A stretch of 64,000 bases of DNA from Corallium rubrum. Lineage: Eukaryota; Cnidaria; Anthozoa; Scleralcyonacea; Coralliidae. The stretch covers positions 23,497,834 to 23,561,833 of the forward strand of contig OZ035997.1 of the NCBI GenBank assembly GCA_964035015.1. The letters run 5' to 3'. Positions within the stretch are counted from its first letter, which is position 1, and each line of letters opens with the position of its first letter. The position numbers and the translations under genes are program-made. Below the pieces are notes generated by a model that searched no databases, had not been told where the DNA came from, and was given only the letters and a program-made list of their open reading frames with translations. This document shows, piece by piece, positions 1-64,000 of this stretch.

Positions 1-2074
1 GTTACGTCTGCTGGTCAGGCCACCTTGGTTACAGTTTTTGGCGTTGGCAGATAGAAAGATGGCGGCCAGTGAATTGAAAATGCATTCTGAACCTGTTATC
101 TTGCCTTAGCAACTTGGGTTGGGTTTCCGTTGACCGGAAAAATCTGTCTCCATGTAAATGCTTTGCTTCGAGATATCTCGGATTCAGAGACAACTTTGAG
201 TGCGAAATGCTTAATCAACACTAAAGTAAAGTCCAACATGGCGGTACAAAGACCGATTAGTATAACAAGAAAACTGACACCCTCTTAAAAGTTAAAAACG
301 ATCGGCAATTTATAATTAATAATTAATACCGAGGACGTAGCATGAGTGAAGAGTACACGAGAGTCATAAGAATATTTAACAAATACATGTTACACTTTTA
401 ACAACATGCAGACATCCAATTATAGCTTGCTGTTTTACTTGGGAAATAATAAAGGCTTTTTCTCCATTCAGTCCTTTTATCCCATCAGCTGTAGCACGGC
501 AAAGTTTTTTTACGAGAATTTTCAAAATAAAAAGTAGATCTCCTGTTATTTCGAACATAAACAAATTTAAAGAAAGTCAAAACAACCATGTGGGGGGTCC
601 TTTAGCAACCATGTGGGGGGTCCTTTTGTACCGCATGAAAGTATTTAGTTTAATCCTACATTAACAGATTCAGATTGGCTTCAGTGTAAATAATGTCAAA
701 AAGAGATTGAATTTAACATTGAAAACAAAACCCAGCAAAGCAAAGCAAAGCAAAACAAGACAACATACCTTCTGGTCCGTAGTGTACATTATTTGCGGAA
801 ACAAATTATTTGATTGCTGTGAATAAAAAAGCAATATTATCAGAAAAGCAATGTTGATACAAGAACGGATCTCATTTCTTATATAAGCAAATGGAGCAAC
901 AAAAGAACTCAAAACACAAGCGTAGTCTTTGCCAGGACTTTGTTTACATTCTAATTAAGCTTTATTACTATATGCAGTCTTAACGCCATTTTCCTGCAAT
1001 TTGATTGGTTCATAAACAGTTGCAAAACCGGTACCGGGCGGTCATTACAAAAATTGGAAAACGAAATCGGAAATTTAAGCAACTCAAGATAAAATGGTAT
1101 TTCAGTGTTTCGGTAAAAATGAATTTACCGCGATGAAAACTTGAATACGCGACAGTGTTTACGCTAACTGAAAGTGTTTTCGTTGAAATTCGGTTACTCT
1201 GTCTTTGCTGCTTGTATTCTCGACCGTTTAAATAAAACATAAAAAATACACGCTAAAGATTGCAAGCAGGATAATTTTGCCGTAAAGACCTCCCGCTTAG
1301 TCAATACGTTTTTTATTTAAACACAACGCAAATTCATCAGACCGGCCCATGGAATAGATGCATTAGTGTACGAAAAGTAAGTAAAGTAAAGCATGTATAT
1401 AGTATTAGTATAGTATATAGTATAATAATACATGTTAAAACGAGAATTGGCCAGCGGAATAACCTGTAGTCTATAATTGCCCATTCCCTTCCGACTGCTC
1501 GTAGTTACTGTTACTTACCATTCGTCTAAATCATATATCGAAGCAATTGTCCCTTTGTGTTTGTTGTTTTTAATTTCAAGTAAATGTTTCAAGAGTCAAT
1601 ATTAGTCGGTATTGCCAGAGAAATTAAATAAGCCACAGAACTAAAATTTTCGAAATTCGAATGACAAGATACCGGTATATTACATTTTCTCTCTCAGACG
1701 TAAATGCATTCAAGATTCTAAATATGTAACACACCCACGCACATGATTCACCCAATACACATACACACGCAAAATAGTTAGATGTATTAAATTCAATCTA
1801 AATACGAAAACTCTAAATGTCAAAATAATTCTTAGGTATATTCTTACTATAGTTATGAAGATCTTTCGGCTTTTTGGCGCAGACAATTTTCAGAATCTCA
1901 GCATGAGGGAATCGACCCCACCAGATTGCATATGAGATAGTATACAACATATGTTCATTCCAAACTAGCCTATATTTTCACATTTAGAAAAAACAAAACA
2001 CTAAAGACATTTAGAAATAGTAGAAATATCTCACAGAAACTATACATTAAATTGACTTATCCCTTGTCATTTGA
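1..2074. other. Non-coding stretch, no gene recognised
   Basis: AT-rich sequence with only short open frames that show no recognisable domain. Small features: a 23-bp unit containing CCATGTGGGGGGTCC is tandemly duplicated at about 583-628, and a short run of the pentamer AAAGC lies at about 735-755, the same pentamer that is expanded at 5110-5288. I see no RNA gene or confident promoter. Confidence 0.6.
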
Positions 2075-2150
2075 GTGCCAGTAGCTAAATGGTTAGAGCG
2101 GTGGTGGGACGGCGATCAGAAGATCGTGAGTTAGATTTCTGTTTGAGAAA
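2075..2150 (+). mobile_element. tRNA-like SINE head (degenerate)
   Basis: The sequence CAGTAGCTAAATGGTTAGAG matches a pol III A box with the tRNA D-arm pattern. About 40 bp downstream GAGTTAGATTTC resembles a decayed B box (consensus GGTTCGANTCC). The spacing is that of a tRNA-derived promoter, but no cloverleaf with a proper acceptor stem can be drawn, so a decayed SINE head is more likely than a functional tRNA gene. Confidence 0.5.
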
Positions 2151-3311
2151 TCAGAAACCCGTTTCTTAAGTTTTTAAAATAGCTGAAAAAAACTTATTCA
2201 GAGTAGCCATAGTTAGACATAATCCTCGTTCAAATTGCCTTAACATCTGAAAAACAGCACGATCAGCATGTTTGTTATATTTCTCTTGGATTCACCTGTT
2301 TCACGTGATATTATCAGTCGCTGATTTCAATAATGTCAATAAAAAGTACAAAAGTTTCTTGATTATTGAGAAAGACACTCCAAGGATGCCTAAAGTATTG
2401 ACATGTCATGGTATACGTTGTCGTTTGCAAGTACACTGCTCATACAGCTGTAACTTACTGACAAATCATCACGACAATCTTCTTGCATGCTGCTCTTGCA
2501 TAATATGCAATATAATCTTTCTCAATACTCATTTGCCTTTCAATGAGATCCGTCCGATTTATGCAAAGTTCAAAAAACAAAATATTTTATGTTAGAACTT
2601 TCGTATATAGATATTCTCTGGATCTTTTTTATATTTACATATTTACTTGCTTGTTTGACAATTATGTAAAGTAAATAATATATGTAGCTTCACAATAAGT
2701 TATTTGCACAATATCGATGACGTAATATTTGGCAACAGGTAACAGAATGCTTTTCCAGTGTCCTTTATTTATTCGCGAACCGCTAGGAACCAGGAAAAAA
2801 AACCCATTCTGGCAGTTGCAGCCACGTATTAAACGACATTGTGAAAATAGTCTATTATGCATCCCACATTGGCCACATAATCCAAAAAATAATTATATGA
2901 CTTGAACTTAGTAATTCAGTATTCTCTCGGTGTTATTATTTATTGCTGCACGCGAGTCTAATAGTTTTAGAAGTTTAACCAATTCTAAGCTAAATATTTT
3001 TTATCTAAAAATATTACCGCAAGACAATTTCGCGTTTAAATACAATACATAAAAACTTTTAATTCATACTAGCTAAATCTAATCTTTGGACGCCATCTCG
3101 TACAAGCCTGTCTCGAACGTCTAATTTATCATGTGTCGAATCTAATGTAAAGAAGTTTGAACAAATAATTTTACTAGTTTGCATTAGAACTCTTTTTGAA
3201 CTGTTATTTTTTGTATGAGAGCCAAGGTAATGCAGTGCACATGGATGATGGAAAGACATAAATATTTTTTATAGAAGTAAAGAACAATATTTTTGTTAAA
3301 AAACTTGCACT

Positions 3312-3363
3312 ATAGAATATCACTATTACGTTGTTGTAGAGCAACGTAAAAGTGATATTCTAT
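3312..3363. repeat. Near-perfect hairpin
   Basis: Arms ATAGAATATCACT (3312-3324) and AGTGATATTCTAT (3351-3363) pair perfectly. After a 2-nt internal mismatch they continue as TACGTTG (3327-3333) with CAACGTA (3342-3348), leaving an 8-nt loop. This is likely a miniature foldback or MITE remnant; no flanking duplication was identified. Confidence 0.7.
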
Positions 3364-3639
3364 GTCCCTACTTGCCAACTGCATTGCACGAACAGTGATA
3401 AATAAATGCAGTAGCATGGGGTCCCGCGAGGTTCTTTTTACTAACACGATATTATAAGACGAAGTTGGCTTTTAGTGAGCTTAAACCGGTTACTAATTTC
3501 TTCAAAAAACTAAGAAAAACAAGTTACTGGTTCTACTATAAAACAAGTTGTCAATCTCTGTGTGGTAATAATCCACGAATAGAAACAGCTTGAAGCCAAC
3601 CTGGAAACACATTTTCACGTAATTGTTTAAATTTTACCT

Positions 3640-3663
3640 CACACACACACACACACACACACA
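3640..3663. repeat. (CA)12 microsatellite
   Basis: Pure dinucleotide run seen directly. Confidence 0.95.
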
Positions 3664-4239
3664 GCCCTACAGGAGTAGCTGTTTGGTAATCACAGCATTG
3701 AAGATAAGTATTTGTATAACTTTCAAGATATCTTTAAGACGTTTTTAACATGGGAATGCGAAACAGAAATGCAAAGAAAAGGAAGCAAAATCTTTATTAA
3801 GAGAATTGTCGTATTTTAGCTACAGGGGAAACTTATTGGCTTCTGTTCATGGACAATTTAATATAATTATAGATTCACCTGAACTCAAAGAAACTTGAAT
3901 AAACTACTCAGCTTATAGACCACTTGCACTTATTCCCTTGGTGGAGGACAAATGCTTATAAACTATAGAATTTTCATTCATTATTTGCTCTGTTGAACGT
4001 CGGAACTTTGAAGTTGTCCTCCAGATGCACCGTTTTGACGTCATCTGCAAGAGGTCCATACGACTTCGATCTATTTAATCTTAATACAAACTATCTTAGT
4101 GCTAAATCTAATCATTTGAATCAGCGTATTTTAACGGCTATCAAAATAGCCGGTTTTTAACCGCTATTAAAATAGCCGTTATTTCTCTCCGCACTCTGCA
4201 AAAACATAAAATAACAAAAAGTGAAGTTAACTCCAGTTT

Positions 4240-4960
4240 TTCAATATTTCATAACAATGTCCGGAGCTTAAATCGCAATTTAGAAAATCTCCAAACGCAT
4301 CTTTTAGATGAGCTCGGTTTTCATTTTAATATTATTGGAGTCACCGAAACCAAAATTACCAATTCAAATTATCAGAGTCATCATAAAATTTTAGGCTATG
4401 AATTTGAATATGTTCCGACACCTTTAGCCTCTGGGGGCGTCGGGCTATTTATAGATGATACACTTAATTATACAATCTTAGAAAAAACCTCTCATGAAGC
4501 ATTTCAACCACTTTGGATTGAAATTAGCTTTATTCAAAAGAAAAATATAATATGCGGAATCGTTTAAAGACAACATAATTCACCAGAACATGCAGTTCAA
4601 TCCTATTTTAATGAAACTGTTGAAAGGTTAACTTCTACAGGGAAATTGGACATGGGTGATTTTAATATAGATCTTTTAAAAATAAATACTTGTAGGTAGC
4701 TATCGTAATGATTTTCTATTGACTCTTCAGAGCTGTTTTCTCATTCCTACAGTACATGCAGTTGATAAACCAACACGTGTTCACAATAATTCGGCCTCTC
4801 TCATTGATAATATTTTAGTAAATAATCCCGAACAAGTTTTGGTTAGTGGAAATATAATATCTGATATTAGCGACCGTTTTCCCCAGTTTTGTATTAAAAT
4901 CGCCAAAGAAAAATTTACTAGGAAAACTACTAAAATGCGCGATTTCTCACGTTTTTCAAC
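4240..4960 (+). pseudogene. LINE apurinic-type endonuclease domain remnant
   Basis: Conceptual translation shows the usual order of an exonuclease-endonuclease-phosphatase fold in LINEs: an N-terminal HNNVRSLNRN-like block, IIGVTETKI (the catalytic Glu block), GGVGLFIDD, MGDFNIDLL (the GDFN catalytic block at about 4652-4680), and a later SASLIDNILVN / ISDRFPQF segment corresponding to the SD-H region, where the expected His is Arg in this copy. In the element the domain nicks target DNA to prime reverse transcription. In-frame stops near 4565 and 4697 and the substituted His argue that it is dead. Confidence 0.8.
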
Positions 4961-5109
4961 TGACTGTTTCAACAACGATCTATTACAAGTTGATTGGAAT
5001 ACAGTTCTTCAAGATGGGACCAATGACATAAACAAATTATTCTCTTCTTTCTATAACAATTTTAACAGAATTGTAAACAAACAGGCACCAATGAAAACAA
5101 TATCCCGTC

Positions 5110-5288
5110 GCAAAGCAAAGCAAAGCAAAGCAAAGCAAAGCAAAGCAAAGCAAAGCAAAGCAAAGCAAAGCAAAGCAAAGCAAAGCAAAGCAAAGCAAAG
5201 CAAAGCAAAGCAAAGCAAAGCAAAGCAAAGCAAAGCAAAGCAAAGCAAAGCAAAGCAAAGCAAAGCAAAGCAAAGCAAAGCAAAGCAA
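5110..5288 (+). repeat. (AAAGC)n pentanucleotide microsatellite inside the LINE ORF
   Basis: About 36 uninterrupted copies of the pentamer. Because three pentamers make five codons, the LINE frame stays open and would read as repeated KAKQS. The reverse strand is also open in all frames (ALLCF repeats), which explains several spurious open frames here. The array starts directly after CCCGTCG and ends in AAAGCAAGTATC, so it grew from a short AAAGC run inside the LINE coding sequence. Confidence 0.95.
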
Positions 5289-5369
5289 GTATCTAAACCA
5301 TGCATGATAACCAAAGTACACCAGAGGAAATTAAATTGGAAATATTATCAATACCAAATAATAAATCTC

Positions 5370-6104
5370 ATGGTTTATATTCCTGCCCCACGCAGGTGCT
5401 CAGCTGAAATGTTCATATAGCATTATAGCTGATATTCTCGCACAAATATTCAACACGTCTATAACACTTGAAGCGTATCCATCTAAACTTAAAATGGCAA
5501 AAAAAGTATTTAAAGCAGAGGATGAGACTGAACCGAACAATTATAGACCTATTTCTCTTCTATCCAATTTCAATAGAATCTTCGAAAAACTGATGTACAA
5601 AAGAATGAAATCTTTTATAGCAAAACAAGATATTCTGTATTCCTCTCAAAACGGCTTCCGTGAGGCACATTCCACGCAGCACGCTATTCTTGATATAGTA
5701 GACAATATACAGACCAACCTCGATAACCGTTTATTTTCGTGTGGCATTTTTATAGACTTAGAAAAAGCATTTGATACTGTCGATCACGACATTTTGTTAA
5801 ATAAACTCAATCATTACGGTTTTCCAGGTCTAATAAACAGCTGGTTCTCTTCAGTTCTTATTTGGAAGGTCGGACACAGGCAGCTCGAATTGGTCCGCAT
5901 AATATCAAAGAAAGCTAATACTTCTTATTGAGTGACTCAGGGATCTGTCTTAGTTAGGTCCGCTACTGTTCTTGTTATATATAAATGACATCCACAGTTG
6001 TTCCGACAAATTAAAATTTTACCTTTTTGCTGACGACACTAACATACTTTATGCCAACAAAAACCTAAAGTCTTTGGAACTAACAGTAAACAAGGAACTA
6101 TGTA

Positions 6105-6105
<1 letters not shown>
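5370..6105 (+). pseudogene. LINE reverse transcriptase domain remnant
   Basis: The translation contains classical RT blocks in order: NNYRPISLLSNFNRIFEKL (block 1), QNGFREAHSTQHA (block 2), CGIFIDLEKAFDTVDHDILL (catalytic block A with the first Asp), a damaged VTQGS...GPLLFLLYIND block near 5931-5990, and FYLFADDTNILYA (the FADD catalytic pair, about 6018-6056). A frame change is needed around 5931-5970 and the protein stops at the (AT)n tract, so thumb and C-terminal domains are missing. The role in an intact element would be target-primed reverse transcription. Confidence 0.88.

Positions 6106-6108
<3 letters not shown>

Positions 6109-6145
<37 letters not shown>
6109..6145. repeat. (AT)n microsatellite truncating the LINE
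   Basis: Pure AT dinucleotide run lying immediately after the last recognisable RT codons. Confidence 0.95.
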
Positions 6146-6146
<1 letters not shown>

Positions 6147-9100
6147 CACAGAAATGATAACAAAAAATAGTTATAAAATTCTTGTGATATGATAATTGCA
6201 TTCTGGTAGTCCTTTGAAATATTTATTGGTTAAAAACACACAAAGATCCGTAAACTCACACAATCGGATTGGCACTTTTTCTTTCCTTTGCCTTTGGATT
6301 ATTTTATCCTGCCCACAAGTACCGACAAACATGACAATCTGATGGTCACTTCACTCACTTGATACGTGCAAAGAATAGATTGAATCTCAGTGTTCCCAAA
6401 GATTAATCGTCATGTCAGTTTTAAAATATTTGTCATCCTGAAGGATCTAATTACGTTAGTACAGAGTCAAATACATGTACCTTTCTGGCTTTAATGCAAC
6501 AGTTGATAGCGAATCCAAAACAAGCTAAGAGATGGCCCGGAATGAAATTTTTACATATGATATTATAGATGTATTTTTTTACTATAGTCGTGAGCGGGTG
6601 GAATCTGGTCCAAGCTTTCCTGCAATTTGATTGGCTACGTGAGCGGGCGGAATTTCACAAGTATCTAATTGGACCGTGGTCCAAAAAGTTATTCTTTTAC
6701 ATTCTGTCATTTCAAGTTGATCGATTTTCATAACTATTTCGCTTGCCACAGAAAAAATATGTTCAACAGAGAGCTACGGGGATGCAAATTAAATGGGTTT
6801 TATTATCCAAATGGTTTTGACAACGGCATGTGAAAACAGCGAATTTTTAAAGAAACGCCGGAAAACTGTAAAAAAGCAAAATTGACGAGCGACGACATCA
6901 AGTTAACGACGTATGAAAGCACTTTAAAATGGCAGGCAAAACATACATAAACTTGGGAACACAGTATTTTGAATCACTAAATGAAACTATATAGAAGTAT
7001 ATATAAAAAACATACCACGAGAAGACAGAAAAGTTGCATGAAACTTTTTGAAACTAAACTGTCTTTCTTCTGTTGTCCAACTATACTCAACAAAACTGCT
7101 ACAAGTCTTTATTCTTTAGTCAAACATTTTTCACATGCCAACCGGCTCATCGTGTCATACTACAAGCATTTTCGTATTCAAACTCGAACAACACACTCAG
7201 TTTCAATTTTCCTTGTACCTTGTATTCATAGTTTGTCAGGGCCCCTAGACTAGAATAAATATAGGTGTCTATCTATCTATGCGAGTTTCCAAGCGAACAA
7301 CCAAAAATGAGCAAGTGACGAAGAAGTACGATGAAGAATCTTCAATTACTAATCAACTAAACTTTAAAAACACTCGGACAGCATTCTGACATCCCATCGT
7401 AACTAGATCTTGAAGTTTTGACTGTTTTTATAACACAAAAAAGTTCCAAGCTTCCTGTCACACCTGCTGTCAGACTGCATGTCGGCAGTGTTAAGGCGGC
7501 TTTCCACTAGTAGGCGACATTTGTCGACCGACTCGACATTTTTCTTTTGTCTTGGCTTAACTATGTAAATTATAAATTGTACGATAAAAAGACTAAAGAC
7601 GTTATTTGCTGCTTTATATTTTAATATTTCTCACAATCACGATCTTTCCTTACGATTGTCGTGCTGGAAGAATTCAAAAGTCCAGTGTTTACACTATGCT
7701 CTCTATTAATGATGCTGTTGAGCCTTGTGAGAAAACTAACTGTTGCTTGTATTATTCATGAGATAATTTTTCCTCATTAACAACTGACACTTGACTGTGT
7801 TATGGTGACTGGGACAAGAACCTGACAAAACGATTGTTTAGGTTTCCAACAATTGTGGAATGTAAAGTTTTCTTTGCGCATGTCTCAAAGAACTAGATAT
7901 CCTTACTAGATATCCTAAGAACATTACAACGTATGTCCACAAACGACACGTGCTCTATACATGTTTTCATGTAAAACGGAGATTTTTAAATAATTTTTGC
8001 CTTCTGTTCACACGAAAACGCTGAAAAAGCGTTTTAAAAAGTTTCTGTTTTCACCAAAAACCAAAAACGGGTGTGGTGATGTGCAGACGCAAATATTTTG
8101 ATGCGTTTTCATCTTAATTAAAACGGAGAAATTTGAAAATTAACACTACGTGTGGACATGGCCCGTCCCCTTAAAGAAATCCCGGTAAAAATTGAGACAT
8201 TCCTTGCACCTAACGAGCCTTTAAAGCTCCACAAACCATCCCTCAGACATTTAATCACTAATATCTCTCAATGTCATACATTTACAATAAATAATTTACT
8301 TGCAAACACAGCATAAACAAGCATAAATATGGAATAGTTCCATGCGTAAGACTATTCTAATCGCCCGAATCACCACACGCGCAGATTGGGGCGATCCGTA
8401 TACGATTTTCTGATCTGAACGACTGGACGCTTGCGTGATCGTCCGAATCGCGTGGATCGTCCCTGCTTGTATATAGGTCACATAATATACAGATTTGTTT
8501 GTATAAAGTTTAAAAAAGAGTTTATCTACATAAAATGTATTGATTCCTCTCGGTCAATTGAATTCACCAGAATGACAGCCGTAACCTCTGTTATTGTAGC
8601 TAAGGAAAACATCGCATCGTGTGACAAGATTTGCGTTGATGATAATCCGCCAATGTGGGGAAAAATTTGTTTATACTTTATACTATAAGTATTGTAGTTA
8701 TATTCTATATAGCTATACTGGATGAGAGCATCTTCTTTATATTATGCTGAAACATGGATAAAGTCAACAAAACTCGAAAAGACGATCGATGGTACATGCA
8801 CCAGACTTTGAGTGCATGCCCAAGACATCAACTCAGAAAAAACGCCCAACCATCACGAATATTTATGCACGAAACCTCCCTCACATATCTTCAACTCTTG
8901 CACCTGCAATGAAGAAGCAGGTTCACAAGACAATCTTGCTATATAAAGCAAAAGATCAACCAGGCTCTGCATTGCTTCTTTTATTTTGCATCTTCTTATA
9001 CTAACCGAAGGTCCCGAAGGAAAATAACGCGGTCCTCTTTCCAACATGGACGTACTGATAAGAGACATTAGCTGGCATGTGTTTAGAAGACGAAATGAAA

Positions 9101-10491
9101 GTAAATAACGAAGTGGTGTGGAAAGACGTGTGTAGGAATGTTTCGTCTGTGTGGTCGCAAGATGAGGATGATTCTTGGCTACGGATAAACAACTATTGTA
9201 AAAAGTTGATATTTCGAACAATGTTTCTTATAATTATATTGTTCCACTTCGTATAATTTTGATTTGATTTCTGAACTATCGACCATTTAGATACGTTTTA
9301 ATTTCAGCTGCTTCAGAACCAGTGCCTGTATACAATAGCATATAATGTTGCCTGTTGGGCATGAGTATGTAGCCTTTCTACCAAGTCCGCATGCATTCTG
9401 TGGTTTGTTAACAGTGTGTCTGGGCCATTCATTGAGGGCAATGCGGTTTTCCGGTTCAGAGATCGTTTAACTAGAGTTTATTAACTCTGTGCGAGCATTG
9501 GTTTGGCTAAAATCGCACAATCGTATGTGGGGTACGTTAGATTGGTGAAAGGATTTTCTTGTTTACAATTTCTCTGGCTTGATCAAAACATTCCTCGCAC
9601 AGTCTTGAAAGCACTTTGAGTTGACAAAAACAATGTAAATACAACTATGAGAAGCGAGAGTTGTCCCTGCTGTGGGACTATATAGTCTACGTAATACTTT
9701 TCAAACCGCAGGCGATCATATATTATCAGTGTACCGACACCTTGCGCACATATCAAGGCTTCATTCGACTAATTTCCTCTTAATTAAAAATATACAGATT
9801 TAGCACCATTTGAAGTACGATAAAAACTGATCAATAGTGTCCTATATGAATGGCTATAGTTTCCTATCCATGCATACATTGTCAAGCTGATTTTTTTATC
9901 GGAAGAATTAATAAAGCAATTAGCAGGCGTAATAAAATGATGCGATAAGATAAATAAAAAATTATGATACTATATACGGAAACATTATAAACAACATAAA
10001 TTCAGACAAAATTGAATGCCTTGACAGATCTAAAACTTACCAGTAAAAAAAAGAAAGCGTTATCTCTATCCAAACACAAATTAACCCTTGAACGAATGAG
10101 AGATGTTTTTATCATTCACAAATTTTCAATCCCTTCATCGACATTTTGCGTTGACAGAATCTCAGTAGGATCCGCAATAAAGTATTGTATTGCAGTCGAC
10201 TATTGGGCACTAAACTAATCTATAATTGGTTTCTTTCACACTCCGTGTGACTGAATATCAATCTATAATGTTGCTCGATTTGTGATTGTGTAATTTCTTG
10301 GGAAAATTGACATTTTAAAGCTTGCTTCCAGACAATTAACACACAGTTCATAACACAAACACGAATCATAATAAAATTAAGATATTTAAGTTATTTTCTA
10401 AATGTCAATGCCAAATGGTGGATATAAATATACCGCGCAGACGAGGTAAAACATCACAGATACTCAGACTATGAACTGAGCATATAAAGTT
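6146..10491. other. Non-coding stretch, no gene recognised
   Basis: No convincing ORF. The open frames at 8789-9221 overlap on both strands without any domain. A possible short interspersed element lies at about 7930-8165, where GTATGTCCACAAACG on the left faces ACGTGTGGACATGG on the right as an imperfect inverted repeat, and an internal GAAAACGctgaaaaaGCGTTTT hairpin is present. It is listed here only because its ends are weak. Confidence 0.5.
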
Positions 10492-10494
10492 TAA

Positions 10495-10669
10495 GACCCC
10501 GTTTACACGATGCCGGTACAATTTGAAAACGGAACAAAATCATGCCGGTATGCAAATACAGCATATAACATTTCATGTTATTTTTGTGCCGGTATCGTGT
10601 AAACGCAAGCCCTAAATGGCATGATTTTGTTCCGTTTTCAAATTGTACCGGCATCGTGTAAACGGGGTC
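10495..10669. mobile_element. Foldback MITE with TAA target duplication (PIF/Harbinger-like)
   Basis: A 175-bp element with perfect 52-bp terminal inverted repeats beginning GACCCCGTTTACACGATGCC and ending GGCATCGTGTAAACGGGGTC. It is flanked on both sides by TAA (10492-10494 and 10670-10672). A 3-bp TWA target duplication is the hallmark of PIF/Harbinger elements. There is no coding capacity, so it is non-autonomous. The outer TIR motif CGTGTAAACG recurs internally near 10590-10606, giving extra pairing potential. Confidence 0.85.
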
Positions 10670-10672
10670 TAA

Positions 10673-12273
10673 AACACTTTCGTTTCATTATTAACAGTCT
10701 GGTTAACAAACGTTCTTGATACCAGCATTTTTGTAAACAGTCTTGGTAAATATAGACAAGATGCAATCACAGCAATATAATTGATAAATGTCATAAAATG
10801 ATTCAGAATCCAACATTGAACAAAGACAAAGTACATGTACTTACAGGTAGACAGTGATTAAGTTTTTCTTTATCTCTAAAATGCCTCATTCAAACTGCTT
10901 TAGTTTAGTAAACTGGTCATTATCTTGTTTAAACAATAACCACGAGGTCTCCTCAACTCACTGTACTTCTTGTGTTTATCGATAGCACAACCACTTCAGG
11001 AGGCCAAATGTGAGTAATTTCGACTTGCGTTGAATTACTAAACCATCTGCTTCCCGGATGTGACGAATTTTTACTTTACCTCTACGAACTATAAAATAAA
11101 CACCATTCGTCGGACAAACTACTTTTGTGAAAAATAACCATAGTTAGCTTGTTCAAGAAAATACCAACTTGTGTTTTTACTCACATCGATGATATATTGA
11201 GATTTTTTTTTTTGTCTACAGATGAACTTTACTCACTCACACATTTTACTTTGAATCATCGATCATCATCGATAGAACTTTGAAATATTAAACAAACAAC
11301 AGGAAGAGATAACAAAATTGAGTTAAACAATGCCATATCTTTCTTTTGTTTGCGACGGGGTATTATACTGACCGACAGTGTGTTTTTGTGTACGTATCAC
11401 AATCATATATTTGACATGTTACTGATTAAACAGATTGAAAAGTGGCAAAAAGATAACATGAAAACTTTTATTGCTATTTTAATGTAGGGGCTGGTATAGA
11501 AAGCACTTTTGCGAACTACAGCAGTGCGAGTTCCCTATTCTTGTCATGGGATCCTTTAAATAACGACTGGGAAAACCGGCTTCGTTTTTCCTTTACTGTC
11601 GTGGCAATAGAACTGTAGAAGTTGTTGCAATTCATTTGCTCCTCCTAACAAGTTCCGGTTGATTGAAACTCATTGGCAAAATCTCTTTTTAAATTTCGTG
11701 ATTGCTATTGGTGCATGCATGGTCAAAAATCAAGAACCAATCAAATTCAAAGCAGGAAGTTGCCGAATGAACCTCATGAAATGAATCAGGACAGGCAAAT
11801 CAGTTGCAATAATATTTTAGGAATACTTCTATTGCCACGACAGTGATTGACCAATCATGCGCTAGCCCCTAAAAGCCTTACACACGTATAAATGACGTAA
11901 TGTAAACATCAAAATATCATGAAATCTATAATGGCAAATACTAATTTGAAATCAAGTATGGCCACTTTAATCTGATTGGCCAACGATGTGAATAAAAGAC
12001 TGCAATGTTGAAATCTTTGATTTTTCAATCTTTTCCCACTCGCCAAAAGCAACTGAGAGAAAAATATCAAGATCTTCACCCTCTCTCTATCGTTGTACTC
12101 GAGGTTGTACTTGTATGTATATTAAGTATAAAGCCGCATAAGTTTCAAACATGGCCGCCATGCCCTTTGTTAATGTCAAACGGCAGTCTTTTTCGTGGCA
12201 TGCCGCTAAAGAACTTTGCGCGTGCGGATGGCACAGCCACAGGTGTTTAAAATAACCCGCTATGACAACGTAA
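10673..12273. other. Non-coding stretch containing one further MITE
   Basis: No gene recognised. The only structured element is the inverted repeat at 11590-11846. The short frame at 12005-12250 has no recognisable domain. Confidence 0.55.
11590..11846. mobile_element. MITE with CACTGTCGTGG-type inverted ends
   Basis: ACTGTCGTGGCAATAGAA at the left (about 11593-11610) is matched by TTCTATTGCCACGACAGT at the right (11828-11845). Weaker complementarity continues inward through a TTGCAA block. No clear target duplication could be fixed, so the family is unassigned. Confidence 0.7.
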
Positions 12274-12340
12274 TACAGTGGAACGCCGTTATCTCAAACT
12301 CTCAATTAAATGAGATAAAGAATAGTTTAACAGATGTTCG
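12274..12340. mobile_element. Pogo/Tigger-like transposon terminus (left)
   Basis: TA (12274-12275) followed by CAGTGGAACGCCGTTATCTC. This is the classic CAGTRGAAYCTC-like end of pogo/Tigger-type Tc1/mariner elements, which insert at TA. A related inverted end lies at 17036-17174. The LINE, SINE and other sequence between them look like later insertions. Confidence 0.55.
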
Positions 12341-12487
12341 GTGGACGTTATAATAATAATAAAATAATAATAATACTAATAATAATACTAATATCTGAAA
12401 CTTTATTTCCAGAGGGTATTGTATATATACATTATTACTATGAAAATATTCTACCTAATGCCCCTCGATCATATAAGTGAATTCTAA

Positions 12488-12616
<129 letters not shown>

Positions 12617-12629
12617 AATACAAAAAAAT

Positions 12630-13660
12630 AAGATAAGTAACAACGACATTTTACAACATGTTTGCAAGAGTTACAAGAAAATTTATTAACATGGTCTACA
12701 GCAAAGTTTAAATTAATGAAAAATGCTTTTTGTTTAGTTTTAAACGAGCTGAGTGAATGATCATCAATACCCTTCAACTCATTAGGTAAAGAATCGAAGA
12801 GCATTGTACCACAATGGGATAAGTTAGACTTTGCCAGCTCTGTTTTGACCCGAGGAAGTTTTAAATCGGCGATGGTGACCTGGTGTTTACATCATGAGAA
12901 TCCCTCAGGAAGGAGAATAATTTACATAAATCTTGCGGCCAAGACGTTTTTAAAGTATTAAATACCAGAATAATTTTTCTCATTTTAATAAGATTATGAA
13001 TAGGAATCCACCTCAATTGGCGGAATAGTTCAATAGAAGGAGCATCAGGTTTTTTATCAAGTATTAGTCTAGCGGCACGTTTTTGTAGTTTTAATAAGTC
13101 ATTTAAAAGATCATTACTGGCATTACCCCAGAGAGTGCAGCAATACAAAAAAAATGAGAATGAATCAAAGCGTAATAAAATTGAATACGACAGCGATGAG
13201 TAAGATTATTACGAATACGTAGTTTCAACAGATATAGTCTGGAGTTAACGATGTTGTAGATATTAGTAATTTAGTGATCCCATTTAAGGTGCTGATCAAG
13301 AGATTCCAAGCAACTTAACAGTCTTCACCTCCTCAATAATTTTTTCGTTTAGTTTAATGACTAACGGAGAAGCATCGGGAAATTTGAGCCACGAGTAATT
13401 AAAGTTGAATCGTCCGCAAACAGAAATGGACTCGAGTCAGTCAAACACAAGGGGAGGTCATTAATATAAATCAGAAATAAAAGGGGTCCTAGAATCGAAC
13501 CCTGCGGTACACCGGATTTGATAGAAGCTAGATTTGACAAAGTAAATTTGATTTGCACTTGATGAGTACGGTCCGTTAAATAAGATTTAAACCATTCAAG
13601 AGCCAACGGAGAAATACCGTACATTACTGGTTTACTAGAAATACATAAATGCAATAACCC
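12630..13660 (-). pseudogene. LINE RT C-terminal half, thumb and C-terminal domain (minus strand)
   Basis: Reading the minus strand downwards from 13654: YGISPLALEWFKSYLTDR, then SGVPQGSILGPLLFLIYIND (RT blocks B and C), then PFLFADDSTLI (catalytic FADD). Further on come LLKLQKRAARLILD and RWIPIHNLIKMRK (about 13100-12950), typical of the C-terminal region of cnidarian CR1/L2-like LINEs, and NELKGIDDHSLSSFKTK (about 12780-12730) near the terminus. Stops and shifts separate the blocks. It continues at 15340-16800 after an insertion. Confidence 0.85.
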
Positions 13661-13849
13661 CTCGCCCGCTTGTACAGCAACCCTTGCGCTCTTTTCTTGT
13701 TGGAGGCCTGGAAATAGCTACTCCTGTCGGAATGAAAATATAGATTTAATTCTGGTAGAATATTTGAAATAAAAAACAGAAACTCTATTTTTTTAAAGAA
13801 AAATGCTACAAAAAAACAAAGAAAAATTTAAGGATTAAAAAAATTACAT

Positions 13850-13925
13850 GTCGCCTCCAGGTTTCGAACTCGATCTCGTTCGCGGGCAAGCCGACGACGT
13901 TAACCACCACGCTACTGAAGCAGGC
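13850..13925 (-). mobile_element. tRNA-like SINE head (minus strand)
   Basis: On the minus strand an A-box-like TAGCGTGGTGGTTAACG is followed about 35 bp later by GAGTTCGAAACC, a good B box. This arrangement is that of a tRNA-derived pol III promoter. No complete cloverleaf is visible and the position lies inside a composite insertion, so a SINE is the best reading. Confidence 0.6.
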
Positions 13926-14735
13926 GTCAGAATTTTATCAAAACATTAGGGTTATATGGTACAGTTCTTTCTTTCCATGTTTACAAAGACCATTGCTTGG
14001 TATCTAAAAATATTTGCATTTTGAAACCTACTCAAACTGCCTGGCTGGTATTCATTTATGATATTTTAAATTTATTTAAACAAATATAACAAAAACAGTT
14101 TTTCATTTCGAAATCTGAATTGCTGAAAATTTTTTCACATACATGTTAATGGGCCTTAATAAATATTTCAACAGCATTTGTACGTTTTAAAAAAATTCCT
14201 TTTCCATTTTTTATGCTAAATTATAAACAACCGCTAAGTCATATTAAGTAGTTTTACAAAAAGAAAACTATTTAAAAGAAGATAAGACGGCAGCCACAGG
14301 TAAAAAATACAACGGGCATCGGCAAGAAAAAAACATGCAATTATGGATATGATACGTTTACAACGGACTTCAAGGACACACAAAATGTCATAATATAAAA
14401 CAAAATTAACAGTCATAGACGTAAACAGGGAAACTCGAACAGTTTTGCTACTAAGTGTTCGTGATTACTGAGAGCGACTGCTCTATATTTTTACCGTAGC
14501 TTAAACTTTTCGGCCTTTATCATCGTTGGTTTTCTATATCTTTTTCCCTCTTTCGAGGTTCGGTTTGACGGGTTTCCTTTAGTCAAGACGTTGATTTGTT
14601 TCTGTTCTTTTGAAATGAATGTACAAAACTCCTTTCTCAAGTCTTTTTGTCAAGAATATATTACTTCAAATCTTTTTTGTCAAGAACTATATCGTTTCCA
14701 GTGCCCTACAATCTTCACCGCGCGTGGTCCGTCCA

Positions 14736-14738
<3 letters not shown>

Positions 14739-14799
<61 letters not shown>
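14739..14799. repeat. (AT)n microsatellite
   Basis: Pure AT run of about 30 units. It generates spurious YIYIYI frames on both strands. Confidence 0.95.
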
Positions 14800-14803
<4 letters not shown>

Positions 14804-14935
14804 TACAAATATTCAGATCGCTCAAACTGATTCGCATTTGAACACGCGTGTAAAGTGGACTCCACGCATGTCGAGATTAGCACCCTCACCGGGCTCCGGG
14901 CCTTCGGCCCTACGCCCGGCTCGGGGATAAATTAG
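14800..14935. repeat. Interspersed repeat fragment with GC-rich hairpin
   Basis: Shares CGAGATTAGCACCCTC and neighbouring CACGCGTG-type sequence with an opposite-strand copy at about 37060-37140. The adjacent GGGCCTTCGGCCC (about 14898-14910) forms a perfect GC hairpin. Likely one interspersed, SINE- or MITE-like family represented twice in the window. Confidence 0.55.
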
Positions 14936-14949
14936 AATTTGATATATGG

Positions 14950-15339
14950 TGCGAGCAGAGCCTTCGTTTCCTTATTTCTTCACTGAGAGAGAGGAAGAAA
15001 AGAAGGCTCTGCTGTATTCGTGTTTGGCTTCGTCCAAGATTTAGGACGAAGTAACCCGTTTAAGACCCGTTTAGTGTAATAAAAGTAGCGTGCTGCGTAG
15101 GCAGTGTAGAAACAACAATCGAAATATAGTAAGGTTAGATATACTGCCGAAACAGAGAACGTAGGAGTCTAACGTTTCGAGCGAAGGCCTAACCGGTTCT
15201 CGTTTTGTTTTCTGTTCTGATTGGGACTGGGTTCGATATTGTAACCAAGCAACTGACAAAACCAGTCACGAATACAGCAGAGCCTACTTTTCTTCCTCTC
15301 TCTCAGCGAAGAAATAAGGAAAAGAAGGCTCTGCTCGCA
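14950..15339. mobile_element. Foldback MITE with about 75-bp inverted ends
   Basis: The left end TGCGAGCAGAGCCTTC (from 14950) and right end GAAGGCTCTGCTCGCA (to 15339) begin inverted repeats of about 75 bp that include a shared GAGAGAGAGGAAGAAAAG segment and TACAGCAGAGCC-type inner borders. Its interior contains AGGAGTCTAACGTTTCGAGC (15169-15188), also present at 62443-62462. No target duplication was recognised on the LINE-side junction. Confidence 0.75.
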
Positions 15340-16800
15340 GGGTAGATCAAACGCTTTGGAGAAATCAATCAAAGTCATACCATTCATTTGACCTTGTTCA
15401 ATACTGTCCAAAAGGTACTCGTAAATCATTATAAGGGAAGACTCGCAAGAACGTTGGGCTCTAAAACCATGTTGATGTGGCGAAAGATATTATTAGATAG
15501 CAAATAATTCATATTTGAAACATGTCGTTCAAGTACTTTTGAGATAACTGCTAAAAGAGAAATGGGTCTATGGCTCTTTCTGTCCGCTCTCCTGTTTTGT
15601 AAATAGGAATCAGTTTAGCTTTTTTCCACATTTCTGGGAAAATACCAGAGTCAATACTCAAATTACATACCCGAAGAATAACAGGAGCTATGGAGTTAAG
15701 CGAAATCTTGATAAAGTAAGCTGGAATGCCATCAAGACCAGTTGCCTTGTTCGAATCCAAGTCATTTAATAGTTTAATTACATCAGCAATGTTCATTAAA
15801 GGAATAGAAAACTTGGATTCACAAGTACTTAATTATACTATTGAGATGTGGGTAGTTTTGATTTGTTTGAATAGTTATGCCAAGATTTTCAGTAATAGAA
15901 GAAACGTATGCGTTGAAAAGATCACTGATCTCTTTAGGGTCAGTGATATTTACATCATCGACGATTAAAGTTGACGGAGGTGGAGTAAAGCTGGAGGGTA
16001 AGATTTTTTTTAGAATTTTCCATAGCTGGCGTAGATTATTAATGTTATCAGTTAAGAGTTTTTTGTAGTATGAGTTTTTGGACTTATTAATAATGTGGAC
16101 TGATTTGTTTCTCAAACTTTTATACTGATACCAGTGATTGGGATTTTTAGTCTTAAGATATAATTTAAGAGTTTTATCTCTTTTACGTCCCGCCTCACGA
16201 ACTGAAGAATTATACCAACCGGATAAACGGTTGGAGCGGACTCTTTTCTACTAATAGCGCATGATCATTAAGAATTTTAATGAAATGAGAATGCCAAATT
16301 TCTAACAAATCGTTAGGATTAGCTATCAAAGATTTCAAAGACATTCTGGGGAATACCCAGAATGTCATCAAAACTGGACATATCCAGATTCTTAGATCTA
16401 CGGTTTTTAATGGTATGATGGCAATCAGGTCAGTTATCAAGATTTCGAGCATTAACTTTTCTATAGTAATAAAAATCGGCAAATGATTGCTTAAACCAAT
16501 GGGAAGAACTCGGTCTCCTGATTTAAGAACATAATCATCCCTTGATGTAAAGATCAATTCAATCACAGTGCTAGATGAAGGTCGAGTAACAAACTGAATT
16601 ACTTGTTTTAGTTGATATTTAGATGTCATAATGTGAAAGGACTTATAAGCTTTCTTATCAAGAACTGAAAATTCGTATAAAGTCACCTAAAATAAGAATT
16701 TCCTTCTGCTCTTTATTAATCATTCCTAGCATATGGTTAAATTGATCCCTCCATTGGGTATTATTACCTGGTTGGTACATAATAGAAACTAGAAATGGTT
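15340..16800 (-). pseudogene. LINE endonuclease C-terminus, linker and RT N-terminus (minus strand)
   Basis: Minus strand read downwards: PFLVSIMYQPGNNTQW and EILILGDF (endonuclease GDF block, about 16790-16680), then a VIELIFTSRDDYV and GLSNHLPIFI block (SD/N-H catalytic region, about 16570-16470). Next come a linker with SYYKKLLTDNINNLRQLWK (about 16080-16020), DSNKATGLDGIPAYFIKI (start of RT, about 15760-15700), and TLIDFSKAFDL (RT block A, about 15380-15345). Multiple frameshifts separate the parts. It is the 5' part of the LINE whose 3' part is at 12630-13660. Confidence 0.85.
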
Positions 16801-16869
16801 TAGACTAAGCAGTGATTATTAACATCAGTAATTTCGTTCGTCAAGCTCAATTACTCAGAAAAGATTTCT

Positions 16870-16952
16870 CTGAGACCCCAGACATGGTTCGAACCTGCAA
16901 CCTTCTACTGACCGGTTAGACGGCTCTAATCATTGAGCCACTGTGGCTCAGA
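16870..16952 (-). mobile_element. tRNA-like SINE head (minus strand)
   Basis: Minus strand GTGGCTCAATGATTAGAGCC is an excellent A-box/D-arm sequence and GCAGGTTCGAACCATGTC contains a perfect B box at normal spacing. The anticodon-arm region does not pair convincingly, so I call a tRNA-derived SINE rather than a tRNA gene. Confidence 0.65.
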
Positions 16953-17035
16953 TGGTGAGGTAAGGTTGCAAATTCATAATCATAATCATATGTGCTCCTA
17001 AGTGGTAGCGTTTGCAGTAAGTGGTAGTTTCATAC

Positions 17036-17174
17036 TAGTTTGAGATAGCGGAGTTTAAGATAACGAGGTAAATTCTGCTGTGAAACAGTGAAAAAATATG
17101 TTGAAGGAAATGACTCTTGTTCGGCGACATAGTGAAGTTTTCAAGATAACCGAGTTCAAGATAGCGAGATTCTA
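17036..17174. mobile_element. Pogo/Tigger-like transposon terminus (right)
   Basis: GAGTTCAAGATAGCGAGATT and CTACTG at the right edge reverse-complement to a CAGTAGAATCTCGC-type end. A second AGTTTGAGATAGCGGAG block (about 17036-17053) resembles the left end at 12276 in inverse. The expected TA after CTACTG is not present because another repeat (CAGTGGCGTAGCC...) abuts it. Confidence 0.5.
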
Positions 17175-17177
17175 CTG

Positions 17178-17412
17178 CAGTGGCGTAGCCAGGTCTTGAG
17201 TTTTGGGGGGGGGCAATTACCTTGATCTCCTAGGGGGGTCCGGGGGCATGCCCTCCCAGAAAATTTTCGATTTCTAGGGTCTCGGAAACAGTATTTCCTG
17301 CATTTTGAGGCAAATATTTAAGACTCGGACTTAACCCCCCCCCCCCTACAAGTTTCTCCACGGATCTTTTCACGAGATGGGTCTTGGAGACCATGGGGGG
17401 GGGGGGGGACCA
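17178..17412. repeat. Interspersed repeat with G-tract modules
   Basis: Begins CAGTGGCGTAGCCAGG, contains GGGGGCATGCCCTCCC, CATTTCCTGC-like sequence and two poly-G/poly-C tracts (near 17206-17214, 17334-17346 and 17395-17409). Related blocks occur at 38899-38960, 39735-39840 and 40100-40215. Its G-runs could form quadruplexes. No coding capacity. Confidence 0.65.
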
Positions 17413-17479
17413 CACCCGCTCGCCCTTATCGTTACGTTGAGAGAAATTGTATATGTTACGTTGTCAGACCTTACGCCAG

Positions 17480-18545
17480 TATGTTTGGAGCTGTTGAAGC
17501 TTTCGAAAGTCTCAAGAAACTGACGGTAGAAGAAGCTGTAGTTACTTCCATCAATGAAAGTATTCCATTCCAAGTTGAGACCGATGCCTCAGAGGTAGCG
17601 CTGACAGCTATCCTCAACCAAAATGAGGGATCTGTGACTTTCTTCTCACGAACCTTGTAAGGAGGATTAAGTACGTGGTCGTGCATGAGAAGGAAGCCGA
17701 ACTATAAATTAATTGAGGCTGTGCGACACTGGAAACACTTTCTAACTGGAAGACATTTCACCCTTAAGACTGACCAAAAGTCCGTGTCCTACATGTTCGA
17801 CATGCGTCATAAATGGAAAATCAAGAATGATAAAATCATGCGTTGGAGACTTGAGCTTGCCTGCTACAGTTTTGATATTGTTTACCGACTCGGGAAGGCT
17901 AATATCTGGGCACCAGACACACTATCTCGGGCTATGTGTGACGTAGAATCACTCTACAAGCTACACGAGTCGCTCTGCCACCCAGGTATTACAACATTTT
18001 ATCATTTTGTGCGTTCTAAAAACCTTCCTTATTCTCTTGAGGAGATAAAGAAAATGACGAACACACGTTCTGTATGTCCGGAATCGGCAAGCCGCAGTTC
18101 CATCACTCTGAAGGACCTAATCTTATCAAAGCTACTCAACAATTAGAGAGGATCAATATTGACTTTAAACGGCTTTTGCCAATGATGAATAAGAACCAGT
18201 ACTTTCTCAACGTGATCAATAAATTCTCCAGGTTTCCGTTCGTGTTCCCGTATCCCGAAGTCACGGCTCGACGTCAACGACCGGGATCAAATGTCTCACT
18301 ACGCTCATCTCTCTCTAGAGGCGACTTTCATGAGCCAAGAGCTGCCAGTGAGAGTTCCTAACAGGAAATGGGGTAGCTACGAGTCGTACTACCAGCTACA
18401 ATCCAGCAGGGAACAACCAAGATGAGAGATATAATGGCACCATTGGAAAGCGATCATTCACCATGTGCCTTAAATCGAAGAACTTTCTAGTAGAGCATTG
18501 ATTGGCAGGACGTTCTTCCAGATGTGTTACATTCAATATACAATA
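17480..18545 (+). pseudogene. Ty3/gypsy retrotransposon RT-RNase H and integrase remnant
   Basis: Plus-strand translation gives AFESLKKLTVEEAVV then FQVETDASEVALTAILNQ (RNase H start with Asp), broken by a stop at 17658. It continues in another frame as VRHWKHFLTGRHFTLKTDQK and RLGKANIWAPDTLSRA (end of RNase H), then an HESLCHPGITTFYHFVRSK zinc-binding H2C2 block (cysteines CPES are partly lost). Integrase core pieces follow: NIDFKRLLP...YFLNVINKFSRFPFVF (about 18155-18255) and RYNGTI...DVLPDVLHSI (about 18425-18540), after deletion and frameshift. The catalytic triad is not intact, so it is non-functional. The LTR-like pieces downstream could belong to it. Confidence 0.82.
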
Positions 18546-18556
18546 TAACACCATGT

Positions 18557-18614
18557 CACCAACTGAACAGCCACCGACCAGTTAAACACCAACTGAACAG
18601 CCACCGACCAGTTA
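18557..18614 (-). repeat. Two inverted units of the 30-bp minisatellite
   Basis: Two tandem copies of CACCAACTGAACAGCCACCG plus a CCAGTTAA block, the exact reverse complement of the array at 18694-18918. They lie directly after the integrase remnant. Confidence 0.85.
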
Positions 18615-18693
18615 ACCCCTTCCTTTAAAGTTTAAAGGTTGAGTCTTTCAACAGGGCGACGAGCGCACACGGAGCGCCGCAAAGGTGGCTAGC

Positions 18694-18918
18694 TGGCTGT
18701 TCAGTTGGTGTTTAACTGGTCGGTGGCTGTTCAGTTGGTGTTTAACTGGTCAGTGGTTGTTCAGTTGGTGTTTAACTGGTCGGTGGTTGTTCAGTTGGTG
18801 TTTAACTGGTCAGTGGCTATTCGTTGGTTTAACTGGTCGGTGGTTGTTCAGTTGGTGTTTAACTGGTCGGTGGCTATTCGTTGGTTTAACTGGTCGGTGG
18901 CTATTCAGTTGGTGTTGA
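18694..18918 (+). repeat. 30-bp minisatellite (about 8 units)
   Basis: Unit GGCTGTTCAGTTGGTGTTTA plus ACTGGTCGGT, with substitutions and short internal deletions (TATTCGTTGG variants). The 30-bp period is a multiple of three and leaves several frames open, giving spurious repeat peptides. Together with 18557-18614 it forms a large inverted-repeat arrangement. Confidence 0.9.
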
Positions 18919-18959
18919 ATGTTAAGATTGGTTCGGTTGTGAACTACATTTTGAACACA

Positions 18960-19200
18960 ATACTAAACAATTAGTTTATTAGTTATTAGCCTAGGTTACG
19001 TATGACTTGTATTTTGGACGCCATGTTTTTTGTTTCATTTTGCCGTTTAGACTTTGTCAGACGTTTAGCTGAATAAAGCCTATATATACTACTTTTATTC
19101 AGCATTTAACTGCTCTCTATTCCTCGTAATACTACACAGTTAACATTACTACACAGTCATTACTGTCGTACAACACAGTTAACGTTACGAATAAATCAAA
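18960..19200 (+). mobile_element. LTR-like 3' fragment (retrotransposon)
   Basis: Contains GAATAAAGCCTATATATA (polyadenylation-signal-like AATAAA, about 19070-19088) and then TTTAACTGCTCTCTATTCCT (about 19107-19126). The latter recurs as TTTAACTGATCTCTATTCTT at about 19797-19816. This pattern of R/U5-like repeats suggests remnants of gypsy LTRs downstream of the pol remnant. Borders are not defined. Confidence 0.5.
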
Positions 19201-19638
19201 CAAAATGTATGTCTAGTTTGGAGTATTGTAAGCTGAAAAGATGGATTTGGGTTAGTTGACCAATACCGCGAAAGGTTGCCAAGGATGAGCCTGAGCAAAA
19301 CCGAAAGGTTGCCAAGAGTCATTCTTGGGTCCTACCGAACCTTTAGGTAACTCTAGTTCTCCCATTCAAACACTGCATGTCACCTGTACAACGTACGAGG
19401 AGAATTACCTTGATTCTTGAGAATGTAGCCATAAAGCAGCATCTATGGTGAAACCACCAAACAAAAACTGAGGTTCTGAAGTTCTACGACAAGGAACTAA
19501 GTACGGAGCTGGCAACCAACTATTTATAACTAGTCAGTACTGAAGATGCAACAATGAATCAACTTTACTTAGAACTAGAAACTGTGACTTATACTCCGAA
19601 CGGTAGCGAGGTGCTAGAGACAAGAGACCTGAGCAAGT

Positions 19639-19832
19639 TGTGAACACCCTTATATACTCCCGTAAGCACGTGATCAGACGTTAGCGTTTGGCGAGAAAAA
19701 CTGGTTCTGAGCACTAAGAGAATGGTTGGGGGGAGCCCACCATCCAAGAGTGTCACGGGAAGTTCGCTGTTAACTGCATTTATTGCATAAATATATTTAA
19801 CTGATCTCTATTCTTCGTAATAGAGCCAGACC
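19639..19832 (+). mobile_element. LTR-like fragment starting TGTGAACACC
   Basis: TGTGAACACCCTTATATACT, a GTAAGCACGTGATCAGACGTT block, CCATCCAAGAGTG and GTTCGCTGTTAACTGCATTT occur in this order. The same order occurs at 29583-29712 with about 80 percent similarity by eye. The TG start, TATATA motif and shared tail with 18960-19200 fit a retrotransposon LTR. Assignment to the adjacent gypsy remnant is inference. Confidence 0.55.
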
Positions 19833-19922
19833 GAAAGGGTCATCCTTGGGCCCTACCGAACCTTTCGGTAACCCTTCTCCCAAGGGAGATCCTCCAGCCC
19901 GCGAAGTGTGTTAGAGAAAGGG

Positions 19923-20470
19923 TTACCGCGATACGCTAATCGATGAGGTGGATGGCGGCGGACGGACATATCGCTGGTAGGCTAAGCTAGACCAGCGCCC
20001 CATGGCCTTGATAAGATGATCGGATACTCCGGCGGCGGCAGCGGCTGCTGTCGCTGCTCCAATCCGGAAACTGTGACTGGAGTAGTTTCCTGAAACTCCT
20101 GCTCGCGTGAGGATGGGGCGAAGATGAGTGTTAACGACTGGTAAGCGGACAACCCACGGACCAGCGAAACAGAGGGCCTGGTGAAGGGCCACGCAAATGA
20201 AGGTATGATAACAGGGCGAATAATGGACAAATGGGTGGGTGAAACCAAGAAAGACAGTTCCGCCCAAGCAAAACTGGTCACATTTGGAGAGTTGGATTGC
20301 TAGGCGAACCACTGAGGGATTCCGGCGCTGAAGAGTCAACAGCAACGTTGCCGATCCCCAAATGTTCAGTCGATGTGTCGAATGAACCGTCTGTAGTGAA
20401 TTTGCTCACTCGAAGGAATCCGAAAAAAGCAACACAACACGCGGCCTAAAACATGATGTTATCAGCAAAT
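19923..20470 (-). pseudogene. DIRS-type retrotransposon tyrosine recombinase remnant
   Basis: Minus strand. At about 20455-20400 the translation reads CCVAFFGFLRVSKF (first catalytic Arg box of DIRS recombinases), then STEHLGIGNVAVDSS. After frameshifts it continues at about 20090-19940 with HSFRIGAAT (second box, H-x-x-R), SDHLIKAMGRWSS and AYQRYV (catalytic Tyr). All core catalytic residues can be read but in different frames. The enzyme would integrate circular DIRS cDNA by site-specific recombination; this copy is inactivated. Confidence 0.85.
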
Positions 20471-20578
20471 CGCATGTCCAACGAGGAGTAAAAGATCTTC
20501 AATAACACTTTTGTCATTGGAAGGCGGAGAGACTTGCGGCTGGACACGGTACGTTTTTGTTTTTAGTGGTAGTTATTC

Positions 20579-20896
20579 TTAACATTGTAGGAGCATCACT
20601 AGTACTTGCTGATGACATAGCGAGTTACTTATAAATGAGTTAAAAAGAATCGAAGCACTGTAGAGAAATGTGCGCTTACCAAAATCAGTACGTGGGTAAG
20701 GCAGCTTAAGATTGTATAAACGGGATCTAGTACGAGCATATTGTTTATTGGCAGATAAAAAATTAAACATATTAAGTTTAAAGGAAGGTGGAGCATTAGG
20801 GTTAAGTAATATATTGAATAGTAGAAGAAGCTTCCTTAACTTAATTAGATCAAAAACTGGAACTGCACGCTTTTGAAGACGAAGAATATCGGTCAT
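20579..20896 (-). pseudogene. LINE C-terminal tail inserted in DIRS RT
   Basis: Minus strand translation ILRLQKRA, then VFDLIKLRKLLLLFNILLN and TRSRLYNLKLPYPRTDFGKR. This is the C-terminal segment typical of CR1/L2-like LINE ORF2 proteins, truncated at the 5' side as expected for a LINE insertion. It directly abuts a DIRS RT motif at 20897, and reading straight through produces a chimeric frame. Confidence 0.7.
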
Positions 20897-20953
20897 CTTG
20901 GTGAATGGGGACGTTACGATACGATACGCGCTTTCGACGTCCATTTTGGCCAT
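20897..20953 (-). pseudogene. DIRS-type RT motif A fragment
   Basis: MAKMDVESAYRIV on the minus strand matches the first catalytic block of DIRS/Ngaro-type reverse transcriptases (an A-K-x-D-x-x-S-A-Y-R pattern). The next expected residues are replaced by LINE sequence. Same strand and correct order relative to the recombinase at 19923-20470. Confidence 0.65.
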
Positions 20954-21148
20954 AAGCGCTTCAGGACCCAGTTGCAGGGGTCAACGTCTTGGGACGTCTT
21001 GCCATGGCGTATGGGTGGTCATGTACAATATCTGCTATAGCTGGTTTATGATATTGTTCTAGTGGTGATAAAACAACATTTTCATTTGTGACATTTATGT
21101 TCCGGGTTGCCCGTTGACATCTTTGTTTAGGTGGTGAAGGAACTACTA

Positions 21149-21192
21149 TACCATTTGCGTTCAAGCGTTTAGCGTTTAGCGAATAACTAGTT
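21149..21192 (+). repeat. Left 44-bp terminal inverted repeat
   Basis: Contains an internal direct repeat (AGCGTTT twice) and is identical to the reverse complement of 24901-24944. Identity ends abruptly on both sides. Confidence 0.9.
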
Positions 21193-21900
21193 ATTCTATG
21201 TGGTTACAAGGGAACTGCGCGTGCACCTGGATTATCGGAGTGTCATATGACATGCATCCAACATGTGATCGGTCATTGGCGTAGAACGGCAGCAAAGCAA
21301 CGGAACAAATTGAGCCTTGGCCAGGGAGTTGTAGAAAACAGCTAGTTGGAGAAAACGTATAACAGTGAACATATTTGCGCATATCTGAGTATCAGTAGCA
21401 TACAAGAAGTAAAGAAAATTGCGAATTCTGCGTGGGCCAAAGCCAAGTGGTATAGTAGCGCAAGCAGTGGCTCAAGCGATTGGACCGCGGGGAAAGCAGA
21501 CCATAACAGCCGGCTTCGATTCTTGTCGCATCTTTGGAGCGATTGAAGAAACATTCTCCTGGTTACCACATCAGGTAAAGCACTGACGCCAAGCACAGGG
21601 CACAACAATCAAGGTATGTTAAATATATTCTATCTTTCTTCGTGGGCAAATACTTCGGCTACTTTTGGGACAGAGGTAAGACAAAACCAGGACTAACAAA
21701 GCGGTGTCGGAGATACCAGAAAGAACGCAGGAAAGTCAGGCCTTAAAAGAAAGTAAGACATTGCGCGAAGAGAAGTAGAAAAGCGCCAGAGGCTGAGCAC
21801 AAAGGTCACACACCATGCGGTTACTTCCCCATGGGCCAAATGCGCTAACCGACACGAATTTTGTCAAGTTATTTGAGGAACATGGGGGAATACCCGAGAA

Positions 21901-22188
21901 ATGTCGTGTTTTCGTTGCGACCAAACGAAGATACTGTGCTCAAACTGCAAAGCAGCCACGACCTGCTACGGGTGGTGTGACAGCATATCTGCATATGGCG
22001 CCATTGGCGGCGACTTTATACACGTAAGCGAAATCGCAAAGAATCGACAGCAAAGAAACTCCGCACACGACACTGGGAGCAGACCCAGGCCGAGAATATA
22101 TAGGCGCTGTGCATTATTCGAGAGGAATACGCCTTTCCGTTTTGGCTTGAGACACTACAGCGTGCGACGCATAAAAATCACATCTTAG
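21901..22188 (+). CDS. Unrecognised 95-aa ORF with Cys-pair motif (doubtful)
   Basis: Starts at an ATG and encodes MSCFRCDQTKILCSNCK followed by CYGWC, giving C-x2-C, C-x2-C and C-x3-C pairs within the first 30 residues. This spacing could bind zinc. The C-terminal half is basic (RPRPRIYRR) with no recognisable fold. It lies inside the 44-bp inverted-repeat-bounded segment, upstream of the 36-bp array. It could be the end of a decayed transposase or a chance frame, and I cannot assign a function. Confidence 0.25.
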   Translation: MSCFRCDQTKILCSNCKAATTCYGWCDSISAYGAIGGDFIHVSEIAKNRQQRNSAHDTGSRPRPRIYRRCALFERNTPFRFGLRHYSVRRIKITS

Positions 22189-22427
22189 CCGTTTAATAGA
22201 GCGGAACCATTTGTTAGTAATAAGATATCATGTTGTTGAGTTAACGTTGTCATCAAAGAATATTGCATAAAGAAGTGTCAATTGGCAAACTCCAAGGGTT
22301 GTCACCACGGGGTTTAATCACGTATAAAACAGTTTTCTCAGAACTGTCGTCCGAAACGTACGAGGATTTTAGAACCTTTAGAGATATTTAAGGTTTAATC
22401 ACTGGTTTTACAGCAATTGGAATATAC

Positions 22428-24089
22428 CACAGCCTAATTGACATTTGCTACAGCCTGTGTGCAGTCCTAGTGATGGACATTTGCTACAGCCTGTGTGCAG
22501 TCCAAGTGATGGACATTTGCTACAGCCTGGGTGCAGTCCCAGTAATTGACATTTGCTACAGCCTGGGTGCAGTCCCAGTGATGAACTTTGCTACAGCCTG
22601 GATGCAGTCCCAGTAATTGATATCAGCTACAGCCTGGGTGCAGTCCCAGTGATCGACAGTTGCTACAGCCTGGGTGCAGTCTCAGTGATGAACTTTGCTA
22701 CAGCCTGGGTGTAGTCCCAGTGATCGACAGTTGCTACAGCCTGGGTGCAGTCCCAGTAATTGACATTTGCTACAGCCTGGGTGCAGTCCCAGTGATGAAC
22801 TTTGCTACAGCCTGGGTGCAGTCCCAGCAATTGATATCAGCTACAGCCTGGGTGCAATCCCAGTGATGGACATTTGCTACAGCCTGGGTGCAGTCCCAGT
22901 GATCGACAGTTGCTACAGCCTGGGTTTAGTCCCAGTAATTGATATCAGCTACAGCCTGGGTGCAATCCCAGTGATGGACATTTGCTACAGCCTGGGTGCA
23001 GTCCCAGTGATCGACAGTTGCTACAGCCTGGGTTTAGTCCCAGTGATGGACATTTGCTACAGCCTGGGTGCAATCCCAGTGATGGACATTTGCTACAGCC
23101 TGGGTGCAGTCCCAGTGATCGACAGTTGCTACAGCCTGGGTTTAGTCCCAGTGATGGACATTTGCTACAGCCTGGGTGTAGTCCCAGTGATCGACAGTTG
23201 CTACAGCCTGGGTGCAGTCCCAGTAATTGACATTTGCTACGGCCTGGGTGCAGTCCCAGTAATTGACATTTGCTACGGCCTGGGTTTAGTCCCAGTGATC
23301 GACAGTTGCTACAGCCTGGGTGCAATCCCAGTGATGGACATTTGCTACAGCCTGGGTGCAGTCCCAGTGATCGACAGTTGCTACAGCCTGGGTTTAGTCC
23401 CAGTAATTGATATCAGCTACAGCCTGGGTGCAATCCCAGTGATGGACATTTGCTACAGCCTGGGTGCAGTCCCAGTGATCGACAGTTGCTACAGCCTGGG
23501 TTTAGTCCCAGTGATGGACATTTGCTACAGCCTGGGTGCAATCCCAGTGATGGACATTTGCTACAGCCTGGGTGCAGTCCCAGTGATCGACAGTTGCTAC
23601 AGCCTGGGTTTAGTCCCAGTGATCGACAGTTGCTACAGCCTGGGTGCAGTCCCAGTGATCGACAGTTGCTACAGCCTGGGTGCAGTCCCAGTGATCGACA
23701 TTTGCTACAGCCTGGGTGTAGTCCCAGTGATCGACAGTTGCTACAGCCTGGGTGCAGTCCCAGTAATTGACATTTGCTACGGCCTGGGTGCAGTCCCAGT
23801 GATGAACTTTGCTACGACCTGGGTGCAGTCCCAGTAATTGATATCAGCTACAGCCTGGGTGCAGTCCCAGTGATCGACAGTTGCTACAGCCTGGGTTTAG
23901 TCCCAGTGATCGACAGTTGCTACAGCCTGGGTGCAGTCCCAGTGATCGACAGTTGCTACAGCCTGGGTGCAGTCCCAGTGATCGACAGTTGCTACAGCCT
24001 GGGTGCAGTCCCAGTGATCGACAGTTGCTACAGCCTGGGTGCAGTCCCAGTGATCGACAGATGCTACAGCCTGGGTGCAGTCCCAGTGC
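22428..24089 (+). repeat. 36-bp hairpin minisatellite, about 45 copies
   Basis: The core of each unit is GCTACAGCCTGGGTGCAGTC followed by CCAGTGATCGACAGTT. The palindromic arms CTGGG and CCCAG enclose a 6-nt loop (TGCAGT, TTTAGT, TGCAAT or TGTAGT). Spacers between hairpins vary (GATCGACAGTT, GATGGACATTT, AATTGACATTT, AATTGATATCA, GATGAACTTT). The first units (22440-22510) have broken arms (CTGTG...), typical of a decayed array edge. Since 36 is a multiple of three, two plus-strand frames and a minus-strand frame are open for long distances, including an apparent 356-codon frame at 22767-23837. This is not evidence of a protein. Confidence 0.95.
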
Positions 24090-24360
24090 AGACATCATCG
24101 GGCTCAGCAGCCCCTGGGTAGCAGTCCCAGCACAGACATCATCGAGCTCAGCAGCCCCTGGGTGCAGCCTCAGTACAGACATCATCGGGCTCAGCAGCCC
24201 CTGGGTAGCAGTCCCAGCACAGACCTCATCGGGCTCAGCAACCCCTGGGTAGCAGGCCCAGCACAGACCTCATCGGGCTCAGCAGCCCCTGGGTAGCAGT
24301 CCGGGGTAGCAGTCGCAGTGCAGACGTCACCGGGCTTAGCAGCCCTTGGGTGGCAGTTCC
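24090..24360 (+). repeat. 44-bp tandem array sharing the same hairpin core (about 6 copies)
   Basis: The unit runs CAGACATCATCGGGCTCAGC, then AGCCCCTGGGTAGCAGTCCC, then AGCA. It retains the CTGGG...CCCAG arms around a 7-nt loop (TAGCAGT). It follows directly after the 36-bp array and probably derives from the same ancestral module with a longer spacer. One copy (about 24290-24315) carries an insertion. Confidence 0.85.
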
Positions 24361-24779
24361 AGTGTAGATAATCCTTTGTTTGCTTGCATTGGGTAGTATG
24401 TTCAAATAGGAAATGGGGGTGAAAGGTTGGGAAAGGGTTCTTAGGGGTTTACTTGGAATTCGTTCGGAATAGAGCATCACTTTGGTGGTATTTTGTCATC
24501 GTTCGTTTCAGACGGCAGCGTTTGCTTGGCATAACTTGTCTTTGGCTTAATTGTGAGAATTGGAATGATCAGCAAACGCAGATCGTCTGATAAGGGTAGT
24601 TCACTTCAATATGACTTGCCGAACGCATTTACTTTGTATTCCGTGTTTGCCGTGACCCGTGAGAAAATATCAACGCACCGTTGAAACTTGAAACGGAAAA
24701 TAACAACGAAAAGTTACACACCCTATTCGTCATCGATTTGATCTGTCAAACGATAGTTGTCATTAGATAACGTTTGTTT

Positions 24780-24893
24780 CAAGCTTCTCTTTCTCCTCTT
24801 TCTCCTCTTTCTCCTCCTCCGCCTCCTCTTTCTCCTCCTCCTCCTCTTTCTCCTCCTCCTCCTCTTTCTCCTCCTCCTCCTCCTCCTCCTCCT
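24780..24893 (+). repeat. Polypyrimidine (CTCCTC/TTTCTC) tract
   Basis: Over 100 bp of nearly pure C and T made of CTCCTC and TTTCTCC blocks, directly inside the right 44-bp inverted repeat. Mirror-repeat composition makes triplex (H-DNA) formation possible. Confidence 0.9.
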
Positions 24894-24900
24894 GGAAAAC

Positions 24901-24944
24901 AACTAGTTATTCGCTAAACGCTAAACGCTTGAACGCAAATGGTA
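24901..24944 (-). repeat. Right 44-bp terminal inverted repeat
   Basis: Exact reverse complement of 21149-21192. Confidence 0.9.
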
Positions 24945-25274
24945 GTAATATTTCAGTACTAATGGAAATGTGATCATTAGCATTAGTGTCCAAATACATG
25001 GTTTCTTTTCTCAGCTGATGAGATGGACTGCAAAAGTGTTTTTACAATGGTTAATACCTGTATAGTGTATAGTGTATAGTGTATAGAGTACAGTAGATGG
25101 AATTAGGTTAACCCTCGTGCATCCACCATGGTAATTATAAACCTAGCTCTCTTAGACAGAAATGGTTTACAGAAATATACAGAGTGTATACCAGCTGAAA
25201 TTGCATAAATTACTTTTTGTTGAAATATTAGAAATGGTGCCAAGATTTGATTATAGCTAAGAAAAGGTTTGAAA

Positions 25275-25480
25275 AGTTTTAAAAATGTTAGACAATATTA
25301 CGTCAGTATTGACACACTGTACCTGTGGTTGTGATGGAAACAATGTGGGGATTGCATGTGGTCTCAGTTGTGTTTTTGCCAATCCAGTTGTGTCCAGCAT
25401 TGTCTCCTCAAAATGCTCTGAACATAATCTGCTGTGTTCTGTTGGAACAATTTTTCCCCTCTTGTTAGGCTTGTGAATGC
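25275..25480 (-). pseudogene. THAP zinc-finger C-terminal half (gene fragment or exon)
   Basis: Minus strand translation includes HSRLCSEHF followed by LRPHAIPTLFPS. C-x2-H in LCSEHF is the second zinc-ligand pair of the C2CH THAP domain, and the AIPTLF block is its conserved AVPTIF box. The N-terminal half with the first Cys pair is not contiguous, so this is either an exon with the start elsewhere or a remnant. THAP domains bind DNA in host transcription factors and in P-element-type transposases; which one applies here cannot be told. No clear splice acceptor was fixed. Confidence 0.6.
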
Positions 25481-25556
25481 CACCCACATTTTTTTGTTTA
25501 TTTTACAAGCGAAATGGGGAATAAGTGTGGAATTTCGGTTGTAACATCCGATGCAA

Positions 25557-26325
25557 GAGATATTCGCTCTCTTTGAGAGGCTATCTCAATTCTGGCCTGC
25601 CGAAAAATGTTCCAAGTTCACTAAAATTATGAAGAGGATTAAAAAAATACGGATTCGATGTAAAAGAAGATCTTCGCTTACTTCATAAAATTCCCACTCC
25701 CTCGCTACAGTATCTGATACCAAGAGTTGTTGTCAGATACTGTAGCGACGGAGTGGGAATTTTAGGCCATACGAATAGGTCTTAAAAGAAGATATTCGAG
25801 GCTGTTTTGATGGGAGAATTCTCGACTGAACCAAAAAGAGATAAGTGAAGATGTTCGCTCTCCTTGAAGGAGACTCCTTCAAATCACTTCAAATACTGGT
25901 GAACGTTTCGAAGCCGACACGGATATTCGCTAAACATTGCTGTTTCAAAGTGTCGATATAAAGAATTTATTCCTTCTTCTGCCGCAAGTGTCGATAAAAA
26001 GATGTTCGTTCTCCTTCAACAAATCGCTATTTTTTATGCATGCGGTAAAACCTGCGTGTCGAGACAAAAGACTGTCGACTGTTTCCGAAATGGCATTTCC
26101 AGCCGAACTAAAACAAATCTAGCTTTGACAGTATAAAGTGTAAACAGACGGGAATCTTTGCTAAACCAAATAAAGGTCAGAAGATATTCTATCTCCTTGA
26201 CCTTAATACTGAGTTCCGGAACGGAGTGACCATCGCTATGATAATTTGTATACTTTATATTTCGAGGCAGGAAATTATAGGTAAACGATGGTGAGTATAG
26301 AGAAGATAATCGTTCTTTCTCCTCG
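25557..26325 (+). repeat. Decayed periodic motif (GAAGATRTTCGYTCTCCTT-like)
   Basis: Eight imperfect occurrences of a GAAGAT(A/G)TTCG(C/T)TCTCCTT-like word occur at about 25557, 25664, 25785, 25845, 25918, 25997, 26178 and 26300, several with downstream CTTGAAGG or CTTCAAC. Parts between them also resemble each other (GTGTCGATAAAAAG and GTGTCGATATAAAG). This suggests an old tandem array or a decayed repeat-protein gene. No open frame spans it. Confidence 0.45.
25687..25763. repeat. Long hairpin, 31-bp arms
   Basis: Arms 25687-25717 and 25733-25763 match at 30 of 31 positions around a 15-nt loop. They include AAAATTCCCACTCC and TCGCTACAGTATCTGA. Likely a miniature foldback element sitting inside the decayed periodic repeat region. 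Confidence 0.85.
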
Positions 26326-28888
26326 CTGTTTCGGGGTAAAACTGATTTCTACCGGATTGAAAAGACGATGAGCGAGGTAACAAAAGAACCCGGAACGAAG
26401 TATAACAGTCCTCCTAAAATAAAATCTCCGATAACGTATTCGATTTCCTTCGAGCTGACTGGTAGAATTAGCGGCTTGAGTGTCGAAATAATATTGATAA
26501 AGCTCTTCCTAACTAGAGAGCGTACCCCAACCCCCTTTCGTGATCCGGAGAATACGTTTACTGACACTCGTTGCATGGCAGCCGAGTGAGTCGTGGCGGT
26601 TGTGGAACAAATGCCAGGGGGGGAATGCAAATTTGGGACAGCGAATTGGGAGCTGAACGAACCTGATATTCGAGCGCTGGAACTACTGACGATAGTTGAA
26701 AGTGAGGTTGTTTAATACCACGCTTTTTTGTTCTTTTTGTTACGCTAAAGCCGCTATAAGCGGCTCAAACGTACGGCGCCTGTAATAAGGCTTCGAATTC
26801 ATTTGGTAGACATTGCATGGTCGACCGAAATATTTGGAGCGAAAACGCTAATCCGTAGATGGCAAAGGAACCAGAGTTGGAAAAAGTATTCAACCTTCCT
26901 CCGGATGGGTTTTTAAGTTTAGATAACCTTCCTCAAAATATATAGCGAGAATTTTGTGTTTTGCAACGTTCATAAATACTGTGTGACTTTTACAGTACCT
27001 TGCATGTTTTCTATAGGTTTTCCTAGGTAAGCTTTGGCATACTACAATAGCTACTAATAACTGACCGCTGCTGACTGACAGCCTACTAACTACCCTCGAC
27101 TGCTGGGAAGATACAGGAATCACAGCAGACATCAGCGTGCATGTCTCACACATGTAACTGCTGCCACTGCCAGTGCTGGATAATTGTTGGTTAGCCAATG
27201 TTTTGCTGCAAATCGCTTTTCTTCTCGACACCTTGCTTGATCAATTGTAACTTTCTCAGATTACCGAATGTGTTGTTTCACGTGTTTTCACTTTAAACCT
27301 GCCTCACTAAAGTAAACCTTCCTCCGGGTGGTACCCGCATACCTGCAGCTTTTTTGCAACTCTGAAAGGAACGTAAAATTTTTTTGCGCCAAAAAAACAG
27401 GTGGTATAAAAGAACGTAAAAACGAAGACTCTGAGAACGGACATTAAACTAGAGGCTGGCAAGGTTAACTAGTACCCAAAATAAACCTGAACAAGGTATA
27501 GTAGCGACGGTATTGAGTAGTTATGCAATGTTCGTTGATTAACCAAAAGTTGGAGAGGGCCAAACCTGACAAACCAACACGTCGTGCGAACCTAGTACAG
27601 TATTAGTAAATTAGAAAGGGCGAGATTATTAAACCGAATTAATAACCCAGTTATAAAGCGATCGAGACCCTCTGCCCAATAACCAGCAACACACAAATAC
27701 GCAAGTGAGAACACAAATTAAAAACAACAGAACTGGCTCAATACGAGAACTTAGACCACTGAAACGAGGCGCAGCAAAACGGGTTCTGCAAGCAGTAACA
27801 ACCAGTGAAACACGTGCTATATATAAAGGTTTGCTAAGTCGGTCAATGTTGTATAACCCAATTGGCTCCCTTAATACAATAAACCAAGCGTCTTCCAGCC
27901 TAACTAACGAGCACTTAGCGACGACAGACAACGATCGATCGCAAGCATGCGAAAAAGCTAAACAACTAGTGCGAACAGTCAGTACAAAACCATTACCGTA
28001 GAAAAACTAAATAATAGCTTAAGGGGGCAATACACCTGAATTATGTTTATTTACGGTGTCGATAGTTTGGTGTGCTTTGCTTCATGAAGTATTGAACCAA
28101 AGTATGGACAACCTTATATTTTCAGAAACTACAGGAATTAAGCAATACATTAAAGCTAAATTGACTTGGATTATTTACATCATAATTTACATTTGAGGCG
28201 ATGATTGTCAAAATGGCCTCACCCAGTATATGTTCTCAAAATTTTAACTCCTCTAAAACATCGCCAAGTTTCATCGAAAACACTTTTTAAAGTAGTTTAG
28301 GGGTAAACCTAAAATATGATGATGGGAAGTTGTAGAATCTTGCTGCCATAGCAACAAGAAGTAAGTAATTATTCAGTTTCTGAGTTCCACTGACAATATT
28401 TCAAAAACTACCTCCCCCTTCCGAAAGTGCTATCATCATTTTGCTGCAAATATATAAAATAACAAATGCTGAAAATTTTAAATTTCAGATAAATTGAATA
28501 AAAGCTTTAGGAGTTATAAAAAATCCAATTTAAAGTCCAAGAAAGTCAAAATTGTGAATGGATTACAAAAATAGCTTGACAAAATTCAGGTGAATTGCCC
28601 TTAAAACAGAATAGGTAACGAGAAAACAAACGCACACTAACGCAAACTAGACAATTGTTAGCAGTTATTAGAGAAGACCCCATTGATGTTCAGTTCCTAG
28701 CGTTTAATAGCGTTTGCCTGGGCGCTCGCGAACCTCTTGCGAACGGCCATCGTTGTATGGGACATGGCGGTGGTCGAAACCACGATGAGTGTGCTGGAAA
28801 CCTGTCACGTCGCAGGCGTGGTATTAAGCAACGCCCTTGATTTCACGAACGACACACGAATCGTGAAGACGGAGAAGACGGAGTAGTA
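26326..28888. other. Stretch without a recognised gene
   Basis: Open frames of 93-113 codons at 26349-26630, 26890-27231, 27629-27931 and 27705-28001 show no recognisable domain, and several overlap on opposite strands. AACCTTCCTCCGG-like words recur at about 26894 and 27315. GCCGCTATAAGCGGC (26751-26765) forms a small hairpin. AGCGTTTAATAGCGTTTG at about 28699 resembles the internal repeat of the 44-bp terminal sequence at 21149, possibly by chance. Confidence 0.5.
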
Positions 28889-29227
28889 TTATTTGAGATC
28901 AGTGCGGAGAACCTCGAGTCTCCGTTGGTGGGCGGCGAACTGACTGTACGAGATCCACAGGCGAGAGGTAGCAGAATGATAGTTGAATAGTTCTACGTTC
29001 ATTTGCGACCAGTCAGTGATGTTCCATGCCGTTGCGTCTTTACGAAAGGCTTCATCGTATGTCTCCCACGTTAGACCGCGAAGTTGCCTTTCGATTCGGA
29101 CAATAAAACTGAAGCTGGTACAGTCACAAATCTCGAGCTCGGTTGGGATAAAAAGCGCATTAATTATTGGCATGAATAGAAAATGCTTGCATCCCATGAC
29201 AATGTCTGATATTTGCTTCGTGCACAA
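28889..29227 (-). pseudogene. DIRS-like gag/ORF1 remnant
   Basis: Minus strand translation contains FIVRIERQLRGLTWETYDEA then FRKDATAWNITDWSQMN. The W-x2-YD-x2-FR...A...(W)S pattern is that of the capsid-region protein of DIRS-like elements in cnidarian genomes. The following part loses homology. Same strand as the DIRS RT and recombinase pieces at 19.9-21 kb and upstream of them, so it may belong to the same original element, separated by about 8 kb of later insertions. That link is inference. Confidence 0.5.
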
Positions 29228-29582
29228 GGCCCTGGGTTAACCACTTGCACGACGTAGGTTTTTCGTCTTACGTTACGAGTCTTGAAAAAGTGTCGGAAGG
29301 TGGACGAATTGAATACTTTGTACCACTTAGGAGCTGGAAAACCAAGGCCCACTACAAAGCTAAGGGCGCATTGCTGCCTAGGGGAAAATGCCCTAACGTG
29401 GCGTTTCTAGAGCTGGTCGAAGACGAACTAGTTACCGACGAAGACAAAGTGGCGGCAAGAGGAGCGGGTAAAGTCAGCACCGTCTCAGGGAGTAAAAACT
29501 GTGAAAGCACTGGCGACTGCCGGACGAAAGTGGGCACAAAGGCCAGAGCTTCGGAAATGCGCGTACCTGCTGTTGTTAATGG

Positions 29583-29712
29583 TGTGAACACCATTATATA
29601 CCTGTGTAAGCATGTGATAAGACGTTCGTACAAGGCTAGAAAACTGGGACCCCATCCAAGAGTACCCATGCATCACAGAAAGTTCGCTATTAATTGCATT
29701 TAATTTATTATT
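29583..29712 (+). mobile_element. LTR-like fragment (second copy of 19639-19800)
   Basis: TGTGAACACCATTATATACC, GTAAGCATGTGATAAGACGTT, CCATCCAAGAGTA and GTTCGCTATTAATTGCATTT appear in the same order as at 19639-19790. Confidence 0.55.
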
Positions 29713-29734
29713 GAGTCGGTTTTCTTTGATGTAC

Positions 29735-29945
29735 CGCGGGCTGTATATAGCATACAGCCCTTGAATACTAATTAGATAAGAAATGAAGAAAAAAACTAGG
29801 AAAATCTTTGTCCAAGGTAGAAAAAAAGACAGAACTTTGTTGGAAAACCTCCTCAATAATAAATTAAGTCAGATAAATCCCTCGAACGTCGGGCTGTATG
29901 CGATATACAGCCCTCGGACGCTTCGCATACAGCCCTCGTTCTCGG
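29735..29945. repeat. Cluster of GGGCTGTAT hairpins
   Basis: GGGCTGTATATAGCATACAG(CCC) at about 29738-29760 and GGGCTGTATGCGATATACAG(CCC) at about 29890-29912 are hairpins of the same family, and a further half copy CGCATACAGCCCTCG follows. They may mark the two ends of a short foldback element of about 200 bp. Confidence 0.6.
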
Positions 29946-30033
29946 GCTTTATCTCTTACTTATTGTATAAATATATTTGTCACTTTTACTCAACAACTAC
30001 TTCATGTAAGGTCCACATTATAGTTTGGTTAGG

Positions 30034-30518
30034 TTTAAAGAGCTTATATCACTTGTGGGGTTTTAACGTATTTGAATAGGGCAAAAAAAGTTAGTTAATA
30101 AATTATTTTGCCGTTTTTAACTTACTTCAATAGTTTCTGAGATATAAGCCTTTGAACATGCCAATTTCGGCTTTTCGTCAAACATTTCCGTCGTTCATTT
30201 TTATTTTTAAGCACGGGCGGGGCCTGGGACTCAGGAACCTAAGCCGACCGTCTTCTTAGTTGGAACTCTCGTGCGTACTGGAAAACAGGTGTGAGCTCTA
30301 CATTTCGATTTTTCAGTCAAATATATATGTTTTTGTGAATCAATAAGCCGAAACGTTAGTTGTTTTGGATTGACACGTTCCTGAGAATTGGCATGTTCAG
30401 AAGCCAATATGTCAGGAACTATTTGACTAAATCAAAAACGGCAAAATAACTTATTAACTGATTTTTTCTGCTCTATTTAAATACGTTAAAACCCCACAAG
30501 TGATATAAACACTTTAAA
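30034..30518. mobile_element. Foldback element with about 150-bp imperfect inverted repeats
   Basis: The left arm (30034-30175) begins TTTAAAGAGCTTATATCACT and the right arm (about 30350-30518) mirrors it as AGTGATATAAACACTTTAAA. Both include CACTTGTGGGGTTTTAACGT and TTATTTTGCCGTTTTT blocks. The arms differ at roughly one site in eight by eye. No ORF inside. TSD not determined. Confidence 0.75.
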
Positions 30519-32582
30519 CATGGGATTAGCATTTGCCATTTGCTAGGGTTATTTGGTTGGGTTAGGGTTATTTTTAAGTTTAGCACTACCAGAAAAAACA
30601 ACACGAACCACTATACATGTACATATCACATAATTAACAATTAGACAATGAGACCGAGCTATTAATATATAGTATTTGAAGTTTGTTTAAATATTTTTTT
30701 ATACTGTCAACAACAAACGTTCAACATATAGTCTTATACCCTCACAAAGAATCGTCCAATCAAACGTTTACATTAGCATCACGTGCCAGCCCAATATTTT
30801 ACGATGTAGAACAACTACATATTGGGCAGCAACCTTTGGACAGGTGCGCAAGGTATATTTACTTGCCAATTGCACGATTATTTGTTCGATATAATAAAAC
30901 ACCTGTTGGATTCATCTTCGCCCAATATGGAAAAAAAATATTTAAGTCTCGAATTTTAATATTAGGCTCGACCTTCGGTCTCGCCACTGTGGTTTCGCCC
31001 AATATTGAATTCTCGACTTAAATATTTTGCCATGTCGGGCTCAGAACCCAATAAGTTTAATATAATAATTTCGGACATTTTCCTTGGCACATCACATACA
31101 GTAATTAGTAACTAAAGGAAAATGAACATTTTCTTCCATAATTTAACTCATTTGATATATAAAAAATTGAAAAAAATATTCAATCTATTTTCTTGTCAGT
31201 CGATAGTCGATTTAGTTTGCAGTTACTTCGTTTTAAACATATACTCATAAACAATTTAACAATCTTACCATTAACAATAACTATTTTAACCATTTCGTAG
31301 CCACTTTTGTTTTCTGCAGAACTTTATATTACTTCGCCTAAAATACTCGATTTTCTCTTTGCTAGATTAATGGTAGAACTAACACGAAGTACTTATTCGA
31401 GTATTTCCCGCCCGCTGGGTAAGGAGAACGTAGGCTCTTGTTGACAAATATTTTATACTGGAACGATACTGACCTATTTTTTTCCGATACCGATATCGAT
31501 ATACCGATACTTACACTTTATCAACATAGCAATAACAACATCAACATCAACATCAACATCAACATCAACATCAACATCAACAAAAGTGTTATTTTTTCAA
31601 GAACAATAAACTATTAAAGTTACATGTTTTTGTTCAAAAACAATAACATATTAACGTTCTGAGAACTCAGAATGCAAAAGCACGCGGAAGTTATTTGCGC
31701 AATGGAAAACAACGTCAACGTAGAACAACAAACTTTAATTTTATTCTGAGTATTTTTCTTAATTAAATACAACTTTGATTTTTAAATCTTAATCCATACA
31801 AATTTGCAAAAATTTCTGACATAGTTGTTTATTTAAAGATTTGCGCAGAAGCAGATAATAGTTTTTAAACTGTTTGAGATATTTAAATATTATACAAGAG
31901 GCATATCATATCATGCTTAAAAATTGTAATTACTTCTCGTCTGTGACAGACTGACAGTATCCTAAGGTTCAGAATCAAATAGAAAAGACTGGATATGGAC
32001 GTGAACGAGTTTAATATATTATTAAAGCAGTGTAACATAGGAGCCAGCTCCATCACGATGTTTACCACTATTAATTTGCTTAGTTTCGTATAAATTTTCT
32101 TGACGTTGTGTATTTGAATATATTTTTATGCACTTTGCAGGTTGCAGGATACGTGAATATTTTACAATATATCGACATCCATTAAGATGGGGTCAAGTAA
32201 GTTATGACTTTTTCAAGATAAAGCAGTGCGAACGGATTATCCTTTAGATGCAGAAAATACTCTAACCTTTCTTGTAGTTTATCGGTCTATTTTGGACATC
32301 ACCAATTATATTTTGTCGGGGAAATGATATTTGCTATAGTCATCCTCTATACAAAGTCAGTTGTCTATAGTTTGTTCATCAAGATATTTGTAATTGAATT
32401 CCGCAAATGCATGTCAACAACGTATTTAGATATTTGAGACGGTATAACTACACTGTAGTATTCTTAGTGTAGAACAGTATACTGTGGTTTCATTTTGTTT
32501 CGGCGAAATTGCATTTCACCTCACACACGTTTTATATTTGGCGTGAGATAAGGCAAAACATATTCATACCGCTGCAACGATT
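30519..32582. other. Non-coding stretch downstream of the GPCR
   Basis: No gene recognised. It contains a (CATCAA)n hexanucleotide run at about 31531-31580. The 112-codon frame at 30683-31021 lacks any recognised domain. The GPCR 3' UTR should begin at 32582 and run leftwards on the minus strand; no convincing polyadenylation signal was located close to the stop. Confidence 0.5.
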
Positions 32583-33740
32583 TCAAAGCAAAGTTGCACC
32601 ATCTTCGCTTGTTGGACGACTTTGACTTTCTTTATCCGTCTTTATGCTAGTCTGAAGATCATTACGCGAGGGAGAGCAAGATCCAACAGGAACAAATGTT
32701 GTAACTCTTACAGATTCAGAATCACTTGGAGGTGGAGATGGCAGGATGCAACCCAATTGACGTCGAAATTCACGACTGAAACTTTCGTTGCAGAACGAGT
32801 AAACAATTGGATTGCTCGCACAGTTTAAAAAGTCAAACATATTTAAAACATCCATAATATCCCAAAACGATGCTAACTTTTTATCTGCTTCACCAAAGTC
32901 TAGCCACATCCACATAATAGCGGATGGTAATGTAAGACTGGCAAATATGAGTGTAACAATAATTAACATCTTGATCACTTTTCTCGATTCTCTTCCGCGG
33001 GCTTTGGCTAACGTTTTATTGTACGTCATGTTCGGTCCTTTCGTTAACTCTAAACCAATTCTTACGTAGCAAGTAGTGATAATACTTAATGGCATGGCAT
33101 ACTGGATAACAAACAGAGCTGCTGTATAAGTTTGTCGTTGATTGTGATTTGGCCACTCCTCCTCACAGGTTCTATCACTCTTGTATTTCAAGCGAATGAC
33201 ATATGGAAGGACCATGCTTGTTGCACACAGCCATAATAACAAAATCACAATGAAACTTTGTTTAACAGAGATCTGGCGTTTCAGAGGATTTACCACGGCC
33301 CAAAATCGCGTCACACTCAGTGCAGTCAACGTAAAGCCTGAAACTGTGATAGTCAATGTTTGTACAGGCCACAATACTCGGCACATGAAAGAACCGTATG
33401 GCCAAGATTTGTGGTTGCTTGCGAATACATCAAGTGGAACACACAGTGTATACACTAAATCCGCGAGAGCCAAATTCATGATAAAATAATTCGTGACCGT
33501 TTTGAGCTTCATACGTCGGCTAACAACGTAACACACCACGATGTTTCCTATAATGCTAATCAGAAATATAATGGAATACAAAGTATATTTCAAGATTTTA
33601 AACCAATTGCGGTCGCCCAATTGAATGCCTCCTGTTTCTTCAGTGACATTGCTTGTTGTTGGCATGACCGTCACGGTACTAATATCAGTAGGGGTTGAAG
33701 TAAAGTTGCTGAATAACGTTGTCGTCACGTTAGAAGACAT
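32583..33740 (-). CDS. Rhodopsin-like (class A) peptide-type GPCR, single exon
   Basis: 385-residue seven-transmembrane receptor, complete and intronless. The N-terminus has three N-glycosylation sequons (N4, N12, N31). TM landmarks: GN66 in TM1, NLALAD94 in TM2, C120 before TM3 with C192 in the second extracellular loop (disulfide pair), R145 in TM3, W170 in TM4, P217 in TM5, P272 in TM6 and N310-P-x-x-Y314 in TM7. The tail has C331, a candidate palmitoylation site, then a Ser-rich C-terminus. The TM3 triplet is T-R-F instead of D-R-Y, and the TM6 toggle Trp is absent (SLTLP instead of CWLP-like). I chose the ATG at 33738-33740: the frame extends to a GTG at 33756-33758 but has no earlier ATG before an in-frame TAG. 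The sequence style is that of neuropeptide receptors (NPY/RFamide/tachykinin-like grade), typical of the expanded anthozoan receptors; the ligand is unknown. A possible 5' UTR splice acceptor (TTTTCTTTAG) lies at about 33857. Plasma-membrane G-protein signalling is inferred. Confidence 0.93.
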   Translation of the reverse strand: MSSNVTTTLFSNFTSTPTDISTVTVMPTTSNVTEETGGIQLGDRNWFKILKYTLYSIIFLISIIGNIVVCYVVSRRMKLKTVTNYFIMNLALADLVYTLCVPLDVFASNHKSWPYGSFMCRVLWPVQTLTITVSGFTLTALSVTRFWAVVNPLKRQISVKQSFIVILLLWLCATSMVLPYVIRLKYKSDRTCEEEWPNHNQRQTYTAALFVIQYAMPLSIITTCYVRIGLELTKGPNMTYNKTLAKARGRESRKVIKMLIIVTLIFASLTLPSAIMWMWLDFGEADKKLASFWDIMDVLNMFDFLNCASNPIVYSFCNESFSREFRRQLGCILPSPPPSDSESVRVTTFVPVGSCSPSRNDLQTSIKTDKESQSRPTSEDGATLL

Positions 33741-35081
33741 GCTTGTTAGTCCGTCCACAATCTTTATGAGCTATATCCTCCTTTAAGAACGATGACTGCG
33801 TAAATTCTCGTCAGTACGCAAATTCCTGTGGATCCAGTTTTGATTTAGTTACACACCTAAAGAAAATACAGTGTTAACGATCGAAACATGCATGTTTAAT
33901 ATATGTCTACTGTGATATCGAAACATGTTATATAACTGCCGGCAGTATACTTTTTCAAGAAGCATAGATACTAATACATTACTCTGACAAATAATGATAA
34001 AGTTCACACTAGCAGCTGCGTTACTTAGAGACAAGAATAAAATGCTTTAGTTTACCATAGGCACTGCGCCATTACTTCAGATTAGAAAAACTTCTTCTTT
34101 TACTCGTACAATATCCTTAAAAACCTCAAAATGTTTGCTGTACGGTTTGAAAAGTATGCTTCCTAATATAAGACGATTAAAATAAACCGTATATAAAGGT
34201 TTGTTTTTAATAAACACTGACCATGTTACTACATTATGCAAGTGTTGAATATCCAATCAAAAAGAGGTTCTTAATAAACAAAAGATATAGGTTCTAACAG
34301 GTGAAAATACAGAATTTAAAAACAAAAGCACGAGTTCACAAATAAAAGCAATCAGAACAAGCTTTGAAAGTCGTTCTGTCGCCTTAACAATTAGATTAAC
34401 TTTATGTAATATTAAAAACCAGTAAGGAACAAGATTATGGGAAACAACAGTTTAAAATTAATACACGTTAACAAAACTAATAGCATAGCTAAAAGCGACT
34501 TGTCTAAACAAATGCTCTCAGAATGTAAAGCATTATTGCAGTGGCTATCGTTGACAGTACTATATATAGAATAAAAATTCTACTCTTCTGTTCACTAAAA
34601 TAATAGTGTTTATGCATTATCTATCATTATATATGTTGAGACGTATACGAATTACAGGTTGTCGGCATATATATACATTGTGTCATGTAATAAAATAAAC
34701 CACAGTGTAATTTATTTCCATAATTTTTTTGGTTTCCTTCGATTAGGTTAGCGCACAAAATGTCTTCATAAATTATGAAATCCGGTAAACGTTTGCCTGC
34801 TCATCAATTTAAAAAATCTATAAAGCCATTCCTGATAAAGTATTAGCAGATAAAATAAGAGATATTCTTGGTTATAAATGTAAACAACTGTAAGCGGAGA
34901 ATAAATTAATAATATAGACCAAGCGATAGAAATTCTTAGTTAAAACGAAAACGAGAATTTGCATTTATTTTGAAAAAAATATTAGGGGTAAATTTGTACT
35001 CAGCATGACTTAAACCACGTTTATGCTTGAGTTGTTGACAGTCTACTTTATCTCCAAAAAAACAAACACAAACTATATATT
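33741..35081. promoter_or_regulatory. Upstream region of the GPCR, no defined elements
   Basis: AT-rich sequence that should hold the 5' UTR and promoter of the minus-strand receptor gene. A polypyrimidine-AG (TATTTTCTTTAG, minus strand, ending at 33857) could join a distal non-coding exon. I cannot identify a TATA box or initiator with confidence. Confidence 0.3.
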
Positions 35082-35232
35082 AACTACTTAAAACCCGAGA
35101 GTGAGGACTTTACGGTAAAATATTAAATCGAGGTCTTGCTGTATTGACCGAGCGATGGCGAGGTTAATACGCTCAAGACGAGGTTTAATATTTTACCGTA
35201 AAGACCCAACGGTTGGGGTTATTAAGTAGGTT
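35082..35232. mobile_element. Foldback MITE with CTTTACGGTAAAATATTAAA core
   Basis: Perfect 20-bp inverted arms at 35108-35127 and 35184-35203, extended outward imperfectly to AACTACTTAA on the left and TTAAGTAGGTT on the right. No ORF. Confidence 0.75.
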
Positions 35233-38200
35233 ACTATATGGCACTTTTTATTTCACAATCAATCTTGTATTTCTTGGACTTCGCTTCCTTTAACTTCGTA
35301 TAAACAAAAAATAGCGTTATTTTCTGCTGTTTCTTTCTCGTCTGGATACTAGAATTTACTTTTGTAATGTTCATCATTGTTTATTTCATTTATTTATTTT
35401 CGTCGTTTTTCGGCGATAAGAGTTCTTATTAGGATGTTTTGTTTGTTTCCAACCGTAGGGTATTAACAATTTTCATAATGGCGGGCATTACGGAGAAATC
35501 TCGCCACGTCAGCAACCAATCGGCGGGATTGGTTTTAGGATAGGATTTATTTAGCTTTGCCATAATATGTACAAGCATGCATAAGTATACAAATACAATT
35601 TTTTTAGCTATAATTTATAATATATATAATTTGACTCGATTATATTACGTGTTGAACTATAAATATCTCTAACAAGGCCCCCGCTCAACTAAAAGTTCAA
35701 CATGACATAAATTATCAATATCTTTTTTTAATAAAATACATTTCAGGGGCAGGGCACTGCTTGTTCTTAAGTTTAAAGTTTCATGACAGCATCATGCAGG
35801 AGTACAACTATATAGTTATATCTATAGTTTGAAATAATCATATACAACATTAAATATATATTATAACATCAAATTAGTCTCGAAAGAGCAAAACAAAAAT
35901 GTTGTTGTTTGATCTCTCCCACATCTGTTCTATCAATTATCTGAACACTCAATCTGGAAAACCTGAATATCCTTGAATGAAAAAAATGTATAAAAAATGT
36001 TCGCCACAAATATCTCTCATTTTTGTACTAAGTAACTACAAAATCGCTCTACCAACACACTGTTTTTCGCACATTGTATAATGAAATTATGAATAAGGCA
36101 AATTCCCCTTGAAATCAAACCGAAAAGAGTAATTTATATAAAGAACGTGTGTTTCTACAAAATTATAACAAGTAGAACACAGCTTATAATAAAATGACAA
36201 ATTTTACATTTTGCAGCTTTCCGCACTAAAACACATATAGCTATTTGGACTTAGGTTTTGCTTTTACAAACTTACAATTTTGGCTTGTTCCTTGTGTTCC
36301 CGTTATGCAGGATAAATGCATGCGCTTTAAACTTTGTTTTGCACTAATGAAGTTTCAAAACACTTTTGGTGAGTTAAATACCATATGTACTTTTCATGTT
36401 TTTGTACACTTGTGCCAACACCCACTTAATAAACGCCCCCTCTCAAATTACCTTATCTCTAACGCGTCATTATTAAGCGCCATCCCCACGAAATCTAAAC
36501 AGGAAATAAACTCCCTGGCGTTAATTAAGTATAAATACGATAAATTATATGAAATGTTGGTTCTAACTTTGTTCTGCACAAAAATGATAGTTTGTCAAGA
36601 TACCAATTTTTAAAACGATGTAAGCCTAAAGTATAATGGCATATGAGGTGACTTGCAATTAAAAAGAGTCTATCTCTTTAAAAAGACTCTATAGTTTATC
36701 TATTCATTGCAAAAACACGCCAAGCATAAATCGTGAGAATAGATTACAGCATACTCCCATTGCTAGTTCAACGACAAACACCGCTCCCTATAGAAACAAT
36801 AAACGCGCGAATTTAATCAGTGCATGGGAGCCACGTAAGAAAAGATACAAGTTGCGATGCCATGCATGCATCTTAATTTTGGTCTTGGGATTCGTTCTCC
36901 AGGAAGTTTAAACTGGATATAAAAAAAGCAACCATCCACATGCACGCATGCATGCCCATACGCACACATCGTGTTCTTAAAATATTACTTTGTACTTTTT
37001 ATATATACACTTTGTAGCCAATGCCACTTTGTTGCTTAGTCAAAATGTAGAATTTAGTTTATTCCCCGAGCCGGGGGAGGGTGCTAATCTCGACACGCGT
37101 GGACTTATGCACGTCCATGGAGCCCATGCACTTATACACGCGAAATTATACGCGAGTGGGAAAGAAAATCTGTGAACACATCAAATCGCAACTTTCGTGG
37201 CTCAAGCGAAAGGAATTTTTGTCAAATAAATTGGTTTACAGCTAAAATATACACGACTAATACTATGGAAAAAGACCGAAGAAAGTAAGCTAACAAGAGA
37301 TGTTGCAGTGGGATGAACCAACAATATTAAATACGACTAGAAACCATTGAAAAAGCAAAAAAATGCGATAAAGACCGGAAAAGATGCCGACAAATGTGAC
37401 TGAAAAAAAACACAAAAAAGATGTTTCCTCGTGTGCATGTTCAAACCCGGCAAAAGACTTATGCACTGGTAAATTTTACTTAACTCAAGGGAGAACAATG
37501 ACTTGAAAAGACCATTAAAACAAACAGCTTTTTACATTTTGAAGAGAACTGATTGTTGGTTTTTTTTTGTTAAGAACCGAACCAGAAAACCAGGAGAAAC
37601 CGGCGAACGCCGTAGCCGTAAAAAGACAAGTAAAAAAAACTTGCGGCAAGTGCATCGAGCTTGAACGAGGGGTGAATATGGTGAATACTTCACACAGGTG
37701 AACGTGACTTGCCAGTGCGTGGCCGGTAGCCCGAGTGAACGCCAGACCCAGGCGTCTTGTTCATGGTTAAAATATATATACTAGAAATACATGAACGCAA
37801 CCATCCCTCGCATCCCTTTTACATATATACGTTTATGCAAATACCACCGCCCCCGGTTAAAATAAGCACACCACACATGACCTGTTTTTGTATACAAGTA
37901 TAAACCCCCGCCCTTCCTTTATATCCTGTTTTATACATGTCGTTTTTCTATTATTGACCAATTTTCAAAGCAATGTTTTATTCCAAAATATATATCAGTG
38001 GTTGAAGAAAAACTTGTGCCACGTCAGTAATAGCACCAAAAACCGTTAGCAAAACAAACAATAATTACAGAGGCTTATATAAAGGTGACTATTAAACTGT
38101 TTTATTATATGGCAAGCGTCACTTCCGGTGAAATAGCGCGCTGTGATTGGCTTAGAAACATTTTTAGCGGTCCATTACTTTTCCGTAATGGACCAGCGGT

Positions 38201-38487
38201 CCATTACGGGAAAAAAAAAAACAAATTTCTTATCAGCCATGTTGTTTGCAACTAAACAACGAAAGAAAACCGCAAGAATTTTGTGAATTCAACAACCTGA
38301 GGACTAAATTATGTATGATTGGGACGAGAGCAATCTGGAAGCGAGTTTAGGAGTCCGAAAGCGACGACAACAAAAGCAACAACATTGAAAACGATGAGTT
38401 TATGTCACACGCTCGAGGTCACACTAAACTGACTAAAGTACGTATCATGACAAGGTATAAATGTAAGGTTTGTTGTTTCAAAATGCC
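35233..38487. other. Non-coding stretch, no gene recognised
   Basis: AT-rich. The 122-codon frame at 36245-36613 shows no domain and includes a CCACTTAATAAACGCCCCCT-like repeat motif. A partial copy of the 14.8-kb interspersed repeat (GGGTGCTAATCTCGACACGC) lies at about 37079-37140. AAGAGTCTATCTCTTTAAAA followed by AGACTCT (about 36664-36690) is a small hairpin. GCGGTCCATTAC repeats form a hairpin at about 38168-38205. Confidence 0.5.
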
Positions 38488-38657
38488 ATATAATAAACTT
38501 TTTATTAACCTCGCTTGCTCGGTCTGTACAGAGAAATATCAGACCTCGGTCTTTGTGTACAAACCTCGCCCTACGGGCTCGGTCTGTACCAAAAAGACCT
38601 CGGTCCGATATTTCTCTGTAAAGACCTCGCGTTCGGTTAATAAGAAGTTATTAATAT
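38488..38657. mobile_element. Foldback MITE with CCTCGGTC repeats
   Basis: ATAATAAACTTTTTATTAACC-like left end pairs with the right end GGTTAATAAGAAGTTATTAA. Inner arms share ACAGAGAAATATC and GACCTCGGTC, and the centre repeats GGGCTCGGTCTGTAC. The whole unit folds back on itself. Confidence 0.75.
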
Positions 38658-39642
38658 GATTTCAATGTTGAGCCTCAAAAAACCCCATCAGAATAGGAAC
38701 AACGTAGTAAACAGCATGAAAACTATAAGTATGAGGGAGAAAAAACAAACCAGGGAAGAACTATAATGCAAAGTTTCACTCGAACGTTTGGGACAAAAAC
38801 CTGGGAAAAAGTATGATTATTTGACAAGATTTTTTCTGTTTTAATTGAGGTACTGAAAAGGTTTGGGATATATACCGACTCTAATCAGCTAAACAAAACT
38901 TGAAATTTAGAGTCTTGGAAATGCCATTTCCTGCATTCTGAGGGGTGATTTTTAAGAACACTGAAGGTCATGAAAATGTCAAAAACTAGTTAAAATACAA
39001 CACATTTCAACAATTTTTCGATGTTGTGTTTACTGGGTTGACTTATCACTGTATATGGGTGCTTTTGGCTGACATGAATGAGGCTGTAACAGTTACTTTA
39101 GCCTAACGAGTAACCTATATATAATTTGTGAATGGCGATTGATGAGTCAGTTGCTGCAAAACTTCTGGGGATTGAGTTTTCTCTGGGGGCTAAAGCCCCT
39201 CAGCCTCCCCATACTCTACGCCTATGTGCATACTTCACACAAGTGAACATATTTACGTTCAATGGAGTTGTCAGCCAGATTACTGTTAAATAAACTACCA
39301 ATGAGTCAGTCAGTCAGTTTCGAAACCTTCCAACAACGTCGTGCAAGAACACCTTGATCAAAGCAAAGAACTTACAACATGCCTCACGGCCTCACTCAGT
39401 CCACTCACCGAAAGTATGAATATTAACGGAAGTAAACAGTGCAAAAATGCAAGATCGTGACATCCAAAAGGGGGTTGACCCAAGCCGAAACCTAGATTCG
39501 GTCTACCACAGATAGCCCGAGTAATGAGATTTCAGAAGGCTCTCTCGCCAAAGGTAATTTTTAAAGAGGTCCTAAGTCCACATGTTTTACTCTGATGAAA
39601 AACTCAGTTTTTTTGTTATTACATCATCAGTTTTTTTATTAT
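38658..39642. repeat. Non-coding stretch with copies of the G-tract interspersed repeat
   Basis: No gene. Contains a diverged copy of the 17.2-kb repeat at about 38899-38960 (GGAAATGCCATTTCCTGC) and a GGGGGCTAAAGCCCCTCAGC segment at about 39185-39204. Confidence 0.5.
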
Positions 39643-39644
39643 TA

Positions 39645-40321
39645 CAGTGGAACCTCTAATTGACGGACACCAACGGCGACGTTCAGTCGCGGCGCCAGGG
39701 TACGAGCAAGGGGGGGGGGGGACAATGCGAGCGTTGAACGCGCGAGCACTAGGGGGGTCAGGGGCATGCCCCCCCGAATTTTGAAATCTAGAGTCCCTGA
39801 AATGCCATTTCCTGCATTTTGGGGGAGATTTTACAGAATTCTTAAAATTGTGAAACGTCATAAAAACACTAAAAGCTACACATTTCAGGTCTTTGTATGG
39901 GACATTTCATGGACGGTCAAAAAATTAAGAGAGATATCTAACAGTGCCATTCTATTTCGAATCATCGATATTAAAAAAGAAATAAAATCACAATAATTTT
40001 GAGGTGTTTTATTACTTGTTTCATTCTTATATTCAAACGTTTATTTAGGTATAGGTTGCCTGCCTTATGCCAGTAGTTCCCATGAGCCAGATTTCAAATC
40101 TCAGTCAAAAACCTACCCCCCCCCCCCTCCCAAACGTTTCTCCTCGAATTTGGACGAATTGGAAAATCGACCTTGGAGAGAACTGGGGGGGGGGGGGGGG
40201 ACGTGTCCCCCCAGTTCTCCCCGTGGCGCCGCTACTGACGACGTTTCATACGTCCGTTTAGAGGTGTCCGCTAGATGGAGGTTGAACTTGCCAAAATGTT
40301 CGTTAATTAGAGGTTCCACTG
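39645..40321. mobile_element. TA-flanked pogo/Tc1-mariner-like non-autonomous element
   Basis: Begins CAGTGGAACCTCTAATT at 39645 and ends AATTAGAGGTTCCACTG at 40321, with TA on both sides (39643-39644 and 40322-40323). The element is 677 bp. Its inside includes two G-tract modules (39709-39721, 40186-40200) and a GGGGGCATGCCCCCC-like block at about 39760-39777. No transposase ORF. Ends and TA duplication fit Tc1/mariner (pogo) superfamily insertion. Confidence 0.75.
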
Positions 40322-40323
40322 TA

Positions 40324-41102
40324 TATAACAACGGCAGTTCACTATCTTTTCTATCATAGTCAGCCATCTCAGCGTCTGGATTATATTTTAAATAAAACAT
40401 CTTTGGCCGTAAAAAACTACTCAGTGTGCATGAAACGATCTAAAACTCCGAAAACGAAAATTATAGCTTTTTCATCGGGAGTATTTTGGATTTATGTTGA
40501 GATCTCGTGGAGATTTTGCTCTATATATAGAGTTGTTTTTTACCAAGTGAGTTTATCAGGCGAAAGTACAAGAAGTGTTTATACACAATTTTATTTCGTT
40601 AAATGATATTGGGCATTTCACTCGATTACATAGGATGTTCTAAGGATTTAGGGTGAAGGAAAATTCGAGTGTAGAATATATTTCGTTAAGTCGCTTTCAG
40701 CTTGCGTAGTATAAATGTTAGACTTGTGTTTACGTGGATAAGGAAAGACGGTCGATCAACTTGTCTAACATTGCTAGCCTACTAAATTCTGCAGTCAATA
40801 GCCTATGCGATGTTTGTAATGTATCATGTATGCAGATATATTCCACCTTTCGAATTCTATTCCACCCCATAGAGTTAATCGTTTCTGGGCACTGCCCCTT
40901 CTTCAAATGCAAATAAATGTCAAAACAGAAATCCGTTTATACCTTAGCATGTCACGATTATCCGAAAAGATTTTACATTAACGTAATAATGATCGGGATA
41001 AATAACGGTATTTTGCCAAATTTATTGACATTTAAAACATGTTTATTTTGTTCTTAACATTCGCTTATCGTTTACAAATGTTACAGTCCCTTACACCTAC
41101 TG
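40324..41102. other. Non-coding stretch, no gene recognised
   Basis: Includes GTGAAGGAAAATTCGAGTGT at about 40652-40671, a fragment shared with the foldback element at 46968-47114. Otherwise only short frames. Confidence 0.5.
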
Positions 41103-41104
41103 TA

Positions 41105-41322
41105 AGTGGAAACACCGCCCGTCAAAACATCTTCTATTTCAACGTCAAACATAAAAGTTTTCCTTGGAAACATATTATTTTTCCCATATTATGTTTTCCT
41201 TCGCTACGTACATGTTTGTGTTCTTAGGCAATCACGTCTTGCCAATCCTACGGTGTCAATTTCAAAACGGTTAACTTTTGAACATGTTTTGAACATGTTT
41301 TGACGTGGGCGGTGTTTCCACT
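41105..41322. mobile_element. TA-flanked MITE (AGTGGAAACACCGCCC ends)
   Basis: Terminal inverted repeats AGTGGAAACACCGCCC (16 bp perfect) continue as GTCAAAACAT after a 2-nt indel. TA lies at 41103-41104 and 41323-41324. 218 bp, no ORF. The TA duplication suggests a Tc1/mariner-related origin. Confidence 0.8.
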
Positions 41323-41324
41323 TA

Positions 41325-43133
41325 GCTGCAAACGACAGTAAAATGTCATGATTTTTTTAAAGAGCACCGCATTCGAATAAACGAATAATCTGAAATCTTA
41401 AAACTTTGCGGAGTTTAATTGGGTAAATACGGTATCTCAGTATAACGTGGCTTCACAGTGGAGATCAATCAAAAAAACACACGCAACAGAAACTGTACAT
41501 TGAATTCGCAGTTCTGGCTGCGTTTGTGAACGTGCATGCGTGCAATATTACACACATTTATCCATTCGTCCATACTCTCTCTATCCATCAAACTATCCAC
41601 GCCCAAAATATAACAGAATATGTCTAAAAGTTTCAAGAACTTTATACCAAATAATGAGAAGAATAAAAAAATTGGCCTAAAATCGCAAACATTGATAATA
41701 ATGAAATTTGATGCATGATGGAACGATGCCGATAAGTAATAACTGATGAGTTGAGGGAAATTAGCGATTAAATTTCCCCTTTGCCTCGGGAAGATTTGTA
41801 AAAGTCCTTGGGCCGCTAATTTCTCTCAAGTCATGTTATTAGTTTGTAATATTATGATCGCCGAGGAAGACTTCGAAAATATTACCGACAGGAAATTTAC
41901 ACGGTTGATCAGAGAAGTTGCATCTAATTTTCCGGTGCATGTTGATGAGGGAAAATATATGCAAGTGGGAAATTTAGAAGAAGACAAAGAATTTCTTTGC
42001 CTTCTAATTTTCCCTCATCAACATCCATGGGAGAATTAGAAGGATTTCTTTGTCTTCTAATTTTCCCTCATCAACATGCACGAGAAAATTAGAAGACAAA
42101 GGATAAATTTCCCTCTTGCATGAGCGATGAGGGAAATACGAGGTTTACATTCCCTCGGAGAACAAAAGAATCCGAGGCGATCATGGTATTACTTAATTAA
42201 TGACTCATGTCAGTATGTCAATAATAAACGTGCACTCATCCACAACTATCCAGAAATAAACCGGCTGCTTAGATTTCTCCTAACAAATCAAACAACAGAT
42301 ATAATTGCCAAAATACTATAATAATTAAAAAACGTGCAAACCTGGGCAATATAGATAGAAGAAGGACTGGACAGTCTTTTAGAAAAGATAAAACGAGGTT
42401 AGTGTTAGAGTAAAGAGTAGTAAAGCTAAATTTTATCACACATCTATGTCAATAAAGGTACAAACAATTCTCAAAAAAATGCAAAAATATTGAACGACTT
42501 AATTGAAAAAAATTATATTAGCGACTGAGGTAAACGAAGTAATGAGAAATCCATCAATTATGACTAGAGTTTGAGAGAGATAGGTCGATTTTAATAGTTT
42601 AAATTTGACTTTTGCCCAACTCAGCAAGTCTTATTAATGAAGCACGAAGAGTAATTATGATATCTAATATATAATGAAATGAAATGTTGATTTAATAAGC
42701 AAATATATAAAGGCAAATTTTAGCCTCCTCCGCTAACAAGTCTGTGGTCCCCAAAACTGTGGCTCTTCAACAAGGCAGCCGAGAGAAAAATATTTGTGGA
42801 CCACATGCAACCCCCTTCATGTTTGCCTTATTTTATCAACTATAAAGTGGACAAAACAAGGGATTAGGATCGGAAAAATAACCTTTCAATTCTCTCACAT
42901 TCCTCACTTTCCCGCTCCCAATTTATTCCTGTCCCTTTTATACTGGGTCAAAACATTGCCCATACATTGGAAACTGGAAAGTTGCAGTTTTGACGGGTAA
43001 AGCTCCAGACTTTCCCGCGACATGCAGAGACTAGGCAACTTTTAGTTGAGAAAAATTTTACGAACCGTTGAACGTTAAAATGAAAGCAGCTCGCCTCGAT
43101 GATAAGGAATATATAACTGGAATATAAGTATAG
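41325..43133. other. Non-coding stretch with a local foldback (41925-42105)
   Basis: Two direct repeats of about 50 bp (from about 41995 and 42040, each containing CTAATTTTCCCTCATCAACA) face an inverted copy at about 41930-41970 (GCATGTTGATGAGGGAAAAT). The remainder of the stretch shows no gene. Confidence 0.6.
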
Positions 43134-43296
43134 GTAATAGTATGGTTTCGAGTGCAATTTGGAAAAAACATGCACAAGTGAGTTTTTCAAAGACTATCAA
43201 AATAGCACGAGTCCGAAGGACGAGTGCTATTTGAAGTCTTTGAAAAACTCACGAGTGCATGTTTTTTCCAAATTGCACGAGAAACCATGCTATTAC
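43134..43296. mobile_element. Foldback MITE with about 65-bp arms
   Basis: Left GTAATAGTATGGTTTCG pairs with right GAGAAACCATGCTATTAC. Inward the arms share TGCAATTTGG, AAAAACATGCA, GTGAGTTTTTCAAAGACT and AAATAGCAC. Both arms meet in a small loop GAGTCCGAAGGAC. This is a near full-length hairpin of 163 bp. Confidence 0.85.
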
Positions 43297-43413
43297 TTAT
43301 TAATAATATACAAGAAAATGTGCGAGACAATTATAAGACGAACATCCGGTGATCAAGAAAACTTGATCTTCCGGGCGTGTTTTAATTGGTTTACACAAAG
43401 CCACGCGACATAC

Positions 43414-43494
43414 CAACCTCGTACCCAGGCTCTTTCAACCCGCCGCGCGGGGGCGGGGCGGGGGAGCGGAGATAAGACCCTGGGTACGAGGTTG
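43414..43494. mobile_element. 81-bp micro-MITE with 9-bp flanking duplication
   Basis: Ends CAACCTCGTACCCAGG and CCTGGGTACGAGGTTG are 16-bp perfect inverted repeats, with a GC-rich interior (GGGGGCGGGGCGGGGG). Flanks GCGACATAC (43405-43413) and GCGACATGC (43495-43503) form a 9-bp target duplication with one mismatch. A half copy (GACCCTGGGAACGATGTTG) occurs at about 49081-49099. Confidence 0.8.
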
Positions 43495-43621
43495 GCGACA
43501 TGCGTCTTAAAATATTTACAACAATTGTTCATTTCAAACAAGTATCGTACAGTCAAAACATTAAACAACTTGGATTTATAACACTCAAAAACGAAAATAT
43601 CCAGTTCAAATAGTTCATCAG

Positions 43622-45025
43622 TTAGTCGGAATCGCTGTCGATCATGAAAGTGCGACGCCGCTTTTGTCCTTGAGCTTGTACATCATCAGACGGCTTCGAC
43701 ATGACAGTAAAGCTAACTTGGCAGTTATGGAAAGTGTTTGAATTAAACATCTGATGTTGGCTTTCTTGTCTGACCATTGCACTGTTGAAACACGAGTTGT
43801 TAAAGGCCATATTTGTTTGACTTGTATCTTGTTGAGATACGTTAAGTCCATACGGACGACTTAATGTAGAACTAGTCGAGGCAGAACTTTGCTGCTGTTG
43901 GCAGACGATGTTAGACGCTGTCAATACAGATTGCACGTTGCTGGAATTGCTTCGACAAGATATTTTTGTAGAGAGATCTCGTTGCTCAACTTCATCTCCT
44001 TCGTCGTAGTCGTCAAGGGACTGTAGGTTTCGATGGCCAGTAACCTTAACAATGGAGGACCGTTCAACGTTGCATTTTTTTAACTTGTTGACAAGGGTCT
44101 TCCGAGCGCTGTGGTTTGTCAATTTCTTGCTGCTACTTTCCAGAGAAGTGCCAGCAACGATTCGCTTCATCATTTCATTGATACGATTCGTACCCATCGG
44201 TTGTGCTTTATACCAAACTTCGTCCTTGGGTTTGTAGTTGATGGAAAGGTAAAAGGAGCCTGTGGTTCGTAAATGATTTGGTCGGCGCGACAAGTACTCT
44301 TTAAACAGCGAGACAGGGCATCTTTCTCCTCCAGTGGCAAACATTTTTGGTGAAAAATCCCGGCATTTCTTCGATAATCCTCCGCCTCTCGTTTTGGTCA
44401 GGCCTTCAGCGAATTCGACATATTCACGACCGTTGTCGTCTTTGCGAAGCGAGAAGTCGTCGACAGCCATACTGTGGTGTTCTTGGCGGCCACGTAAACC
44501 GAAGTACTGGGTGAGTGTCCACCAAATTGTATTCACTAGGCTTTCTGGTGTTTTGTTCCCTAGTTTGCCAACTCTCCACAGCTCCTCTTCGTCTTCCTCG
44601 GACAAACTTCTTGCCTTGTTTTGACGCTTTCCTTTCCCCTCTTCGCGAAGTCGTCTTGCTTTACCTTCGAGGACTTGTTTGGACAAGCTGAATTCTCTGT
44701 CACGAATTAAGGAGGTTTTAAAATTATGCTCCTTTAGATAGCGGTCGAGAGCTGCAATCATTACGCGAAGACTGTCCGGTTCGTAGTCTTCCCCGTCCTT
44801 GTTTCTTACTTCGGCGTAAAATTGTTGAAGTGCCGTGTCCAACTCGCTCACTTCGTACTTCTCAATTTCCCCTGAATATCCGCGTTGTTCTGCCCAGCTC
44901 TTAAAAACATTGACCCAGAAACCAGTGCTTATAGCTGTATTTTTGTTTTTGGCATTATTTTGTAGCTCCTGTATCAAAGACGGTTCAGCATTTGCAAATC
45001 TCTGGTCACCGCTAAAACCCGCCAT
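43622..45025 (-). CDS. Crypton-derived tyrosine recombinase-like protein (DUF3504 / ZMYM2-QRICH1-KIAA1958 type)
   Basis: Complete single-exon ORF of 467 residues starting at ATG 45023-45025. Residues 35-110 form an N-terminal SAM-like/core-binding region (FWVNVFKSWAEQRGY; LDTALQQFYAEVR). Residues 138-345 form the catalytic-type domain: LRGR near R178, K211 in LTKTRGGG, N-H305-S-A-R308, GH331R and Y340 in DDYDE. These are the R-K-H-R-H-Y residues of tyrosine recombinases, so the active site looks preserved. The C-terminus is Gln/Ser/Asn-rich with a basic KRRR and an acidic end. The family includes Crypton transposons and proteins domesticated from them. With no visible transposon borders it could be either a host gene or a Crypton copy. 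Cryptons integrate by site-specific recombination; the domesticated relatives act in chromatin or transcription. It starts about 20-200 bp from CCAAT motifs and a 21-bp triplicate. Confidence 0.9.
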   Translation of the reverse strand: MAGFSGDQRFANAEPSLIQELQNNAKNKNTAISTGFWVNVFKSWAEQRGYSGEIEKYEVSELDTALQQFYAEVRNKDGEDYEPDSLRVMIAALDRYLKEHNFKTSLIRDREFSLSKQVLEGKARRLREEGKGKRQNKARSLSEEDEEELWRVGKLGNKTPESLVNTIWWTLTQYFGLRGRQEHHSMAVDDFSLRKDDNGREYVEFAEGLTKTRGGGLSKKCRDFSPKMFATGGERCPVSLFKEYLSRRPNHLRTTGSFYLSINYKPKDEVWYKAQPMGTNRINEMMKRIVAGTSLESSSKKLTNHSARKTLVNKLKKCNVERSSIVKVTGHRNLQSLDDYDEGDEVEQRDLSTKISCRSNSSNVQSVLTASNIVCQQQQSSASTSSTLSRPYGLNVSQQDTSQTNMAFNNSCFNSAMVRQESQHQMFNSNTFHNCQVSFTVMSKPSDDVQAQGQKRRRTFMIDSDSD

Positions 45026-45235
45026 ATTTTTTTGTTTACCAAAAAGTTAAAAAACTTTGTATTTTGATTTTTGGAGGAAATTTTGCTTCATTGTGATTGG
45101 CTAGTTTCTCGTTTTCAGCCAATCAGATGAGTTTGTTACAGATTTTTGCACTGTTGTTACAGATTTTTGCACTGTTATTACAGATTTTTGCACTGCTGTT
45201 TGGGATTAAATGCACTGAAACCAACCAATCACAGT
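45026..45235 (-). promoter_or_regulatory. Probable promoter of the Crypton-type gene: CCAAT motifs and a 21-bp triplicate
   Basis: CCAAT pentamers occur at 45096-45100 (minus-strand orientation), 45119-45123 and 45225-45229 (plus orientation), 70-205 bp upstream of the start codon. Three head-to-tail 21-bp units (GTTACAGATTTTTGCACTGT plus T) occupy 45135-45197. CCAAT boxes are common in metazoan promoters; their use here is inferred. Confidence 0.4.
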
Positions 45236-46967
45236 CGAGTAACATTTTCTTGTATATTATTACTTTAAGAATAATACAAAGATCTGATTTTATCAATTAA
45301 AAATTAAGAGCAGCGGTCTGTAATTTTCGAGCAAATGGCTGTGACCAGCCGTCAAAATTTGTTTCCTGTCATTTTTGGTTTGTAGCTAGAAGTAAATAAA
45401 CGCACTGTAGTTCGTTTTTGGAATTCTAATTGTGTTAAACGGAAAAATACTCCTAAAAAATCAATTTCTGCTAGTCGGCGACTGCGGGAACGGGAAAAAT
45501 CCTGTAGTCGATTTGAGTATAGACACTGCTAGACAGACACCAAAACATTGCTCGCGTACATACAGTATATACGCAAAAAAAAATTTGCAAAAAAATATGA
45601 CAAATAATACCATGCAGACTTAATTTTTCATTTCATAGACACTTTAAGGAAGAGTCGTATTTATTGCTGCCATCTATCACCCTAAATATACGACATAACT
45701 TATTTCAAATGTGAAAAATATTAAAGTCACACTGTCAGATAAAATACGAGTAGCTGATGTTTATCTGATATACGATGCGCAAGCCAAGAAAAAAATTATG
45801 CATAGAAATGTTGATTTTTATCGATTATTTTAAAAGTACAAACTGTTCTAGCCGAAGTATTAATGATTTTTAATTGCAATTAATTGACTTTAAAACTATT
45901 TATCACGATTGTTTCCTGTCCGTCATCACAGAAAATCACAACTCGCGTTACATTAATATACCATGTTAATAACGTATATATTTGTTGTGAAACCTGATCG
46001 ATGGAAAGTTTAAAGTGTCCATAAAGCGAAAATTAAGTTTGTCTTACTTGAAAATACACCTAAAATGACAGAGTGATATCTTTTGCATTTTTTTGTTTCC
46101 TCGCGTCGTTGTTGAGATATTTCAGTTTGATATGCAAGTTAAACATCTCGACGTCATATGTACATAATGACTTCGGGAAGAAGGTTAATTATATAATTAC
46201 TTGTATATAGTATATAATTACTTGAAAATCTACATGTTTAGTGTTCCAGGAGAAAGACACCCACATATGCTTCCTTCGAATTAATTTGGTTTGATAAGAG
46301 CAAAGATATATAACCTTCTCCGATAACTCATTATGCACATATGATGCCAAGATATTTAATTTGCATATCAAACAAACTGACATAATTTAACAACAAAGCA
46401 AGGAAACGAAAAAACTGCAAAAGTTGTTACTCTGTTATTTTTTTAACATAACATAACATAACATAACATAACATAACATAACATAACATAACATAACATA
46501 ACATAACATAACATAACAACTTTATTCAAAGAGGGTGAAACATATGACAGTAAAATACTGATAAACTTGTGGCCCTCAAAGTGTTATTTCAAAAAAAGAC
46601 AGACTTAATTTTCGCTTCATAGGCACTTTCAAGATTTAACCAGATGCTTCCAGTACGATAAAAATAAAATGTACAACAATGACACGAGTTTGTCCATTTC
46701 ATCTTCTAAATCACCGTACTTGCAAAAACAAGTGAATTTTGACCAGAAGTGTGCAATAACGTGAACGTGTCTCGATTGATTAATTCAGGAATAAAACCTT
46801 CCAGAAAAGTAATCAAAAAGGGTTGCTATGGCTACGGACAGTCACATGACTTGAATAGTCCTCATTAATAGTAGTTGCAATTCGCTATCTTAGTATCTGT
46901 TTAGAATATTAAAAAGTTTATAGATGAAAAAAATGTAAGTAAAGGCAGATCAGGCTCTTTAAATAAT
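45236..46967. other. Non-coding stretch with an (AACAT)n run
   Basis: No gene recognised. The pentanucleotide run (AACAT)n, about 14 units, spans 46445-46518. The flanks (46050-46110 and 46560-46620) share a repeated CTTACTTG/TTTTTTGTTTCC versus reversed GGAAACGAAAAAA pairing, hinting at a larger decayed foldback around it. Confidence 0.5.
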
Positions 46968-47114
46968 CTAGGGACCCTTGGTGAAGGAAAATTCGAGTGT
47001 AAAACAGGCATATACATCCCAAGACCAAACCGGGACCAGTGGCGAAAAATGCAACCACTGGTCCCGGTTTGTAAATGTTCTACACTCGGATTTTCCTTCA
47101 CCAAGGGTCCCTAG
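46968..47114. mobile_element. Foldback element (CTAGGGACCCTTGGTGAAGG ends)
   Basis: Left CTAGGGACCCTTGGTGAAGG and right CCTTCACCAAGGGTCCCTAG are perfect 20-bp inverted ends, continued by AAAATTCGAGTGTA on the left and TACACTCGGATTTT on the right, and by AAACCGGGACCAGTGG against CCACTGGTCCCGGTTT in the centre. The same end sequence closes the SINE at 47216-47425, so the two are parts of one repeat family in opposed orientation. Confidence 0.8.
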
Positions 47115-47215
47115 AGCATGCTGTGTAATCGGGTGAAATGCCCGGTGTTGCTTATAGTATACCCAATTCTCTCCTGGCATTGCCGCCTTGGTGTATATAC
47201 AGAACTCGCGGTCGG

Positions 47216-47425
47216 GCTCTCGGCGGCGCCCTCCGTGGTTCGGTGGACGGGGCGTTGCACTAGAATCGCAAGGTCGTGGGTTCAATTCCTGCCGGAAGGC
47301 CTGTCTAGTTGCATTTTTCGCAACTGGTCCCGGTTTGGTCTTGGGATGTATATGTTCTAATTTTCCTTGACCAAGGGTCCCTAGATCATGCTGTGTAAGA
47401 GGGCGAAATACCCGATGTTGCTTTA
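47216..47425 (+). mobile_element. tRNA-derived SINE
   Basis: TGGTTCGGTGGACGGGGCGT (D-arm/A box-like), a GTTGC...GCAAG anticodon-stem-like pair and GTGGGTTCAATTCCTGC (B box/T arm) form a good tRNA-like head at 47236-47305. The tail runs through CAACTGGTCCCGGTTTGG to CCAAGGGTCCCTAG and ends in a segment (CATGCTGTGTAAGAGGG...) that is a direct repeat of 47117-47153. That implies tandem or nested copies. Confidence 0.65.
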
Positions 47426-50400
47426 AATAATCATCGTCAGGTACTTAATCCTTTGACTCACTCCTAAGCAGTAAGCACACATGTAGACGCACCTATAGTA
47501 TTTTACTCTGGCTAACGCCAGACGATTTTACTCGTCAAGCGAATACCCTAGTCATGTAGTCATGGGGTTAAGGTAATTCCTCAGTAATTCTTTCCGAAAT
47601 GAAAAGTTCTGAAACTCTCCAGTTTTAAAGTGTATATGATATATTCATAGTAAAATTACAAAAAAAAGTTGAGGTCACCAAACTCGTTTAGAAAATACAG
47701 CTAAATACAGTAAACCATGATGTTTTCCCAATTTGTCTAATTTTTGGCTAACCTAGTTGATTTCGTCTTGTTATCTTGAAAAATCCTTCATAAAAGCAGT
47801 TAATTCATGCTAGCTGGAAAAATATTTGATATTTTAGAAGTACTTATATATGAACTACCTAGTGGCAACAAATAATGGAAGAAAATTTGACGTAAATAAC
47901 AATTGAAAAACATTTTGCGATATAAGAATGTCCACATTCTTGTTACATGTTTTCTGAAGCCACAAGAACGAGAAACGTACGATATTTCAAATTCTCGAAG
48001 TAATTTTTTCTCTATTCTTTCAAATATACTGTAGAGCTGATGGAGAAAATTGAACAATTGAAAAAAAGTGTGGGTCACCGAGTGTCTCCGTGAGCTACAC
48101 AAGGTTAAAGCTTGAACATGGTGGATTTCCCTATCATTTCATTTATATACAAAACCACGCAACAAAAATATTTTCTGAAAACAATTCACCTTCCCCTATT
48201 TTAGATTGAGTGTGAACTGATTTGTATTTGAAAAATGTCCCGCCATGCTTTGTTTGGTTTATAAAAAACACGTCTAAAATATTTTTACTACTACTGTTAC
48301 CATGGTAATATTGATTTGCACTCTTAGGGTTGTAAATAATAATTGTACTGATCTAGCTGGACCAATAAAATTGCAGTAATTTCCGCATGGATGATAACAG
48401 AAAACGTAACGTTTCCAAGCAGTTGATTTGAATAGGAGAACACTAACAAATCGTGTGAATTGTGAGGATTACATCGTTAGTGAGGGGATATTCCTATCCA
48501 CTATGACACAAAAGATGGCGGTTGTACGTTTTACTATGATTCTTTACGAGTTCAAATAGCTGTTTAAAGTTTAAATAGTTGTTTAAGTGTTAGTAGTTTA
48601 ACCTAGTTGGGGACTTCGGGTCCTATTGTTATTCCTCCATGTATACTTGTTAAATAAATAAATAAATAAATAAACAAGTTCTGATAAAAGAAAAACATTG
48701 GCTAACATGTCATGGTAAATAAAACGTACATGTCTTCGTCATACAGTGGATTAAAAATGATCTTCACTCTATCAATGTAACTTTGTCTGAAAGTCTTATG
48801 GATATCTCTCCATTTAAGTTCCACAAGGCACTAATCTTGGACCACGTATATATAGTTCATTATTTCATCAACAACTCCCACAAAGTAGTTCTTTATGTCA
48901 CTGACACTCTACTTTTTTTGCTCCTAAAAAGTTCATTTAATTAAATCTACTATTCAAGATGATCTACTGATCTACATGCTGTCAACAAATGATTTTTTAT
49001 ACAATTATATGCATCACAAAATTACTACATTCTGATTGGTTGAAAGGAGTACATTATTTTATTAATTGTACTGCTCCCAAGACCCTGGGAACGATGTTGA
49101 CAATAAAATTCAAAATGGCGGCCAATTCTGAAATGGAAAATTTTCACATTTCCAACGATTGGTGGTACACTATGAACTAAAAATCCTACGTAAATATTTT
49201 GAAATGAGTACGGAGAACACCCAGAATGAAAATGTTTCTTGTCAAGTAATGAAACAAGATGTTTTCAAAGGCGTGAGTGAGTACGAAGCGTACGTGTCGT
49301 AATTTTGTCATGCATATAATAAATGAGTAATCATATGATTAAGGAGTTACACTACTCGTGATATTTGAAAATTATGCCAATCACGTTTATCATACTAACT
49401 GTAATGATTTACATTTATTTACACTAAAGTAAATTTAAAATAAGATTAGTAATACTCAATTTTTTGAAAAAATGAATAAATTTTTTTTAAATATACTGTA
49501 TTTGAGCAGTTTTTGTTAAATTTTCATACAAATTCATCTTTTTACAAAGCATAAAGAATTATTTTATAATATGGTTGTCATGACAGTGACGTCACGTGAT
49601 TGTCATGAAAAGTTTGGTCCAAAATATTGCCAATAATACAAATTTTATTTTGTCTAAAATTCATACAAAGTTTAAGATATTAAAACAAAAGGCTTTTTTT
49701 CTCATGTCATGAGTTATTCAGTGTACATGCAGATTTGACAGGTACAAAAAGGCAACTCGAAAAATTCAGTTGACCAGAGCGAAATTAATTGATTCGCATG
49801 CAGGAAATCCAGTCTGCTTCTTTAGCGATTAAGCTATCGAGACAAATGCGACCGCTGTGTTCGTACATAATCAGTTAATTTTAAATGCACACACACAATA
49901 TTGTGACGATGACTTAAGACTACTGCAGTGTTATGACTCTATCTCAAAATTCTTTCCAAGGTAACACGAAAAGAAAAAAAAAATTAACAAATTTTCGATA
50001 GACAATTGATTTCGAAAGATTTAGTCAAAGTGATTTAAAAAGGTTTTAAAAATACTCACGTTTTATCTTGCTGATCTGTTGGTTCAATCTGCTAAAGAGT
50101 GTCTATGGGTCCACTATTAAAGCTGAAGAAAAACAGAGGTGATTAATATCAAAATAACCTAATGTGAACGTACATACTTTACTAATTACAGGTACACCTT
50201 TTCTATAGAGGAAAAAACTCCAACGGATTACAAAGCCATTAACATTCGTGGAAACTATCTCTTTTCTTAGACATTGCTAGACAACGCCAGTAACGCAGGT
50301 TTTAATTTGGAGACAGATCAGTCTAAATATTACGATCATCTAAAAAATCGTGTTGTTTCTTAAAGTAAAGATATTAAATATTCATCCAAACACAAACTGC

Positions 50401-53400
50401 AACTGTTCAAACATTCCTGTTTTCCCAGCCTTCGTCATTCATTACGCGGAAACCTGTGATTCATTGTCTGGCAGCATATGTTTGTTAAGTTTTGATCGTA
50501 CAATAAAATAAATCAAACTCTCCGCGCTTATTTACTTGAAAAATAAGCATTAATATTTTAAAATAAAGTACGCGTCTAGGCATCAATTTTACTTAAGACG
50601 CCGCTATCAGTACTTAATTCATGTAGGCAAAGCATTCCATGATAAGCTTATCAAGCACAATTTTATCCTCTCCCAAGAAATACGCTTGATCAATGCATTC
50701 AAAATGTCCTTTCTTAATCTGATTCTTGTGCTCAATTCTTGTCCCCGACATCATCAACTATACGACGAACTGCAATTAGTATGGCACATCATTTAACCAA
50801 CAAATTAACGACGGATAACTCAACAGGCATATTAATTTATTTTTTTGCGAAAATCCTTTGCACATGCCAAACAAGATAATATTGAAAAATAACTAAACAG
50901 ATGGTGCGTTGCACAGCAACAAATTCAGTGTTGCACTCTTTTAAGAGCTTACTTTTTTACTTCAATATTTGATACATGCAGATGGCCCAATGGCAAAAAT
51001 CCTTTGCAAAAACTAGAGTTAAATATTAAATTCAAACATTAAAATAAAAAGTCGTTTTCGATTACACGTCAGCTGCATATATTTATACGAGCCTATATAT
51101 TTGTAGTGAAGTACTCAGTTGTTCAGTATATTTCAATGGGAAAAGTGACTATATAAATAAAAATAAATAAAGAAATTTTTCAGTTCAACGTGTCGTGGGG
51201 TTGCTGTTAACAATCATGAAAACTATAATGGATTTTTGTCTAGTATCACATGATGGAAATATGTAATGATACTTGAACATCCCGATCTCAATCAATAGAG
51301 ACTTTTGTCGAAACTAATTGTTTGATGTATGTAAATAACTCACCAACTTCAGCCAGGCTCTGACGAAGTCTTGAGTTTACGGGACGAAAGCTGAGCGAAT
51401 TTTTATTGTTAATAAACATGGTATTTTAACGCAAACATTTTGTTTTATTACATTAAAATAGCGACTTTAACGACAATTGCAAGTTAGCGTGACCTCAGCA
51501 CAGATGCTCTATCCAGATATATAGTCAGTGCTTAAGAGTAACACCCATAGTAACAATCGCGAGCAACACAGCCACAATCAAAGCTCTTAAGACTTAACGT
51601 TAGTACCGTAGCAACACAGCGACGAGCCATGGTAACCATATGCAAAGACGCTGGTCGCTATAAGCTTTGGCGCTTGGACGACTATAATAGACTACGAGCT
51701 AGCTCTGCACGAGTATAGCGTCAGTCGAGCAATATGAAGAGCAAACACCTGCGTGTTACATGTGTTAGCTTTATTATAAAGTTTCCCAAACTAAGCTCAT
51801 CGAAAACGGAACTTTTGTGTTAAAAGATAACAGTTTATTAAAAATCAAGATTTGATGTATGATTGTTTAATCATAAAAAAATTATTGTGTCGCAAAAGCG
51901 TCCAATCGATGCATTGTCGGGCAGATGAAAAAGATAAGGCAAATTTTGGAATACACTTTTATAGTTACAAGAAACTCGACTAAATATGCACTAAATAATT
52001 GTAACATCAGGATATTAACAACATGCATAATTCCTGTACTGTATGGTATCCATGACTATAATATTCACAAGATAAATTCACAAACTGCAACAAACAAGCC
52101 ATCGTGCAATATAATTATTATTGTTTCATCAAGTCCAAAAGCACTGATGTGTTCAAACTGTCTAAGTGTCTGTTACCAGTTGTCGACACTCGACAAGTCA
52201 GGAATCGTTCACATTCTTGTAACAACATCGACAAATGCATCAATCAAATTTCTAAGGGAAACAATAATTATTTTCGACAAACAAAAAACAGCGATATTTA
52301 TCATTGTTGCTTAAGAGACAAAAATAGCTCTTTGTGTATTATATGTTGTTTCGTATTTTGGAGAAACAATTGCGATTAAACGTTCAACCAAAAAAGAAAA
52401 TACAAGAAATAAAGAAAAAGAAATAAAATCTGTGAAAAACAGTTTTGAAGTTAAAAATTTAAGAAGAAACATTAACTCAAGAAAAGAATATAGATTATAG
52501 AGTGTGGTCGCATAATGCCAGTGACTGCATGCAAATATGTATAGGTTATTTTGAGGCCACTAGGGGATATGTGATTTATTCACCGAGAGCGTATAACGTA
52601 CTTTAATTTTCACATGGCTCGGTTTCCTTTGTTCTTTTCGGGGAATACATTCAATAGCCCCTGATGACAATGGCAAAACAACAGATTAATATTCCCCTCT
52701 AAAATTCCCTTCTGATATTCCCCTCTAATATTTCCCTCGATATTTCTTTTCTATCGTGACTCCTGTCGTCCATGTGAAAATTAATTGTGTTAAATATGTC
52801 AAAAAAATGACTGATAATTTTATACTAAAATTCTCATAAAAATCCATGGCTTCTTACTTTAATTATAGGATGTGATTTTATCATTTTTCAATTATTTTAA
52901 CTTAAGATATCATTAAAAAAACATGATTGTTTATTACACAAGATTAACCACGGGTGCAGTCACTGAGTGACGTGAACAGCAGTAGATAAAGCCTCGATCG
53001 CGTGATGCAATCAATAAAGAACAACAACCTCGTTCCTCCAGAGTCCAGACACAATGGCGAATACTAAGAACAATGCTACGGGTCAACCCATATGACTTCA
53101 GTCGTAGATTACAGTTGATTTAAAATTCCTCAAAAATATCAACATTCTAATTGACTCAATTGAGTAAAAATATTGTGAATGTCGTGCAAGTGTACAAAGG
53201 TAAATTAATTTATAATCATACACATGCACTTTCCAAATATCCTCCCCTGCACTGCACTGCACTAGTCAGTATGAACTTATTTTTACGTAAAACTATACGA
53301 AGGCCTTTTTGAATTAAACTATTTAATTTTCTTTGTGATTTTTTTATGTAAACTGATAGGTTGGTTGGTAACTCGTATATATGAGACTTCTCAGTCTCGT

Positions 53401-53950
53401 TTTTGCTTATGTCTAGGCATATTTGGCTTTTTGTTCTCTCATTGTATTACTTTTATTATTTTGTCAAATTAAAGTCGAAAAATAAAATAAAATAAAATAA
53501 AATAACACTAGTAATCAATAGTGATATGTGTGACTGAATTTAATTATCTCAACGTTTAACTCAATATAAATTTGGAAACTCTTTTGTTTTAAGTTCATTT
53601 GCATTGAGTTTGATTCATGAAAAGTTAAACGTTTGACCCAGAGCCGAAAATAGTAATTCTTCAGGCAAGTCAAAAATGAGTAATTGACAAAATGATCCAT
53701 AAATTCCAAAGTTTATGTTTAACAAACTAGTGATTATTTATCCATTTGATATTTTGTGTGTGTTTCAGTGTTTCTAGTGATTAGGCCTATTTATCCATTT
53801 GATATTTTGTGTGTGTTTATAATTAAACATGTCTCAAAGGCAAAGTATAAAAAAAGTAGTGTGCTGCGTAGGCGGTGTTCAACCGGATGTAACTGACAAT
53901 AACAAGTGGTGTTATTAATAAAAGAATAGAAAATCATTTGGTATTTTAAC
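47426..53950. other. Long AT-rich stretch without recognisable gene
   Basis: Only short open frames on both strands, none with a domain I recognise (including 51925-52379, two overlapping frames). Simple repeats: (AAAT)n at about 48653-48674 and (AAAAT)n at about 53480-53503. A half copy of the CCTGGGNACGAGGTTG MITE end lies at about 49081-49099. A poor tRNA-like segment occurs on the minus strand near 49795-49855 (degenerate A box CGATAGCTTAATCG). Confidence 0.5.
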
Positions 53951-54029
53951 GTCGATCAGCAAACCGGAGTTGCTAATATGTGGGAAGGCAGCGGTTGTTT
54001 AATCCAACTCCCATGGTTTGCTGATCGAC
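53951..54029. repeat. Hairpin with 22-bp arms
   Basis: GTCGATCAGCAAACC plus GGAGTTG (53951-53972) pairs with CAACTCC, CAT (unpaired) and GGTTTGCTGATCGAC (54005-54029). The right side starts a segment that is repeated directly at about 54355-54435 (TTTGCTGATC ... GTTGTTAGTTGCATTTGATT). Confidence 0.8.
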
Positions 54030-55929
54030 ATTATTTTTTATTACCATTTGTCTTTGTTAGTTGCATCTGATTTGTGTGGGAGGTGAATTAAATAATTTTT
54101 GAGTTATTTCCTTAGCTTAGGCATGGCTTAGGAACACAGTGCGCATTTTACTGTTTAGACTATGTTGGGTATATTTCAAGAAATAACAATTGATAAGTTT
54201 AGCATTTTACGTAAATGCATGTAAACATAAATTTGATTGTTTGGTGTATGAAATGCTATACATTAAAACTAAATCATCTCTCAATACAACTGGACTCAAT
54301 GCTAAACATTTTAGGGAATTTTCGTTTCTTTGGGGTTATTTCAACTCCCACAATTAGCAACGACTACAGTTTGCTGATCAATATCAAATGACTTATATTA
54401 TTATACATTTGTTGTTGTTAGTTGCATTTGATTGGTTCATTTTTTTCGCATGATTATTCCACTGTATATATTAGACAAGCATTTTGTTTTGAATTTCACT
54501 TCACGTTTCTGTGACTTCCTTTCGGATTATTTTGGCAGCATACACCGACCTTCTTTAACGTCTCCCATTTGGCATTTAAAAGCATAGCTTCCTTATAATT
54601 ATATTCATTTATCAATCGATCGAACGCAAGAATGTGATACGGCGATTGAAAAGTTATCTGCATTGAGGGAGTTATATATGAAGTCTTTGGCTTAAAGTTT
54701 GCCTATTTTATCAAAGATATACGCGGTGTAGTCTCATATCATAAGATTAAAAAAAAGGAATTATGAAAGCATAATAATACAATATCTCTAGGCTGTCAGG
54801 TTTCCATCTATGCCAGAGATAATTATAGAGGCTGAAATTGGCAACAGGAATAATAACTGTTAAGATTGTGCCAAACTACGCTGGATACATGATATCGAAA
54901 ATGTTTTACAACGCTTGCAATGGGCACATTATATAAGAATTTACAGCTTATACAAAGTTTTAATTAGTCTATATAAAGTTTTAATTGGTCTATATAAAGT
55001 TTTAATTAGTCTATATAATCCACTACTAATATTTCCTATGTTTCTTACTTGAAATCTAAAAGTTACAATAGGTAAGAATTTACCTCAACTCAAAAATAGT
55101 TACACTTTCATAATATCATAAATCAGCTACGATTACCATTTAGAAATCGTGAAAAATGTCGTCATACATTACTATCATTCGCCACATAGTTTAGAAGATA
55201 TAGAGAAAAGAAGAAAAATAAAGAAATAAATTTAAACGGACACGCTCAAATTTTTAACAACCCCCCCCCCCCCCCCGCTTTGGACAAAATTAAAAGTGAA
55301 AGACCGTTAAAAGAAATAGCAAATGCAATCTGACGGTTAAAAATCGTTGTAAATAGCAGCCTTGGCCTTGGTTGACGGAATTAATACTGCTGAGGTTGAA
55401 ATATTTGAGCTACGACAATCGTAAATCAATCATTTGTTGTTTTACAATCAGACTTTTGAAGTCCGACTTGTTGTATAGAATAAGTCTTAAAATCTGCTCA
55501 TTTTCTGCCATAAAATCCAAACTGGAGAAGTCTTTATATATTGTTAGTGGCGGCAGAATAGCAAAAGCGATTCTTTCATATTTTATCATATCAGACAGTA
55601 CTAAACGGAGGCCCTCTACAATAAATAAGTACATGTCAGGGGGGCATGAACTAGAGGATTTCAAGAGCCCTAGATTTCTTTTAAGTACTGATAAGTTTAC
55701 TTTGGACTTAATTACATTTTATCAATACTATACCTTTTTTAGACGCTAAAAAGTTGTATTTTCAATTTTCTAGTCCAAGCCAAACCGAAATCCATAAAGA
55801 TGTGCATGCATGTTCCTAAGTTATAATCTTGGGTTGTAATATGAGGACACCATGCATATCTTTACGCATTATAGTGCTAAGTTGTGGCAAGAATCTTTCA
55901 TGCACTTAATTAACTTAGGGGATTACCGA

Positions 55930-56135
55930 TTACATAGAGACTTTCAGCCTGGGCTGATATTTCAGCCCCCGAAACCAAAATTTTAATCAATACCACGTAA
56001 GAATTCGAAGAATCTTTGTTTTTCGGCTGCGCAAAGAACGATCGATCAAGGAATTTCAGCCCGGTTGACCGGGCTGAAAATCTCCTCCCGGGCTAAACTT
56101 TCAGCTGAAAATTTTCTATGTAATCGCTACGTTCT
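55930..56135. mobile_element. MITE with CGATTACATAGA ends and CAGCCCGGGCTG repeats
   Basis: CGATTACATAGA at the left (about 55929-55940) and TCTATGTAATCG at the right (about 56114-56125) are inverted. Inside, TTTCAGCCCGGG/CCCGGGCTGAAA modules recur several times, and a further copy lies outside at about 56170-56190. No ORF. Confidence 0.6.
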
Positions 56136-57722
56136 TCTTACAAGGATTTGATAAGAAGATCTTGTTGATTTCAGCCCGGGCTGAAAAAATCTCCAAGCGC
56201 AATGATGTTGTGTTACAAATTAAGAGCCGGCATGATAGTGCGAATTCCAAACACCTCACGTACCACATTTAGAAATTGCCATTACTGAACTCTCGTGAAA
56301 CACATAAATTTGTAAAAATGTTATCGTATCAAATAAACACTAAATGAAAAAAAAAACATTGCCAAAATCTATCGCCTTACGATATAGCTTGTTTGCAAAA
56401 GCGAAGTCAGGCTAAAATCATTAAAAAATTCTGCGCGTATGTGATTTTGTCATTGTTTATATAAACACATCATGCTGTTTTTAAAATACTCGCAAGAATG
56501 TCACACTTGTTCCAGCCGTGAAATAAAATGTTTCACATGTAATCCTCTTTTTAACTTAAAGTATAATTTTTAGTCATAATAAAGTATAATTCTTTATCGT
56601 TTTAAATGAGTTCTTAACTATAGCAACTCTCCATAGCACGAACTATGTGTGACGTATGATCAGTATATAAAAGATATAACAAAATCTTCGAGACGTCTTA
56701 CCAGTTATCAGACGACTAAATATAGAAAAGCCACATATGAAGCTACATCTATTATAAAGCACAGTAAATAATTCTGATTTCTGAGTAAACCCATGCATTG
56801 TATAAGAAACGTGGACATATTTTATTTTTTTAAATCCATATCTCTTATATACTAATTAACATGAGTTTACTCAAAATTATTTGCTGGGTTATACTATACG
56901 CTTTCCGACTGTTTCGTCGATTGTACCTATATAAAAGTGGACATATTACAACACATGCCTTACCAAATAAGTCAAATATGTGTGTCATTATAGCCCTAAA
57001 GGTAAACAATAATATCTTTGATACAGTTCTATTCTTTCTGTGGGGTCAAAGTTAACAAAATACTTAAACTATAAGATGATAAGAAAACCTGTGTCTGCCA
57101 AGACAAATTACTGCCTGTACAAATATTAAAGATTGAACCAGAAATGGCGACTTAACAACGGTCAACTGTATTTTAGAACGGCGCTTTTCATGTAAATGTT
57201 ATAATGAATTGCACAACATTTAATATTCAATCCTATAAAATAACTGTTTCTATAAGACTGACATTATACCAGGTGTTTGCTATGAACAAGTGCAAAGATC
57301 AGGATGCTAATTTTATCCTTAATAAAAATATTTAAACAATGACGCAAAATCGACGCAAAATGTCTTGGAATTATCATTTGTTCTAGGACTTCTGCCGTAT
57401 CAATAATTTAATCCTTACCTTCACATACAACAAACTTCTAAAGCTTTCAATTTTTGTTTATAAATTCATGCGCCATACACATCGATAGCATAAAGTGAGC
57501 AATGTTAAACAATACTGTCGCATATCAACCTTTCAACATACCCATATACCCCCTATGGTGAACAGTATAAGTTTCCCAGCTCCTTCATTTGTAGACTGAT
57601 CACGAATCATATTTATCATAATATAGTTATATAGAGAATAACAACACCCTCGAAAGTCTTAAAATTTCTTACCAATAAACTAGTTGTTAGCGAAGTACAT
57701 AAATATAATTACTAGATACTAC

Positions 57723-57765
<43 letters not shown>

Positions 57766-57876
57766 TGATATTACTATTCATAGTCATGTTTGTAGGCCTA
57801 TACATATATGCGACGTTCGCCTCAAATATATTGATATACTACAGAGTCACGCACACACGCAACGGGTAATGTATAT

Positions 57877-58066
57877 ACACTACACTACACTACACTACAC
57901 TACACTACACTACACTACACTACACTACACTACACTACACTACACTACACTACACTACACTACACTACACTACACTACACTACACTACACTACACTACAC
58001 TACACTACACTACACTACACTACACTACACTACACTACACTACACTACACTACACTACACTACACT
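57877..58066. repeat. (ACACT)n pentanucleotide array, about 38 copies
   Basis: Uninterrupted except for the last units (ATACT). The pentamer has no stop in several frames and creates a spurious YTTLH repeat frame. Confidence 0.95.
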
Positions 58067-58795
58067 ATACTATAAGACAATGTCAGGAAATATTGAATTA
58101 TTGACTTTACGCAAGCTGACTAATTGAATTAACAAAGACAGCTCGACGAGTTGTTCTATAAGACTACAAAGATATTTTAACACCACCAGTGATCCAAAAA
58201 AGGTGAATACAGTTTTTTTAATAATTGAAATGACCGATGTAACCTATCGTTCAATTTGTGCAACAACATTTGTCAATACATGCACACACATGTTATTAGT
58301 CCCCTATTCTAGTTTAAAGTAGTTGCCAAACACAACTACAACTTTTTTGATAGAACAGCGGACATATACCCTCATTTACTTTCCTGCGTTAAGAAATATT
58401 AAAATGTGCGAGATTTACAATGCGCTAATGCGCCATATATAGACAATTCATTCCCAATACCTTCTTCAGTATCTGACGTGTTTCAGAAACTTGCTGATTG
58501 AAATAGTCCGTATTGCATGTCCATTAATGCCAACAGCTACATTGTTATCCGCTTTCACTTTTCTAGAGTCGGAAATTGTAATTAATGGGATTTGGAATAA
58601 TTGGCAAAATACTGAAGAATACTCTCGTTTATTCCACTTCCAAAAGAAATATATGTACCTACTTATTTAAAAACCAATCTATTGCATACAATAATATTTG
58701 TAATATACTTTAATTCTCTTCTTAGTTTTAAATTGTAAATGTGCATGTCAGAGCTATTAGGTACATTGCTTTTGCTGTACAAGCTGTCGTAAGTT

Positions 58796-58862
58796 AAACT
58801 CAGAGAAAAACTCTGAGCTCCAGACGGGCCGACGCTCTCCCCATTGAGCCACTTGAACTCAG
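58796..58862 (-). mobile_element. tRNA-like SINE head remnant (minus strand)
   Basis: On the minus strand AAGTGGCTCAATGGGGAGAG is an A-box/D-arm sequence like that of the SINE at 16870-16952 (GTGGCTCAATGATTAGAGCC). The B-box half is decayed, retaining only CTGGAGCTCAGAG and a CTCTGAG tail. Confidence 0.55.
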
Positions 58863-58925
58863 TGCTTTTGGATATTTATACGTGGGAACTACTCAAACCT
58901 TTACCAACTTTAAGCTGGAAACACT

Positions 58926-60295
58926 GCCGTTTCGGCCAAAAGCATTAGAAAATTTTTTTCCGGTCGAGAATCGGCCAAAACTAGTCGAGAAATATTTTTA
59001 AGTCGAGAATCGGCCAAAAGTAGTCGAGACTTAAATATCGTTGCTGTTTTTCAACAGACGAGAAATATTTCATACAATGCTGTTTTTCTATTCAAGTTTT
59101 TCGAGGTAGTCGAGAACTTTTTCAATCAAGGTTGTTTATTCAATCAAGATTTCGGAGATGGTCGAGATATTTCAATCAAGTTTTGCGAGTAAGTCGAGAA
59201 CATTTTTGTTATGGGTCGACGGTTGGGATGACGAGATACGGGGAGGACCAACAATATTTTCTGAAGGGGGGTCCGTCGGCATTTTGGTTTCTTTCCTACG
59301 CCGCCGTATTATATATTATGAATATTACCTTGCGCAATGCTTAAAAGCGTCGACAATAATAGTTTAGATAATGAAGAAACCGGGAAAGACTAAAGAGGAC
59401 TCATTTTGTCGGAACAGGCTACCACCCAGCCAGCTACTTCAGACCGTGAAAAGACCGAGTGATAAATACACGATGACAGCACAAATCCAGAATATAGTTT
59501 TATTACGGCGAGTCTTGTGCAAAATAAGCGTAAACCAGTGGATATTACGATTTTCTTGAAAAGTGAAGTGTAGGGAAAGTGTAGTTGGCGTGTCTAAAGA
59601 GTCAGTGGAAAGATCGCTCATGCATGTGCTTGCTATCGTGATATTTACACATTGGTTCTACAGTGCACAACAAACACTATGCTTCGCTGTAGCGACAAGC
59701 ATGGTCACGAAGCCCACTAATGATCGCAGCGCGATAGCATGGAACGCTGGAAGCCGATTGAAAGCTTCCCAATAGCTCATTACGGTCTGGTTGAGTTAGA
59801 TATCACTCATATCAGTACTGACTAGCCTGAAGTAGCTTTGGTCCGACAAAATGAGTCCTCTTTCCCAGTTCCTTTATTATCTAAATTAATTCGGCGGCAT
59901 GGGAAAGAAACCAAAATACCGACCGGACCCAGAGTCAGGCAGGGTATGAATCTAGTTGTAACGTCCCCCCTTCAGAAAATATTGTTGGTCCTCCCCGTAT
60001 CTCCTCATCTCAACCGTCGACCCATAACAAAAATGTTGTCGACTTGATTGAAATATCTCGTCCATCTCCAAAATCTTGATTGAATAAACAACCTTGATTG
60101 AAAAATTTCTCGACTACCTCGAAAAACTTGAATAGAAAAACAGCATTGTATGAAATAGTTCTCGTCTGTTGAAAAACAGCAACGATTTTTAATTCTCGAC
60201 TACTTTTGGCCGATTCTCGACGTAAAAATATTTCTCGACTAGTTTTGGCCGATTCTCGACCCGAAATAAAAATCGAATCTTTTGGCCGAAACGGC
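58926..60295. mobile_element. 1.37-kb DNA element with terminal inverted repeats over 450 bp
   Basis: Starts GCCGTTTCGGCCAAAAG and ends CTTTTGGCCGAAACGGC. The arms (about 58926-59435 and 59832-60295) are about 88 percent alike by eye, with one indel block unique to each arm: about 45 bp near 59310-59355 in the left, and about 38 bp near 59935-59975 in the right. The outer part contains repeated CGAGAATCGGCCAAAA modules. The 400-bp centre shows no recognisable transposase. Family not assigned; no matching target duplication was confirmed. Confidence 0.8.
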
Positions 60296-62384
60296 CGCCA
60301 TACACTACTCATATGGTAATAACGTTTGTCAAATTCATCAATAATTAATATTTAATCAAATATCTGTAAATTGGATACAGATTCGTCGTTATTTTCAGAA
60401 ATTTTCAATCTTTCAGATTGTTGATAAACTTGAATAATTTATAGATGTGTAAAGTTTATTAGTACTATTATTACATTATGTTGCGTTGCGTTACACTGCA
60501 CTGCACTGCACTGCATTGCATGGTTGATGTTGTTGTTGTTATTAATGGTATAGTGGTGGTGGTAATGTTGTTGCTAATGGCCTCAACACATCATGCACGT
60601 GATTTTATCCGGCGCAATCTGGAGACTGGAGGTAAATATGGTTGTATGGTCGGAATAATAGTTTCAAATTAGTTAACTATAGCCAAACATAATCTTTTGA
60701 ATTTAATATTTCAATGTCTAATACTATTTGAAGGTAGAATAACTTTATGTATTATTACTCTGCTCTAGACTACGATCCTAAAGACAAGCAGATTGTTCAT
60801 CCCAGAACGTAAACAAATATTAATTAAATGTAAACAAACAATTATTAATTAAAGCATCTGCATCAACTACTTTATAAGCACTTATTAAAACCAAGGCTTA
60901 CGAGAACCTACTGTTCTTCTACAAGGATTTGTAATATTAACAATATTTAATTAAATTAGATTGAATTAAATTAAATTACCACTGCATGTCTAAACGTGTA
61001 CGTTCGTGTAGCGTGAGTTAGAAAAAAGTGATATTCGAGATTATTATTTTTCTCGAACTTAGATTTAGTATAAGAGATGAATAACATAACACATATGTCA
61101 GTTGGCAAGCGGCTTCGTGTTGATGCCACCGCCGTTCGATAATTATAATAATCAATAAGAATGTTCTAGCGATGACTGAGTGCTACAATATTGCTTGCTA
61201 CATTTATCACAACACGCGGTGAACAGAAGTAAAAATAAAAACAGCGTTAATAATTGTACTTTCACTTCAGACAGTCTTATCAGGAACTATATAAATGTCT
61301 CAGTAAGAACCTCCGTCAAATAATTACTATATTAGTGCAGTGGTTAGTTATACAAGGAGGCAAATGTCACTATTAATTAAAACACTTTGATATGTTTAAA
61401 CATGAATAACTTAATGATGTTACCAACTGGCGGGCTCAATAAAATATCATTTCGATTGTTTTCTAAGTGAAAATAGGCGCACTCATGTGCTCTGTGAAAG
61501 TTGTAGTGGTATTATGACTGATAATTTATTTCATGCCTGGTCTAAACATTTTATCACAGGACATCACATGTATGTAAGAGCAGAATGACCCTCGCAGGTC
61601 AGTGTAAGGAATGTCTTGCGACTGCATGATATATATATATATATATAGGCGATGCATGAATAAACGTGGATATAACAATACCATTCAGCTAAACATAGTA
61701 CTGTGTACTTGGTTATTTGCGTTGGATTACGTAGACTTCGATTACGATGAGCTCATATATTACATAACAAGTATCTAATTGTAAACAGTTTCGTGATAAG
61801 AAGTAGTCTATATATAGTCATATATAGTTTTAAGGCAATGCAAATAAATGTATCTAATTTTACTAACCTTTTCTATATGAAGACACTCGGAATGCTGGAG
61901 GTTAGATGACTGTAACTGATATATATTTTTCAATCCACTTGCCCGTACCTGTCAAATAGTCAAACTAAATACAAAGAAATGGCAAAGACTCTTTACTTTG
62001 AAGCAGTATCAATTTACATATAATTAACCAGGTCTACAATGACACTCAAAAATATTGTGATGTCTGGTGCATACTGGAACACTAAAACGTCGTATTCATA
62101 AAAGAGGAAACATTTTTACATCAAACTTTACAAAATCCTCCTCCATTAATAAGATCTTTAGGGCTAGTGTTATAATACTCGGTCAATTGCGCAATAAATA
62201 GAATAAAGCTGTAGAAATCCAAGCCACTTTTTGAAAGAAATAATGTAAAATTTAAGTTTATTGAAAGAGCAAATCCTTTTAAATTGGTAAAGACATTTTC
62301 TATCATCCATGTCACTTAGTGGTCGAGGTGTTCACGTTTGTTTGATCACGGTTTGATGCAATGACGAGACAAGACAGTATAATT
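60296..62384. other. Non-coding stretch, no gene recognised
   Basis: A short (TGCAC)n run lies at about 60494-60515, AATTAAATTA-rich sequence at about 60945-60980 and (TA)n at 61628-61648. No domain in any frame. Confidence 0.5.
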
Positions 62385-62389
62385 ATGAC

Positions 62390-62500
62390 GATCGAAATAT
62401 AGTAAGGTTAGATGTATCATGTACTGCCAAAACAGCGACGTAGGAGTCTAACGTTTCGAGCGAAGGCTCTTCATCAGAGAGAAACGTGTTTATTCCATAA
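62390..62500 (-). ncRNA. Hammerhead-ribozyme-like core (Penelope/retrozyme-type repeat)
   Basis: On the minus strand CTGATGA (62477-62471) is followed by a four-base stem GAGC/GCTC closing a CTTC loop and then GAAAC (62457-62453). This is the conserved CUGANGA - stem II - GAAA architecture of hammerhead ribozymes. The surrounding sequence (ACGTTAGACTCCTACG) also occurs at 15161-15195, where the CTGATGA half is missing. Such minimal hammerheads are known in Penelope-like retroelements of animals. Stem I, stem III and the cleavage site could not be confirmed by eye. Confidence 0.5.
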
Positions 62501-63210
62501 TTATGACGACATAGGTAAAAGGATGGAAATTCGTGCATTATTGCATGCATGTTTATTTAACAAATTATTTTTAATTAAATAAGAAGTATTTAAATACTTT
62601 GTGTACCAGCAATTTTTAAATGTCTTAATGGTTTTTGTTTCGTTCCCCGCAGGAACGAAACTGTTACTGTATTAGCTTTCCATTGACATCACAAAAGAAA
62701 CTGTCATCACAGATCAAAATCGTCCAATCGTAGTGCAGTGTTGTTGACATAACTGTGATCTTATCCAATGAAATCAAAATTCCGCATAAAAAATTTAGTT
62801 GGAGGCGTGGTTAAAGGCCAAAACGAAGTGAAAATATCGCTGATCTAGAGTAATTTGAAGACGTAAACAATCCCGTGCGAAGCGAATCATCAATCTTGTG
62901 CTGTAGAAAGTAGGAACTTTCCCCTCGTTGAACTCGAGAATGCATTCGGTATGTATGGCAACTGCGCGTTCCAAAAGGTCAGTCGCACTGTTTCACGCGT
63001 GTCTAATAATTTTAAAATATAGCTATTTTATGAACAATGTCAATAGTTTGAGGCTAGAAGTTCGTTATCATTCATTTGTGGCATCTAAATGGATTATTCT
63101 GATTCGAGAATTAAACTATGACCTATGACGACGAAAATGATGATAGTCCATTATTGACCTAATTTATATTGATCCTTTTGGCCTTGGAAATTTATGGATT
63201 TGCTGTTGGC
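62501..63210. other. Non-coding stretch with a GTTTCGTTCC hairpin
   Basis: GTTTCGTTCC and GGAACGAAAC (62637-62661) form a perfect 10-bp hairpin around CCGCA. The GGAACGAAAC word recurs at 63792-63801. No gene recognised. Confidence 0.5.
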
Positions 63211-63482
63211 GATTATTCAATAAATACCGCGGTGTCATAAATAAATCAGCTGCATGAAATTTAAATGCGACGTGCTAGCGTCTCGCAATTTTCCCGAGAA
63301 AGCAATTATTTTGGTAACGTTTTATTTTGATCCTATAGACGGTCAGAAGAGTATTGCTACTGAATAGAAGATTTACGTTGCCAAAATAATTGCGTTCTCA
63401 CGAAAATCGCGAGACCGCTAGCACGTCACATTTAAATTCAGTCGAATTTATGCGACGGTGAATAACCTGAAATAATCAATAG
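63211..63482. mobile_element. MITE with about 70-bp or longer inverted repeats
   Basis: The core arms at about 63255-63320 and 63375-63440 share AATTTAAATG, GACGTGCTAGCG, CTCGC and GCAATTATTTTGG in inverse. Weaker pairing extends outward (CGGTGTCATAAAT against ATTTATGCGACGG). No ORF. Confidence 0.75.
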
Positions 63483-64000
63483 AGCCTGCCCTCTGGACGT
63501 GGAGGAGAGAGTAATCCGTCATGATCAGACGGTACAACGTCTGAAATGTGTGTTCGTTTTATTAGACGAAGCTTAAATTAATTTTTTGTAGTTTTATTAT
63601 AATCTTCTCGCTTCAGATATTTCTAGTTTGTTTATATGCAAAACAAAAATCGTCTAAATTAAGTTTGTCGTATGAAACGCAGGCGTAGTAAAAATTGTCG
63701 CGCCAGTCTACATGGGGGAAATAATTAGTTGAGCTAAAATTCGTCATTGCTGTTGACCTTCATAAACGACTGACCCTCATAAACGACTGACCGGAACGAA
63801 ACAGCTATTTCTTTTAAGAAATAGTTTCTTGTTGTATCTGCGCAGCAGATATATTGCTATCGTGTTGTGTGTGTGTGTGTGTGTGTGTGTGTTAGCTTTT
63901 TTGGGTAACCACTGACCTGTAGTGTGTGCTGTGCTGTAACAATATTTCCGCCATATCACGAAGTCCTTCGAAGCGACAAAGTTTTGGATTAAAATACTAC
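63483..64000. other. Non-coding stretch with a (GT)n run
   Basis: A (TG)n run of about 13 units lies at about 63866-63892. TATTTCTTTTAAGAAATA (63808-63825) is a short palindrome. No gene recognised. Confidence 0.5.

Follow-up and report, generated by a model that had tools for sequence, protein, structure and literature searches.

The 3.8-kb unit described here, found in a 64,000-nucleotide stretch of Corallium rubrum DNA (the window), is probably a copy of a common small element without genes with 3.3 kb of other DNA standing where part of one arm used to be. The element itself is a multi-copy inverted-repeat element without detectable coding capacity that duplicates TA, and both its ends and the TA duplication were identified from copies elsewhere in the genome. 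On the joint evidence we judge it likely that the unit is a copy from a non-autonomous, TA-targeting family of MITEs of about 480 bp, and that the copy in the window suffered a break in its left arm, gained 3.3 kb of foreign DNA and had its arrays of minisatellites expand locally.

The arms of the unit (21149-21192 and 24901-24944) form an exact inverted repeat without a mismatch in 44 bp. This length far exceeds what chance would give: when the 64-kb window was simulated 20 times with a first-order Markov model, the longest exact inverted repeats measured 16-20 bp. The first-pass annotation, which had described a 3.8-kb unit bounded by exact 44-bp repeats, was right in this. It had also called them the only long perfect pair at kilobase distance, and they are the only exact pair of at least 30 bp lying more than 1 kb apart in a list from which AT microsatellite pairs had been filtered out, but the window holds further exact pairs of 191 bp (58962-59152/60071-60261, 918 bp apart), 53 bp (10494-10546/10618-10670, 71 bp apart) and 47 bp (18557-18603/18694-18740, 90 bp apart), as well as shorter ones. 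The 191-bp pair is part of a longer foldback-like structure (58953-59271/59965-60270) with arms of 229 and 81 nt that are 96 % complementary and with 52-bp tandem repeats, for which no clear target duplication was found. The 53-bp arms belong to a small MITE-like palindrome (10494-10670) that starts with AGACCCCGTTTACACG, and the 47-bp match is found in a 30-bp tandem repeat arranged in two inverse blocks of 2 and 7.6 units (18557-18916).

Comparison with other copies places the ends of the element slightly outside the 44-bp arms, and the window copy probably spans 21146-24945 (Table 1). The first-pass annotation had considered a TA target duplication at the outer ends of the arms; TA flanks the revised ends on both sides, and a TA duplication is seen on other copies. 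The left end of the window copy reads TACTATACC and thereby exceeds the usual form by two bases, which is also the case in one other copy (L017).

Table 1. Features of the window copy (positions in the window)
Feature	Position	Strand	Remarks
Left TA target-site duplication (proposed)	21144-21145		TACTA|CC flank and empty sites of other copies
Left terminal inverted repeat, shortened	21146-21195	+	about 50 bp left of about 131 in the consensus
3.3-kb segment	21196-24492		in place of MITE consensus about 44-138
Non-repetitive 1.25-kb part of the 3.3-kb segment	21196-22440		without detected protein domain
Minisatellite with 46 units (35-36 bp, 20 types)	22447-24098 (also delimited as 22440-24088)	+	partly with a 108-bp higher-order pattern
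Second minisatellite, 44-bp unit, 5.3 copies	24070-24302	+	core CCTGGGT..CAGTCCCAG in common with the first
MITE interior and inner right arm	24493-24782		93 % identity to positions 139-431 of the 482-bp consensus
CT-rich tract in the right arm	24787-24893	+	between consensus about 431 and about 434
Right terminal inverted repeat, outer part	24894-24945	-	
Right TA target-site duplication (proposed)	24946-24947		deduced from other copies

When the 24-bp outer piece of the end was searched in the host genome (474 Mb, 312 contigs) with up to 3 mismatches allowed, 476 matches were obtained, 241 forward and 235 reverse, against none in a reversed control, and the piece thus marks a family of mobile elements. 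We examined 40 stretches (L010-L049) around places from a list of about 100 of the 476, all of them among the best-matching ends, as well as eight further loci given by the search. Both ends in inverse orientation were found in 26 of the 40 stretches, and 27 copies, including that in the window, were measured. The copies are 252, 416, 464-524 (fourteen copies), 884-1625 (eight copies), 3800, 6381 and 8121 bp long. According to the first-pass annotation, a mobile element would be supported by recurrent inverse pairs of ends with variable interiors, and by TA flanks and empty sites; the 476 places and the 26 two-ended stretches provide the former. The other 14 of the 40 stretches (L028, L030-L035, L038, L040, L042, L045-L047 and L049), in which there is a single end, a doubled right end or a second end with 4-6 mismatches, were left out of the 27, yet one of them, L032, was used for the consensus. 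A duplicate pair with shared flanks (L027 and L029) and a sister element (L026) were retained.

The consensus, built from 14 short copies that are 93-96.5 % identical to it (gaps excluded), is 482 bp long and has arms mirrored over approximately 131 bp. The 252-bp copy in L026 has only about the outermost 20 bp in common with the family and represents a sister element. The same near-palindromic element is seen at L007:554-799, where it is 246 bp long, and with outer ends shared in this way one transposase may serve several families.

Several other copies contain unrelated insertions of about 0.4-7.6 kb, so that the window copy is not alone in having a large interior of foreign DNA. One copy (L011) encloses ORFs resembling those of LTR retrotransposons and another (L010) a GIY-YIG-like ORF; this name, like the names DIRS, LINE, LTR and Penelope applied to other ORFs, is presumptive and was given by the look of the ORF rather than by a domain search. 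A LINE-like ORF in L015 stands between two right ends and is not clearly within a copy. Within the LTR-retrotransposon-like DNA nested in the L011 copy, 3.8 perfect copies of a 250-bp unit were noticed (L011:4181-5135), apparently with a tRNA-like stretch as judged by eye.

The flanks of the 27 copies are fixed over a short distance. Outside the motif CCATTTG, each position of a left-hand TACTA is kept in 20-26 of the 27 copies and each position of the complementary sequence on the right in 24-27, and beyond this the sequence is free. A symmetric-offset test (offsets 0-13, 21 rows) gave TA matches of 18 seen against 18.1 expected and 15 against 14.5, the expectation coming from mismatched pairs; with TA a constant part of the flanks, copies paired at random agree just as often, and the claim of a duplication is therefore carried by the empty sites alone. 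Longer target duplications were sought in the same rows, and none of at least 3 bp was common to as many as 3 of the 21 at offsets 0-13.

The empty sites are paralogous sites within the genome and concern the sister element in L007 and an ordinary copy with an insertion in L009, not the window copy. The filled site in L007 reads CCCGTT-TA-[CTACC...GGTAG]-TA-AGACC, and an empty relative elsewhere in L007 reads CCGTTTAAGACC. A further relative of this target, near 15060 in the window, reads CCCGTTTAAGACC, matching on the right side over AGACC only and then diverging; the two empty relatives read GTTTAAGACC. Comparison of L009 with L031 likewise gave a single TA at the empty site, although the three bases that follow this TA differ at two positions, and in a third candidate pair (L036/L032) the junction was not resolved. 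From these sites it follows that CTACC is the beginning of the element and that TA is duplicated on insertion. The TA flanks and empty sites that the first-pass annotation had named as a test were thus encountered, the flanks in the 27 copies and the empty sites at L007 and L009, as paralogues and not as related haplotypes, and the test as a whole had a largely positive outcome. The window relative belongs to a repeat with inverse arms of about 97 bp (14938-15351), a relative of which in L007 was the target of the sister element and the source of the empty site.

Duplication of TA around CTACC...GGTAG points to a transposase of the Tc1/mariner type, TA duplication being the trait of the IS630-Tc1-mariner group that was recovered from the empty sites of L007 and L009 and the flanks of the 27 copies. 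Other assignments were considered. IS3EU elements have TA..TA ends and usually 6-bp duplications, according to the part of PMC10045372 that deals with them, and an element of this type with TA...TA termini and a degenerate 6-bp duplication might be read from the window copy, as four of the six bases just beyond the 44-bp arms are the same on both sides. However, agreement at 4 or more of 6 positions was reached by 4.8 % of random pairs from the window (100 000 trials) and the empty sites of other copies reveal a 2-bp TA duplication, making this reading extremely improbable. ISL2EU elements, for which the relevant section of PMC4482050 gives an AT duplication in an A|AT|T target, were set aside, as the empty sites show a single TA. 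Membership of piggyBac or of the CMITE group was also rejected, there being a duplication of TA and not of TTAA. The CMITEs of Acropora corals (PMC2872659) are about 100 bp long with a TTAA duplication and other terminal sequences, and resemble the present family in that they, too, are small elements of an animal genome that have inverted repeats and do not code for protein.

In the window copy, the terminal inverted repeat and the interior are those of the 482-bp MITE family (Table 1). The left arm ends at approximately 21195 (consensus position 43 or so), the next 95 or so consensus bases (about 44-138) are missing, and in their place stands the 3.3-kb segment, in which both minisatellites follow a non-repetitive stretch of 1.25 kb. 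No terminal repeats or duplication of its own were seen for this segment, and the 95 bp or so were lost alongside. We infer that insertion of the MITE preceded arrival of the segment because the segment is absent from the sampled copies: when parts of it (21193-22440, the first two 36-bp units, the 44-bp array and 24303-24480) were compared with the 40 fetched stretches, none of the 40 was matched at an E value of 0.001.

The reverse relationship, in which the window copy would be an older long form with 21196-24492 as the decayed interior of a progenitor, and the 482-bp MITEs would be internal deletion derivatives of it, has in its favour that MITEs commonly arise by internal deletion and that an inverted repeat of about 50 bp and a length of 3.8 kb would suit a full-size element. 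We nevertheless consider it unlikely, as the interior is without a Pfam protein domain, the tested parts of the segment occur in none of the 40 stretches, arms mirrored over about 131 bp are not expected from simple deletion of the window form, and the right arm of the window copy has an extra tract. Two separate MITE copies, or one copy broken by rearrangement, could also have supplied the two ends, with ordinary local sequence between them. The left end keeps only about 50 bp, and doubled right ends with the same flank do occur (L015, L028 and L047), but the ends of the window copy agree at all 44 bp and both include an extra 7-bp repeat that only some copies of the family have, and we regard such an origin as quite unlikely. 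A single MITE copy with a replaced arm segment is the reading we prefer.

The interior had been described in the first-pass annotation as rich in minisatellites with a polypyrimidine tract, and the 36-bp array, the 44-bp array and the CT-rich tract are all present. The string of unit types in the 36-bp array includes repeated blocks (JFK twice and JFL three times) and part of the array has high identity at a shift of 108 bp, a pattern as expected of local duplication. The hairpins also ascribed to these minisatellites come down to stems of 4-5 bp that are little or no more stable than those of shuffled sequences. The 36-bp consensus has a 5-bp stem (-3.7 kcal/mol as DNA; z -0.16), a stability equalled or surpassed by 75 of 200 shuffles; the corresponding numbers are 26 of 200 for a variant of the 36-bp unit (z -1.08) and 15 of 200 for the 44-bp consensus with its additional 4-bp stem (z -1.62). 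Derivation of the array from the inverted repeat was examined and dismissed, a 26-bp end piece matching only the two ends and a site at 26844 with up to 8 mismatches allowed.

The non-autonomous, TA-targeting transposon of the first-pass annotation stands, on multi-copy ends, inverse pairs and empty sites with a single TA, while the satellite array does not appear to be part of it, the usual form being a MITE of about 482 bp that lacks it. It is conceivable that the minisatellite is mobile cargo, picked up by the element and carried to further sites: inverted-repeat elements carrying tandem repeats have been published (PMC12628747 and PMC9659126, in the portions that describe them), and the window copy has both ends with TA at the expected places. 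Against this, the tested parts of the arrays matched none of the 40 other stretches and there is no evidence that the window copy moved after gaining them, and this account too seems to us rather improbable. The idea of a satellite-carrying transposon is thus unproven and, on the sample of 40 stretches, unlikely.

No coding capacity was detected in the unit. A Pfam search of the six frames of 21149-22440 returned a single match (E 0.13), below its cut-off, and in the six frames of 17000-30999 matches were found only outside the unit, in agreement with the earlier statement that it includes no recognisable transposase. A 99-aa open stretch had two matches in the PDB, both at chance level (E 0.59 and 0.88), and no Rfam family reached its gathering score in 20000-27000; a captured gene or the remnant of a transposase inside the unit was rejected on these grounds. 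Nor did inspection by eye of the long fetched copies reveal a transposase within their ends. Two observations concern DNA outside the copies. A THAP-domain remnant lies beside the unit (25338-25454, minus strand; E 1.4e-4; score 23.0 bits, cut-off 23.9), and an ORF at L043:1780-2277 (plus strand), about 3.7 kb outside a MITE copy, has to the eye the look of the end of a Tc1-type DDE transposase.

The family resembles Stowaway-like and other Tc1-mariner MITEs in being non-coding as far as tested, in duplicating TA, in having terminal inverted repeats and in being multi-copy, but differs from typical Stowaway elements in its outer motif CTACC and its arms of about 131 bp. Elements of the clam Donax trunculus are reportedly MITEs that carry tandem repeats, and the window copy is like such MITEs in being an inverted-repeat element with a tandem array inside. 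Others are miDNA4 of Xenopus tropicalis and Xstir of X. laevis, described as MITEs with tandem repeats in the pertinent parts of PMC12628747 and PMC9659126. Copies of miDNA4 have, in those parts, from one to many monomers, whereas here the array was seen in one copy only, its tested parts matching none of the 40 other stretches. The foldback element Tetris of Drosophila virilis, as characterized in sections of PMC4079207, has tandem repeats within its inverted repeats and duplications of 8-10 bp. On that description it shares with the window copy inverted repeats, internal tandem repeats and the lack of apparent coding capacity, but the window copy has its array outside the arms and a TA duplication, and membership of the foldback (Tetris/Galileo) group was rejected because the duplication is of TA and not of 8-10 bp and the array is outside the arms.

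Searches beyond the host gave nothing further. The end motif was found at no place in prokaryote contigs, and neither it nor the satellite motif at any place in viral contigs; an 18-bp version of the end motif matched one place in viral contigs but had no partner in the surrounding 7.3 kb and was taken as chance. The 5' interior had no match in phage records. A search of the literature, with Repbase and Dfam outside its scope, found the general class but no name for this family. The word undescribed, used in the first-pass annotation, may therefore be fair for the family by name, as far as that literature goes, but the family is of a well-known kind, inverted-repeat elements with internal tandem repeats being in print.

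The course of events that would best account for these observations begins with a transposase acting in trans, most likely one of the IS630-Tc1-mariner group, which would have moved the copies by cutting at CTACC...GGTAG and duplicating TA. The left arm of the window copy would then have broken inside the repeat, with 3.3 kb of other DNA taking the place of about 95 bp, and the CT-rich tract would have arisen in the right arm. The minisatellites in the 3.3 kb presumably expanded through local slippage and unequal exchange, and both the gain of the segment and the growth of the arrays would have occurred after transposition or apart from it. A bolder proposal is that this TA-target MITE family occasionally swaps part of one arm for host segments of kilobase size, stays mobile, and so picks up minisatellites and disperses them, much as Pack-type transposons do but without genes; we think this very unlikely.

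With these data, what had been a one-off repeat oddity becomes a defined family of transposons with a consensus, ends and a target site. The window copy also offers a clean case for asking if MITEs transport satellites or are only places where satellites take hold, and is, apart from that, ordinary genome biology.
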